This document shows, piece by piece, positions 1 to 64,000 of a stretch of DNA of 64,000 nt (position 1 is the first letter of the stretch; each line of letters starts with the position of its first letter). Origin of the DNA: Bimastos eiseni (taxonomy: Eukaryota > Annelida > Clitellata > Crassiclitellata > Lumbricidae); NCBI GenBank assembly GCA_959347315.1, contig OY365806.1, positions 24,008,900 through 24,072,899 of the forward strand. The letters are read 5' to 3'. A program made the translations under genes and the position numbers. Under the pieces are notes generated by a model. It saw nothing but the letters and a program-made list of their open reading frames with translations. It searched no databases and had not been told where the DNA came from.

Positions 1-2393
1 ACTTGTTGCAGATGTTGCAGGTGTTGTGGAAAACTTTTGGAGTACACTAAGCAATCATCCAAATAACAAAGGACGAATTGATTTAATTCGGCTCGGAATA
101 CCGTGTGCATGAGCCTCTGAAACGTTTGAGACGCTCCGGACAAGCCGAAAGGCATGCGGTTAAAGTGGTAGGCTCCTGATGCCGTGACAAAGCCTGTTTT
201 CCGTCGTGATTCTTCGTCAAGGAAGATTTGATGGTAACCACTTTTCAAGTCGATGGCACTATAATATTCTGGGTGGCTGTCTGCCATTTGATCCAGAATA
301 GTGTCTAAGGTCGGTAGGGGATATGTAGTGGATGTCGTTTGGGCATTAAGCCGCCGATAGTCAATGACGAAACGAGGGCAAAGATCATTTTTCTTGGCCA
401 CGAGTATCACTGGAGCGTTCCATGGGGTGTCACTAGGACTGACGATTCCACACCTAACCATTTCTTCTGTTTGTCTTTCGATTTCAACTCTAGCTGCTGG
501 AGAATGGCGATAAGGACGCTGCATGGCTGGTTTGCCGGTGGTCTCGATGTGGTGACAAATAATGTCTGTTCCAGGTAATTTGGAAACGTCAGTGGTGAAA
601 AGGTCTCTGTGTTCGTAGAGCGTGGCGGAAAGCTGATGGAATTGATCGGAGGTGAGCTTATCTGCATCGATCTGGAGTCCGATATCTTGTAGAATTTTGT
701 CGCGAGCTGACTGGTCAATTGTAGCAGCCAGTGGCGTAGGAGGAGAAGATTTCGTGGGTGGTGTAGTAATCGGAGACTGTAGTGAGCTGGCGTCTGCGAG
801 TTGGATGAAAGCGATGGGGAATCTCTTGGGCAAGGTCACGGTGGTGTTCGTGGGGTTAAGTATGTTAATGGTCGAGACACAGTTACTAGGTTGTACTAAT
901 ATGTTAGCCACTAGAAAGGTCTGGTCAGGCGCTATCTGTAACGGTTGAATTATCGCGGCTTGACCTTGAAAATGTGGGGGGATGTGGACCGGCGCTAGAA
1001 GTACGCTGCGCGGTGCTACAGAAATTGAAGATCGCAAATGCAAAATGGCTCCTATGGGTTTCTCGTGTTTAAGACACAAGCCAACCGTCAAGAGGTCATT
1101 GAAAAACGTGACAGTACGATTACGATAATTGATCACAGCTTGCGTGTGATGCAGAAAATCTGCCCCAAGGAGGACGGGGTTGACAAGTTGGGGAATCACC
1201 AAGAAATCAAAATGTATGGTTAAGCCCTGAATTTGTATGGGCAGAGAAAGTCTGCCGAGCAATTTGATCGGTTTGCGATCAGCTGCACATAACCTAATAT
1301 CTTCAACGGGAAGAAGTTTTTGATGGTGTTTGGGCAGCTGATTGTACACTCTTTCACTGATGGCAGAATAAAAAGCACCAGTGTCCACAAGTGTTGACCT
1401 GTGTTGATTAAAAATGAAAACTGAAATTTCGCCGGTAGTGCTGAATTTCTGGCACACGGCTGGTTGTTGGGCATGTGAAGCTGCCAAGTTGTGCTGTCTG
1501 TCCTCGAGTAAACGTACTCGAGTCGACGACGATGTTGTGGATGAAAGTGCAGGTGTGTGCGAGAAAAAACGATGGTTTTGTCCGCGAGTGTTCAAGTGTG
1601 TTTGTCGTGAGTGGTTATGTGTGGCTGGCGATGTTGGGCGTGTAGCTCTGATGACTTCCGCTTTTGGTGGTAATGATGACGGAGTTGATTGAACAGTTGG
1701 TATCGCTGTTGTAGTTGTGGTTGTCGACGCGGTTAACATCGTTGATTGTGCGGCTGGAATCACCGTTGTGTTCGTGTTTGATCGTGGCGATGATGTGTTG
1801 TATTGGTTACGGAGGTCGGAGTGATGATTATAGTCGTGCTTGGTTATGGTCGATGATGATGATGGTACGGCTACGTTCGTTGATGATGAAGGGCAACGAT
1901 GTTGTCGCTGGTCGCGTACGAATACCCGTTCGAGTTGTTGCGTTCGTACTCGGTTTCGACGTTGTGGTTGTTGTGGCTGTGGGTGCTGTGGGTGGAGCTG
2001 TTGTTGTTGACGTTGTTGTTGTTGTCGTTGTTGTTGTTGTAGTGGTTGCTGTTGTTGTTGCTGTTGTCGTTGTCGTTGTTGTAGTTGTTGTTGTCGTTGT
2101 TGTTGTTGTAGTGGTTGTTGTTGTAGTTGTAGTCGTTGTTGTTGTGGTTGTTGTTGTTGTTGTTGTAGTCGTTGTTGTTGTTGTAGTAGTTGTTGTTGTT
2201 GTTGTAGTCGTTGTTGTTGTGGTTGTTGTAGTAGTTGTTGTTGTTGTTGTTGTGATGATACTGATGATGATGATGAATATGAAATTGATGGTGTTGTCGT
2301 CGTTGGTACTCGACTATGACGTTGTTGTTTGATGGCCTGGTGTGGTTTACTATGTAAGTCCGTCGAAGAGGGTGACGGGTGTTGCGGTAATTG
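1..2393 (-). CDS. pol: Pol polyprotein of LTR retrotransposon, partial (Q-rich linker, aspartic protease, reverse transcriptase)
   Basis: This reading frame is open from the TAG at 2394-2396 to the left edge, about 797 codons, in the same frame as gag. It has no start codon of its own and is presumably made by stop-codon readthrough. In order it encodes a glutamine-rich linker (about 2262-1983), a Ser/Thr-rich stretch, and an aspartic protease with the catalytic motif LVDTGA near 1400-1380. The reverse transcriptase from about 480 onward shows VIDYRRLN, AIDLKSGYHQI, MPFGLSG and the catalytic YLDD near 65-51. RNase H and integrase should follow off-window. Protease before RT and the RT motifs are typical of Ty3/gypsy. 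I found no lesion in the visible part. Confidence 0.9.
1983..2262 (-). repeat. (CAA)n-type trinucleotide tract coding a polyglutamine-rich Pol linker
   Basis: On the plus strand this is an imperfect GTT/TTG run. On the coding minus strand it is mostly CAA, with CTA/CGA-type interruptions giving Gln with scattered Leu, Arg and Pro. It stays in frame between the leaky stop and the protease. The plus-strand reading as poly-valine is a shadow. Confidence 0.9.
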
Positions 2394-2396
2394 CTA
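2388..2396 (-). promoter_or_regulatory. Leaky gag/pol stop codon, TMV-type readthrough context
   Basis: On the minus strand the gag frame ends ATA TAG CAA TTA CCG. The pol frame continues in the same register. TAG followed by CARYYA is the established type I readthrough context first known from tobacco mosaic virus, and this site matches it exactly. I infer that Gag-Pol is made by amber suppression rather than by frameshifting. Confidence 0.8.
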
Positions 2397-5081
2397 TATG
2401 GAAGGTCGTCTTCCGGAACGACACAATTTAGCGATGTGGTTTACTCTGTTGCATGAAGTGCACTGCATCCCGAAAGCGGGACAGTCGCCTCTCCTATGTG
2501 CGGCTCCGCAGTTGGGACAAGTGTCGCGGAATCGTTGACTGTGGGTATTATCTGTGAATTCAGGTTGTTGTGCTGTATGAGTATGATAACGTTGCTGTGG
2601 TGGTGATCTATCGAATGGTTGGTAAGTTGGCTGTGGGTAGCGTTGTTGCTGAGTTGTTTGCCTACTGTATTGTTGTATTGGGGGTTGTTGGTGTTCTTGT
2701 GGGTAGTAAGGTGTGTAGGTCGAATATTCGGGTGATGGTGACGTTTCCCTAGAATGACGACCAAATGAGCGGTACGCTTGCTCAGTTGGTTGTATGTCAA
2801 AGGACACGTGTTTGTCTCGTTGGGGTGGTCTGACTGCTGCCACCTGAGGCGTAGTGATTGCCTCCAATTTGTCTTGGATATGTTTTAAGGTGTGTACAAT
2901 CTGTGAAGAGTTTTGAGGGTCTGGCCCGAGTGCAATCTCACAAATCGAAGCCGCTTCGAGAATGTCCTCAACTGATTTCGATCCGCGTTGTAAAATCGCA
3001 TGTCGGACGGTCGGGGATAGCCCGTTAAGAAGGATCATGTACGTATGATCTTTATCCAGGTGCAGCGTTTCTGCCTTCGCTAGTAAACGTGTAATAAAAT
3101 CTGCTGCGGTCTCGTCCTCGCGCTGACGGGAGTTCCACAAATCAGCTGTCACTTTCCACTGTTTTTGGTAAAGAGTGAAACGTTTAATGAACAACTCTGC
3201 CAGTTGTTCGAAAGTAGTGAAACGATTGCGATCTAACGTGGCATACCACGATGCGGCATTGCCCCGTAGGGAAAGCGCAAATGCGTCAACGCAATTTTGA
3301 GTGTCTAAGTCTTGAAAACGACACCATAACTTGAACGACCTTAGGAACGAACGCGGGCATTCATCCTTAAGTCCCTCGAAGGGGGAAGGGAGGAAAAGGC
3401 CAGACTTGACAACATGGCGTCTAGCGATGTGCGGTGTTGGAAGGGTGGGAGAGTCCCCACTTGCGGTGAGTGTGGGAGTATCCGTCACCTGTGACGTGTG
3501 AGGTGGCGGAGGGGCGTCCCTGTTCGCATCAATTGTGTGTGCAATGGGGCAAGTGGTAGCTACTTGCGTAGGATTTGGTGGATGAAGGATGTTCTTGTCC
3601 CCCTTTATCGCGTAGTAACTTGCGCCTACGACTTGCTGTGCCAACGGAGGCACTGTAAACTGTTCTTCTGAATGGTGCAGATCGTGTGGCAGTAGTGTGC
3701 GGAAGTTGCCCCCCATGACTGAACCACCCTGTTCGTACACTATTTGGGGATTCAACGATGGCGTTGGATAATAGTCCCCTACACGCTGTATGTCGTGTTG
3801 AAACGACTGTGTATGTCGTAAGGGCGCGATATAATCAGGTAGTGGTTGACTGTACTGGGGACTCCTTGACTGTACTACTGATGAATGATCACCGACGGCT
3901 GGTAGTTGTGATGACGATATGACGTAGGGATCCAATGTATGTGGCTGAGGGACTGTAGTAGGGTATGAGGGTTGATGGTATATCCGCATGGGACCCTGTT
4001 CCTTCTCTATCGATGGACAAGTTCTGTTGCTAGACGGTTGCCATAGCGACTCGCTTAAAGAAGGGTGTGGAGGGTGATGCTCGTATGTTTGTGTGTAGTT
4101 GCTATGTTCCAACTGCATCGTCCCAGGATTAGTGGAGTCCACATGTGTGGGTGCCTGTTGGGGGACGGGACAGGATGGTGCTGATGGTCGCTGATGAGTT
4201 TCGCGGAATGTGACGGTATTTGAAGATGGTGATGGGGGAAAGGGATTAAATGATGGACCGACATCTGTGGTCCGCATTAGATGAGATCGGTTATCTGAGT
4301 GTGAGTCGGTAACGCCGGTTGTGATGGGTGGAGGGGAAGGGCTGCGTTGGAGTTCCTTGCGGTTCTGCAAATTAATATGTTGGCCACAATCTGAAATTGG
4401 TGCCAGCGGTCGGGAGAATCGGGATTCCGCTGGAAGGACGATCGGTGGATTGTGGTCCACGATAGAATTAGGCCTGTTCGACTGAACGTTGGTCGGTAAA
4501 GAGAGATAATGAATAGGGGATGGCGATGCATCAATGCGGCATTCCACTGCTGTTATAATTGATGGTTCACCCGGTGTTGGGGATGTCGGCGGTTCGTGAA
4601 CAGCTGTGGGTACATTCCAGGCAGATATGTCGGGCTCTGATAGTTTCTGCTGTGAAGGTCGAGGGGGTACGGAGTGCTCGGGAATTTGGTCAGTTGTGTG
4701 TTGTGGGGAGGTAACGAAGGGAATCTGTTGCAGGTCATAATGAACAGACGGGGGTGTGGGCGAAAATAGCTCGTAATGGATGGTCGTAGGGTGGGAGGCT
4801 AACCGACCTCCTGTTGTGTGTAAATCATGATCAGACCTTCCCTCTCTGGGCGAAATGTGCGGAGGGGTCTTAGACATGAATTCTTCAAGAGGTGAATCTA
4901 AACGAGATGGATGATCAAGGCGGCGTGGTGGGCGGGGTGCAGATGATTGTAAGTTAACTTCGACAGATGATGGACCAACTATTGACTGAAGCTTGCTTCT
5001 TGTGTTATAACTAGGTCCACCATAGGAACGTACAAGTCTACTGGGATCGAAAAGAATCTTTGGTGGGGATTGGTTGGCCAT
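2394..5081 (-). CDS. gag: Gag polyprotein of LTR retrotransposon
   Basis: The ORF has 895 codons. The first ~550 residues are Pro/Ser/Thr/His-rich and low in complexity, unusually long for a gag. They are followed by a retrotransposon gag (capsid-like) domain at roughly residues 570-720, with the motif LRGNAASWY and a downstream ITRLLAKAETLHL helix. Then comes another Q/P-rich stretch and two zinc knuckles near the C-terminus: CPNCGAAHRRGDC (CX2CX3HX4C) and CTSCNRVNHIAKLC (CX2CX4HX4C). The start is the ATG at 5081-5079, the first in the frame. The frame ends at TAG 2396-2394, directly in frame with pol. Role: particle assembly and RNA packaging. Confidence 0.92.
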   Translation of the reverse strand: MANQSPPKILFDPSRLVRSYGGPSYNTRSKLQSIVGPSSVEVNLQSSAPRPPRRLDHPSRLDSPLEEFMSKTPPHISPREGRSDHDLHTTGGRLASHPTTIHYELFSPTPPSVHYDLQQIPFVTSPQHTTDQIPEHSVPPRPSQQKLSEPDISAWNVPTAVHEPPTSPTPGEPSIITAVECRIDASPSPIHYLSLPTNVQSNRPNSIVDHNPPIVLPAESRFSRPLAPISDCGQHINLQNRKELQRSPSPPPITTGVTDSHSDNRSHLMRTTDVGPSFNPFPPSPSSNTVTFRETHQRPSAPSCPVPQQAPTHVDSTNPGTMQLEHSNYTQTYEHHPPHPSLSESLWQPSSNRTCPSIEKEQGPMRIYHQPSYPTTVPQPHTLDPYVISSSQLPAVGDHSSVVQSRSPQYSQPLPDYIAPLRHTQSFQHDIQRVGDYYPTPSLNPQIVYEQGGSVMGGNFRTLLPHDLHHSEEQFTVPPLAQQVVGASYYAIKGDKNILHPPNPTQVATTCPIAHTIDANRDAPPPPHTSQVTDTPTLTASGDSPTLPTPHIARRHVVKSGLFLPSPFEGLKDECPRSFLRSFKLWCRFQDLDTQNCVDAFALSLRGNAASWYATLDRNRFTTFEQLAELFIKRFTLYQKQWKVTADLWNSRQREDETAADFITRLLAKAETLHLDKDHTYMILLNGLSPTVRHAILQRGSKSVEDILEAASICEIALGPDPQNSSQIVHTLKHIQDKLEAITTPQVAAVRPPQRDKHVSFDIQPTEQAYRSFGRHSRETSPSPEYSTYTPYYPQEHQQPPIQQYSRQTTQQQRYPQPTYQPFDRSPPQQRYHTHTAQQPEFTDNTHSQRFRDTCPNCGAAHRRGDCPAFGMQCTSCNRVNHIAKLCRSGRRPSI

Positions 5082-6311
5082 TATGCGTTATAGAAGTTGG
5101 TAGTCTAATGGATTGCCAACCGTAAAACTAGTGTGGAACTCGTTAAATGTGTAACGACAATGAGAGTCCCTTGTACACGAAAATGTTCCTGTTGACTGGC
5201 ACTGGTTGGAAACTCTACTGGATGTAATACCCGGAAGGGTGGCGCTATATATATGTGTGTGTGGAAGTGTGAATGGATTTATGTAATTGATGAGCGATGA
5301 AGGAATCTGTGATGTTAGCGAGAATCTATCGTGGCTGGTGCTGTCTGGCGCTAAATAAGTTGTCTCATCGAGCGATGGTTATCGCCGGCGGAGAGTAAAA
5401 CGACCAGAGTGATCAGCCACGAGTGAAAATCAAAATAACTTATGCCAGAGGAAATGAGTGAATGTATGGGACGTGTTGAGACGACATAGTTATGCAATAC
5501 AGGAGTAATATAGTCAATGAAACTGGTAAGCAAAGAGTGTTTGTATGTGAAGCTGTGCACAAGAAGGTGTGCTTGTATGCGTGTAGGGATGAATAATAAA
5601 TTTAGACTTACCTGACGTTGTAAGTGATGAGCTGAACGCCCAGGTATCGGAAATGGCGATGAGACGTCCGTCTGAGAGGTCCGGCTGTCCGTGGTGTGCG
5701 GCAGGAACTCGAGAGTGTGATTAGAAGTAGCGGTATCTGGTGGTAGGTTGATGGGTGAGACCGTTCGGCTGTCGTTGATGAGCTTTGAAACTTCTAGCAA
5801 GCGGTGAACGACCCTTGCGAGGCGGTGGAATCACGCGGCGGATTGATAATACGAAAACGCCTGATATGAGGTGATGACTAAGGAGAGATGTTAGGAATGA
5901 TGTACTTAATTAATCAACGCGAAGACGGTGATCATTGTTAACTAACTGCAGATGGAGTACATGAGATATGATGATTAGGAAAACGAATATAGAACTGTAC
6001 GATCGAAGACAAAAGATAATAGATAAGATGATAAAACTGAGGAGAAAAAATTTGGGAGCTCTACTTATAAGAACTCATTCGAGGGTTTAGGCTGTGAAAC
6101 CTCTATTAGGTCGGGCAATGGCAAACGGTCCTGTGGTGTTTCGCGTTGGTAGACAATTATATAACCATCGCCAATAGGGGGAAACGAATCTGTATTAACA
6201 TTCTGAAGAAGATCAGGATGGTCTGACGATGGTGAAGACATGGGGAAAAACAGGTCTAGTGAATGGAAAATTAATTAAAGTTTGAGGTACTAAAATCGTG
6301 GTTCTCCACCA
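5082..6311 (-). other. Retrotransposon leader between LTR and gag, with a strong splice donor and a 149-codon ORF
   Basis: This is about 1.2 kb of untranslated leader in the element's sense. On the minus strand CAG|GTAAGT (exon end at 5612) matches the splice donor consensus exactly. It lies inside a 149-codon ORF (5800-5351) whose product I do not recognise. Possible uses are a spliced 5' leader or a spliced gag with extra N-terminal residues. The gag ATG has only a weak candidate acceptor in front of it. Nothing else is evident. Confidence 0.4.
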
Positions 6312-6640
6312 TGTAAGAACGCTTAAGGGTTCTACTTAAAACTAGCTCTACTATTATATCAGATGTTGACGAGTAGATTATGCTAGGGGAAACTAGCTGC
6401 ACATGAAGAGACAGTTAGAATACAACTTATCTTTATTAAACAAGGAACAGAATAACGTATAACATAAACATGGTTGCTTAAATACTGAATGATATAAATA
6501 CTCTCAAGGTGATTATGATGCGAGATGCTAGAGGTTGAACGTGAAGCTAAGTTATTAATGAATTATATATACTATAATAGACAGACCTGACGTACTAAGT
6601 TACCAGATAATTTCGGAAGTCAGACTGCAAAGTTCCTACA
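6312..6640 (-). repeat. Putative 5' LTR
   Basis: In the minus sense the segment begins TGTAGG and ends TTACA, giving TG...CA ends. It contains a TATATAA box (6569-6563), an AATAAA poly(A) signal (6437-6432) and a following T/G-rich stretch, in the order expected of U3-R-U5. Directly after it comes TGGTGGAGAACCACGA, a candidate primer binding site starting with TGG. I could not match this to a specific tRNA. The boundaries are inferred, because the partner LTR lies outside the window. Confidence 0.5.
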
Positions 6641-6923
6641 GAGCTGTAGCTTATAAGAGACTTTCCTCAGCCAAAGAGGAAACTGGCCTATCCTAGATCA
6701 GACTACTTTGATTGGCTAGTTACTGACCACTCAAGGATCAACTACTGACCACTCTAGCAATGAGGGCTGACTGCAACTGCTAGAGCCTAGACGAGTGACT
6801 GACAGAACCTATACTGTCAGAATTAGTGAATGTTCAGCTAAACCTAATGTATAATAATGATCTCTATATATATTGTCCAAGGCTATCTATTGTATTGTAA
6901 AGTTCATAATAATCACGGTTACA

Positions 6924-7617
6924 CCACTATCCACTGAACTCTATTGTAGGCACCCATCCTACTATTCGCTGAACTCTATTGTAGGCACCCATCCCACTAT
7001 CCACTGAACTCTATTGTAGGCACCCATCCCACTATTCGCTGAACTCTATTGTAGGCACCCATCCCACTATCCACTGAACTCTATTGTAGGCACCCATCCC
7101 ACTATTCGCTGAACTCTATTGTAGGCACCCATCCCACTATCCACTGAACTCTATTATAGGCACCCATCCCTCTATTCGCTGAACTCTATTGTAGGCACCC
7201 ATCGCACTATCCACTGAACTCTATTGTAGGCACCCATCCCACTATCCACTGAACTCTATTGTAGGCACCCATCCCACTATCCACTGAACTCTATTGTAGG
7301 CACCCATCCCACTATCCACTGAACTCTATTGTAGGCACCCATCCCACTATCCACTGAACTCTATTGTAGGCACCCATCCCACTATCTACTGAACTCTATT
7401 GTAGGCACCCATCCCACTATCCACTGTACTCTTTTGTAGGCACCCATCCCACTATCCGCTGAACTCTATTGTAGGCACCTATCCCACTATCCACTGAACT
7501 CTATTGTAGGCACCCATCCCACTATCCGCTGAACTCTATTGTAGGCACACATCCCACTATTCGCTGAACTCTATTGTAGGCACCCATCCCACTATCCACT
7601 GAACTCTATTGTAGGCC
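6924..7617. repeat. 35-bp tandem minisatellite, about 20 copies
   Basis: The unit is close to CACTATCCACTGAACTCTAT followed by TGTAGGCACCCATCC, 35 bp in total. Units differ mainly at CCACT versus TTCGCT/CCGCT. The first eight units alternate the two variants, a 70-bp higher-order period. The middle block, about units 9-14, is nearly homogeneous. The array ends in a TAGGCCTA octamer. Confidence 0.95.
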
Positions 7618-8330
7618 TATAACACTGCTAACATTACGAAGACACAGAATATTTGTCGTGAAGGGGTTGTAAGATTCAGTCTGAAAAACAGGGACCATTT
7701 TCCCTGGTAGAAAATTATGGAAGCTGGGAAAATACCTGACAGATTAAACTCAGTAAAATGGTTATTTTAAATGAAATATCACAACTAGACTTTAAAAGAA
7801 GACGATGACTAACTGGACAGCTGCTACCTCATCCGCTTCGAAAGATACCGTATGTCCAGCTCCAGAATTGGAAGAGGGACCGAATTGACCATCTGCCGAC
7901 GCTGCTCGAGGAAAGGTAGGCCTAAGACTTGCTCTGAAGTGTCGCATTTTGGCTTGTCTTTATCTCACCGTACGTTCTCTTGCTTCACTCTGTCTGTGTT
8001 GCATACCTTACCTGTCGTTCATTTTGTTCAATCCATGTGATTCATTTGAGATGGATGGATGGATAGATAGATAGATGAATGGATGGATGGATGAATTGAT
8101 GGATGGATGGATTGATAGATGGATGATGGTCATCAATATGCGCCCAATGTTAGGTTGAATAGGGAACTGTTCTTTTCACAAAGAAGAACACGATTCTCCT
8201 TATCACCTTTAGTCCGTAATTGATTGACTTGCAAGAAGGATGAACATTTCACTCGACAAATCTCTAAACTTTTGGTTACAGTGTTCTTCAACGACACGAA
8301 AATGACTAAGAAATCAGATGAGAGAAACGC
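7618..8330. other. Spacer with a GATG/GATA tetranucleotide microsatellite
   Basis: No gene is visible. Positions about 8050-8127 hold an imperfect (GGAT)n/(AGAT)n tract. The short ORFs here have no recognisable domain. Confidence 0.6.
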
Positions 8331-8354
8331 CTTCAACCAATGGCAGCGATTTCT

Positions 8355-10290
8355 GGAACCTGAATCGCTTTGAACGGCAATATGAAATTCTTCCCTCGAG
8401 CTTTCTCCACCTCCATCTCCTCCTCCACCTCCGCATCCTTCATCTCCTACGTCTCCATCTCTTCTCCTCCGTCAGCTACGCCACCTCCAAATACGATCGA
8501 CGCAATTAATCCTGAAACTGAGGATTTCGACCACAACATGGAATTCCTCGAGTATTCATTGCAGACTAGAAATTGCATGTTCTGAATTTCACAGTTTTCT
8601 TATGTCTTGGATATGGAGCACAAGACAAGCTCACTTCCATTATCCATGGTCGAATCAAATAGCAAAATCGGTTGCAAAGATCGCGAAAACAATCTCCAGA
8701 ACTGTACACTGAGCAATTCTAACGGTTGAAGCGCCATTCTTGTGTGGAGAAATACGTCAGGCAGAGAGGATCGTTAGCAGTGCAATCAACAGATTCTTTC
8801 GAAAATAACGAACATCGAGTGACCTCATGTCAAATTCCCACCCCTTTCCCACCTCCACCTTGACCCCACTCACCCCAGTAGATTATATCGATGGGAATCG
8901 TCATATAAATATGATGAACGATAATCAATCCATGTGCAGTGCGAATAGAAAAGGAACACGGAATTACCTCAAACCAAATGAAATTCAACCCCGCCCTACC
9001 CCATCCCCACTTCCACCCAACCCCCAACCCCGTCCCAACCCCGTCAACACCTCCACCCCACCCCAAACTTATCCCCACCTCAACCCCATCCCAGTAGATT
9101 CTACCGATCGGAATCGTCATACAATATCTAATAAAAGATATCAATACATGTGCAACTGCAAGGAAAAAAAGCACACGAAGTCTTCTCAACCCAAATGAAA
9201 TTCCTTCTCACCTCAACCTCCAATACTTCCTCTACCTCCACATCCACATCCGCGTCCACCTACACCCCCACTCCATACCCATCGCTACCCTAGGTCCTAT
9301 CGAAGAACTGAATCGGTTATAAAGATCGCGAAACACATCGCCAGACTTAAACGATAACACTCAAATATGAAGCTGCGAAGAAAACGAACAACGAGTGATC
9401 TCAAACCTAATTATATTCCTTTTCCACCTCAACTCTCATCTCCAACACCTCCCCCATCTCAACATCCACCACCATCCACCTCCACCGTCATCTCCACTTC
9501 TTCCTACTCCGCCAGTTATTCAACGTGGCATTGACTATAAAGATCGCGTAGAAACATCTCCAGAAGTGCAAACTGAATAATTCTAACGGTTGAAGTGCCA
9601 GCCATTCTTGCGTGGAGAAATACGTCAAGCAGAGAATATCGTCAGCATTGCAATCAGAAGAATCTGTCAATGAAAATCGTCATAGGACATCGTCTACCTC
9701 ACCTCCATCTCCACATCCAATCCACCTACACCCCGCCTCATCCTCACTTCACCCCATCGATATACAAGGTCGAATGGAAGAACAGAATCATTTGCATAGA
9801 TTGCAAAAACACATCTTCAGAAAACATATCTTCAACTGAACTAGTCTTAAGACCGTCAATTTTGCAATCAGCAGATTCTGTCAAAGTGAATCATTGCAGT
9901 ACATCTGATGAACGATATCAATCCATGGGCAACTGCGAGGAAACAAACGTCGATTGATATCAAACCCAATGAAATCCCACCCCAACTGATATCCTCACCC
10001 CATCTTCACACCATCCCTACCTCACCCCATCCCATTAGAATATGTCGATGGGATCATCACATGACATCTGATGAACGATTTCAATCAAATGTGCAGCTGC
10101 GAGGAAACCAACATCAAGTGACCTCGAACCTAATGAAATTCCCTTTCCACCTCAACCCCAACCTCCGCTTCCAACACCTCCACCTACACGCCAACCTCAT
10201 CCCCACCTCCACCACACACTGCCTCTACCCCATCCATGTCTCCAAAATGCACCACATCAACCTTCACCCCACTTCCTCCACTTACACCGT
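8355..10290 (+). repeat. Degenerate long tandem repeat field rich in CCCCAYCTC
   Basis: Recurring blocks combine an AAAGATCGCGAAAACA-like segment, a CAATTCTAACGGTTGAAG segment, an AACTGCGAGGAAACAAAC segment, a CTCAAACCTAATGAAATTCC segment and then a C/A/T-only pyrimidine-rich stretch. Recognisable occurrences begin near 8665, 9315, 9531, 9791 and 10080, with missing or shuffled parts. The ORFs within it are Pro/Ser/His-rich by composition, so I do not call them genes. Confidence 0.55.
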
Positions 10291-10330
10291 TTGGTTGGCA
10301 CTAAATTAGCCTGGGAATGATACAGGAAGT

Positions 10331-10405
10331 GCCATATATATATATATATATATAGCCCAATGAAGATATATATATATATATATATATATATATCTTCATT
10401 GGGCT
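10331..10405. repeat. (TA)n tracts forming a perfect 52-bp palindrome
   Basis: Positions 10354-10405 read AGCCCAATGAAGA, then (TA)n, then TCTTCATTGGGCT, a perfect inverted repeat with no spacer. A second (TA)n lies just left of it. The sequence TTGGCACTGGATTA and close variants recur at about 10290, 10405 and 10463, so the palindrome sits in a small degenerate tandem repeat. Confidence 0.9.
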
Positions 10406-10569
10406 GGCACCGGATTATCCTGGAAGTGGAGGTGCAATCTATATTCCAATTATGGGCTCCATTGGGTTGGCACTGGATTAATTTGGTATTTTGCCCGCAC
10501 TTGTTGTGGGAATGGAGAAGGAGCGCCTATGAGAGGTTCCCTTCCGGGATCGCCGCCCCTGTGGTACTA

Positions 10570-11220
10570 TAAGAATTTTTCCTTTATAACTGTTGAATAG
10601 CTATATGACGCATCTTGTAATGAAGTGGATTAGCGTCTACCGCTTTCCTCGTACAGGCATCCGGCTCGACACATGAACTCCAGTTATTAATCAGAAAAGT
10701 CAAAGAGAAACACTTGGATCAGCTGGAATACAAGATTTGTAGTTTAATGAATTAATGGTATAAATGCTCGATTAGTTAGCGTCTTCATCTAAAAGTTATC
10801 CACCCAATTTCCAAACAATTATAACCTACTGGGTCTATATATAAAATTATATATATAAAATTATATATATTAAGCAAAATTATCTTAGGCCAGCATTATT
10901 TTCAAAGTATGTTGTGCCAACGTGAAGTACGTATTGCTGTTAAGTGGCTTATTTCAACTTTAGGTATTTGTAAAATCTTTAAAAATTCTCCAGGATTTAG
11001 CTTGGTCACCGTCTTGGAAGATATCATGGCTATTTATAGTAAGATAAAATTCTAGGCGTCGTCTCTACCCCTTGCAGGAGATTACGATAAGGAAAGAGTT
11101 TCCATGCGAGTTGGAACCAGAGGATTTAGGGTTTGACAGGAGCAAAGGACAACAGTTTCATAGAGGGATTTGCGGGTGAGTCCTGAAAGTGTTCAGAGGA
11201 CCACAGCGTCAGTCGAGGGC
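10570..11220. other. 3' flank of adenylate kinase copy 1
   Basis: No gene is seen. The stretch from about 10680 to 11220 is homologous to about 16980-17600 beyond copy 2. For example, CCAGCATTATTTTCAAAGTA is followed by CCAACGTGAAGTAC, and TTTAGGGTTTGACAGGAGCA is also shared. The duplication therefore included 3' flanking DNA. Confidence 0.7.
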
Positions 11221-14200
11221 TTAATTCTTGTCCAAGAAAGCCTCCACCTTCTTGAAGATCTCGTCATCCGATCCATCCGCAGCGATCTGAAACAATTACC
11301 GCACAAATGATGCAAGCAGCTCGTTTTCCGATTACCAGTTGTAACTTATTCAGTATACGCTGGCCAATCTCAAATTTAAGAAATATATAGCCACGTTTAG
11401 ATTAACGAATATTGCCTTAGACATGTTGAGTTGACAAATATGAATATTGGCCCGATCCACAGATTGCCATCTAAAACCTGACCGCATCGCTTTGGATGGT
11501 ATTTGAGAATCTCCATGCAGTGTTTTTTTAACATTACATCTCGGTCGTCCTCGGCATCAGCAACTTATGCAAAATCCGAGTCAAACCCTAGCGTTGCTTA
11601 TGCAAATATATAAGAGTTTGTAAACCACATAGGCTACACATAGAAATACAGTTTAGCATGCTAACCACTATAATACTATAGCGCACCCTGACTATAAAAA
11701 CCTGTAGACTATAACTAGAATGGAAGTTAAAAACGATTAATTTTGATCGACTAATCGTCGATTAATTTTACCAATTCTATTTATTTTAGCGATTAATTGA
11801 GGCTGCCTGCTCTGCCCTGGTGGTTGTAAGAAGACAACTAAAATGAACAAATAACCACTAAATAGCAATAAATATAAATAATGCTATTAAAAGAAAAACA
11901 ACGAATAATGTTCATTTCGTATTTGGCTTTGTTTATTGTGCAATACGCTTAGTCCTAGTCACAATTAACCATTAAATCTCAAATTAAAATAAATTTAACT
12001 GTTAATCTATCATTTCTAAAGTGGTTTAGGCCTACCATTAAAATAAATTTAATTGTAAACAGCCCCAAATGATACTCAGAATAAAACGAGCGTAAAACCG
12101 TTAATGACCGTGCAGACTTTCTTGTGCTTCTCGTAGTGATCGATAACGGCCTGCGTCTGAGTATGAAAGGTCTTGATCCGTTTGGCGATGTTCTCGTTCG
12201 TCTCACCGCGCTTTAGCAGTCTCTTCTTCATCGTATCGTCAGTCGCCTTGAGGTAGATGACATGTTTGACGGCTGCAACGTCGCTCTCAAAGCGTTTGGC
12301 CTGTTCGAGTTCCGTTGGGTAGCCGTGGATGAGGAAGCCCTTGCTGCTGGAGGCTTTCTTCAGCATCGCATCGCGAAGCATTCCCAGCACGACTTCCTGG
12401 AACGCAAGATTTTCACAGCCAACACTTTGCGTTAGAGTAATTTTGAACATTTAACAACCGTTTTTTTATGAAACTGAGTTTCTAGATAGAAACTAATAAA
12501 CAATCTGTTCTTGACTTTGGTAAGTTTTGTTCCATCTTTGGCGCCGCTACAACACCACCCTTATCAAAACGAAAGTGTCAGGTTATCTTGATGTGCCGCA
12601 ATATAAATTTTCCACTACATTTGCTGCTGCAAAAATTTGTTTAAGTAAAGTCTTCCTGAAATATTAACATTAACTTGTGAACAGTTACCTTTAAACCTCA
12701 ACCCCTGAACCTCAACCTCTGAGCCTTTTAACCTCTGAACCTCAACCTCTGCACATTAACCTCTGACCCTTAACATCTGAAGCTTTAATCTTGAACCCCG
12801 CAACTTGGTTCTTCTAGACTTTGTGCAAATCTAGCAATAAATAATATAATATATATATATATATTTAAATAGACAAGTACATAAGTAAAAACAGACCGAG
12901 GAAACGAGGTCGCCTTTCTCCATGATCTTGCCCAGCTCCTTCCCTTTTGTTGAACCCGAGGCGACCTCCGCTTTGAGCATATCCCCGGTCGACAAATGCG
13001 TGAAGCCGTATTTCGCCACAATTTTCTCACACATGGCTCTTTTTCCACTTCCAGAGCCGCCTACGAAACAAAACAGTTTGCTCGTTTGATTGGCGGTTTC
13101 CCTTAATTCGGTCACTTCTCTGCGTACATGCGGGATGTCCTTCACTGGCTCCCGGTTCAGTAGCGCATTCATTAATTAGTATAGGGTCGCCCTATTGTCT
13201 GGTACTTCGTCTTGTGCAGGGCGCCTGTCTACATGTTGGGATCTATTCATATTAACTTCGACCTGCTCTGGTTGCCGATCTCTTCACTCGGCTTCCAGAG
13301 GTGACTTTTTGGTTCCACATGCGAGGCACTGCCATCCAACAGTATAGACAGAGCTTTTTCAATTGCGGGTCCCAGTGTTTGGAATAGCCTCTGAATAGTA
13401 ATCTTGAAGATGTGCTATACAAATTGCATAGATTGATTGATTGACAACAACATGATCAGTATTATAGCTCAAAACGTAATCTACTCAAAGAACAAAGGGT
13501 ACCTTTTACCCTTCTACCCTAGGACAAAGGGTAGCCAATTTGCTATACAGCGGACCAAACAAAAAGCCGGATGAGGCAGTGATGTCAACCAAAAGGGAAT
13601 CGGTTCGGAGAACGATCTCACATAGACTAGGCGCCCGAAGTGGGGTGGGTCTTAACTTCTGAGTCTCTCATATGTAAGTTCGTCCAAGGTTATTTCCGTT
13701 ACTATAACCTGGGACTTATATTAGTCTACATAAATAGTCCATTGCGTAAAATCTGACACATGCCTGCTTCTCAGGACTCTGTAAAAGCATAGTTTCTGTG
13801 TAAATACATATTACATTGCGTCTTTCAAGCCTTTAATCGTCCAAGTCTTGCATAACTTTTGAATAAAACTTTATTTCAAATCGGATCCTACATTGTCAAT
13901 CTGTCACAGCTTGGAATGTGTGAGAGAGCATGTAGGCCAACGTTTATTCTTCCCATTAGGCCTATTTTGGTTCTTTTGATAAAGTGCGTAAAACGATGTC
14001 CTTTTATCTAAATGTAGCTTAATTTCAGAGAAATTGTTGCAGTTATTTGGAAACACTTACCGAGTATAAAGTAGATCTTAGCGTGTTTCAGGTCTGCAAG
14101 TAAGTATAACTGTCATTTTAGCAAAAACCGATTAAGCAACAAAGTGGTGAACTAAAATTTACATGCAAGTTGGTTTTAATGCATTGCGGTGAATTAAAAT

Positions 14201-14489
14201 TGAAGTACCAGCAACCACAACAAAAGCAGGCCTGATAACGCCTTAATTCACAATCAACGCTGACGAAACTTAAGCAATGCATCTCTGACAAAGCTAGCGA
14301 TGTCCTTTTATCTAAAGTTGGGTGGATGAACTGGCTAATCAGGGATATTTAGACACTTATCTTGATGCTCGATTTCTGGAATAAACAATCAGTTGGGTGG
14401 ATGAACCTATCCGGTTCAGACATATTTAGACAGGAGTCGAATGTTGTAAATTATTGATTAGTTTTCAGCTTACCGTTTTGAGACGCCAT
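11221..14489 (-). CDS. Adenylate kinase 1-like protein, five exons, probable pseudoenzyme
   Basis: The coding exons are 14489-14474, 14093-14061, 13060-12897, 12396-12109 and 11286-11221. All junctions are GT-AG and phases fit, giving 188 residues (vertebrate AK1 has 194). The fold markers of a short-type adenylate kinase are present: KIYFILGGSGSGK P-loop at residues 11-23, THLSTGD at 37-43, and RLLKRGET at 130-137. AK1 transfers phosphate between ATP and AMP in the cytosol. Here GKGTQ is replaced by GKRAM, and the AMP-site Arg after STGD(L/M)L by Lys46. The usual IDGYPRE reads IHGYPTE (95-100). Seven residues carrying the catalytic SGR segment of the lid are missing. Reading frame and splice sites are intact. 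I infer an expressed but catalytically weak or dead paralogue, though a young pseudogene is possible. Confidence 0.85.
12686..12790. repeat. Degenerate ACCTCTGA-type minisatellite in an intron
   Basis: About eight imperfect repeats of a unit like CCTCAACCTCTGAA lie in the intron between exons 3 and 4 of adenylate kinase copy 1. Confidence 0.6.
13235..13445 (+). mobile_element. LINE 3' end fragment (CR1/jockey-like RT C-terminus)
   Basis: The plus-strand translation [14 protein letters not shown] followed by a stop is the conserved C-terminal signature of CR1/jockey-type reverse transcriptase ORFs. A short 3' UTR follows and ends in a (GATT)n tail near 13430-13443. The fragment is antisense to the adenylate kinase gene, within the intron between exons 2 and 3. 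Confidence 0.65.
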
Positions 14490-14917
14490 TGCTTCGATGT
14501 TTCTTAGCGAGCTCAATTATATTATAGTAATCTGACGTAGCGATGACGTAATCTTAATAACAATAAGGCGAGATACTCAGATTAGGTCAGAGTGAGGTTG
14601 TGTTGGAGTAAGTGAGTAAGTGTAAATATTATAAGTGGTAAGTAAGTAATGAAATAGGCTATGCTTCTCATTAAAAGAGCAGTTTTCAGTAATGAGTTGA
14701 ATGCACATGAGGTTTTGGGCAGAAGGTGGAGCTCTTAGGGTGACCCATTCATTGTGGTTGGTGATCGTCTTGCATTTAAGGTAAATACAATACGATACAA
14801 CTTTCATTAATAACGCGCCTTAATCAAACATAATCTTACTTAAAGGGCGCGTTAAATGGTGATAGAAAAGTTAACTGTCTTTATTGCAATGAGCAGTTTG
14901 CAGATCATAGTTTAAAA

Positions 14918-16185
14918 TAGGGCTTAAAGTGCTCAAGCCTGGACGGTCATGGACGGCGTCCAGGCACTTATTTTCGAGGCTGGACGCCGTCCTGCCACTT
15001 ATTTGGCCAGCAGAGCCTGGACGCCGTCCATGAGCGTCCATGCAACAGTGCAATTCCTCTGTACGCGGACGTTATTATCAACAGGAAAAGAAGATGAAAA
15101 AAATTCACGCTTCGTGCTTTACAAACTTTATTCCCCCAACTTTCAAAACGATGCCGCGCTCCGAACCCCTTGTCGACAATTTCACAAAGGAAAGCAATTC
15201 TATGTAGGCCTACGCTTTAAATTACAACAAATATTTCACCAACAAATAATTGACGACTAAATAATGGTTGCTGGACAAAAGCCTATCGAATGATAAGACA
15301 TTATATTTCTCGCCCATTGTATTTGGTGAAATAGAAGTTGGATTGCTAATAATAATGCCTGCAATTCCAGCTTCTGCTTCAGCAAGAAACATTTTTGTCA
15401 ATTCAAGCTTCTATTTAGGGTTAGAATTAGGGTTAATGATCCAACTCTTATTTCAGTGGGCATCTGTTTTGGAAGAATTTCGTTCACCCATCCAACTTCT
15501 ATTTCAACATCATTAATATCACCGATCCAACTTCCATTTTAACGAACACAGTGGACCATAGTGCACGAACCATTTGTCGTCGACTTATCTTGGTGCTCTG
15601 CCTATGCAATCTTTAGTTCTTATATTTTTGACACTACGGGCCGTCCATAAATGGCGTCACACGCCTATGGGGAGGGGTCACAAACTTGTGACGATGTGTG
15701 ACAAGGAGGAGAGGGGTCGACGAAATGTGACGTCACATCATCACATCAAAATACGTAATTTTATTAAAAACTTACACTCATTTAAACAAGTTCTACTTAA
15801 TTAGCAGTAGCTGTTACCACAATTAAACAACACTAATTATGATTATGATTGTCTTTCATCGTGAGGAATGCATAAGATTGTGATCATTGTAGGCTACCTA
15901 ATTTCTTCATTTTCTTTTCGTTCTACTATTATAATTAGAAATATTTTATAGTTGTAATTACATATTTTGATAATTATAAGAAAATTTGCATTACATTCTG
16001 GACATCTGGTTTGATTTTGTTTGGGGGGGGAGAGGTCATGGCCTTGTGACGTGACGTCATATTTGAGGGGGTCATGGCATTTGTGACGAAGAGGGAGGGG
16101 TCAAGAATCGTCCAAAACTGCGTTACGTCATTTATGGACGGCTCCCTAGCGTCCAGGCACTTCTTTTTTTACACTTTAAGCACTG
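14918..16185. mobile_element. hAT-like non-autonomous element containing a nested MITE
   Basis: The left end is TAGGGCTTAAAGTGCTCAAG and the right end, reversed, is CAGTGCTTAAAGTGTAAAAA. Flanks are GTTTAAAA (14910-14917) and GTTTAAAC (16186-16193), an 8-bp duplication with one mismatch, as hAT elements make. Near the left end a strong inverted repeat built on GGACGCCGTCC/GGACGGCGTCC (about 14936-15045) could form a hairpin. No transposase ORF is seen. The right part is interrupted by another element at 15637-16146. Confidence 0.7.
15637..16146. mobile_element. Nested MITE with GCCGTCCATAAATGRCGT terminal inverted repeats
   Basis: The ends are CGGGCCGTCCATAAATGGCG at left and, reversed, GGGAGCCGTCCATAAATGAC at right. 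TA flanks both sides (15635-15636 and 16147-16148), suggesting a TA target duplication. Subterminal sequences are rich in GTGACGTCA and GGGGTCA on opposite strands. No ORF with a transposase domain is seen. The superfamily is not determined here. Confidence 0.75.
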
Positions 16186-17602
16186 GTTTAAACATACACA
16201 TCATATGCATGGCCTTCAGCATGTATAATGATTTAAGTGTTTTGTAGAAAGAAAGTAGCAACGGACCTAGTGATATTTTTTAATTTATAACGCTTTAAGT
16301 AACAATTACGAAATTAAACGTTTCTAATGGATTAGTCGAAATTGCATTTAGGAGACTATTTGATTGCATTTTTATTAACTACTGCCACCCTACCCTAGCT
16401 TTATGTTATGTTTACCTATTACTAAGTGGATCATAACTTCGGTGAGTGAGAGTACCCAAATTTTGCATTGTTTCTTCCTTTGCAACTCTTAAATAATTCA
16501 TTTGTGTTTTATGAATAATAATGGTACTACTGCTGCTACGATTATTACTATCTAATAATAATTAGGCCTATAATAGCAACAATGAAGATGTTGAACGGCA
16601 ATTGTTTTGAGTATTGAGGGCCTTCCTCTAATAAAAATAGTAATAAACATTATTTATTCTGGGCCAATGAGTGGTGGGTACGGTGACCTCATGCTGAAAA
16701 ACAGTGGGGTGCAGGTATACCACTCATACTCCCTGAAACTAATGTGTATAAGATCTGTCAGGTTTTTTCAGTGTTGAGAGGTTCTTTAAAGGTGCTACAT
16801 AAGTTCTTTCTGAGTCAGTAGTTTGTAATCGAGACGAGTGTATATACTGGAATCTATATGTAGCATGGAAGTCCATTTGTCAGTTATGTATAGTTTACAA
16901 TGGAAAAGATGCTGCAACAATTTTCCTATTGTAACTTTACGGAAGCTACAATATAACTTATTTTTAAGTTAATAGGAAAAATCAAAGAGAACACTGAACA
17001 CCTGTGTCAGCTCAGCTGGAATTCAATATATGAAGTATAATGAATGTTGATCAGTAGAAATTTTAGATCAGTCAACATCTGCATTCAGAAGTTATCCACA
17101 CAACCTCCAAGCAATCATGTCTGCTGCAGTAATTTCTAGCTCACAATTGTCCATAATCTCAAGATAAAATAAAATTAATTGAACGGAACCTACTTGGTAT
17201 ATATTATAAAAACTTATATCATAAAAAATTATCTTGTTCCAGCATTATTTGCAAAGTATCCTAGGCCAACGTGAAGTACCGTATTGATGTTAATTGGCTT
17301 GTTTCAACTTTTGCCATTTGTATAAAATCTTAAAAAATTTAGCAGGGTCCACCTTGGTCACCGTCTTGGTAGATATCCTGGCTATTTAGTAGGATCATAG
17401 TTCCAGGCAATGTCGCTTCCCCTCTTGCAGCAGATTACGATAAAGTAAGCGTTTTCCGTACGAGTTGGAATCGGGGGTTTTAGGGTTTGACAGGAGCAAA
17501 GGACAGCAGTTTCTGAGGTTAAACAGTGGTATGAGAGGGATTTGTGCGTGGGTCCTGAGCGTCTCGGAAAATGTTCAGAGGACCACAGCATCTGTCGAGG
17601 GC

Positions 17603-18850
17603 TTACTGCTTGTCCATGAAACCCTGTACCTTCTTGAAGAGCTCGTCAACCGTTCCCTCCGCAACAACCTGAAACAATGACCACACAAATGATGCAAGCA
17701 AATCGTTTACCAAATTATTCACTATTGCTACCCGTTTCAATGTGCATCACACGGCGCCATTTTTGGTTCTGGGCACAGACCAGACAGTGCGCACGCTAGC
17801 CAGTATCAAATGTAAGAAATATGCCACGTTAATAGTATTAAGATGACTGCTTTAGACATACTGAGTCGACAAATATGATTATTGGCCCAATCCATGGATG
17901 GCCATCCAAAGCAGACAGCTTCGCTTTGGATGGTATTTGAAATTCTCCACGCATTGTTTTTCATTACATTTCGGTAATCCTAAACTGCAGCAACGTTTAC
18001 AGAGTCTAGCCAAACTAATGTTGCTTAGTACATTTAAGCTACATAAACATCGAGATATCTACAGGTACAGTTTAGCATGCTAACCAATAGCTACAATATT
18101 ATAGCACACCACGACTGTAAATAAAACTGTAAAATAAAAAAGAACTAGGTCTGCCGAAATCAAACATAAATTTTAATTGATTAATTGCTGATAACCCTTA
18201 GCAATTAAACAATTTTCAAAGAGTATTACTGTTAGTTTTTTGTTTTTTCAAAGAGTATTACTGTTACCCTTGTGGTTGAAGGAAGACATTTGAGCTTAAA
18301 AACGTAATAAGACTACCAATATGAACAAATGAGTACAAAGCAGCCGGCTAGAAATAAATATTAACAATACTATTGAAAGATGAACAATGAATGTTCATTT
18401 TGTATTTGTTATCGCTTATTGTATAATACATCTCATTAACTACTAATTAATCAATAATTTTTAGATAATAATTCAAATAAATTAAATCGTTAACAGCCTA
18501 CATGAAATGTAAAAGAAAATGAGAGTAAAACAGTAAAGTACCGTGAAGACTTTGTGCTGTTTGTCGTAACAATCGATAACTGGTTGCGTCAGATTATGGA
18601 AGGTCTTGAGGCGTTTGACGATGGTCTCTTCGTTGTCGTTGGCGCGTCCACTCGTCTCAGCGCGCTTTAGCAGTCGCTTCTTCATCGTATCGTCATCTAC
18701 TTTGTAGTTGATGACGTATTTGATGGTTGCAACGTCATTCTCAAAGCGCTTACCCTGGCCGAGTTCCCTTGGGTAGCCGTCGATGAGGAAGCCTTTGCGT
18801 GTGGATGCCTTCTTCAGCATCGCATCACGAAGCAGTCCCAGCACGGTTTC
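17603..18850 (-). CDS. Adenylate kinase 1-like, last two exons only (copy 2), canonical active site
   Basis: The exons are 18850-18542 (103 codons) and 17668-17603 (22 codons with stop TAA). They begin and end at GT-AG sites in the same phase and alignment as exons 4 and 5 of copy 1. The encoded part has GFLIDGYPREL, RLLKRAETSGRANDNEET and a C-terminal ELFKKVQGFMDKQ, so the catalytic Asp/Arg and lid residues of AK1 are kept. It is seven codons longer than copy 1, exactly at the lid. I found no exon with the P-loop or STGD motif upstream (to the right) on the minus strand within the window up to about 32 kb. Either the 5' exons are more distant or were missed, or the copy is truncated. Confidence 0.75.
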
Positions 18851-18895
18851 CTGGTACGCAAGATTTTCAATCGGCATTACAGTAACATTGAACAA

Positions 18896-19635
18896 TTAAC
18901 AGGTGTTTTTTTAAACTCTGCCACTGCCCATACTCTCGTAGTGCCAGTCCAAAATCTGGAGAAAGACGAGGGCCGACGTCAATCATTTTTCATGACAGTG
19001 TTCTTAGACACAAACTTATTATTTGATACTTGTTATTTGATAATTTGTTCTATCCTTGGAACCACTACCAGTTCACTGTCCACTCCTGATGTTTCTTTTT
19101 CATTCCCAAGTATACCCAACCTACAGATGGAGAACTTTTATCTTCTACCCACCGAGCGAGAGCTGTTGATAAACGTGCCCCCAAAGTGGATGTGCGTATG
19201 CTCCCCAATATTAAAATCATATACAACCTCAACAAAGCTTGAACCCGTACTATCGCCATTCAAAGCCAAGTACACTAACAAATATCCAACTGTTCCCCAT
19301 GTATTTCAGATCCAAATCAAGTCTTTTCCTGACGATGTTCTATGTTTCTTAGTGTTCTGTTTTTTAGCTGATATTTCGTCATGCGGTAAAGTGCGAGGAA
19401 TTCAAACAACAAACAGAGTTTGCTGTATCCTGGATTCTCGTAATCATTATAAGAGCAGGTGCGTAGTTGTAGTCCTAGATAAATACTATAATAGGTCTTC
19501 CTTCATCAAATTTCTTAGTTCAGTGGTAACAATAATTTCGGAGAGTTGTCCTACAACATCAAACGGTGACAACATAACCCAGGACTGAATTAAATAATAA
19601 AATAGAATTATAATCGTGATCGTAAATCAAATTTC
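18896..19635. other. Spacer with one unrecognised 215-codon ORF
   Basis: A plus-strand ORF (18941-19588) starts with ATG and ends with TGA. I recognise no domain, and it may be chance or a relic of an insertion. It lies just 5' of the last exons of adenylate kinase copy 2, where the missing P-loop exon would be expected. Confidence 0.3.
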
Positions 19636-19740
19636 TTAGGCGCTACTCTAAAGCTAACCTCAGGTCGCCACTCGTCAGCTTATTCACAACGCTGCGTCAA
19701 ATCGAGAGGGTTGTCAGGATATGTTCAAGGGAAGTTCAGA
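19636..19740 (-). mobile_element. LINE 3' tail, family A, copy 1
   Basis: The reverse complement contains GATTTGACGCAGCGTTGTGA, then AATAAGCTG, then a TTAGCTTTAGAGTAGCGCC-like end. This closely matches plus-strand 32425-32480 and, more loosely, the minus strand of 25365-25440. Confidence 0.55.
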
Positions 19741-20483
19741 GTCGTGTTACCAAATCGACAAGAGACAGAGGAATTGCTAAGCCTGGCTTATCATCTGTGC
19801 AGCGAGTTCAGTCATATGGACCAATTGAGAGATTCCCACATGACTGCATTCAGTTGCGTCTAATCTCAACTGTTCAACTCAGTCACCGCCTGATTGATTT
19901 ATCTAGATCGTTATCATAATTATATATCGCATATTCGCCTAATCATGGTTATAATATGACAATAAAGTCAATGTGGGATAATTATAATCAACCTTTAGAC
20001 TGTGTGATAATCTGACCATTGATATTGTATAGTAAATGTGCTGATTGTATGTGTTTAGATGATGGACGTCTTCTGTGCAGATGGACTGGTTCTTCTTGTT
20101 GTAGAAGTGTTGCAGGTAACTATGGCTGCCATCTACGGAGATTTATTCCAAAGATCTGCTAAATGGAATCGAGATATTCAAAGTTTAACGTAAGACGTGT
20201 TCAGTGAATAAATCGTAACGTATTTAAATATGCAGCCATAAAAAGTAGCTCTATATATAGTGCTTATACTTACGTTCACATAATTTCTATATATGCATGG
20301 GTGAGACTAACTCGAGGGACTTTTAGTTCCTAATTAGGCTTACGTCTCCAGGGTGACTTACTGTGATCTCATGTCAGCCTTTATAAAGACAATGGTGCTT
20401 TTTATTGCCAAATAGATAGGTTGATTGAATGATTGATTATACTTGTAGCCAGTGTATTGATTGGTCTGATGACAGTTTTTTAA

Positions 20484-20705
20484 GATAATGGTGTAATACA
20501 AGTTGTTAATTGCAACAATTTAGACGATTCAAATGTCTTTTAATTACCCTTGGGTAGTTAGACAATGGTGTAATGCAAGTTGCTAGTTGCAAGAACTTAA
20601 ACAATTCCAATGTCTTTTTAATTAGCCTTGTATAATTAGACAATGGGGTAATGCATGTTACTAATTAAAATAACTTAAACGATTCCAATGTCTTTTAGTT
20701 CGGAA
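20484..20705 (+). repeat. Three tandem copies of a ~78-bp repeat
   Basis: Units begin near 20484, 20561 and 20639 with GACAATGGTGTAATGCAAGT or a variant and include AATTCCAATGTCTTTTAATTA. They are moderately diverged and contain no ORF. Confidence 0.8.
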
Positions 20706-21224
20706 TGAAATATGCATTTGCACCATTGTTTTTCCTTGATAATTTACCGATTTCTCGAAGTTCTACGTTTTCCTTTTCTACAGTTTCAACGGGTGGACGC
20801 TGCGGTGTTGCCACGGTTTACCAGACAGGAGTCGAAGTTTCGAGAAAGCTCGCATTGCAGTAACTGCGTTGAAGGAAGGGAGTCTAACTGTAGTCTCCCT
20901 GTTTTCTGATCAAAGGCCGGTTCATACAAGTAAGACATACTTGGGTGGTTTATGTCAAACAGCGAAATTTAAACGTTATGGATAGGCCTACAATGTTTCT
21001 TTTTTCCTTTTTTTAAGACTAACCACATTTCAACTCAAAGGTTTCTCTCACGTACCTTAGCTTCCAACTCAGCTGTCATGAGTAAACTGACCGTACCGGT
21101 CAGTACGTAGTTTAAGGGTAGATCAGAAGGGGACATAGAGGAATGGCCTCCCACCCTTATACGCCGAGGTTAAGCAACGTGAAGTCGCTAACACTTCATA
21201 CCCATAACGCCTAATCATATTTCA

Positions 21225-21725
21225 TACCCTCCTGCCTCTCAAGTTGACACCTCGTCTCCTATTTTATAATCCATCTGTCTTTCTTCTACTTTTCTACCTT
21301 TAATTCTCCCTTCTCCTCTTCCTCCTTCTACTTCCAATTCTCACACTCTTTCTCTTCTTCTTCCTTCTTCTTATTTTATCTGTTTTCCTCCTCTTCCTCC
21401 TCCTCCTCCTCTTATTTTTCTTCTCCCATCCTTCTCTTATTTTGTCTTCCTCTTAAACTCTTCCTTCGTCATCTCTACCTTCTTCTTGTCCACTAAATCG
21501 TCATATTCACGCCTTTCTTCCGCCTCTTCTTCTCCTTCATGACCTCCTCCTTTTTCTTTATCTTCGCCTCATACAATTCCCGTTGCCATCTGTATCTCCT
21601 CCTTCATCTTATATCTTCATGCTCCATCCTTCTTCTTATGCTCCACTTCTTTTCCTCATTCTTCCTTTCCTCCTCTTTCGTCTTCTCTTTCTTATAACTT
21701 CATTATTCTTCGTATACAATCTTTG
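21225..21725 (+). repeat. Long pyrimidine-rich tract (CTT/CCT)
   Basis: About 500 bp are almost all C and T on the plus strand, with CTTCTTCCTCCTCC-type runs and few purines. It is a potential triplex-forming region. No gene is seen. Confidence 0.8.
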
Positions 21726-21895
21726 TATCAGGTGATGCTCTCTCTCGTCTAAGAAGGTTCTCACAAACATCCGGTGGAATTACGTTGTCGTCGGTTTGTT
21801 CTCCATTCAGTCGACCTTCAAATACCACTGCGAAGCCAAACTAGAAGGTAGGACACAATTCCGTAGTCGGTCAATAATTGCTCGTATCATCGTTT

Positions 21896-21896
21896 G

Positions 21897-21934
<38 letters not shown>

Positions 21935-22025
21935 CGTGTGTGTGTTTGCGTGTGTGTGTGTGTTTGCGTGTGTGTGTTTGTGTGTTTGTGTAGGTGTGTG
22001 TGTATGCATGTATGTATGCATGTAT
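21896..22025 (+). repeat. (TA)n(TG)n microsatellite
   Basis: A TA run is followed by TG with TTTGCG interruptions and then ATGT/ATGC. It is followed (about 22053-22080) by AGCGCCTTT...AAAGGCGCT, a short hairpin of the kind found in LINE/SINE tails. Confidence 0.85.
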
Positions 22026-22241
22026 GAAAATTAATAAAGGCTATTATATAGCGCCTTTGCCGCTACCTCTCAAAGGCGCTGCACGCATGACCATCTGACT
22101 CGCCAGATATTTAGTTACATTTTAAGGCACTCTTGAAATGAATTCAGAACGAAGCCAGATGCAGTCGCTCGTTGGCATATTAGAGACACATTGGAATATA
22201 CAATTGGCTCCAGTTGATATACGGCCGCGCGGAACCTGCAT

Positions 22242-23083
22242 TAGTGTTGTTTTAATAATGGTTTAATTTTAGTTTTAGTTATGATTGTTAGTCTTCATTT
22301 TTAGTTTTAGTTACGATTGTTCCTCAATTATAGTTTTAGTTTCTGTCTCAAATATAGTTTTAGTTTTGTCAATTATAGTTTTAATTAGCTTTAGTTTTCT
22401 CAAATAAAGTTTTAGTTTTAGGTCGCTGATTTTAGTTTAAGTAGGCTAATTATAATTTAGGTCAAGTATGCTAGTTACAGCTTTAGTAATTTAGTATCAA
22501 CTTATGCGATAGCAATAATTCTTTAAATCTAATTTAATTCTAATCGAACTCAATGGTAGACCATAATTATTATGGTCTACCATAATTATTATGGTTTACC
22601 ACTGACATTCGTCACACGTGAGGCCAAAGAAGAGAAAAATGAAAGTTTCAACAGTTCTGAATTAATTAAGCGAAGTTTTCGCAGTAAGTTCCATACAATT
22701 TTGCTAAATAAAAAACAGGATTCGAATTCGCGGTAAACGGTAACCGGAAGTAGACACATCTAATTCTCCTCGTGTGTCTTAGAAGAGGTGCTGTATGGCA
22801 TAGCTTCACATCATTTACAGGATTATATACAAATCATGCAAACATGCAACGAATATGCGCCTAAGTTATGAACATTTTCAAGCAAAAATATTTGTTTTAT
22901 TCCGGCTAAATATCGTTTTAGTTTTCGTTGCATCTATTTTCGTTTCGTTTTAGTTGCCACAATTTTCGTTTCAGTTTTAGTTTTCATTGTCTCCTTAATT
23001 TTGTTTCAGTTTCAGTTTTCGTTAACGGAACGTTTAAATTTAGTTAATTGCCATTTTCGTTTTCGTTAACGAAAATAACACTA
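22242..23083. mobile_element. hAT-like MITE with perfect 8-bp target duplication
   Basis: The ends are TAGTGTTGTTTTAATAATGG and, reversed, TAGTGTTATTTTCGTTAACG. Both flanks are ACCTGCAT (22234-22241 and 23084-23091), identical. The interior is rich in AGTTTTAGTTTTAG on the left and CGTTTTAGTTTTCG on the right, and has a palindrome around 22554-22582 (TGGTAGACCATAAT and its complement). No transposase is seen. Confidence 0.85.
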
Positions 23084-23091
23084 ACCTGCAT

Positions 23092-24374
23092 ATCTCCACA
23101 GCACAACCTAAGCACAATGATCGCTGATCTATAGTTGACTTTGAGACAGGGCCATAAAGAATCCAGATGGAGAACTGTAGTCTATTTTATTCTTTCTTAT
23201 CATTGATAAGGTGTATCTCTAGAAAGGTATAATAATAGCCTTTGCTGTTTATCTTGGCGCCTGTTGATTTGCTGGGGGCGTATGTAATTGTAAATTAGGA
23301 CCTACATAGGCGAAGCTTCTGGATTAAATAATTATGTCTGACTGGAGATGGGATGGGGATAACGTAAGTAGCATGTCACGGTTGCACGTTGGTTAAAGTG
23401 TTGCCGAGGTTGTGGGTGTGGTGTGTTGGTAGTTATTTGTGAGTTGGAATTTGGTATTGTATAAATCCCTGTCAGTCGGGTTGGTCAGTGGGAATCTGGT
23501 GTGCTTTACATGTAGATCCCCATATAAGCTGGTTTTGTAGGTGAGAATCTGGTGTGTTTAAAACTCCTGGTTTGGTCGGCAGTGTTAGGTATGATATACA
23601 ACGCCGTAATCTCGTACTCTCAGTAACTTTGTGTTGTTTGTTGTCGCAGCTCTGGAGATGAGACGTTGGAAAAGATGAATAATGGTAAAAGACCAGATCA
23701 GAAAGAAGAAGACAGAGTCAATTCAGAAAGAGTAAATGAAAACACAGGATTCAAATCAATGGACAAAGTCAACATGGAAGTGAGGACAGACCTATGTGGA
23801 CAAAGCAGGGATAGCAGTTTAGCAAATAGGCCCCTACAACAATCGTTATTGAAGCTCTCTGAATGTTTGAGTGAATAAATGATTAAATGAATGAATGACT
23901 GATTATGACTAATGTTAGGACTTTGGAAATACATTAATGATAGGACAATATTTTTAGCATTGAACATTACTTGTGATGGCTTTAAAATAAATATTAACTT
24001 GTAATAAAAAACAAATTTGTCTTGTCTTCATTTGATAGTTTGTGATAGTTTTAAAATGTTAACTTGTATTAAAAAGTCTCTATTTTATGAAAGTTGTTGT
24101 CTTCATTTTAGTCAACATTTCTTTGTATCTAAATATTTATCATTATTTTGATTTATTGAGATATTCTTTGTAAAATAATACATTCTCTTTCCTGAACATC
24201 GCAAACTGATTGAAGCCGTTATGATTGTAATTACAATCATATCAGGTTTAACCTTGATAAGGTCCTTAGCCCGACTTTTGTCTGAAACTGGGCGTTGAGT
24301 GTCAACATTTTCGTCAATTTGATGCAATAGAACTAGAATCCATATAAAGACGGCAGAATGTTGATAGTCAATGA
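23092..24374. other. Spacer without a supported gene
   Basis: A 70-codon plus-strand ORF (23666-23878) is Asn/Lys/Glu-rich with no recognisable domain. GGGAATCTGGTGTG recurs twice near 23490 and 23545. I see nothing else. Confidence 0.4.
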
Positions 24375-25030
24375 GACACTTTATCAATCAATCAATCAAA
24401 AAATGCTTTATTGTTCACCAGTAAATTACATAGTACAGAATACAATCGAGGTAACAATAGAGTAACACAGTGCACAATGGGAAACCCCAAAAGAAACGAA
24501 CCGCTCCGCTAACAGAGGTCACCCAATTTCATTCAATAATTATACAACCAATGAAACAATTCACAGAAAAAAACCTTTCGCAATTACATTAATAACAACT
24601 AACCAAAAGGTGAACGTCATAGCAACAAGTTCGCCTCGCATAGTGCAGACGTAATCAATTACAAAGTTATATAACAACAACATTGTGCATATCATCAAAC
24701 CTAATCAATATACAACATGATAGTAACAGCAGGCTTGTAGGCCGAAGCTGATTGTTAAGGATTCTGATCAGTCAGTAGGTATACTTTATACTTACTTTTA
24801 AACTGACACAACGTAGACGCGTTAGTTAAAGTAGTTGGCAGCATATTCCACAAGAGCGGGCCACATATTCGGACGCTGTGTTTTATAATTGTCGTGCTAG
24901 CGTCAATTTGATGAATCTTGTTTGAATAACGAGTGGCGTGTCTATGGATCTCTAGGTTTTTTCTAAACCATCTGTCGAACCCGCTGGGCAAGAGGCGCAT
25001 GTTAGCTCTGTACATGATATGCCTATCTGA
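24375..25030 (-). mobile_element. LINE 3' end (CR1/jockey-like), 5'-truncated
   Basis: On the minus strand 25015-24755 encodes 86 residues ending an RT ORF: IHRHATRYSNKIHQ, then KHSVRICGPLLWNMLP, then FKSKYKVYLL and a stop. This is the typical C-terminus of CR1/jockey-clade reverse transcriptases. A 3' UTR of about 360 bp follows and ends with a (TGAT)n tail at about 24385-24400. The catalytic domain is absent, so this is a dead-on-arrival 5'-truncated insertion. Confidence 0.8.
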
Positions 25031-25364
25031 AGCTTATTAATTTTTTACAAATGGCAATATTCCCAAACTTGTAAATAGACCAGGTGTATGGGCTGTGTGG
25101 TGTACATTACATATAATGCAGACAATTCGTTTCTGGAGAGTTATCAGAGAGATCAATTGAGTACAATATGTCGATGCCCAAATTAAATAAGTTTTAAACA
25201 AAAAGATGATCACGATGATTGACCCTGATCATTATGTCTAATAATTGATCAGCTACCATCTAGTATCTTATTAAAACGATCAGCGGTTAAGCTTAGGCCT
25301 ACGTCTCTGCTGACGTATTTGTCATACTTGATCGAAATCGCAGTTCGCAAAACATTAAAGCGCT

Positions 25365-25440
25365 ACTTTAAAGTTGAGCGCTGGAACCAGATTATTAAGA
25401 AACGCTGTGTCGTGTCAGAGGGGTTGTCCAATGATCAATT
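25365..25440 (-). mobile_element. LINE 3' tail, family A, diverged copy
   Basis: The reverse complement shares GACACAGCGTTTCTTAATAA and a closing TTTAAAGTAGCGCTTTA-type end with 19636-19740 and 32410-32490. The match is by eye and partial. Confidence 0.4.
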
Positions 25441-25929
25441 AAGTAATTAAGAAGTAGGCCTAAAAGGAAAATAGGTGATTGAGGGTGTTACGTTGATAAC
25501 GAAAGCATTAGTGGCCTACTGAAGAATAATGGTTCCTATCGCACATTCAGGCCTATATATGCCTACTTGCCTATAGGCCAACATGTATCTATGCCTATGC
25601 ACATCATAATCAAATGCATGACATTCACTTACACTAAACTACGGAGACACATACGCATATGGACATGTATCATATACATTGACCCCGTTTCTCATAAGTT
25701 CAACAAAATGCACCTTCAGGGTCCTATGACTTCAAACTACTAAATACCTGTCATGTACCATCATCAGGTCTCAAGAAATTCTTCCCCTGCAGACATTACA
25801 TGATTCTCCTCAACGACTAATGTAACAACTCTTAGCGCAATTATCATTAAGTTTTACTATTTTAATATCGCCCAAGGTATGATTACAAGTTATTGCAGGA
25901 GTCAAATTCAATTAAGCGAACGCCGCCGC

Positions 25930-26160
25930 CTAGCGATTGGAAGGACGCTGACTTTCTGAGATTGCGGGGATCGATCGATTATGCTCTTCACTCGAGTGCG
26001 TCTCATCCGATATTCTACACCCCTCTAATCCCATTGACGCAATGCTCTGGTGCAACTCAGTTGAAGAATAGACCAGATTTCGCCATCTCGCATGGCTGCC
26101 TTGATGCAAGAGGTTAGAAACGATCAAATATTCAGTTGAGACCTGAGAGGTGTCTGCCAC
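25930..26160 (-). mobile_element. Possible LINE ORF2 C-terminal relic
   Basis: The minus-strand translation contains HARWRNLVYSSTEL followed by a Ser/Glu-rich end, resembling the DRxxWRxLV ending of RTE-like LINE ORFs. It is short, with no RT catalytic motif. Confidence 0.3.
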
Positions 26161-26199
26161 TAGACAGAGATGATGATGATAATCACATAGGTAATGCAT

Positions 26200-27088
26200 T
26201 CATTGCTTAAATAGATTAAAAACAAACAGTGTAATATTGACCAGTCATTCTTTGTCATTGTAAGTGCGAGGTAATGGAGAGAATTTTACAGCATTTTTAT
26301 GAATAACTTCATAAGCTCAACGGTTAGGCGCCTAGGCCCTATAACAGTTTAGATGCTGCAGGCCATCCATTTTCATCCTTGGAGAAATAGTAACCACAGT
26401 TTAGAAGCTGGTAAGTTGTTCTACTTATTTTATTTATTACAAAACATCTTTTATCATGAAATTGTGAAATGAAACCAAATGGATTCGACTTGGTCATATT
26501 ATGTTGCATGCATCTTGTAAGGCTCCTTGAGCAGCACTTCCATCATCGGTTTTACCAAACAATTAATCCTCCTTCAGCGCGCTCACATCTTTGTCAGTAT
26601 TTTCATAATTACAGTTCATTTTCAGAAAATGCTGCTGTGCATAATTCAATACTATCATCACACTCCTCATCTGTAATTACTAATTGAACTAATACGGAAC
26701 GCAGACTACAATATGTGCTGTCTCGGTCATGTGAAACGGCTGCAGAATTAGCGCATTTCAAGGGGCCGCTATTCACTGAGTGGAACTTGCTTATAACAAT
26801 AATTATTATAATTGCTGTTTTCGTTCACCATTTTCTAAACTGAGTACCGTAGGACTCAGTCACTGTCAGTAAACCGTTTCTTGGTTGAAATTCTCCAAAA
26901 ATTGGCCTTCTAGAAAATATTTGAGGCTTCACACCTGACATTAACAGACTAATAGGCGTGATTTTGTATATTGAAAAGCGAATTTCTTCAACCAGCGAGA
27001 CTACGAATAGGCGTGTTGAAGCTTTGATCTGACATAGGCCTAAGGACAGTATCTTATCCTGAAAAGCAGCAAAATAAATTAAAATTGG

Positions 27089-27123
<35 letters not shown>

Positions 27124-28519
27124 AGAGATAGATAGATTACGTAGAGAGAGACAGACAGGCAGACAGACAGACAGACAACTACAGACAGACACAGATAGTA
27201 ATATAAAGTTGAAACTACGTAGGCTAATTATTCTGCATAGTGTGCACAACGCGTACGACGTGTACACGAGTCCCATCGTATCCGAAGTTTCTTAACGGTA
27301 CAATTTCTGGCTCTTTGGACACGGAACCTGTGTTGTCTTTCTTGTGATCACCGTTCAATCTTCTGGATTCAGATGATAAATTCATGTCGTGTTGTCATCC
27401 CCTCTCGCGCACAACGTACATGCACTGCCCCTACCCCACTTACTAAGCCACGGTAGAGTTGTCATGCCTGAACGACCTCTGGTATATCCTTGTTTACTGC
27501 CCTTTCTGACATCACAAGTTCAATTAAATGCTCCATTATGTTTTACATAATAATTATTGAACATTTAACGACGAACTGCAAGGGTCATCTCATACATTTT
27601 GGAACACGCTCGTCGTCAAAGGGTTAAATAATTTCCTCCATTGTCTTGCATATAGCAATGTTAAACGAATGACTGGTCTAGAGTTGCAAGGGTCGTTTTA
27701 TCTACCTGTTTAAGCAACTAACGCGTTGCATGTGATCATCATCTCTGGTTGAAACCACTTACATGTCGGTGTCCGCTGGAAATTACATCGTTTGTAGATA
27801 AACTTCTCCGTCGTGCTATATATGCCAGATACAGTTTAGGCCATTGGTATTACATATCGTCTAGTCAATATCTGCCGTACGTTTTTCTCTTCTTGTCGTG
27901 CCCATCATAATCCCTAACATCATAGGCCACTTCTGATATTTCTGCTGTTATCATACACGAAAAAGATAAAAAGTGTCCGTGTGATCATTATTCGAATTAT
28001 GTTTTCCATCTTAGCCTAGCTTCTGTCCTCAGAAATTTAATTCGCCTTATGATTCATTGCTCTCAATGCTAGAACTATTATCTGCGGCATATCGGCAAAA
28101 AAGTAGTCCTCTCTTAGTCCATAAGACACCACATGTGCAGTCCATTAAAACAAGGAATTAGTTAATTTAGTTTATGGACGTCTTTTAACAGCCATTGTCT
28201 TTGACGTCTTCCCAGGTTGTTGACTCTGTGATGAGCGATGGCTTTGTCACTGATAGCAATAGTCATGTTACGACCACTAAGAGCAAACTCAGATTGAGAG
28301 TCAAACAATATGAAATACCGTAAATGTAAAATGTCAATGGGTTAATGCTTGGTTGCTGCTTTGAGACTCATCCCCGCATAAAGCAAAATGAAAGAATTAC
28401 GTATTTTAACTGAACGTGAACCGAATTATTTAACGCACAAAACAATTTTAACTCGAGTGAAGTAGCACAGAAATGCGAAAGCGTAGCGTATTTATTGAAT
28501 TGCCCCGTAAAAAAACTGT
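26200..28519. other. Spacer with a (GA)n/(GACA)n microsatellite
   Basis: Positions about 27092-27190 hold (GA)n followed by AGACAGACAGGCAGACAGAC-type repeats. No gene, RNA gene or element ends could be supported in the rest. Several TAGGCCTA octamers occur. Confidence 0.5.
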
Positions 28520-28527
28520 CCTTTAAC

Positions 28528-29681
28528 CAGTGATGGGCACCAACTACTTGACTAGTAGTTAAAACTACTTCCTAACTACTTTCAAAATATGTAGTTATCT
28601 ATTTAACTACTTTAGATGACAAGTAGTTATAAACTTATAACTGCATTTGTAACTACCACATAAGTAGTTAACTACTTTTATAACTACTTTGCTGATGTTA
28701 TGTCATGGTGCATTGATAGTCACCAGGCAGTGTGCAAATTTATTGTCAGTATTAATTGCTGATATTCAACATCAGTAATAAAAATGATCAGAAACACAAT
28801 GACATATCTATTTGTAAACCAACAAGGACTAGAACTACTAGCACATGATACTAAGCGCCCTTATTAGAGAACAGTTTTAGCAGTAACATAAATTATGCCA
28901 ACTTGTTACAACTAAAAACATGTCTAGCCTACAAAGCCTAGAATGATCCTGTGGGACAACAAATAATCATGCCTGGCGAATGGCTCCCTATGCTCTATAA
29001 AATATCACTGTATATCTCACCTTTTCCTGTCTGCATCGACTGCTTCTTGAATTCCTCGACCTGGTCTATCCAGCCAGTGCCCAACCTCGTACCGTTGTCT
29101 CTTTGTCTGTCTGTTTGTCTATTCGTCTGTCTCTCTCTCTCTCTCTCACCTCTTGTCATTCTTGACTCGACAATCACCTTTCTTACAGACAGACTTGTAA
29201 CCCAGCTGCCCACAATGACTACTGGTCATCCAACCGTGTACTTGCTGCTTTCCTCATTCTTTAACCCTGCCTCATAAACCCCAAACCCTCTACGACCACC
29301 AACCACCGCTTTGCTCCAGTTCTTATCGCGCAACAATCTCCAGGTATGTCATTAAACAAGCATGATGCCTTAGGTTTTCTCAATAGTATGGGCAAATTTG
29401 AATAAAACAATTACATAGGAAATTTGCTCATAAGACTATAATGGACAATGTCCATGTTTGTTATAAAGTAACAGAAATTCCTGTAAGACGGAATTAGTAA
29501 ATAGGAAAAATGTAGTTAATGTGAAATATTGTAGTTAACTTAAAACTACTTGATAAAAGCAGTTATAACTATTTCTTTAACTACTTCTTAAAAACTAGTT
29601 ATAACTACTAGGCAACGTACTACTTCTATAGTAATTATAGCTACTAGTTAATAACTACAGTAGTTGAAGTGCCCATCAGTG
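28528..29681. mobile_element. hAT-like non-autonomous element, CAGTGATGGGCA termini
   Basis: The left end is CAGTGATGGGCACCAACTAC and the right end, reversed, is CACTGATGGGCACTTCAACT, the CAGxGATGGGCA form common in hAT elements. Flanks are CCTTTAAC (28520-28527) and CATTTAAT (29682-29689), an 8-bp duplication with two mismatches. Both subterminal regions are dense in GTAGTTA/TAACTAC, the presumed transposase-binding repeats. A CTGT/CT tract lies at about 29100-29150. No transposase domain is present. Confidence 0.8.
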
Positions 29682-29847
29682 CATTTAATCAAATGTTTTA
29701 GGCCATCGAGACACAATGTTTTTGAGGTATTTTATAGAGAAGAGATGGAGCATTAATGGAAATTGGTGGTCGATTTCGTATGCCTTAGGAGCAGTTCCAT
29801 GCAGTGAACCAGAGCTCGTGACATCGCTACACTCATGGGCGTCGACT

Positions 29848-29935
29848 AATGGGGAGTAAATGGGGAGTAAATGGGGAGTAAATGGGGAGTAAATGGGGAG
29901 TAAATGGGGAGTAAATGGGGAGTAAATGGGGAGAT
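29848..29935 (+). repeat. 11-bp minisatellite (ATGGGGAGTAA), eight copies
   Basis: Eight nearly perfect direct repeats of ATGGGGAGTAA. Apparent ORFs over it on the minus strand are repeat translations. Confidence 0.95.
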
Positions 29936-30654
29936 TGGAGAACAATCTCCCACGGCTGCCGGAAGTTGGCATATCTGGATGGGCCTATTTCTGGGTGTGT
30001 TAAAAGTTAAGGATATAAACAGGGGTTGTTCATTTCCTATGACATAGCGGTCTGAATACGATGATTCACAATACTGGGGGTTTGTTCCCCATTTCAAGTG
30101 GGGAATGTGGGGTGGGTGTGGTGGAGGTTCATTCATTTACGCGTTCGGAGAGCGCAGGCACACCGTCGTTAGACGAGAAATTTTCCAGGCACCTGCGTCA
30201 TTAGACTGAACGAGGCGCAATTGGAGACAACAGCAGGAGATCACCTTTATAGACCGTTAGCATGGCACCAGAACCGACTAGAAATGGACAAAGTCATTCA
30301 CCTGTGGATGGAAGACGTTTCCTCAAAGAACCTCCTTCAGCATCACATTACTTGCTTTGTTATCAGCCAGAGACACAATTGACTTTCCTGGCTATAGAAG
30401 CCACTCTATTGCACCTGACTAACTATTAGTTTCCTAATAGAAGCTATTATGTTACCCAGGCAAAACAAGCACGTAACAGCGTTTTATCATCACCAGTACT
30501 TTGGTGCAATAGCTGCTGCTGATGCAAGAGCAATTAAATGGGGTGAGCATCGATGCCTCCTGCCGATGATTAGGCGAAACAACATTGCATTGCCATTGGT
30601 CACAATTGAGGAGAATGAAAAGGCAACAAAGAATTGTTGATGTCTATAGGCCTA

Positions 30655-31020
30655 CGTCATAATTTTGTCATCATCATGTAGAATTGGACTTGATATCTGA
30701 ATGGCTTTGTACTAATAAACTATCACTTAATAGCGCAAAAACAAACTTCATAATCTTTCGTTCTCATAAGAAAGCCTTACCTGAAAATTTGCAGCCAGTC
30801 AAACTAATGAATGCTCCAATTACCCAGGTCACCTCGTGCTTGTTCCTAGGAGTCATAGTTGATCAGAACTTATCTTGGAAGGAGCATATTAGTGCAATCT
30901 CCAGAAGAATATCCAAAAACCTAGGTATCTTGATTTGATTAACCAAAATATTACCTGCTGAAGCCCGTTCTACTCTTTACTTCTCGCCCATATATATCCT
31001 TACCTCACCTACTGTACTAT
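30655..31020 (+). mobile_element. LINE reverse transcriptase fragment (palm/thumb region)
   Basis: The translation shows SEWLCTNKLSLNSAKTNFII, then SCLFLGVIVDQNLSWKEHI and RRISKNLGIL, the well-known region after the YxDD box in CR1/jockey-like RTs. A stop then interrupts the frame, with LTKILPAEARSTLYFS continuing after it. The fragment is degenerate and cut off by the following microsatellite. Confidence 0.8.
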
Positions 31021-31085
31021 AATCTCATTCGCTCGCTCTGCTTGACTAACTCTCTGCATGGATCTTGCTATGATGACGATGATGT

Positions 31086-32025
<940 letters not shown>

Positions 32026-32040
32026 AGAGCGCATTCATTT

Positions 32041-32500
32041 TTAAAGTCTTATCACTAACTCGACACATCTCATCTGAAGTTCTCCAATCGTGCTATATCC
32101 AACGCCGCACCAAGTCTCTGGAACGACCTCTCTAAGCTGAATTTCGTACTTTCTCTGTTCCTCCTTTATCACTGCCCAATGCCCATCATGCAACATCATA
32201 TCTGTCCGTAGCTCCCTTATCCCATCACACCCCGCGCTTTCCACTCTAAACTTAAGTCTCGCCTTTTCAAGAACTCTTACTCAGACTCCTTACTTGACAT
32301 TCCATCTGTCAATCCTCGACCAAAAGTTAAACGACACCCTCCTTAACAGCTACTCTGCTTCTCTGCTGACCTCTTGGAGCCGAACTCTGACCTCCCGCGG
32401 ACTATCTTTTGGACAACCATTTCGATTTGACGCAGCGCTCGTGAATAAGCTGGTGCCCTGCGCTTAGCTTTCAAGTGGCGCTTTAGAAAGTTGGAGATTA
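32041..32500 (+). mobile_element. LINE RT C-terminus and 3' tail, family A
   Basis: The plus strand encodes SNRAISNAAPSLWNDLSKLN near 32085-32145, the C-terminal signature of CR1/jockey-like RTs. A 3' region follows with TTGGACAACCATTTCGATTT, GACGCAGCG and GTGGCGCTTTAGAAAGTTGG. That tail recurs at 19636-19740 (minus). It may be the same insertion as 30655-31020, split by the microsatellite. It ends about 190 bp upstream of the DNAJB11 start codon. Confidence 0.75.
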
Positions 32501-32690
32501 CGATCACGAGTTGAATTTACCGTTAATGAATTTGACTTTAATGAAACACTGAAGTTGTTGTGAGTTTACCTGCTTACTTACTTTTCTGCTGAAGCTCGTA
32601 CTTCCGATACTTGATTTCTGAGTGTCATCACATTAAGTAGATTCAGTAGCATACACGATCTGTGATCCAACTATATCAGGCCAGGCGAAC

Positions 32691-35600
32691 ATGGCGAGCA
32701 AATTGTTGTTTTGGGTTTTCATTTTAAACATTATTTTAATAATCGTTGAAGTATTAGGAGGGTAAGTGTTACTCAAACTTCGCCTTTTAGTTTCTTTAAT
32801 ACCTGTTGGTGTAGTGTGTTATTTGTTTTGTGCAAATTCAAGGCATTGTGATTGTAAACCGGCGTGTGTGTGTTGGACCAATCGGATCGCAGCACGACGC
32901 CGTGTTTTACACATTGCGTGTATAATCCTGAACCACTAAGTGAATTAACTAATTAATCTCAAGTAGCATTATTATTGTATTAATTCCACACTCTTATGTT
33001 GAGAACCTGTAAGTTGCTTGAAATTTCAAGTTGAATTTGCCTTTAATGCTGACCTGAGAATTGAAGCACTTTTCCGTTGCTTACTCGAACCTGATAATCT
33101 TCCATAATTTATAGTGGAATGCTATGTTATGTCAGTATAAAATTAAAATGGATATTATAATGCACCCGTGTTCTCAAGTTTTGCCACCCGAAATTTATTA
33201 GCTGATAGAATGTATTTTAGCAATGCTGCGAAATGTTCAGCATATTATTTTTCTGTTAATATCTGCTTAAAATGTTCCTTCTTGATTGTTTGCTATTGAG
33301 TTGTATGGCTAATGTGTTTGTGGTTTAATGTGTCTGTTGTTGGCATGGTATGATATGCTTTAATTGATTCACACTTTCTGTTGGGTTCATTAATTGTTGT
33401 TGAAATTTAAGTCTAAGTTAAATTGTGATTACAAGCAATTTATGTGTCAAATTGTGTTTTTTGCAGCCCATATGTTTTGTAAAGCTTTAAGAGGTTTCTT
33501 TGCTGGACTGTTAATAGCAAATCATGTAGTCACAGTTGTTACATATTTTGTCTGTCATTGTTGCCTTTGTTCAGTCTAAAAAGTTTAGAAAATCTCAGAA
33601 CAGTTTTCTATTAGTTTCTCTTCTGCCATTTCAATTTCTCACTGGAAAGAATTGCTGGTATTACTGGACAGTAATACCTATGTAGTCTTTATTTTCATAC
33701 TTAAGGAGTATTTCTTTGAGTTAACACTTACAAGTCCTGACATGGTTTGACAGTTACTATATGTATCCATGCATGGTTGTGTTAATACACCATGTAGAGG
33801 TATCAAACGCGCTAGAGTTACTTGCAGTCACATATGTATAGAATGGTTAGTGATAATTGTATAACCAGTAACAGAGATATACAGATATAACTTGTTCTGA
33901 TTGTGCTGATTCCAAGTAGAGCTGATTATTGAAATAACCGATACTGAGTATGAACCCGAGTATTTCGAAAGTATTTATAGTCAAAATGTTTGTTTAATAA
34001 AAATGTACCTACTTTTGCAATGCAAACATGTGTTTTGCTGCTTGCACTCGCCACGATATAAATAATAATTGGTGGGTGGTATCAAATACTAAGCAGCAGG
34101 ATGTCAGTCTGTGGTTGATTGGCCATCAGTGCGTGGTATAGTTAATCATGTGGCAAGTCACCAAAACTATGAGTAAATTTTTAACAGTAGTGCCAATTAT
34201 TTTTAATAATATCGATTATGCCGATTGTTTCGAATCATCAGCCCAATTTGGTGTAGGCTGCTTTATTGATATAGTTCTAGATCAATCTCTTAAATCCCGT
34301 TTTTAGTGATCCATTAGGATGTAAATCGATAGGCTTGGTTATTAATCAGCCATAATTATAATTTGGTCGATTATTAGAACAATCCGTATAATCATTGCCG
34401 ACATAAATAATTGGTGCCAATCTAAACATTTTGTTTTATAACTTTTGGTGACTCGCCAGATGATTTAGCAATTCCATATACTGGTGGCCTGTTGTCCCGC
34501 TAATGTGAAATTGCTGTTGTGGTTTTATTTGACAACCATCGAGTGCACCCACCGATTATTTTTTTATCACAGCTAGCAAGTTGCAACACACTCGCTTGCA
34601 TTGCAATTTGGTAGATTTTTGTTTTGCATCTGAATATTTATACTAAATTAATAATGAAATAATCAGTTTCAGCCATTTTAATAATCGATTGTATGCGGTA
34701 TCTGCGTAATCAGTAATTGTGATATTGTTACAACTTTGGCTTGTGAGTCGACAAGGACAATAGTGTAGCAAAGGTTTTTAATTATGTTTCTGCGCTTGTG
34801 ATAAATTAAAACGCAAGACCTTGGGTTGTGGTAAATAAGTAAGCAAGTATATGCTTCATTGAACTGCAAGAAGACACACTGCAGACTGTTTTATCTTTAC
34901 TTGAATATAGCCACATAAAGAGAATTATCATTGATCCGCCATCTTGCTTTGTAGGAGAGATTTCTACAACATACTTGGTGTTCCAAAATCAGCCAACATT
35001 AATCAAATAAAAAAGGCATATCGTAAACTGGCTAAAGAATATCATCCAGACAAGAATAAAGATGATCCAGAAGCTGAAGATAAATTTCGTGATCTTGGTG
35101 CTGCATATGAGGTACAAGTACATTCCATTGCTACATCTTTACGTGTTTCACACTGAAGCGAATAGTGCTAAAACTAGCTGAGTTAGTAAGAATATTCTTT
35201 ATTAGACTATCAGCAAACGCACAATAGCTTACAAATTTTCGTAGGAGACCATTGATGTTGATTGCGACAATGGCGAATCCCCACCAAACAGAGAAGGTAG
35301 GAGATAGGGTCAAGTTCAGAGAGAGTGCTGTGAATGCAGATAGCATGGCTTAATGACTCAGGAGAGGCTTCATGACTGTCTGCTATATATTGCTATAGGC
35401 CACACTGTTTTCTTTTGGGAAAGAAAATTTTTATAACTTACACAAGTTTGTGCAGGGAAGGCTCTAAGATGTACAATGATATTGCTTGCTTATGAGATTT
35501 TTGATGTTATGTGGATGTAGGCACGACATGTACAATAGCAATCAAATTTGTATTTAGGCAACTTCGGTTGTGTGCATTGTTGTTATAAATCGTGTGTGTT

Positions 35601-38600
35601 TGCCTTGCAGTAATAATAAAGATTTCTTGTAAAGAAACACTTTATTTTAAGCTGATGCTTAATATGTTAGGTTCTGTCTGATGAGGAAAAGAGGAAGCTT
35701 TATGATCGAGGTGGTGAAGAGGCTCTGAAGCAAAGTGGAGGCTTTCAAGATCCATTTGACTCATTCTCAAGGTTATTATTAGTTCATTGTCATTTTCCAT
35801 TTTGCTTGTGACAACTTTTGAAATGTTTACATATTTTCTGTTTCATCTTTAAGGTTATATTTAGCATTATTACATTAAGTAAATGAGGTAATTTAAACAA
35901 TGGCTGGATCCAGCATCTTGCTGCTTGTTTTGTTCATCAAATATATACTGTTCCTTGTGATATTTCTACCATTCCTTCTGAGTTCTACCTTTAGACTGCA
36001 AGGATGTCATACTTTGATTTTGTTATCTTAAACTCTGCCCCACTGGGTAATTGCAATTTTTGCATATTTCTTGTGGAATTTCGTTTTTTACTTTATAGCT
36101 TTTTTGGCGATTTTGGTTTTGGATTTGGTTCCTCAAATCAGCACGAGAGAGAAATACCGAAAGGTGGTGATGTCGTCTTAGACATTGATGTCACACTGGA
36201 AGAGCTTTACGTTGGGAATTTCATTGAGGTGGTGAGGTATAAACCAGTTGCAAAACCTGCTACAGGCACACGTAAGTGTAACTGTCGACAGGAAATGAAG
36301 ACGATTCCCCTAGGACCTGGACGCTTCCAGATGATGCAGCAGCAAGTCTGTGATGACTGTCCAAACATTAAGTAAGTTTTATCAAGATTTCTTAATCAGT
36401 GGTATAAGTTGAGCTTTCTTGCTGAATATTCTTTTGTTTTTGTGAATGTTGTTGTCTGTTATTCTATAAAAGTTAAGGTGTCAGAAGTTTTTTCAGTTGT
36501 GACCATTTATGACTTGTGCATTGTGATAATAGGGCTATGGATGTTCCAGGTAAAATGGGAATTCATTTATTCTTTTTAGTGATGTCATATGTGCTATTAC
36601 ACAGGTCTGTTATCTGAGACTGATTTTTTGTAGGAAGAGTAGCAAAATGAGTTTTGTTGCAGATCTATGTCCATTTTTTTTACCTACCCTTGCTTAGAAA
36701 TCTGTGATGATAAGTTTCATTGCTTTTTTGTGACCAGAATGGTTCCAGAAGAAAAACTGCTTGAGATCGAAATTGAATCGGGAATGAGGGATGGCCAAGA
36801 ATACCCTTTCACAGCTGAAGGTATCTGACTGTTCTCAGAAATTCTGTTTGGTTAGATGTCCGTCAGACAACTTTGTTAAGGTTTGCTGCATTCGATATGT
36901 TTATTGTTCAGTTTCTTCACATGTGCCCTGAAACAGCAACATATGAATCATGAATTCTTAGATAAAAGGAGAATGCCACTTTGTTGTTCTTCATAGGGTA
37001 GCACTAAAGTCAAATGCTTGGGGACATGGGTTATTACACACCAGTTTCTCAACAGGCTTGTACTTGCAACTATTAGATTATAAGTACAGTTTAAAATACC
37101 AGAGCATAGTTATGTCTAACAGTCATCAGAAGATTGCTTCACTAAATTTTAAGCTGAACCAAGTTAAAGTTAGTCAATTTGTGGCGAGCCGGAGATGTAC
37201 TATAACAGTGGTTCTCAATCTGTGGGTTGAGACCACCACGGGGGTCATCTTATGATTTGCTGGAGGTCAGCTCAAACCTTCAGGAATTAAAAAGCAGTTG
37301 TTAGCGTGGTTTCTTATATTTAATATTCCTGTAGGCCTACTTATGATTACTACACTAAATACAACACTATTAGCGACTAAAATAAATCTTTACTTATTAA
37401 ATTTTCTTCTACTATGATTCACGATGAAGGCAGTAGCCCAATCAATTTCATAGTTATGGTTGCTACAACTTTGGAAATAATATTTTCAGGCTTTTGCAAG
37501 ACTATAAGGGTTTAGAAATGCTATATATAAGGTTATTGCAATGCATTTTTATTTATTAGTATTAGTACCAAGCTTCATGTTCCTGGGACCAGTAGTAAAA
37601 AAAGAGGGAAAGTGTGATTCGTAAATAAAAAGAAGTATGGCAATAGGGAAAACTGCAATGAATGGATTGGAAAAGTTGTAGAAGGACAAGCAGACACAAA
37701 AAAAGGCTAGTGAGGGCAATGACCTTCCCTACAGTACTACATGGCTGCAAGACGTGGACAATGACAAAGAATATAGAGAAAAAGATCAACACATGCGAAA
37801 TGTGGATATGGAGGAAGATGCAGAGAATATCGTGGACGGAGAAAAAGACGAAGGGGTGTGCACAGAGATTCGAGTTGAGAATGATGTGGCGTTACAACAA
37901 ACTGCTTTGAGAAGGAAGCTAGGGTTCTTAGGATGTGTTATGGAATCAGATGGACTGGAAAAGGAAATGATGCTGGCGTGTGGAGAAGGAACGAAGAAAT
38001 GAGGGCAAACTAGGAAAAAATGGATGGAGGAGATTCATGAAAAAACCGGAATGAACTTGGAGGAACTATAGGACGCGACTTTCACGAACTGACAGCACAA
38101 GGTGACCAAAGTATTATGTTAATGTGCAACAAAGGTTAAACTTAATTTCCACGCTTATTTTCAGCTAGATAGTTTACTGTTTTGACATCACTGAGTTTCA
38201 TTAATACAACAATGTGTAATAAAATTGTGGTTTTAAAAGTATATTACAACTTTATTTTAAAAGATTTTACCATGTTTGTAGTTGTTCATTTTAGGTGAAC
38301 CACATATTGATGGAGAACCTGGTGACCTCAGATTTAAAATACGACAACTTAAGTATGTCTATTTTGCAATATTAATTTTATTTTTCACTTTGTTTGTAAT
38401 TGGTTACGGTTGACTTTTCTGCCACCAAGTGTCATCACAGATTTAGCCAGTGGTATAAGCTCTGCATTTCTTGCTAAAAATTCTTTTTGTGAAGTTGTTG
38501 GTTACCATTCTATCAGAAGTCGTGACAGAAGTTTTATTTACTAGAATGGATGACTTATTAATCTTGATTCTCAGTTATATTCTGTGTCAATGTATTTATG

Positions 38601-39747
38601 TACCATGTGAGTTTTTTCACGACTAAAATGCTGAAAGCGGGGTAATAACAGTTGGAAGCAAATGTTGTATATTTTAGGCATCCAATGTTTGAAAGGCGTG
38701 GCGATGATCTCTACACAAATGTTACGATCAGCCTCGTAGATGCCTTAGTGGGATTCAAGATGAATATTGTCCATCTCGACGGTCATTTAGTTCCGATTCA
38801 ACGAGAAAAAATAACTTGGCCCGGAGCAAGGATATCAAAAGCAAAAGAGGGCATGCCGAACTATGAAAACAACAACCAGCGAGGAACCTTGTTCATCACG
38901 TTTGATGTCGATTTTCCGAAAGGTGAACTATCAGAAACAGAAAAAGAAGGTAAAGGATGTGTTGTCTATATTGGTCAATCAGTTTCAAACCATGTCTTGT
39001 GAATTACCATTTTAAAACAGTCTTGCATAATGCATATCCTTCTCCTGCTCTCTCTTCATTCTCTCTTCTTCTTAGCCTTCCTTGCTTTAGAGCAATGCCT
39101 CTTGAAAGTAAAGACAGTATTTGTTTACTCTTTATTTAAATATTTGGTTGTATTTCCATTATTCTACAACATTTAGATGATGTTGTATTGTACAATTTGA
39201 TGTTGTATGGTCGTCTCTTTGTTGCAAGGTGCTTACACAAAGCATGATAAAGCAGAGTGCTTGTATTTTATAAGAATCCAGACCCTCATCAAATAATGTT
39301 TGTGATGGCATTGATGATCAGCATTCGTCTTTATAAAATTATGTACTGTATTTTCTCTGTTAGAAATTAATTTATTTTCGTTTAATTTCCTGCAGAATAT
39401 AAATGCAGAAATGTAAAGAACTATTCACGTATTCCAGCCAATGGCAGCACTCAGAGGAGCATGATCAGTTGAACACAACTGTGGAGTTAATTTCAAACAA
39501 TACGGCCTTTATCTTTGAACATCACTTGTTTGTTATGCACATGATGGAATAGACATCTAGTTTCCATGCTGCACAAACTTCAGTTCAGAACAATCAATTT
39601 TCAAACTGTATGCAAGCAGAATAGTTCATTTTAAAGCTTTATCTTGTTGTTTTCTCAATGATTTATTTCTGTTTTGCTGTAGGTATTAAGAACATTCTGA
39701 AGCAAGACTCGAGGCAACGCACTTACAACGGGCTCCAGGGTTATTAA
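32691..39747 (+). CDS. DNAJB11: DnaJ homolog subfamily B member 11 (ERdj3), eight exons
   Basis: The exons are 32691-32761, 34955-35111, 35671-35771, 36099-36371, 36738-36820, 38295-38352, 38678-38949 and 39683-39747. All are GT-AG and sum to 359 residues (human 358). Residues 1-24 form a hydrophobic signal peptide. The J domain follows from [14 protein letters not shown], with HPD at 54-56. A G/F stretch [10 protein letters not shown] (111-120) comes next, then a substrate domain with the ERdj3 cysteine pairs CNC (170-172) and CDDC (194-197). A conserved C-terminal domain has [20 protein letters not shown], including an N-glycosylation site, and the end is YNGLQGY. It is an ER-lumenal Hsp40 that delivers unfolded clients to BiP/HSPA5. 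No damage was seen, and the similarity is very high along the whole protein. Confidence 0.97.
32878..32896 (+). promoter_or_regulatory. ERSE-like element in DNAJB11 intron 1
   Basis: The sequence CCAAT-N9-GCACG differs by one base from the ER stress response element CCAAT-N9-CCACG. It lies 117 bp after the end of exon 1. Vertebrate DNAJB11 is a known unfolded-protein-response gene. Function here is inferred from spacing alone, and one match could be chance. Confidence 0.35.
37630..38100 (+). mobile_element. LINE relic in DNAJB11 intron 5
   Basis: Two overlapping frames give [20 protein letters not shown], then [16 protein letters not shown], and in the next frame [19 protein letters not shown] followed by [18 protein letters not shown]. 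This is the common C-terminal region of RTE-like/other LINE ORFs (FPTxLYGxExWT, FLGHVMRSDGLEK, RWMxxI). Frameshifts and stops show it is dead. It has the same orientation as the host gene. Confidence 0.75.
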
Positions 39748-39801
39748 CAGTGACATTTTAGGTTATATTTTATCGGAGGGTTTGAAATTTTAAGTGCAAA
39801 A

Positions 39802-39807
39802 AATAAA
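39802..39807 (+). terminator. Poly(A) signal of DNAJB11
   Basis: AATAAA (within AAATAAATAAAT) lies 55 bp after the stop codon. A GT/T-containing stretch follows about 30 bp later. Later signals may exist. Confidence 0.6.
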
Positions 39808-39809
39808 TA

Positions 39810-41129
39810 AATGCTGCTATGGTATATGCTCTGTATCTCCGTTTCTTTAAACGTTTTGCTGAGGACGTATTCAGGATGTAGACCTTCAGCTTACAAGTGG
39901 CTCATTGGCTGGAGGACGATAGCAATTGAATGAATCTATTAGTTGACTTGTCATAAGGAGTGATGAAGTGATTGAGCCTGACAAAATTGTGTACTGTAAA
40001 GATAGTGTGAGAGTTGTATAGAGTGTTTCTGAACTACACTGGTATAATTTAGGTTCATTGTGCTCTGTATATGAAGTGATAAATGCGGTTACAAAACAGT
40101 AATCCACCCATTTGTATTTGGATGTGGAAACCCATTGTACATAATACAATGCATTCTCTATTTGTAATACCATGAGGTTTGCAATGCATTTTAATTAGTT
40201 TCCATTATATTTTTGATTTTGTAAACTACCAATTCGGAATAACCAGAGCTAGGTTTCAGTATCTTTGCACTATAACTCTTATAGCATACAAGTTTGGAGA
40301 ATTTTACTTTGCAACAGATTAACTCTGCTTATGTCATTTTCAGCTGTCTCCTGTGGTTTTTATGATCTTTTTCAACCCATCCGCGTTTTCTATAGTCTTG
40401 AGCCGAATTTTTTCTACTAGTTCTCTCAATATTTAGCTGAATCTCCTTTGTTTCCTTTGACTTTCGGTTGAATATATCAACTAGTTTTCTAGTATTGGCG
40501 CAATGTAAATTACAATGTATGCATTGTGGGTTATTAGTACATTTCATAAAAGCAGTCTCTTCAGTTGCACAGTTATAAGGTTGTGTCTCTTACCTTGCTT
40601 TTGCTCAACAAATTGTACTGTATAAAACAAATGGTTATAGCATATGCCTTCAAGGCTATGGATTTATTTGATAAAATCTAACAATGTTAATTTTTAATAA
40701 TGAAAAGCTGATGCTAATAATATTATGTTGTGCATTAATGAATTGTGCATATCTTAGGGTTACAAGTAAAAATTATTTCTTTGGCCAAGAATTTGACGAC
40801 AAGAAGATGAATGAACCTTATAGGTTATTGGACTTGTATGTTTAGCCAGGTTTTGACTTTGTTCCACTTGATTTTGCTTGTGTTCTATATGACATTGTAT
40901 TCCCACAAGAGATGACCAGTGGGTAAAGCAATAGATAGCAGTTACTGTGTAATGACTGTTTTTATTACAAATGTGTTCATCTTAGGGATGATAATAATGG
41001 CTCGTGGAGTGAACTACAATATTCACAGATGTTGATGAACACAATGCTAAGAGTAGGAATTTATGATCTTTTTGCTCTGTTACAGCTGCCCAAGTTTTGA
41101 AAGTGACAATGCTGGCATGAGACACAATC

Positions 41130-41130
<1 letters not shown>
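39810..41130. other. Spacer or longer 3' flank of DNAJB11
   Basis: No coding region is supported. Short minus-strand ORFs at 40329-40547 and 39886-40173 have no recognisable domain. Confidence 0.4.
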
Positions 41131-41131
<1 letters not shown>

Positions 41132-41168
<37 letters not shown>

Positions 41169-41200
41169 CGTATATATATGTGTGTGTGTGTGTGTATATG
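41132..41200. repeat. (TA)n(TG)n microsatellite
   Basis: A TA run (41132-41164) is followed after ACATACG by a TG run and a GCATGCATGC end. Confidence 0.9.
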
Positions 41201-41540
41201 CATGCATGCAAACATATGTTACAGGCAATGTGTGAAACCAGGGATTTTACAAAATGCATATTTCACATATTGCCTGTAACCAGTGACGAACCCAGACTCT
41301 TGGTAACCAGGGCATAGCCAGGGCAGTCATTTTTATAACTGGTGCCAGGCGATTTATGACTGTAAATTGCGACCTTAAAATGTTGGTGACCACATAAGCT
41401 TCCTAAATTGCCAAACTCCTTGCCCACATAAGCTCGCTATGAATAGTCTATAAGAAAAAGTCCAGAATCAAGTAGAAGTAAGCCTATACTTTATCCCATT
41501 GCTCACATAAGTTGTGTGACATAATCGTAATCTCATCATT

Positions 41541-41620
41541 TGTACAGCGCCCATAAAGGCGAAGTCGGGGGAACCATCTTATTCACATGCTCTCACCCTC
41601 TCTTACCTCCACTACTCCCA
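41541..41620 (+). repeat. Dispersed repeat, copy 1 (TTTGTACAGCGCCCATAAAG type)
   Basis: Positions 41545-41608 and 44455-44518 share AATCGTAATCT, TTTGTACAGCGCCCA, GCGAAGTCG and GGGAACCATCTTATTCACAT. This looks like a short interspersed element or LINE tail. The plus-strand copy at 44450 lacks a few bases. Confidence 0.7.
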
Positions 41621-42096
41621 TAAGCAGAAAATAGCAATACTAAGCCTAGTTTGGCCATATAATCAGGGCTATAAATTTCGCGCAGTCGAGAGTTGACAAA
41701 TTTGCAACTAAAATCGCGGCCGAAAACACGGAATTCGCGGAGTATTCATGGTAACATTTGTAACACAACAAATAAATCAACTGACTATTATAATCAACAA
41801 TCGGCATACTCTCCTCCTCCCATACCTCCAATACTCTCACCGTCCTTTTACCTCCAACACTCTCCTCCCTTAGGTCGGAGCCACCCCAAAATTGAATAGG
41901 CTGTTGCGCATAAGTGAAAAGGTTTTGAACTGTATACGCTGTTGATTAGGGCACCAGTAAAATGAGTCCCGAATAAAGCTGAAATTTTTGGAATGCCTCC
42001 TATGAAACGAGTAACGTCATTTAGAATTGGTTGAAGTTTGTGTAAATTGGTGTTTAGTTCTTGGGTTCACTTGTCTGTCTGTCCATCTGAATCCAC

Positions 42097-42106
42097 ACAC
42101 ACACAC

Positions 42107-42188
<82 letters not shown>
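42097..42188. repeat. (CA)n(TA)n microsatellite
   Basis: A short CA run is followed by about 75 bp of TA with one C interruption. Confidence 0.92.
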
Positions 42189-42189
<1 letters not shown>

Positions 42190-42511
42190 GGACCTATGGT
42201 TACTTATATTAAGTTATAAAAAAGTAAATATCCCAGCTGACTTTATCAGAATGTTGATGTTTTCAAAACAATGTTCAATTAATCTATCAGAACGGATAAA
42301 CCTACAGATGCTCTGTTTGCACAAAATAGCCTACATAGTTATAGACCTGCAATTCTAGTCCATCATCGACGGAGCAATAAAATCTGCAGAACGGCGAAAA
42401 CTGATTTCAACTCACGACTTTGTCCTGACGTCGTTTTGGTCTACCGAAAAATGTATACATGAGTCTTTGATGTCGTGTATGCTATCTATCAACAGCGCAA
42501 CTTTTTGCTAT

Positions 42512-43009
42512 CTACGGCCTAATCATTGGTCCACGGAGATTGCTCATGTGCGGATGAGTACCAGTCTCCCGTATCAATTGACCTATGCGTAAGTCGTTCA
42601 TTCGGTGTAGTAGGCTTATGTGTTTGGTGTTGGCGTGTTGCTTTGAGGTTCTGGTCCTCTGGTGTTCAGCTGACTCTGAGTCCAGACGCTTCAACTTTCG
42701 GTCCAGTTCTGAGTTGCGACGGCGCATGGTGACATAGTCAGCAGCTGCCGAACCCGGGTTCGATTGATTGTCATCGCATGCAGACCAGCTGTCATGTTCG
42801 TGCGGCAGCTGGGAAGCTCGTTTTCCGGCGAAGTGGATGGCGTTGCACTGACACAGGTTACCGCCAAGACCTCGCAGGCACAGCTTGTGACAGTAGGTTG
42901 CCTGCTCGAAGGATGCTGTGGCGACTGCTGAGCATCTGTGCAGAAGTAGGAAGGAGAAAGCCCAGAGAAGCAACGGTCCCATCGACCGACGACCCTTCGA
43001 CGTTGGCAT
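42512..43009 (-). CDS. Candidate secreted, amidated four-cysteine neuropeptide precursor
   Basis: A single-exon ORF of 165 residues. The preferred start is the ATG at 43009-43007, because it begins a textbook signal peptide: basic MPTSKGRRSMG, hydrophobic PLLLWAFSFLLLH, and a cleavable CSAVATA. An in-frame ATG 19 codons upstream would bury it. After cleavage near residues 30-32 comes a ~29-residue peptide with cysteines at 40, 44, 53 and 55 (C-X3-C-X8-C-X-C) and the end NAIHFA. Directly after it, G62-K63-R64 is the classical amidation donor plus dibasic cleavage site. The rest (65-165) is polar and basic-rich, with RRR and KR sites but no further cysteine-containing peptide like the first. 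I know no family with this exact pattern. A TATA box lies 68 bp upstream. The function, a secreted neuropeptide or hormone, is inferred. Confidence 0.6.
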   Translation of the reverse strand: MPTSKGRRSMGPLLLWAFSFLLLHRCSAVATASFEQATYCHKLCLRGLGGNLCQCNAIHFAGKRASQLPHEHDSWSACDDNQSNPGSAAADYVTMRRRNSELDRKLKRLDSESAEHQRTRTSKQHANTKHISLLHRMNDLRIGQLIRETGTHPHMSNLRGPMIRP

Positions 43010-43076
43010 GTCTTCTGTCGTATGTAATGTGTGTGAGTCGCACGCAGTTATGTGTACCCGTATCACGGTATAGCCT

Positions 43077-43084
43077 TATTTATA
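43077..43084 (-). promoter_or_regulatory. TATA box upstream of the peptide precursor ORF
   Basis: TATAAATA on the minus strand places a start site near 43050, about 40 bp before the ATG at 43009. AT-rich surroundings make chance occurrence possible. Confidence 0.4.
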
Positions 43085-43577
43085 TTTACTGTGGCCAACT
43101 GAACCGGAAGATCAGAGCGTCTTCTATAGTCCTATCCCAATTTCCTAATGGCACTCATTGACAAACTCTGGTAATCTTTCCAATTAGTAGGCCTCTAATT
43201 AGTGCCGCATTAAATCGATCAGGTTATTTGACAAATCAAGTCGGCATACACGATTCCTCGACAACCAAGGTATATAATGAATGATCTTAAGCATTCAGAC
43301 CGAGAACAATCCAGTATATTTATAAGACGCTTATGTCTCGATTGGCTTATGATCCCTATTAGGACCTATAGTTTTTTCGCCGCTTGAAAAATATTGAACA
43401 TGCGTCTGCTGTCCAGTCATTCATTAGACTAATTGCCTATGGATTGAAGATAGGCCGACGTTAATACTTTTGCAATACAACTGCAATTTGATACTGACCT
43501 TAAAGGTTCGGTTGAAAACGCGCACATATGACGTAGATGCAATTATAACGGTGCGCGACGGACTTGCTCAGGGTCCC

Positions 43578-43694
<117 letters not shown>

Positions 43695-43774
43695 TAACTC
43701 CTTAGACGAGGATTGATTCCGTACGCGTACTCTCCGCTTTACAGGCCGACCGCTCTAGCCAATCGAATTTCCTA

Positions 43775-44020
43775 TCATTCGCGACTCCCTTCATTGGTTC
43801 CCCGCACCACTTCATTGCATACAGTTTAAAGCCCTGACGCTGTTGCAAAACTGTCTTGTTGGCTATGACCTCATTGACCTGGCGTACCTTTTGGCCATCT
43901 GCATCAGGTTGTCCTCCATACCCCTAACGGGCTTCTCTCCGCATACCCGCCAGTACCAGTTGATTATTGCTGGTCCCCGCATGCGCACTGCTACTATCCG
44001 AGTCTATCCCTTTTAGTTAG
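43775..44020 (+). mobile_element. LINE relic (CR1/L2-like RT C-terminal region)
   Basis: Across frameshifts the plus strand reads SLHWFPAPLHCIQFKALTLL, then LVGYDLIDLAYLL and a PRMRTATIR-like end. This is the degenerate LHWLPVxxRIxFKxLxL block that precedes the WNxLP end of CR1/L2 RT ORFs. Confidence 0.6.
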
Positions 44021-44449
44021 GTCTAAGAATAGTGGCCTCTTAGGTTCGATCATGTTATAAGAAGCAAGGTTAAACATACGCCGATTTTGAGATCTCTGTA
44101 TAGTCATACGCTAATAGGTCTCTCTTATGTTTCGGCCAGTGTACATGAACCTGTGTCGATACAACAGATGTCGCCCTCAGCGAACGCAGGTCATGCAGCA
44201 GCACAGCTAGCGTCTAAGCAACAGCGGATCGCTCAACTGCAACTTCTTGTTAGTTGCGGCCATAGACCCTATCTTAATTCAAACTCCACTGCATCGCGTA
44301 GGCCCATACCCAAAAGACTTGCAGACTATCCGAATGTGAACTTCACTCAGTAGCATACAAGCTTATACATGCATTTAAGTCCAACACTGCGATTGTTTGA
44401 ATGACACAGTTCTCTCTGATGACTTTACAGTCGTGTAAGCAGATGAACA

Positions 44450-44520
44450 ATCGTAATCTTTTGTACAGCGCCCACAAAAGCGAAGTCGCGGGAACCATCT
44501 TATTCACATACTCTCACCAT
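44450..44520 (+). repeat. Dispersed repeat, copy 2
   Basis: It matches 41541-41620 (TTTGTACAGCGCCCACAAAA, GCGAAGTCGCGGGAACCATC). Confidence 0.7.
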
Positions 44521-47425
44521 AAAAGCAACAGCAGAAGCAAGTAACGTGTATTCTATTGATTTCCTCTGACATCTGTTCACAGCAAAAATCGCCTTCGAGG
44601 CTAAATTGTGTCGCGTAGGCCTAAGTAGGCCTATGCCCATATGAAACAGCAGCAGGTGATATATCTCAGCGCACACCAGAGCCGCGTACAGAGAAGACCA
44701 GCTCATTCACCAGCACTCAGTCAAAACAAATTCGTAAGAACAGACTTTGAGTCAGATTCAGCGCCACACCCAATCCTGATTTGAAAGACATGAGAGACAA
44801 TTTTGTGTCAAGATGAGAACTGTTGATTTTGATCTGGAGAGACTAAAAGGGAGCTGAACAATGGCATCAGAATAAGAGTTCTACGAGAAATTTCAAAAGT
44901 AAGCTGCAGAAGAATATGAGGATTGAGCAAAAGACTCACGGTGTTCTGTACACAGCAGGAGCGTCAATCCCTCTGAGCGATGGAGGCAAACCACCGGTCC
45001 CCAGTGTAAGGGAGGCAAGATATTCCCTCCTAAGACTAACAAATATCCCCCCCTACCTGAAAGCGGAGGTATCTGCCTCCGGACATCCCCCCTATCTGGA
45101 CGCCTCTGGTACACAGAGTTTGATGCAACTGGAAAATTGCACTTGGAGGATTTAAAAGGAAGTGACAGGAAGATTTACGGGGTCATAGGTCGGAGTATTT
45201 TGGTTGTCTGTGGTCTAAATGAAATGACTTACATTGCATAAGAACTGCTGTAAGATTGAGTAGCCTACGTGTAACCGTTGGACATAATTTTTGCTGTGAA
45301 CGAACTCACGTATAAATGTATGTTCAGTTAGTGTTTTAGCTGTCAAAATGTCGGAGGGTGGACAATTTGATATCACCTTCAATACACAGGATATATAGGT
45401 CAAAAGCATTGCCACAGGCGAAGGCTAAGACGAAATTGATTCGTACAGACCTCCAACGCCAATAGATGCAAAGACCGAAGCAACACTTGTTACAGTTATT
45501 ATAGGTCTTCAGTTCAATTTTTAAAATTCAGTCAAATCCAATAACGTAGAGTATCTTCAGGACGTGATCAATAGTCAGACCTTTTAGTCGACAATGACTA
45601 AGCCCAGTTGAGTAAAATACGCCAGCCGAATAGGCCTACATGCGCAGAGCACCTGTGATTAACGATGCTGTGCGTATAATGCTCTATTCGCAGATGTCCG
45701 TGGGGCTTAAGATGTCACTCTGCATCGACGAGTTGCTATCTACGGCCACGTGCCACTGGTAATGATTTTCTCGAAAGCGCCATCTTTCGACCGACGCTAT
45801 AAAGTCGGCTGTGAAGATGCAGACGACATTTTTCATCGTGACCAGCGCAGACTTCGTTAGACAACATGTAGCCTCTGTATTTGCAGAAAGCGCTACTTAA
45901 AGGCAGCGTACACGATACGCCGTTTCTTTCGTTAAGCTTTGGTCAAAGTACAGCAACGAAGAAGACAAACAGATCGGGAAAGCAACTGACTTAGCAGGTA
46001 CGACATACACGCACCTGGCTCAGCAACATAAGCATAGGCCTACAGGTCTGTTTCAGAAGCCTAATTAGATCAGCTTAGTCCGACTAGACTCCGTGTATCT
46101 TCTGCTTAGTCCTCTGACATGAAAAGTAGTATGTAATTAACCGTTTTTCGTAAGATTCTGTAGATATAAATTGACCTGTTGGTCCTAATGTGGGTTGGTG
46201 ATACACACCATTTTGGTTGTGCAGTGTATAATAGGCCTAAACTTAAACACTTGGAAGTTGGTCTACGGCTTGGCCCTATATGAAAAGTTACGTCTGGCGA
46301 AATCAATGGAATAAGTTTTAAGAAATGAGAATGTGACATATAATTATAGAAATCAAGACATTGAGGTACTAAAATGAACAGAAAGAGAACGAGGCAAAAA
46401 AAGAGACGGAAGGAGGAAGGTATAGAACGAGATAAGAGAAGCGAAAAGAGCGTTTGTCCTAGGACAACAAACTCAACGTTACAGTAAAGTATACATTATT
46501 TATGTGACATAACTCTTGTTAAGCCTACGATACTTGTAAAAGCATTACTGTCTACAGTTATCTTATCTCCAGTCGATGGCCAGAGCCCTATGGGCCCCTA
46601 TATGCAACGGCATATGTACACTTGTCTGCTAATGCAGTCATGTCGTATTTTAGAAACCTCGCACGCCTTAGTCTATTGCCGCATAAGTATAATACACGAT
46701 CATCAGAGGGCCAAAGAGACTGGAGGCTTTGATGACATTCATTGTCGACTGAGGAAAGTGGGATGCCTAAGAGTCAGAATCAGACTGCCCGTGTGCTTTC
46801 ACTACTTTCCTTTGAACCCATGCAATGACCGTTCACGTAACCCAAGAGTCAACACCAGTTGAACAAATCCACGTATGCAAAGTCACATATGGAGAGCATC
46901 AAATAAAAGATGCTGCTGTCACCAGTCGTTGGCGGTTGCTGCAATGCTTTGTCACAAGAAAACCGACCCAACAAATAGAACAGGGCTGCTGCTGCTGTAT
47001 ACGAATCGATCATAAATAATACATATATAACTATATATATATATATACGCTCACCTTAAACGACTTAGAAAGGACGCCATCACCTGTACGTCTTGATCAT
47101 CTGATGGCCTGATGCACGCCCACATTGTCACACAGTGACGCACGCTGACACGCAAACACAGAGCTAGGCACACATTCGCAGCTACAAGGAGTCAAATATT
47201 GAAAGAAATACACAGAACAACGTATATACACAGACACAAAAGCAGAGCCACACGTAGACACACATTGCCGAGCACAGACATACATACACACACCTACACA
47301 CGCGCGCGCGCGCACACACACGAATACATTATTAAGCAGTTACCCATAGCATACCATTACGAGGGTTTAATTGATTCAGAAGATGCTGTAGGCTATCTGT
47401 GTTAAAACCTTTGAAAATTAACAAA
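44521..47425. other. Spacer, no supported gene
   Basis: Only short ORFs without recognisable domains are present. There is a (TA)n at 47030-47046 and a CA/CG-rich run at about 47278-47321 (ACACACGCGCGCGCGCACAC). Six or more TAGGCCTA octamers are scattered here. Confidence 0.4.
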
Positions 47426-47427
47426 GA

Positions 47428-47547
47428 ATGGCCATTTTCTACAGCTTTCTCTTTATAGCTGTGACAGTGACCACTGAGACAACAGTGTCATCCAAGCCAT
47501 GCAACGAGTTTATATATAACTCCTGCGCTGGTGAATTTCTGCCCTAA
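47428..47547 (+). CDS. Small secreted-type ORF, 39 residues, unrecognised
   Basis: ATG in good Kozak context (A at -3, G at +4) opens a 39-residue ORF. MAIFYSFLFIAVTVT is signal-peptide-like, and KPCNEFIYNSCAGEFLP follows, then TAA. The C-x-x-F-x-Y-x-x-C-x-G spacing resembles the middle of a Kunitz domain, but the rest of that domain is missing. A GT inside the last codons (GCTG|GTGAAT) could be a splice donor, making this a first exon. It could equally be a chance ORF. Confidence 0.25.
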   Translation: MAIFYSFLFIAVTVTTETTVSSKPCNEFIYNSCAGEFLP

Positions 47548-47559
47548 TAATCCTTTTGT

Positions 47560-50500
47560 GCTTCTTAAATAATTAATGCTGGTGTCCTAATTAAAAGAGC
47601 CATTCCCCTCAATAGTATTTCCCATTCCAGTGATAATCTTGTAGGCTTCGATTAGATGTCCTCTAGGCCTTCTGTCTAATAAATGCTGCTTGTCACACCT
47701 TTTCAGCCATTTTCATGGCCCAAATCCTTGTACATGAACTCACTGCGTGGTTTGCGCCCAGCGGCCCCAGCCTATGACTCTCACCATTTGCATCTCTATT
47801 CCCATCTCTTCAGAGAGGACGCCACCAAATTTAAATAAAAATGTTCAAGACCAAATCAATGTAGGCCTACACGTACGTGTGTAAGATTTAGGGACAAAGT
47901 GCAGCTGCGTATATGCCCACACATAATAATTAGCATGTGCATTTGACCGCACGTTTCTGTGGGCACGGTTGTGTGCATCCATGTCGCAGCCTTAGCATGT
48001 TGTGGGCTAATGATAATAGTTAAGGTAAAATGATTTAAATATCTTGAATGTAGTATAAAGCGTTGCCTATGGACTTATAGAACTTTACAGTGCATTAACT
48101 AAGGCTAGGATCGACGTAGAGCACTTGAGTTGTGCTAATGAATGGTGGTGGAGGAAGGTGAAGAGGACGAAAGTAATTGAAGGGGAGAATGAACGGAAGA
48201 AGAGGAAGATTGTGAGAAGTAAAGAAGAGGAATCAAGTGAGATGGATCTTTTCCTATGCATGGTTTCTCTTCTTTACTCAAGGCAAAGTGAGAAGGAAAG
48301 AAGAGGAGAAGATAGAGAAGCATATATGTTAAGTTCATTAGCAATGCAATCATCTTCAATGATTTAATTTGGATGAGCAAATTTGAATGTCGCTGATTAA
48401 ATTGCTTCGTTGTATAGCTCTCTTTGAACTATATGTATACATGTATGTATGCTTGGGTGTGTGTGCAAGTGTATGTGTGTGTCTGATTGGTTGGTTAGTT
48501 GCAGTTGAACGACACTGTGTGGTAACATAAATCATTAGTGTTGCCCTCCTTCTTTATCCAGGCTTGGGACAGTGTGCAAACAGTGTCTGTGTGTGGTCAG
48601 CCTATAAGTTCGTCTGTTTGTTTGTCTGTCTGTGTATATTTCAGTCTCCGCACAAGTGTCTGTTCATATATCTGTATCATATTAGCCTATGTGTATTTTG
48701 TTATTGTTTCTTTGGGTCTCTGTCTTCTCATTGTGCTTCTACGAATAAAGAAATCAATTCAATTATTTTTTGTTTAAGCTGTCTCTTGAGAGCTTCTGTG
48801 ATTTAGGTCAGCGTTCATACAGTTCTATTGAGGATGATGTTTTAATTCGTCTGTTCATGGACTATCCGTCTACATAGGCTACATGTATGGCCTATGATGT
48901 GATATAGGTCCTACTTATAGGCTAGGAACGACATGAACGTTCCACTGATACCATAATAACTTTTATTGGATCACGGTTTATTTCTAAACCTGTGTTACAT
49001 GACGAGAATCAATATTAATGTAAACGAATTGAGATGAAAGACAGGAGCTAGTTTCTCAGAGGATTATTTGGAAGTTAGAAGACAATTAAAGTGATTTCAA
49101 GCTACCGTTATGAAATTGTTCCCTGCGGTATTTTGTGGCTCAGTTGGTGTGCACAATAATACGAGGTCAGCGGTATTTGAACCTCCTACGTTTCAGCCAA
49201 GAGGTCATGGGTCAATTCTCCGCCAAGGCAGAATTATTCTCTATATTTCAGAGCTTCTAGGCTATTCAATGATGCAAAGATTTCTACGGCCAGTCAAACT
49301 TGGACACGGGCAGCAGACTCAAGCGAATAGTTAATATATTAACAACTGGCATTGCAAAACGAAAAATATTTTTCTAAAATTCATCACGCTGAGAAATTAC
49401 TTTTTGCATAAAAGTGCGAAATATGGTCAAATTCTGAAACGTCTTCAATTAACGTTATTTGTTTCTGCATCTGCTCGCTGTGCGCGCAGGTCTACAGGCT
49501 ACTGAATACGCCATAGAGGTCACTGCCGTAGAAGCTGTCGGCATATTAGGCCTATAATAAATTAGGGTCTATAATTTTATATATATTATGAGCGGTATGT
49601 CATACGATACACAATCTGCCTCCCCACGACAAATTTTATTTCCGCCAAAATAACTATATTGAAAAGTTGTAACTGTAACTGATGCCATTTGGCACGTGTC
49701 AGCTGCACGTGTAGTGCATAGTTCATAACCTAACGTGAGCGCATTTAAGAGTGTTTATGGATTCAAACTGGTCCTTCAATAAATTCATTAAGGGCTACTG
49801 TTACTAAAAACCAGAAATATTGACAAACAAGACCATGTCCAATTGAAACCCTCAATACTAAACCCTCCGATTTTTTAATGACTATGTCTCTGCACCCAAA
49901 CTGAATGTAGGGGCGAAGTATACTGAGTAGGCCTATGTGATGAGTCTAGTACAACAGGCCACTTGACTGATGGACGCAATTGTTTTACAAATAGGCCTAG
50001 GGCATTAGGTCAGGATTTTGCAAGATAGCCTGTCATGCGTTTGCTGTAGTTTCACGATTGATAGAAAATGAGAGGCTGGAGTCAAATTGGTAGAAGAGTT
50101 GCCAGTGGTTTGTATGGGAGCTATATGAACCAGCCTACTATCTCTGGAAGCATATACTAGGTGACATGATCTGTATGTGATATGATGTACACGGTGAACA
50201 ATCCTAATCATCGATGCGTGACGTCAGCAGAATTCCGTCGCGTCCCTTTGAACTTTGAATTGCTGTCGGAGCGAAGCTTAGGTCGCGGGGTCATAAGGAA
50301 GGCTAGAGTCACGGGTTCATAGCGCTCCTCCTCGAAACCTTCCGGATTATCCAATACTGAGTAAAATAATAGAATGTATTGAAAAAGAAGCAGACACCGT
50401 AAACAGAGGACAGTAACACAGCAAGGAACCGTTTACAGAGCTTGATTGAATATGTCGGCAAACGGCCATAACAGCACGGCAACAACCTCTTAACTCCCTA

Positions 50501-50860
50501 TTCAGAGGCATATATAGTGACAGATTGTGCAAGTTGTGTGGGCCTACAGAACACAAGTTCACGAGACCAGAGGCCACTTGGTCCCAAAGGGACCTGGCAA
50601 GGGACCAAGGATTGGTTTCTCAATTACTGAAAGAAAAATAGTCCACAAGATGACACTGTAAATTTAAGTGGGAGCCCGTTTACTGAAAGCGACAAACTAA
50701 AAGAACCTATCATTTCGGTCACGGAGAGGTTCAACATCTTGAGACCGTCAATTCCGTCACTGGCCCAGACTATAGATTGAAAAACCGCTGCTGATCAAAC
50801 ACTCTGTCCAATTGTTATCATTTCGCACAAGCTTTCATTCGAGTGTAGGACATTTGCCCG
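47560..50860. other. Spacer, no supported gene
   Basis: A purine-rich stretch (48143-48310, GAAGAGGAA type) yields low-complexity ORFs on both strands. Nothing else was recognisable. Confidence 0.4.
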
Positions 50861-50861
50861 C

Positions 50862-50935
50862 CACCTCCCCCGGACAAAAGCCCCCGGACAAAAAGCCCCT
50901 CTGACAAAAGCCCCCGGACAAAGGACCCTCCAGAC
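50862..50935 (+). repeat. Short tandem repeat of CCCCCGGACAAAAG
   Basis: Four imperfect copies of a ~14-17 bp unit, CCCCCGGACAAAAGC or variants with TCTGACAAAAG. Confidence 0.8.
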
Positions 50936-51719
50936 TAGGACAATTGCCATCCAGTGTAGACCATAAACTCGTCCAAATTATATATGCATGCTTGTATGTG
51001 TGTGCATATGATTCATGGTTGTATGCACAATATGTACGTGTGCATGGATGTTCACAGATATGGCTCGTCTATAAATATCTGTCCGCAGATAATACTTATT
51101 ATCGTAGCTCCTACTCTTTCCGCTTTTACCCGCATGTGACTTACCTCCCCGGCACTGACTGAGGACGTCAGCATCTAGTATCGTACACCAAATGTTTGGC
51201 AGTGTGATCACACTAATGATGTAGCTCAAAACAAAGAAAAATATAGTTCAAGTTCTTTTGATAAAAAGTCTTTGTTCAGGACATGGATTAAAGTGACCTA
51301 GGCCTAAGATAAAAATTGTCATCTCACCGATAGCTAAAAATTCGATAGACTTTCAATGTCCTTACTCTATTGTGTTCTAATTGCGAGCGATATTCATAAC
51401 TCACATGTTCAATTGTTCATGGTGTGCATCTTACTCGGCTACACTATAGCTAAACTACACAGGCTTATGAGTCTGCCACGTAATCAACCTCTGTCATTGG
51501 GAGACAAACCTATTGCATTAAGCCAACCCATTCAAACAAATTATTATATTTTGTTAGCACGAAATGCACAAATTGAACATTACTGGAATACACGCAGCAC
51601 TACGGAATGCCATTCAAGATACTATAGCTGGCGGACGTCCGCAAGGTTCCTTATTAGAATTTTATGGACTTTATAACTTTATTGTCTTTTATGGATAACA
51701 ACGAAATCCTCTATGCTTG

Positions 51720-52031
51720 AAGTTGCCGAAATTTTAAATGTTTAACTTTACAGAGTTTGCACTGCCTATAATAGGCCATCTGTTGGTGTTCTTGACATTA
51801 TCTATGACAGCTGCAGAGTGTGCACGATCATTCTCAAAAACTCAGACTCATTTTAAGAGCTAGGCTAGGCCTACTTACGAAACTCTATATGCCTGAAGGA
51901 CAAGTTAACAATTTGCCTGCTTTGTTAATTGAAAACGCCCGTGCCATGCAGATTGATTTAGCGTCAAATACGATGGATGTTTTAGCACTGCAAAAGGCGC
52001 AAAAATGCAAGCACACGTATTATATGGGATA
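51720..52031 (+). pseudogene. hAT transposase C-terminal (dimerisation) domain relic
   Basis: The plus-strand translation has ALPIIGHLLVFLTLSMTAAE, then CARSFSKTQTHFK and a stop. In another frame it continues RLGLLTKLYMPEGQVNN, then NARAMQIDLASNTMDVLALQ and KAQK. The block TAxExxRSFSK followed by RL..L and a terminal helix is the hAT C-terminal dimerisation domain (usually TASAERSFSxLK). The stop and frameshift show it is dead. The upstream ORF at 51356-51676 may be part of the same insertion, but I cannot confirm it. Confidence 0.6.
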
Positions 52032-52039
52032 ACTATTTA

Positions 52040-53294
52040 CGGCTTCTATTACTGTAGACCATAATCAGAGAGCTCAAGTTAGAGTGCAATTGTATTGTAG
52101 GCCTATATGACTAAATGAACAATGACTGCGATCAGATCACCTTAACAGTTACTGTCTATAAGTTAGGCATTTTAAAATAGTCTTAATAGTCTTATTTTAA
52201 GTTATTTCAATTGACCATGCTACCTCAACTCGCTGCGATAATAGAAAAGTCACGATACGATAATTGAGGGAGAGTGGATGAAGTTTGGATGGGACCCAAC
52301 GCACTCATTTTGCACAGGGGCCCTTGGAAGACTAGCTGAGTCAGCGCATCAGCCATTCCTTTGCATCGCTTTCAAACAGTGATCAAGTGATTTCTCTATC
52401 GATCTGTAGCGCTTAGACACTGGTGCGCAATGTTGCTTTGTCGCTGTTAATGTTTCCCATAAGGCTGCCTACTGATCAATACCTAAACTATTCTATTATT
52501 GCCTTGTTTTCATGCATCGTTGAACACTTGCATGATTGTCGCACAGTGTCTCAGGTAAGCTTGGTTGCAGCTGCATTCCTTTAGAGAATGAGTCATGCAA
52601 ATGAACACCTGTGGCAGCTGATGATTCAGCGGACCGATTCAGTCGTCTTCAGAGTTGGACAACAACAGATCGCCCTAACATAAAGAATTTAATTCTCGAT
52701 ATCTATTGAAGCGCATCAAGTCATTGATCCTCTCGATAGGAGCCGAGCATAAATCATTGCAACAAATGTCGATGACTATTCTGAGTCAGAAAAATGGTCA
52801 ACATGTTTTAAAACACTTGGTTAAAACGTTGAAATCTGCTAAGAACCGAAGCGATGCAGAGAATTAACCGATACGTGACAGGCAGCTCAGCGTCTTACCA
52901 GCGCAAGCAGTCTCCGTCGCTCTCCGCGCTTAGTCCACAATAATATTCTCTGTCAATGTCTTTTAGCTACACTTTCCTCTTCATTAAGTCAGTCAGCTTG
53001 CTCGATAATTATACCTGCATGTAGGTCTATAATTATCTGGTTTCATCAAACCTCAGAGGTTTACTGATGTAACGATATCCCCAGTCCTACACATAATTAT
53101 AACCTTATTCTCGTCTCTAAATGATTTCTACCCTGTATGTATAATTGAGACATGATAAAGCCAAGCTACGATCATGATCATATCATGTTACATCTTGTTT
53201 CATACACGATCCTAACACACCTACAACATATTATCAAATAGAGACAACTAAATTCTATAGATAGGACTATAGAAGTTCAAAGACGCGTCCAGCC

Positions 53295-53326
<32 letters not shown>

Positions 53327-54076
53327 TATATATATAAAGACATATAATATACGTGGCTGTCGTCTACGGTTATAGCGTTCCTCTTCTGATTTCTGCTATC
53401 CTCGCTGTTAACCAAAGCAAATTGGTTTTTCGGAGTTGGGTCTCGTTCAAGTGTATTAGAAACGCTTTACTGTATAAAGGCTATGACTATATACATTTCG
53501 GCTTGAACTCCGATCTATAAGTCAACGAAGCATGAAGAAAGGTTAGCACGGATAGGCTAGTTGGTTTCTGACCATCGCCTTAATATTTAGTCTGATCAAT
53601 CGCAGACCATGCCCCGAGTAGGCCTATAGTCTAGATTATAATATAGGGGCAATTACATTTGCGTAACAATTCAATACATGAGCCCGTATCACCAGCCCTG
53701 ACCTTATCAGAGGTTTTTTAAAGTCACCCCTACAAATCTCGCAATGTTTGTTTACAGGTAAAGGAACGAACGTGAAGAAAGTTCGTTTTCGGGTAGCATT
53801 GCCAAGAGCTTTCTTGAAACTTGTTGCCCAAATTTCGTTTCCTTAAAATACCTGGACCAAGTCGTGAAAATCCCGACAAATACTCACTGAACGCAGGAAA
53901 GATTTCAAGAATAATAGGAGTTCATTGAGTAAAACAATCAAGAACAAGTCTTGACAAGTGTTGCTCGCACGTTTCGCTAATTTCAGACATTTCGCAACCA
54001 TTTGAATTTTTATTGATAGGTCATTTCCACTTTGGAAATCCTAAGATAAAAGTACTGTGTCTGTGTGATATTATCA
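52040..54076. other. Spacer upstream of the giant ORF
   Basis: No gene is seen. A (TA)n microsatellite lies at 53297-53337. A candidate acceptor ATTATCAG ends at 54077, so the giant ORF could begin with an internal exon rather than at its first ATG. Confidence 0.4.
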
Positions 54077-54103
54077 GCTGGTCAACTTCAAAAATGGTTC
54101 GAC

Positions 54104-57100
54104 ATGGTTGACGCGGATACAACTGCAGCAGCCAACGTAAGAGATTACCGGCTACAAGAGGATGACAACCGGAGTCAGCTGTCTCAGACGAGCGATCTGT
54201 GGGAGACGTCGGGGGTGCGAATGAGTGCATTGTGTCTCAACGTCTTGCACGATATAAACGATGCCGCCAGCGAATATTCCAACAGCGATCGAGATGTTTC
54301 GACGCCGGCGACCAAGAAGAAATCACGCAAGAAGGGATTCGTCGACTTCTTCAAGTTGAGCACACGCAGAAGCAAGTCGAAAAAGAATCCAGACACTTCC
54401 GGGCTTGATTCTGACACCTCAAAGGTCACCAAAGACAAGGCGACTCGAAAGATAGCACAGCATGGACGAGACTCTGCACCCATTCCACCCGGAAGAAAGG
54501 AATTCAGTCACGAAGAAGGAAAGAAATTCGGAAGAAACACGGAAGCTACAGGTGGTAGTGACTTTGACATTTCGGCAAACAAGAGTGCTACATTGCCTCC
54601 AAATACAAGAGAAGATAAACAATATTCGGATTTTAGGAAGAAAACGAAACTGGGAACCAACACCGCGAAGGGCACAAAGCGACCAATGCAAAGAGGAGAC
54701 ACAATGCCGCCAAGAACAGATCAGGCTGCAGACAAAGGCCGTCGCTTCACTGGCCCACTGAGGCTGTTAGAGGCAAACATTCAGAAAATGGTATCGAACG
54801 TAAATAGAAAGTTTCCATCAAGAGACGATAGAGGTCGATCGATTGGACAAGTGAAGGACGGAAGGAAAGCGATAAGAGACGGAGATGAGCAGACCAGCGC
54901 AGATCAAAGCAGAGATCAAAGCAGAGATCAAAGCAGAGATCAGAGCAGAGATCAGAGCAGAGATCAAAGCAGAGATCAAAGCAGAGATCAAAGCAGAGAT
55001 CAGAGCATCGTTTCCAAGATGGAAGAACAGAAAGCGAGAAATACCAACCTCGACCTCGTTGTTCGCAATGATCCGCGACCGGTTGCAGAGAAGAACACAG
55101 CAGAGGCAGAACAACAGGAAAAATATCCACAGATAGGCAGCAGAAAAGAATCTCCAGTTGCACGACGCAGCCCAACAGCCAGTCCAAGAGGGAGAACGCA
55201 AGGAAAAGTGCGCAACAACGATAGGTCGCGAAGAGGGCGAAGTGCAGAGGTACCGTCGAAGAAAGGTAGGAGAATCAGACGCCGGGCTCTGAGCAGGGAG
55301 TGGATCCTTGTAAGGACGACAACAACCGAGGATACGACCTATTTCGGTCCCTATGTGAAGAAATTGAAACATCACCATTCGCCGTCTGACGAACCAATTC
55401 CCGCTAAGCAGTCAAACAACGAGATCGCCACAAAGGGTCTTCTAAGTAGGAAGGGACTGACGAAGGAAGTACCAGAGTATCGGGATCCTGCTCAAAACGA
55501 CATGAACAACAACAACGACCCCACAGATATCCTTCCTACTGATGACTCTCAACACTGGGCTGCGGGATTTGTCGACTGGCTACAGAAGAGTGGACCGAAA
55601 TTTCCCTTTTCATCATCAGACCCGTCTCCTTATCCTGCTGCGACTAACAATAAAGCAACAGAAGGGTCTTTTACAGATCTGAACATTCCAACAGAGCTGG
55701 AAATGAAAACCCAGTCTGCAGAAAAGACAAACATGGATCCTCTGTCACCTGGTCAGGCGCCGATAAGGAACGAACGGTTACAAAAAGACGGTTCAAATAT
55801 CTTCCACATTACGCCACCGTTTTCTTCTAATCCTGCCTCACCAAATACCCAGAACCGTCCAATCGCCCCAGATTCACACATTCCTGCTGTCAGCGTGGTT
55901 AAAGAAAGAGATACCAAAAACCTATGTCTGATAACAGACACTGACCCGTTATCATCCATCCAAAAACCTGAAAGAAAAGAGTGGTCAGCGGAGCAAGACG
56001 AACTAGAAGCTTTCCAAACGACTTCATACTTTCCCCATCATCCTACCCATAAACATCCAGTTGCCACCGAATCCTATTTTCTAGCCATGAACGCCACACC
56101 CCTTATTCCAGACCCAGACATTGACAATTTGTCGCCCATTCATTCAACAAAAAGGAAGGAAGGTCCAGGTGATCTAGAAATGGAGCCAGAACACAGCATC
56201 TTTTGTGGTGATAATGAACGGCTGACATCAGCAACGAACAAGCCAAGGTGGACAAAACGAAAGCCTCCTGTTCGAAGTAGGAAAGAGTCACCCGCCTCCG
56301 TTTACAGTAATGCTGCAGAAGACCCGATGCCTGTGACCATCTGCAACGAACGTTTTCCAAAGATTTTCAGCGGCATCCCAGCGGAAAGAGAGCCATTCGA
56401 TTGCAAGTTGATGAAGAGGAACGAAGCAGCACAGACATCAGGACCGACTAAACCCAGATGGACGAAAAGAAAACCGGCGACTCGAGGCAGAAGACAGTCG
56501 CCTTCACGAGGCGATGGCGACCTCCGCAATGCGTCGATGTTTGAAGCAGCCTCCCACAGAAGCCAGCCTTTCTTCTTCGGCGATGCTGCTGCCCTCAGCG
56601 GCCCATCACCCTTCGACGTAACGGCAACGAATAACGACGACCGGCAGCTGTCTGGACAGAGCAAACCAAGGTGGACAAAACGAAAACCTGCAGCCCGTGG
56701 TAAAAGACCATCGCAGCTCGAAGGAGACAAACCGACGTATTTTATTGGTGACAATAGAAATGAATCGTTCAATAAAACTGGCGGATTCCTTGAAAACTAC
56801 GATTTCTCTGGAGTCGGTGGTCGTGTTCCTGGTTTCGCTGAAGAAGTCTTCGTTGGGCATGAACCACTGTTCCACGAAGTCAGTCCAATGTTCGATCCGG
56901 TCTTCATGAACGTCCAAGGCATCGATGAGCCTCTTTTTGCCGAGGTCAGTCGTCAACAAATCGAGTCACTCCCTCTGGAAGGTATCCTTCTGAATGACGA
57001 ACTCACTTTCGGAAGATACAACTCACCCGTTGCTGGTAGCAGTCAATTTTCCGCTGATAACCCTCGCAACAGATTCGAACAAGAATTCTTCTGGAATGAA

Positions 57101-60100
57101 CAACTCGATGATGAACTGCTTCCAGTGACACCTGTCGATGACTTCCAAATCACAGACACGCCAGGAGCGTTTGCCAGCCGCTCCAGCAATGATCCAGCAT
57201 TCTTCTGGAACTCTCCAGTTAACGATGAGTCGTCCGAATTTGAGGACAGAAACGATGCCTCGCTCTATGGAGACGTCGAGGTCAGCGATGAGCTCTCGGC
57301 TTCCGAAGTAATTCCTGACGAAAATGAGTCTCTGCTTTTCTGGAACACCCACGCCAATGATGATCCATGCAACATCCAGTTAGTTTCTCCCGACGAGCCA
57401 TCTTCCCTTCACAAGCATGCTGAACTCATGCACGATCAGCCATTCTCTGACGTCACTGACGGTACAAACGACACTCCTTTTGTCCAATTCACCGACGACG
57501 CCACACGTGGGGCCTCCGTTCCCGACAATAGCACCGCACGGGTATACTCAGCAGCCAAGCACGATAGGACAGAAATGTCTGGTGACGACGTTCAGGTGGT
57601 GGGGAGTATGAATGCGTCCCCTCTGAATAACGCATACACTGAGAATTGTAAAGATGATACCATGAAGACATTCAGCGATCAACCGTTACCTGCCAAACGG
57701 GCAACAGGATCAGAGACAATGGAGTACGATCACGCAACAATGGGCAGCAGAATTCCTCACTTGGACTCTGAGCATTTATCCACACCGAGCAACAGTTCAC
57801 AATATCAACCGATTGATTCGTGTAACCCTGCCTCAGATCATAGCTCGTTGCCCAGCGAAATCATGGGAAGATGGGAAGACAAGGTCGTTTCATCAGAGGA
57901 CAACTTCAGTCGACCAGACAATGAATCCAACAACCAACAGGTGTCTGTCCAAATGCGCGCGAACATGCCAATGCACGAGTCAGATGGAAACCACATGTTG
58001 ACAAAACGTAGTCAACCGGCGGAAAGTGTTCAAGATCAGGGGGCTGTACTTGAAGGTAAAAGTCCTGACGCTGTGTATGACAAGATATCGGACGAAATGC
58101 AGGTGTCGTCTTTACCTAGAGAAGACAACAACAGTCGAACGGAGCCAACGACGGAGGACAGCATCGCAACAACGCAGAATGATGGCGAACGGCAGGCAGA
58201 ACAAATTGCAGATGGCATATCTTCCCTTGGCACTCAGCTAGGAGTCAACTATCGCTCCAGGTCAAGACAGAGTGTGGACGGGGAAAGAGCTGCTAGAAGA
58301 AAAGAGAGCCTGATCGATGACGGTCGGAACGCTTCTCCACTGTTCAAGTGGGACTCTGGATCTGGACAGAATTCAAGTCCAAGACACTCAGCTAGTGAAG
58401 CACAATTCCGTGAATGGTCGAACAGGAGACTTCTCTCAGCCGATGACGATCGTTCCAGCCCCATGATGTACTTTCCGCGAAGATTGAACGTCGATCTTCC
58501 CTATTCGGACTCCGGATATTCCGAAACTGAAGCTGAAACGCTGAGTCCGTGCAGCTTCAGATCAAGTCTTTCACGCGCCGATACAGTGACGGGGGAAGAA
58601 GGTCGGTATGACTCCATAGCAGATGACGATAGCAGGTTCCCATTCCATATGACAGATGAGATGAGATCTTCGTGGTTCAACCTGGGACGCTCCGTGTCTG
58701 AAAAGGAATTGGTTGACTGCTTCTCGCCAGACTGTGGATTGCTAATGGGTGTGAAAGCGGAAGCTCCATGGTCCCTGGAAACTACAGACAGCAACAGCTT
58801 AGGTCTGGCAGAGGAATCTGTACAAGACGCATATCAATTAAAGGAAGAAAAATGCCTCTCCTCAGACCTAGGCAGCGTAGACACAGGCATTTTGACAGAA
58901 AAACTAGCGATGGTAACCACGAGAAATGACGAATATGCATCTACATCTCAGAGACAAGACAAAGTGGAAAGCAAGAGTGACAGCGACGCAATGATAAATT
59001 CATTAGACACTTCTGTCTCAGGATCGGAACCAACAAATGTGGCAGCCATCAGAAACGACGAATGTGCATCTATGTCTCACGGACAAGGTAAAAGGGAATT
59101 CAAGAGTGACCTCGATGCAACAATGAATTCATTAGGCACATCTGTCTCAGGATCGGAACCAACAACAGTGGCAGCCATGGACAATGTTGAATTTGCGCCA
59201 ACGTTTCAGAGACAAGGCAATTCGGAATTTAAGAGTGACAGCGATGCAACGATAGAACCAACAATGGTTGCATCCATGAGAGACGATGAATTTGCACTAA
59301 CGTCTCAGAGACAAGGCAATTCGGAATTCAAGAGTGACAGCGATGCAACGATAGAACCAACAATGGTTGCATCCATGAGAGACGATGAATTTGCACTAAC
59401 GTCTCAGAGACAAGGCACAGCGGAATTAAAGAGTGACAGCGATGCAAAGATGGAACCAACACTTGTTGCATCCATGAGAGACGATGAATTTGCACCAACG
59501 TCTCAGAAACAAGACAATTCGGAATTCAAGAGTGACAGCGATGCAAAGATGGAACCAACAATGGTTGCATCCATGAGAGACGATGAATATGCATCAACGT
59601 CTCAGAGACAAGGCACAGCGGAATTCAAGAGTGACAGTGATGCAAAGATGGAACCAACAATGGTTGCATCCATGAGAGACGATGAATTTGCACTAACGTC
59701 TCAGAGACAAGGCACAGCGGAATTAAAGAGTGACAGCGATGCAAAGATGGAACCAACACTTGTTGCATCCATGAGAGACGATGAATTTGCACCAACGTCT
59801 CAGAAACAAGACAATTCGGAATTCAAGAGTGACAGCGATGCAAAGATGGAACCAACAATGGTTGCATCCATGAGAGACGATGAATATGCATCAACGTCTC
59901 AGAGACAAGGCACAGCGGAATTCAAGAGTGACAGCGATGCAACGATAGAACCAACAATGGTTGTATCCATGAGAGACGATGAATATGCACCGACGTCTCA
60001 GAGACAAGGCAATTCGGAATTCAAGAGTGACAGCGATGCAACGATAGAACCAACAATGGTTGCATCCATGAGAGACGATGAATTTGCACTAACGTCTCAG

Positions 60101-63100
60101 AGACAAGGCACAGCGGAATTCAAGAGTGACAGCGATGCAAAGATGGAACCAACACTTGTTGCATCCATGAGAGACGATGAATTTGCACCAACGTCTCAGA
60201 AACAAGACAATTCGGAATTCAAGAGTGACAGTGATGCAAAAATGGAACCAACAATGGTTGCATCCATGAGAGACGATGAATTTACACCAACGTCTCAGAG
60301 ACAAGAGAATTCAGAATTCAAAAGTGACAGCGACGTAAAGATAGAACCAACAATGGTTGCATCCATGAGAGACGATGAATTTGCACCAACGTCTCAGAGA
60401 CAAGAGAATTCGGAATTCAAAAGTGACAGCAATGCAAAGATGGAACCAACAATGGTTGCATCCATGAGAGACGATGAATTTGCACCAACGTCTCAGAGAC
60501 AAGGTACAGCGGAATTCAAGAGTGACAGCGATGCAAAGATAGAACCAACAATGGTTGCATCCATGAGAGACGATGAATTTGCACCAACGTCTCAGAGACA
60601 AGGCAAAGCGGAATTCAAGAGTGACAGCAATGCAAAGATGGAACAAACAATGGTTGCATCCATGAGAAACGATGAATTTGCACCAACGTCTCAGAGACAA
60701 GGCACAGCGGAATTAAAGAGTGACAGCAATGCAAAGATGGAACCAACAATGGTTGCATCCATGAGAGACGATGAATTTGCACCAACGTCTCAGAGACAAG
60801 GCACAGCGGAATTCAAGAGTGACAGCAATGCAACGATAGAACCAACAATGGTTGCATCCATGAGAGACGATGTATTTTCACCAACGTTTCAGAGACAAGG
60901 CAAAGCGGAAATCAAGAGTAACAGCGATGCAAGGAAAAATTCATTCGGTCGTTCTGTGTCAGACCCTGAATCAGCTACAGTTATGCACGATCAACTTCAA
61001 TTAGAGGACGAAAATGAGCACTGGTGTAAAGCACAAGGCAGGTCAATACCAGACATGCAAACTCTGTTGGAATATGCGAAAGAAACTGTTAATACGTCCG
61101 TCGCGCATACGTCTAAAAGACAGGACTTCCCGCACAGCCTTGTCAGAGGAAGCAGCGTGGGTACATTCATCTCTGAAGAAAGAGACCTGGATGACGAGAG
61201 GTCGTTGACGGTGGAAACCAGATTGCACGATAACAGCAGTTCCGTTGACGACGACGAAGGTGCCTTGGTTAAGAAAGAAGCATCGCCAGATAAAGTCATG
61301 TTCCTTTCTCAACAAGGCAATCAAATGATAACTGAAGCAAGTATTCAATACAAGAAGCAAGCTGATGAATCACTTGTTAGTTTTGAAAGAAACGATAATC
61401 TGCCTCTAGGCAGAAATATTATTGAAGGCAAGGCATCAGAAAATTTCAAATCATCTGTGAAGATTGAAACATTGAGAGAACGTACTACCGAAGGTGCAAG
61501 CAAATGCCAGAACGATAGCGCGGTTGTGTACTCGTCAGTGGCGAAACAAACCGATCCAGTTAGATGCTACGTCGTTCCAGAAGACGAAAGAACTGATGTC
61601 TTCGATGATAAATTATCCAAGAGGGCGGATAATGTGGGTTCCGAGTTGCAGATTTCTGTGGTGAAAGAGGAGCTGGGATCCGATCAAGAGCTGTTCACCT
61701 GGCACGAATATGCCGAACTGCACTCTATTTTCAGACAGTTTCCCGATGGAGATGAACTGACACGGTTTGCTGGCGAGACCGTGGACTTGTCTTTGCTGCC
61801 ATCCACCTGGATCTGGAACGGCTCTAGATTCATGCACTACACGTCGACAGTCAACAAGGAAGGCACCATCCACTTTCCAGACCCACGTCTGTGTCGCAGC
61901 ATCAGTTGTCCAATGCAACAAGACGCGTTCACTCTGGTTGATGGCGCGCGTCTACGGCGCCATTCTCTGTTGTCAGCGCTCGAAAGACTTCAACTAAGCT
62001 GTATGGCCGAAAAGGAAGCGCTCATCGAAATCAAAGCTCTGCGAAGCAGAATTCAAGCAAGCCGTTCGCCTGCAAATGAAGACCTCGTCAAGGTCAAAGC
62101 CTTGCTAATTGAAATTCAGAAAAGCAGTCCGATTTGGGAAGAAGCACATATCCAAGCCAAAGCTCTCTTAGGAAAAATCTTGGTAAGCCTTTCACACGAG
62201 AAAGAAGAATGTAGTGCGTTGCCAAGCGAAATTCAGCAAAGCAAATTGCTAGGAGAACAGTATTTCATTGAATGCAATGCATTGCGAAGTGAACTCCAGG
62301 TCAGAGATTTATCAGAAGAGGAAGTTCTTGTTCAAGATGACATGCAAGAACATGAGATCCAGCCAAGAAAAACAGTAGAACAAGAGGATTTCATTGAATG
62401 CAGTGCGTTGCGAAGCGATCTCCAAGTCAGGAATTCATCTGAAGTGAAAGATCTTGTCCAAGACAGCACGCAAGAACAGGCGATCCAGCTAAGCAGAACG
62501 TTAGAAGAAGAAGAACAAGATTTCATTGAATGCAGTGCATCGCGAAGCGATCTAAAGGTCAGGAATTCATCTGAAGTGAAAGCAGATCTTGTCCAAGATG
62601 ACTTGCAAGAACATGAGATCCAGCCAAGAAAAACATTAGAACAAGAGGATTTCATTGAATGCAGTGCGTTGCGAAGCGATCTCCAAGTCAGGAATTCATC
62701 TGAAGTGAAAGCAGATCTTGTCCAAGATAAAATGCAAGAACATGATCTCCGGCAAAGCAGAACGTTAGAAGAAGAAGATTTCATTGAATGCAGTGCGTCG
62801 CGAAGCGAACTCCGGGTCATGAGTTCATCTGAAGTGAAAGATGGGGTGCAAAATAGAATGCAAGATCATGAGATCCAGCCAAGCAGAACGCTAGAAGAAC
62901 AAGAAGATTTCATTGAATGCAGTGCGTCGCGAAGCGATCTCACAGTCAGGAATTCATCTGAAGTGAAAGCAGATCTTGTCCAAGATAAAATGCAAGAACA
63001 TGATCTCCGGCAAAGCAGAACGTTAGAAGAAGAAGATTTCATTGAATGTAGTGCGTCGCGAAGCGATCTCACAGTCAGGAATTCATCTGAAGTGAAAGCA

Positions 63101-64000
63101 GATCTTGTCCATGATAAAATGCAAGAACATGATCTCCGGCAAAGCAGAACGTTAGAAGAAGAAGATTTCATTGAATGTAGTGCGTCGCGAAGCGAACTCC
63201 AGGTCATGAGTTCATCTGAAGTGAAAGATGGGGTTCAAAATAGAATGCAAGATCATGAGATCCAGCCAAGCAGAACGCTAGAAGAACAAGAAGATTTCAT
63301 TGAATGTAGTGCGTCGCGAAGCGATCTCACAGTCAGGAATTCATCTAAAGTGAAAGATGGTGTTCAAAATAGAATGCCTGATCATGAGCCAAACAGAACG
63401 TCAGAACAAGAAGATTTCATTGAATGCAGTGCATCGCGAAGCGATCTCCAGGTCAGGAGCTCATCTGCAGAGAAATATCTTGTCCACGATGAAATGTCGG
63501 AAAATGAGATCCAGCAATGCAGTTCATCTGAAAGCGAAAAACTTAAAGAAAGCAAAACTTGGTCAAGTGACGCTCCGATTAAAAATGATGCAGCCAGAAA
63601 ACGACCGGTTAGTCTAAGTAAACTATCGACTGACCAGAAATTCTCTACCGTTGAGCAAGGCTTCGATCACACCGGTAATGAGTCTGCTCACAGCATCAAT
63701 ACACCGTTTAGTTCTGAGACACCAGTCGCTTCATCAACAAGACATGAACAAACCGGTGAGAGAGGCCCAATAGGAGAGACCGACACTCCTTCAGAATGTC
63801 ACCGGCGACTAAAATCTCGTTCAACTTCTGATGACGATGATGTTGACGGGGCCATCGATGACGTCAGTCGTAAGCAGACGATGACTATCAGAAGCAAAAG
63901 GCCCGCCGTCGTCTGTCTGTTAACCTCCACCGCTGGTAAGAATTTATTCTCACATTATCCGTCAAGGAAATTTAAGTCAAGATTTCTTCAGCTGTCCTAT
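54104..64000 (+). CDS. Giant repeat-rich protein of unknown function, 3' incomplete
   Basis: The frame is open from 54050 to the right edge. I start it at ATG 54104 (GACATGG), giving at least 3,299 codons. I do not recognise the protein. The order of parts is: a basic N-terminal patch with KKKSRKKGFVDFFK (about residues 65-80), nine DQSR repeats (267-302), and three KPRWTKRKP motifs (713, 783, 854). An acidic region follows with repeated FFWNxxxxDE/LFWN motifs (about 1000-1090). Next are a 33-residue repeat array (about 1603-2280) and a better-conserved-looking, less repetitive segment LFTWHEYAELHSIF...DPRLCRSISCP with a helical stretch (about 2529-2670). A 41-44-residue repeat array (2720-3146) comes last. 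It is polar, Ser/Asp/Glu/Lys-rich and probably largely disordered, with no membrane segment or signal peptide. GC is higher than in the flanks, as expected of coding DNA. It may be a large cytoskeletal or scaffold protein, but that is a guess. Confidence 0.8.
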   Translation, partial: MVDADTTAAANVRDYRLQEDDNRSQLSQTSDLWETSGVRMSALCLNVLHDINDAASEYSNSDRDVSTPATKKKSRKKGFVDFFKLSTRRSKSKKNPDTSGLDSDTSKVTKDKATRKIAQHGRDSAPIPPGRKEFSHEEGKKFGRNTEATGGSDFDISANKSATLPPNTREDKQYSDFRKKTKLGTNTAKGTKRPMQRGDTMPPRTDQAADKGRRFTGPLRLLEANIQKMVSNVNRKFPSRDDRGRSIGQVKDGRKAIRDGDEQTSADQSRDQSRDQSRDQSRDQSRDQSRDQSRDQSRDQSIVSKMEEQKARNTNLDLVVRNDPRPVAEKNTAEAEQQEKYPQIGSRKESPVARRSPTASPRGRTQGKVRNNDRSRRGRSAEVPSKKGRRIRRRALSREWILVRTTTTEDTTYFGPYVKKLKHHHSPSDEPIPAKQSNNEIATKGLLSRKGLTKEVPEYRDPAQNDMNNNNDPTDILPTDDSQHWAAGFVDWLQKSGPKFPFSSSDPSPYPAATNNKATEGSFTDLNIPTELEMKTQSAEKTNMDPLSPGQAPIRNERLQKDGSNIFHITPPFSSNPASPNTQNRPIAPDSHIPAVSVVKERDTKNLCLITDTDPLSSIQKPERKEWSAEQDELEAFQTTSYFPHHPTHKHPVATESYFLAMNATPLIPDPDIDNLSPIHSTKRKEGPGDLEMEPEHSIFCGDNERLTSATNKPRWTKRKPPVRSRKESPASVYSNAAEDPMPVTICNERFPKIFSGIPAEREPFDCKLMKRNEAAQTSGPTKPRWTKRKPATRGRRQSPSRGDGDLRNASMFEAASHRSQPFFFGDAAALSGPSPFDVTATNNDDRQLSGQSKPRWTKRKPAARGKRPSQLEGDKPTYFIGDNRNESFNKTGGFLENYDFSGVGGRVPGFAEEVFVGHEPLFHEVSPMFDPVFMNVQGIDEPLFAEVSRQQIESLPLEGILLNDELTFGRYNSPVAGSSQFSADNPRNRFEQEFFWNEQLDDELLPVTPVDDFQITDTPGAFASRSSNDPAFFWNSPVNDESSEFEDRNDASLYGDVEVSDELSASEVIPDENESLLFWNTHANDDPCNIQLVSPDEPSSLHKHAELMHDQPFSDVTDGTNDTPFVQFTDDATRGASVPDNSTARVYSAAKHDRTEMSGDDVQVVGSMNASPLNNAYTENCKDDTMKTFSDQPLPAKRATGSETMEYDHATMGSRIPHLDSEHLSTPSNSSQYQPIDSCNPASDHSSLPSEIMGRWEDKVVSSEDNFSRPDNESNNQQVSVQMRANMPMHESDGNHMLTKRSQPAESVQDQGAVLEGKSPDAVYDKISDEMQVSSLPREDNNSRTEPTTEDSIATTQNDGERQAEQIADGISSLGTQLGVNYRSRSRQSVDGERAARRKESLIDDGRNASPLFKWDSGSGQNSSPRHSASEAQFREWSNRRLLSADDDRSSPMMYFPRRLNVDLPYSDSGYSETEAETLSPCSFRSSLSRADTVTGEEGRYDSIADDDSRFPFHMTDEMRSSWFNLGRSVSEKELVDCFSPDCGLLMGVKAEAPWSLETTDSNSLGLAEESVQDAYQLKEEKCLSSDLGSVDTGILTEKLAMVTTRNDEYASTSQRQDKVESKSDSDAMINSLDTSVSGSEPTNVAAIRNDECASMSHGQGKREFKSDLDATMNSLGTSVSGSEPTTVAAMDNVEFAPTFQRQGNSEFKSDSDATIEPTMVASMRDDEFALTSQRQGNSEFKSDSDATIEPTMVASMRDDEFALTSQRQGTAELKSDSDAKMEPTLVASMRDDEFAPTSQKQDNSEFKSDSDAKMEPTMVASMRDDEYASTSQRQGTAEFKSDSDAKMEPTMVASMRDDEFALTSQRQGTAELKSDSDAKMEPTLVASMRDDEFAPTSQKQDNSEFKSDSDAKMEPTMVASMRDDEYASTSQRQGTAEFKSDSDATIEPTMVVSMRDDEYAPTSQRQGNSEFKSDSDATIEPTMVASMRDDEFALTSQRQGTAEFKSDSDAKMEPTLVASMRDDEFAPTSQKQDNSEFKSDSDAKMEPTMVASMRDDEFTPTSQRQENSEFKSDSDVKIEPTMVASMRDDEFAPTSQRQENSEFKSDSNAKMEPTMVASMRDDEFAPTSQRQGTAEFKSDSDAKIEPTMVASMRDDEFAPTSQRQGKAEFKSDSNAKMEQTMVASMRNDEFAPTSQRQGTAELKSDSNAKMEPTMVASMRDDEFAPTSQRQGTAEFKSDSNATIEPTMVASMRDDVFSPTFQRQGKAEIKSNSDARKNSFGRSVSDPESATVMHDQLQLEDENEHWCKAQGRSIPDMQTLLEYAKETVNTSVAHTSKRQDFPHSLVRGSSVGTFISEERDLDDERSLTVETRLHDNSSSVDDDEGALVKKEASPDKVMFLSQQGNQMITEASIQYKKQADESLVSFERNDNLPLGRNIIEGKASENFKSSVKIETLRERTTEGASKCQNDSAVVYSSVAKQTDPVRCYVVPEDERTDVFDDKLSKRADNVGSELQISVVKEELGSDQELFTWHEYAELHSIFRQFPDGDELTRFAGETVDLSLLPSTWIWNGSRFMHYTSTVNKEGTIHFPDPRLCRSISCPMQQDAFTLVDGARLRRHSLLSALERLQLSCMAEKEALIEIKALRSRIQASRSPANEDLVKVKALLIEIQKSSPIWEEAHIQAKALLGKILVSLSHEKEECSALPSEIQQSKLLGEQYFIECNALRSELQVRDLSEEEVLVQDDMQEHEIQPRKTVEQEDFIECSALRSDLQVRNSSEVKDLVQDSTQEQAIQLSRTLEEEEQDFIECSASRSDLKVRNSSEVKADLVQDDLQEHEIQPRKTLEQEDFIECSALRSDLQVRNSSEVKADLVQDKMQEHDLRQSRTLEEEDFIECSASRSELRVMSSSEVKDGVQNRMQDHEIQPSRTLEEQEDFIECSASRSDLTVRNSSEVKADLVQDKMQEHDLRQSRTLEEEDFIECSASRSDLTVRNSSEVKADLVHDKMQEHDLRQSRTLEEEDFIECSASRSELQVMSSSEVKDGVQNRMQDHEIQPSRTLEEQEDFIECSASRSDLTVRNSSKVKDGVQNRMPDHEPNRTSEQEDFIECSASRSDLQVRSSSAEKYLVHDEMSENEIQQCSSSESEKLKESKTWSSDAPIKNDAARKRPVSLSKLSTDQKFSTVEQGFDHTGNESAHSINTPFSSETPVASSTRHEQTGERGPIGETDTPSECHRRLKSRSTSDDDDVDGAIDDVSRKQTMTIRSKRPAVVCLLTSTAGKNLFSHYPSRKFKSRFLQLSY
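54902..55009 (+). repeat. 12-bp coding repeat (GATCAAAGCAGA), nine copies
   Basis: Encodes (DQSR)9. The only internal variation is CAA/CAG. The frame is kept because the unit is 12 bp. Confidence 0.97.
58910..60945 (+). repeat. 99-bp coding repeat array, 17 regular plus 3 longer degenerate units
   Basis: Each regular unit starts with ATGGTTGCATCCATGAGAGA (MVASMRDDEF), continues with a TSQRQG/TSQKQD segment and then EFKSDSDA(K/T)(M/I)EPT, 33 codons in all. Regular starts are at 59264 + 99k, k = 0-16, with no indels. Three older units precede them, with an extra NSLGTSVSGSEPT stretch in the first two. Two adjacent 297-bp trimers starting at 59363 and 59660 are nearly identical. Confidence 0.97.
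62261..63540 (+). repeat. ~123-132-bp coding repeat array, about 10 copies
   Basis: Each unit contains TTCATTGAATGCAGTGCG (FIECSA), RSDL or RSEL, NSSEVK, then Q(E/D)HE/DL and an E-rich end. Unit lengths vary in multiples of three between about 41 and 44 codons. It lies in the same reading frame as the 99-bp array but is unrelated in sequence. Confidence 0.95.

Follow-up and report, generated by a model that had tools for sequence, protein, structure and literature searches.

The precursor frame and its parts

We examined an open reading frame on the minus strand of the window (the whole stretch of 64,000 nucleotides that was analysed). The frame (43009-42512) is intact and comprises 165 codons and a stop codon; it lies exactly where the initial annotation had proposed a precursor of a four-cysteine peptide. 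The features of the locus are the following.

42512-43009, minus strand: predicted HFAamide-type neuropeptide precursor, one uninterrupted coding frame of 165 aa plus stop
42914-43009, minus strand: likely signal peptide, residues 1-32, MPTSKGRRSMGPLLLWAFSFLLLHRCSAVATA, read by eye
42827-42913, minus strand: predicted mature peptide, residues 33-61, SFEQATYCHKLCLRGLGGNLCQCNAIHFA-NH2, four cysteines, from sequence comparison
42818-42826, minus strand: GKR, predicted amide donor glycine and dibasic convertase site, kept in 24 of 24 sequences
42515-42817, minus strand: polar, divergent C-terminal remainder, residues 65-165, from alignment
43077-43084, minus strand: possible TATA box TATAAATA, motif match only, with the ATG 68 bases downstream

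SFEQATYCHKLCLRGLGGNLCQCNAIHFA-GKR stands directly after MPTSKGRRSMGPLLLWAFSFLLLHRCSAVATA and is followed by a polar tail of 101 residues. The signal peptide was called by eye from a hydrophobic run and a small-residue site, with predicted cleavage between A-T-A and S, and the four cysteines of the peptide (C40, C44, C53, and C55) are spaced C-x3-C-x8-C-x-C. The architecture described earlier (a signal peptide read by eye, a single four-cysteine peptide, a GKR amidation and cleavage site, and a polar tail) holds. Upstream of the ATG the frame remains open as far as 43075. M1 is the likely start codon of the precursor, since the database relatives P0001 and P0002 start at the same place and the second candidate in the window protein, M10, has no methionine counterpart in P0001. 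The TATA candidate is weak because the window holds 11 copies of TATAAATA where chance would give 3.4, one of them a second copy upstream of the same gene (43317-43324). Rfam (gathering thresholds) and ARAGORN gave no match in the window.

ATG-initiated ORFs of at least 165 codons are expected 0.07 times per 64 kb on one strand under a first-order Markov model of whole-window composition, and 0.18 times per 20 kb on one strand when the composition of the local 600 bases is used. The length of the ORF is modest evidence for a gene.

Two Pfam matches of the precursor, TRAPP14_N (E 0.00074) and Swi5 (E 0.0019), lie under their cut-offs and were rejected as chance; in a scan of 22 members of the family they were matched by three proteins and one protein, respectively, with best E-values of 0.00025 and 0.0019 (the cut-offs were given for the window protein only). 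The single NCBIfam match, MreC, was also rejected (E 0.17, 10.9 bits versus a cut-off of 243). A PDB search with the core alone gave no match up to E 10, and the core profile gave two matches, a CO dehydrogenase chain (E 0.24) and a scorpion toxin chain (E 1.3).

Other features of the window and genome

The Pfam scan took in seven other frames of the window besides the precursor. Two minus-strand frames resemble adenylate kinase (ADK) exons (12076-12450 and 18482-18877; E 2.1e-20 and 6.6e-24, above the Pfam cut-off) and may represent tandem genes or a duplication of adenylate kinase exons. A minus-strand frame of 895 codons (2394-5081) carries a Retrotrans_gag domain (E 8.6e-10) and is a retroelement gag gene, and the frame at 36028-36372 matched no Pfam family. 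At 31086-32023 the tetranucleotide TCAC is repeated about 234 times with 99% match, and the open frame there reads as a THSL repeat; this ORF is likely spurious. Two tandem arrays, 59155-60932 and 62262-63522, have periods of 99 and 129, multiples of three, and inside them minus-strand frames stay open for 122 to 177 codons. These arrays may be coding repeats in one of the two orientations.

On the mitochondrial contig C118 (15,339 bases, of which the first 10,000 were taken in), COX1 reads cleanly under code 5: AGA and AGG encode Ser, and AAA was judged to fit Lys. Pfam placed nad4L, nad4, nad1, nad3, a nad2-like frame, cox2, and cox3 in this order on one strand, with cox1 before cox2, an order that presumably agrees with that of annelids. 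Together with the annelid origin of the two relatives that carry a species name (below), this makes the genome probably annelid. An echinoderm origin, which the repeats had suggested, was rejected on the judged reading of AAA as Lys and on this one-stranded gene order. Six cox1 copies were found off the mitochondrial contig (C15, C16, two on C6, C5, and C4), each covering the full Pfam model and with TGA as the only in-frame 'stops'; they represent either artefacts of the assembly or mitochondrial DNA that was recently inserted into the nuclear genome.

Relatives and conservation of the core

Residues 25-66 of the window protein were used as query against 5.77 billion proteins and retrieved P0001-P0004 (E 4.4e-17 to 9.5e-10). 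With L003, a paralog from the same genome, five additional proteins were found (P0006-P0010), and P0010 as query gave thirteen proteins, P0010 itself among them, of which P0011-P0022 were new. The three protein searches yielded 21 distinct database relatives in total. Only three of them carry any name: P0021 has the nr name 'HFAamide [Urechis unicinctus]', P0011 is a hypothetical protein of Lamellibrachia satsuma, and P0018 is called simply 'hypothetical protein'; the remaining 18 of 21 are nameless. Both named source organisms are annelids. The given models of P0003 and P0004 have no clear signal peptide by eye. P0012 (211 aa, source jgi) carries the core twice in a row, with a GKR after each copy; the number of peptides per precursor is thus not always one in this family.

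The comparison set consisted of 24 sequences: the window protein, its paralogs L002 and L003, and the 21 database proteins, with 25 cores in all as P0012 has two. The pattern C-x3-C-x8-C-x-C-x6-GKR is kept in 24 of 24 sequences and in all 25 cores, that of P0021 included, and the residues before the glycine of GKR are HFA, HFV, or HFT throughout the family. The motif C-x3-C-x8-C-x-C plus HF[AVT]-GKR was derived from these 24 sequences and not from any paper. Across the 24 rows, the invariant columns are C40, C44, G47, G49, G50, N51, C53, C55, A57, H59, F60, G62, K63, and R64.

P0001 and P0002 can be aligned across almost the full precursor, with an overall identity to the window protein of 62% each (alignment A1). 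Identity is distributed unevenly along the precursor. In the stretch S33-R64 (32 residues, GKR included), 30 of 32 residues are identical to each of the two (94%), compared to 21/32 and 24/31 in the signal region (66 and 77%) and 50/92 and 43/91 in the tail (54 and 47%) for P0001 and P0002, respectively. For the other 21 sequences, identity to the window protein was 17-25 of 32 residues in S33-R64 (53-78%) and 14-40% in the tail. In all 23 comparisons the peptide stretch was more alike than either the tail or the signal region. Judged from the alignment, this is a prohormone-like pattern, with selection on the peptide and the processing site and a drifting spacer.

The initial annotation had regarded the frame as a possible chance ORF in case the cysteines and GKR were conserved in no relative; 24 of 24 sequences keep both. 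This count is partly so by construction because the relatives were found through that very core, and the E-values are free of such bias. We concluded from sequence conservation, which decides the question, that the earlier observation is correct and the frame is not a chance ORF, because relatives were found at E 4.4e-17 to 9.5e-10, two paralogs are open, and the cysteines and GKR are present in 24 of 24 sequences.

Assignment to the HFAamide family

In a single pairwise comparison, the window protein and P0021 were identical at 23 of 37 positions (E 5e-16). We hold with high confidence that the core of the window frame matches the HFAamide family and that the frame encodes a predicted secreted prohormone of one 29-residue, C-terminally amidated peptide with probably two disulfides, SFEQATYCHKLCLRGLGGNLCQCNAIHFA-NH2. 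The neuropeptide-precursor reading of the initial annotation is well supported by the architecture together with a core that matches HFAamide proteins. Its description of the peptide as a previously unseen type was wrong, given the match of the core to P0021 and the fact that HFAa/HFAamide is a published lophotrochozoan family. By its sequence, the window gene is a new, somewhat divergent member of the known HFAamide family.

HFAa was listed as a lophotrochozoan family in a work on Platynereis in 2013 (PMC3890597), and nemerteans, brachiopods, and phoronids are also reported to have HFAamide (PMC8557429). In the oyster, Cragi-HFAamide is expressed mainly at larval stages, with a much lower level in mantle (PMC8398477), and the in situ signal of Platynereis HFAa was reported only in 3-day-old and not in 2-day-old larvae (PMC5747525). 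Text searches returned no paper with GGNLC plus neuropeptide or with HFAGKR, and 'HFA' is absent from the main text of PMC7737342 (Urechis neuropeptides); the published sequences presumably are in figures or supplements. The letter-level link to HFAamide rests on the P0021 record for this reason.

Additional copies in the genome and the RGLGG form

The genome search covered 660 Mb in 118 contigs; the best candidates were scored, so the copy numbers given here are lower bounds. At least two further open members are present in the same genome, L002 (E 1.6e-11) on the contig of the window and L003 (E 8.6e-8) on a different contig, each with a hydrophobic start and a small-residue site (signal read by eye), the core, and GKR. 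A fourth HFAamide-like place, L011 (E 0.037; G000:C10:16203429-16203494, L011 1440-1600), has Ser at the second cysteine and a core divided over two frames, and for these reasons it is probably a decayed paralog.

The tree of the 25 cores was built on 34 columns and leaves 14 of its 17 inner branches open. A branch with support 99/100 separates the window protein and P0001, P0002, P0003, and P0004 (5 of 25 cores) from the rest, although the joining of P0004 to this group is a possible long-branch artefact according to a warning of the tree program. This group has RGLGG and C-Q-C, compared to WGRGG and C-K-C in the commonest form of the family. The core of L002 is the same as that of P0020, and L003 falls in a second supported group (96/93). 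The three open copies differ in core form, and the genome therefore contains at least three distinct forms.

We tentatively consider, as a rather unlikely possibility, that annelids have three distinct HFAamide hormones. The RGLGG form would then be an independent ligand with a dedicated receptor and dedicated cell types, and a lophotrochozoan peptide system would be divided in a way not recognised so far. The receptor would perhaps be an orphan lophotrochozoan GPCR, such as the trissin-receptor orthologs.

Predicted processing and action

The steps proposed here derive from the architecture and from general knowledge of prohormones. The signal peptide would direct the precursor into the secretory pathway, where signal peptidase likely cleaves between ATA and S and the four cysteines likely form two disulfides. 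A prohormone convertase would then cleave after GKR, a carboxypeptidase would trim KR, and PAM would convert the exposed glycine to the C-terminal amide; the tail may serve as a weakly constrained spacer. The genome holds Cu2_monooxygen exons above cut-off, a family which includes PAM. Dopamine beta-hydroxylase-like enzymes belong to Cu2_monooxygen as well, and the exons are therefore support rather than proof of PAM. The AlphaFold model of the full precursor was poor (mean pLDDT 63). For the lone 32-residue core the best model was a hairpin of low trust, and values for the five models spread between 82 and 57.

The peptide is likely released by neurosecretory cells and may act on a receptor, probably a GPCR. 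We know of no receptor for HFAamide. Many lophotrochozoan peptides are without a receptor and several lophotrochozoan GPCRs are without a ligand, among them orthologs of the trissin, kisspeptin, ETH, QRFamide, and proctolin receptors; the section on such orphans does not name HFAamide (PMC8557429). A pairing of HFAamide with these orphan receptors is speculation.

Alternative readings

The proposal of a new neuropeptide class, amidated, with four cysteines and without known relatives, draws on the RGLGG form, which differs from the commonest form by three core changes (W to R, R to L, and K to Q), all three common to the window protein and only 4 of the 23 other sequences. Since the cysteine spacing, GGN-x-C-x-C, A-x-HF, and GKR are nevertheless the same in the P0021 HFAamide and in the paralogs of the same genome, we regard a new class as extremely improbable. 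Still less credible, and the least probable of the readings considered, is an ambulacrarian or chordate-like precursor of the orexin/allatotropin type. It would account for an amidated, cysteine-rich peptide directly after the signal peptide and for the C-x-C pair, but orexin-type peptides of echinoderms and hemichordates carry six cysteines, and in eleutherozoans the first two stand side by side. The mitochondrial code and gene order of this genome were judged unlike those of echinoderms, and orexin appears in no name among the 21 relatives, though only P0011, P0018, and P0021 are named at all. The cysteine spacing of vertebrate OX-A differs from that of the window peptide. Ambulacrarian orexin-type peptides are described with six cysteines in passages of PMC9793003, PMC4772807, and PMC6586643, the first two being adjacent or one residue apart; the window peptide has four, the first two three residues apart. 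The resemblance to orexin-A pointed out in the initial annotation thus fails on cysteine number and spacing. The faint likeness to bombesin suggested there comes down to a few shared letters: the HFAamide family has four conserved cysteines, and the residues that precede the glycine are HFA, HFV, or HFT. Bombesin/GRP-type peptides are cysteine-free, with an amidated tail resembling W-A-x-G-H-x-M, and this type was rejected by composition, as the window peptide has four cysteines, no Trp, and an HFA end. We concluded that the likeness of the window peptide to orexin and bombesin is due to chance.

One could also argue for a secreted defensive or venom-like peptide, stabilised by cysteines and with a reduced CS-alpha-beta core, in place of a neuropeptide: the C-x3-C and C-x-C pairs form the inner half of the CS-alpha-beta pattern, and the second of the two PDB matches of the core profile, the scorpion toxin chain, is a CS-alpha-beta peptide, but its E-value of 1.3 is far too weak to count. 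No PDB match lies below E 0.2, however, and no Pfam family is above cut-off for the window protein; the best model of the lone peptide is a hairpin rather than a helix plus strand, with low trust, and the models are too poor to decide. The amidation signal and the mapping of Platynereis HFAa in larvae in a neuropeptide expression survey favour signalling, and we consider the defensive reading very unlikely. About equally improbable is a decaying duplicate, no longer used and left among repeats. Copies do appear to decay in this genome, as L011 looks broken, but the window copy is open, and identity to P0001 and P0002 of 30 of 32 residues in the peptide versus about half in the tail points to selection on the peptide. 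The window copy is very likely a working gene of known kind, an HFAamide precursor.

Comparison with known peptide systems

The finding does not stand as the discovery of a new peptide type. The genome shows a little-studied family of lophotrochozoan peptides at whole-genome scale, with at least three open genes and one broken-looking copy, and reveals an RGLGG sub-form common to the window protein and four database proteins. The three natural variants of one scaffold might be a useful ligand panel for deorphanising lophotrochozoan GPCRs.

Endothelin and CS-alpha-beta peptides, like the window peptide, carry a C-x3-C and a C-x-C pair within one short peptide, but show no significant sequence or profile match to it; the two pairs are in opposite order in endothelin, and CS-alpha-beta peptides carry additional cysteines. 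The orexin-type peptides (vertebrate OX-A and ambulacrarian OX) share with the window a disulfide-rich amidated peptide after the signal peptide and a C-x-C pair, whereas the number and spacing of their cysteines are different, with six in ambulacrarians. HFAamide, for which P0021 was compared, has the same hydrophobic start, one four-cysteine peptide right after it with C-x3-C-x8-C-x-C spacing, GGN-x-C-x-C-x-A-x-HFA, GKR, and a divergent polar tail. The window peptide differs from it by RGLGG for WGRGG, FEQ for FEY, Gln for Lys between the last two cysteines, and Ile for Val before HFA, and its gene is one of at least three open copies in its own genome.
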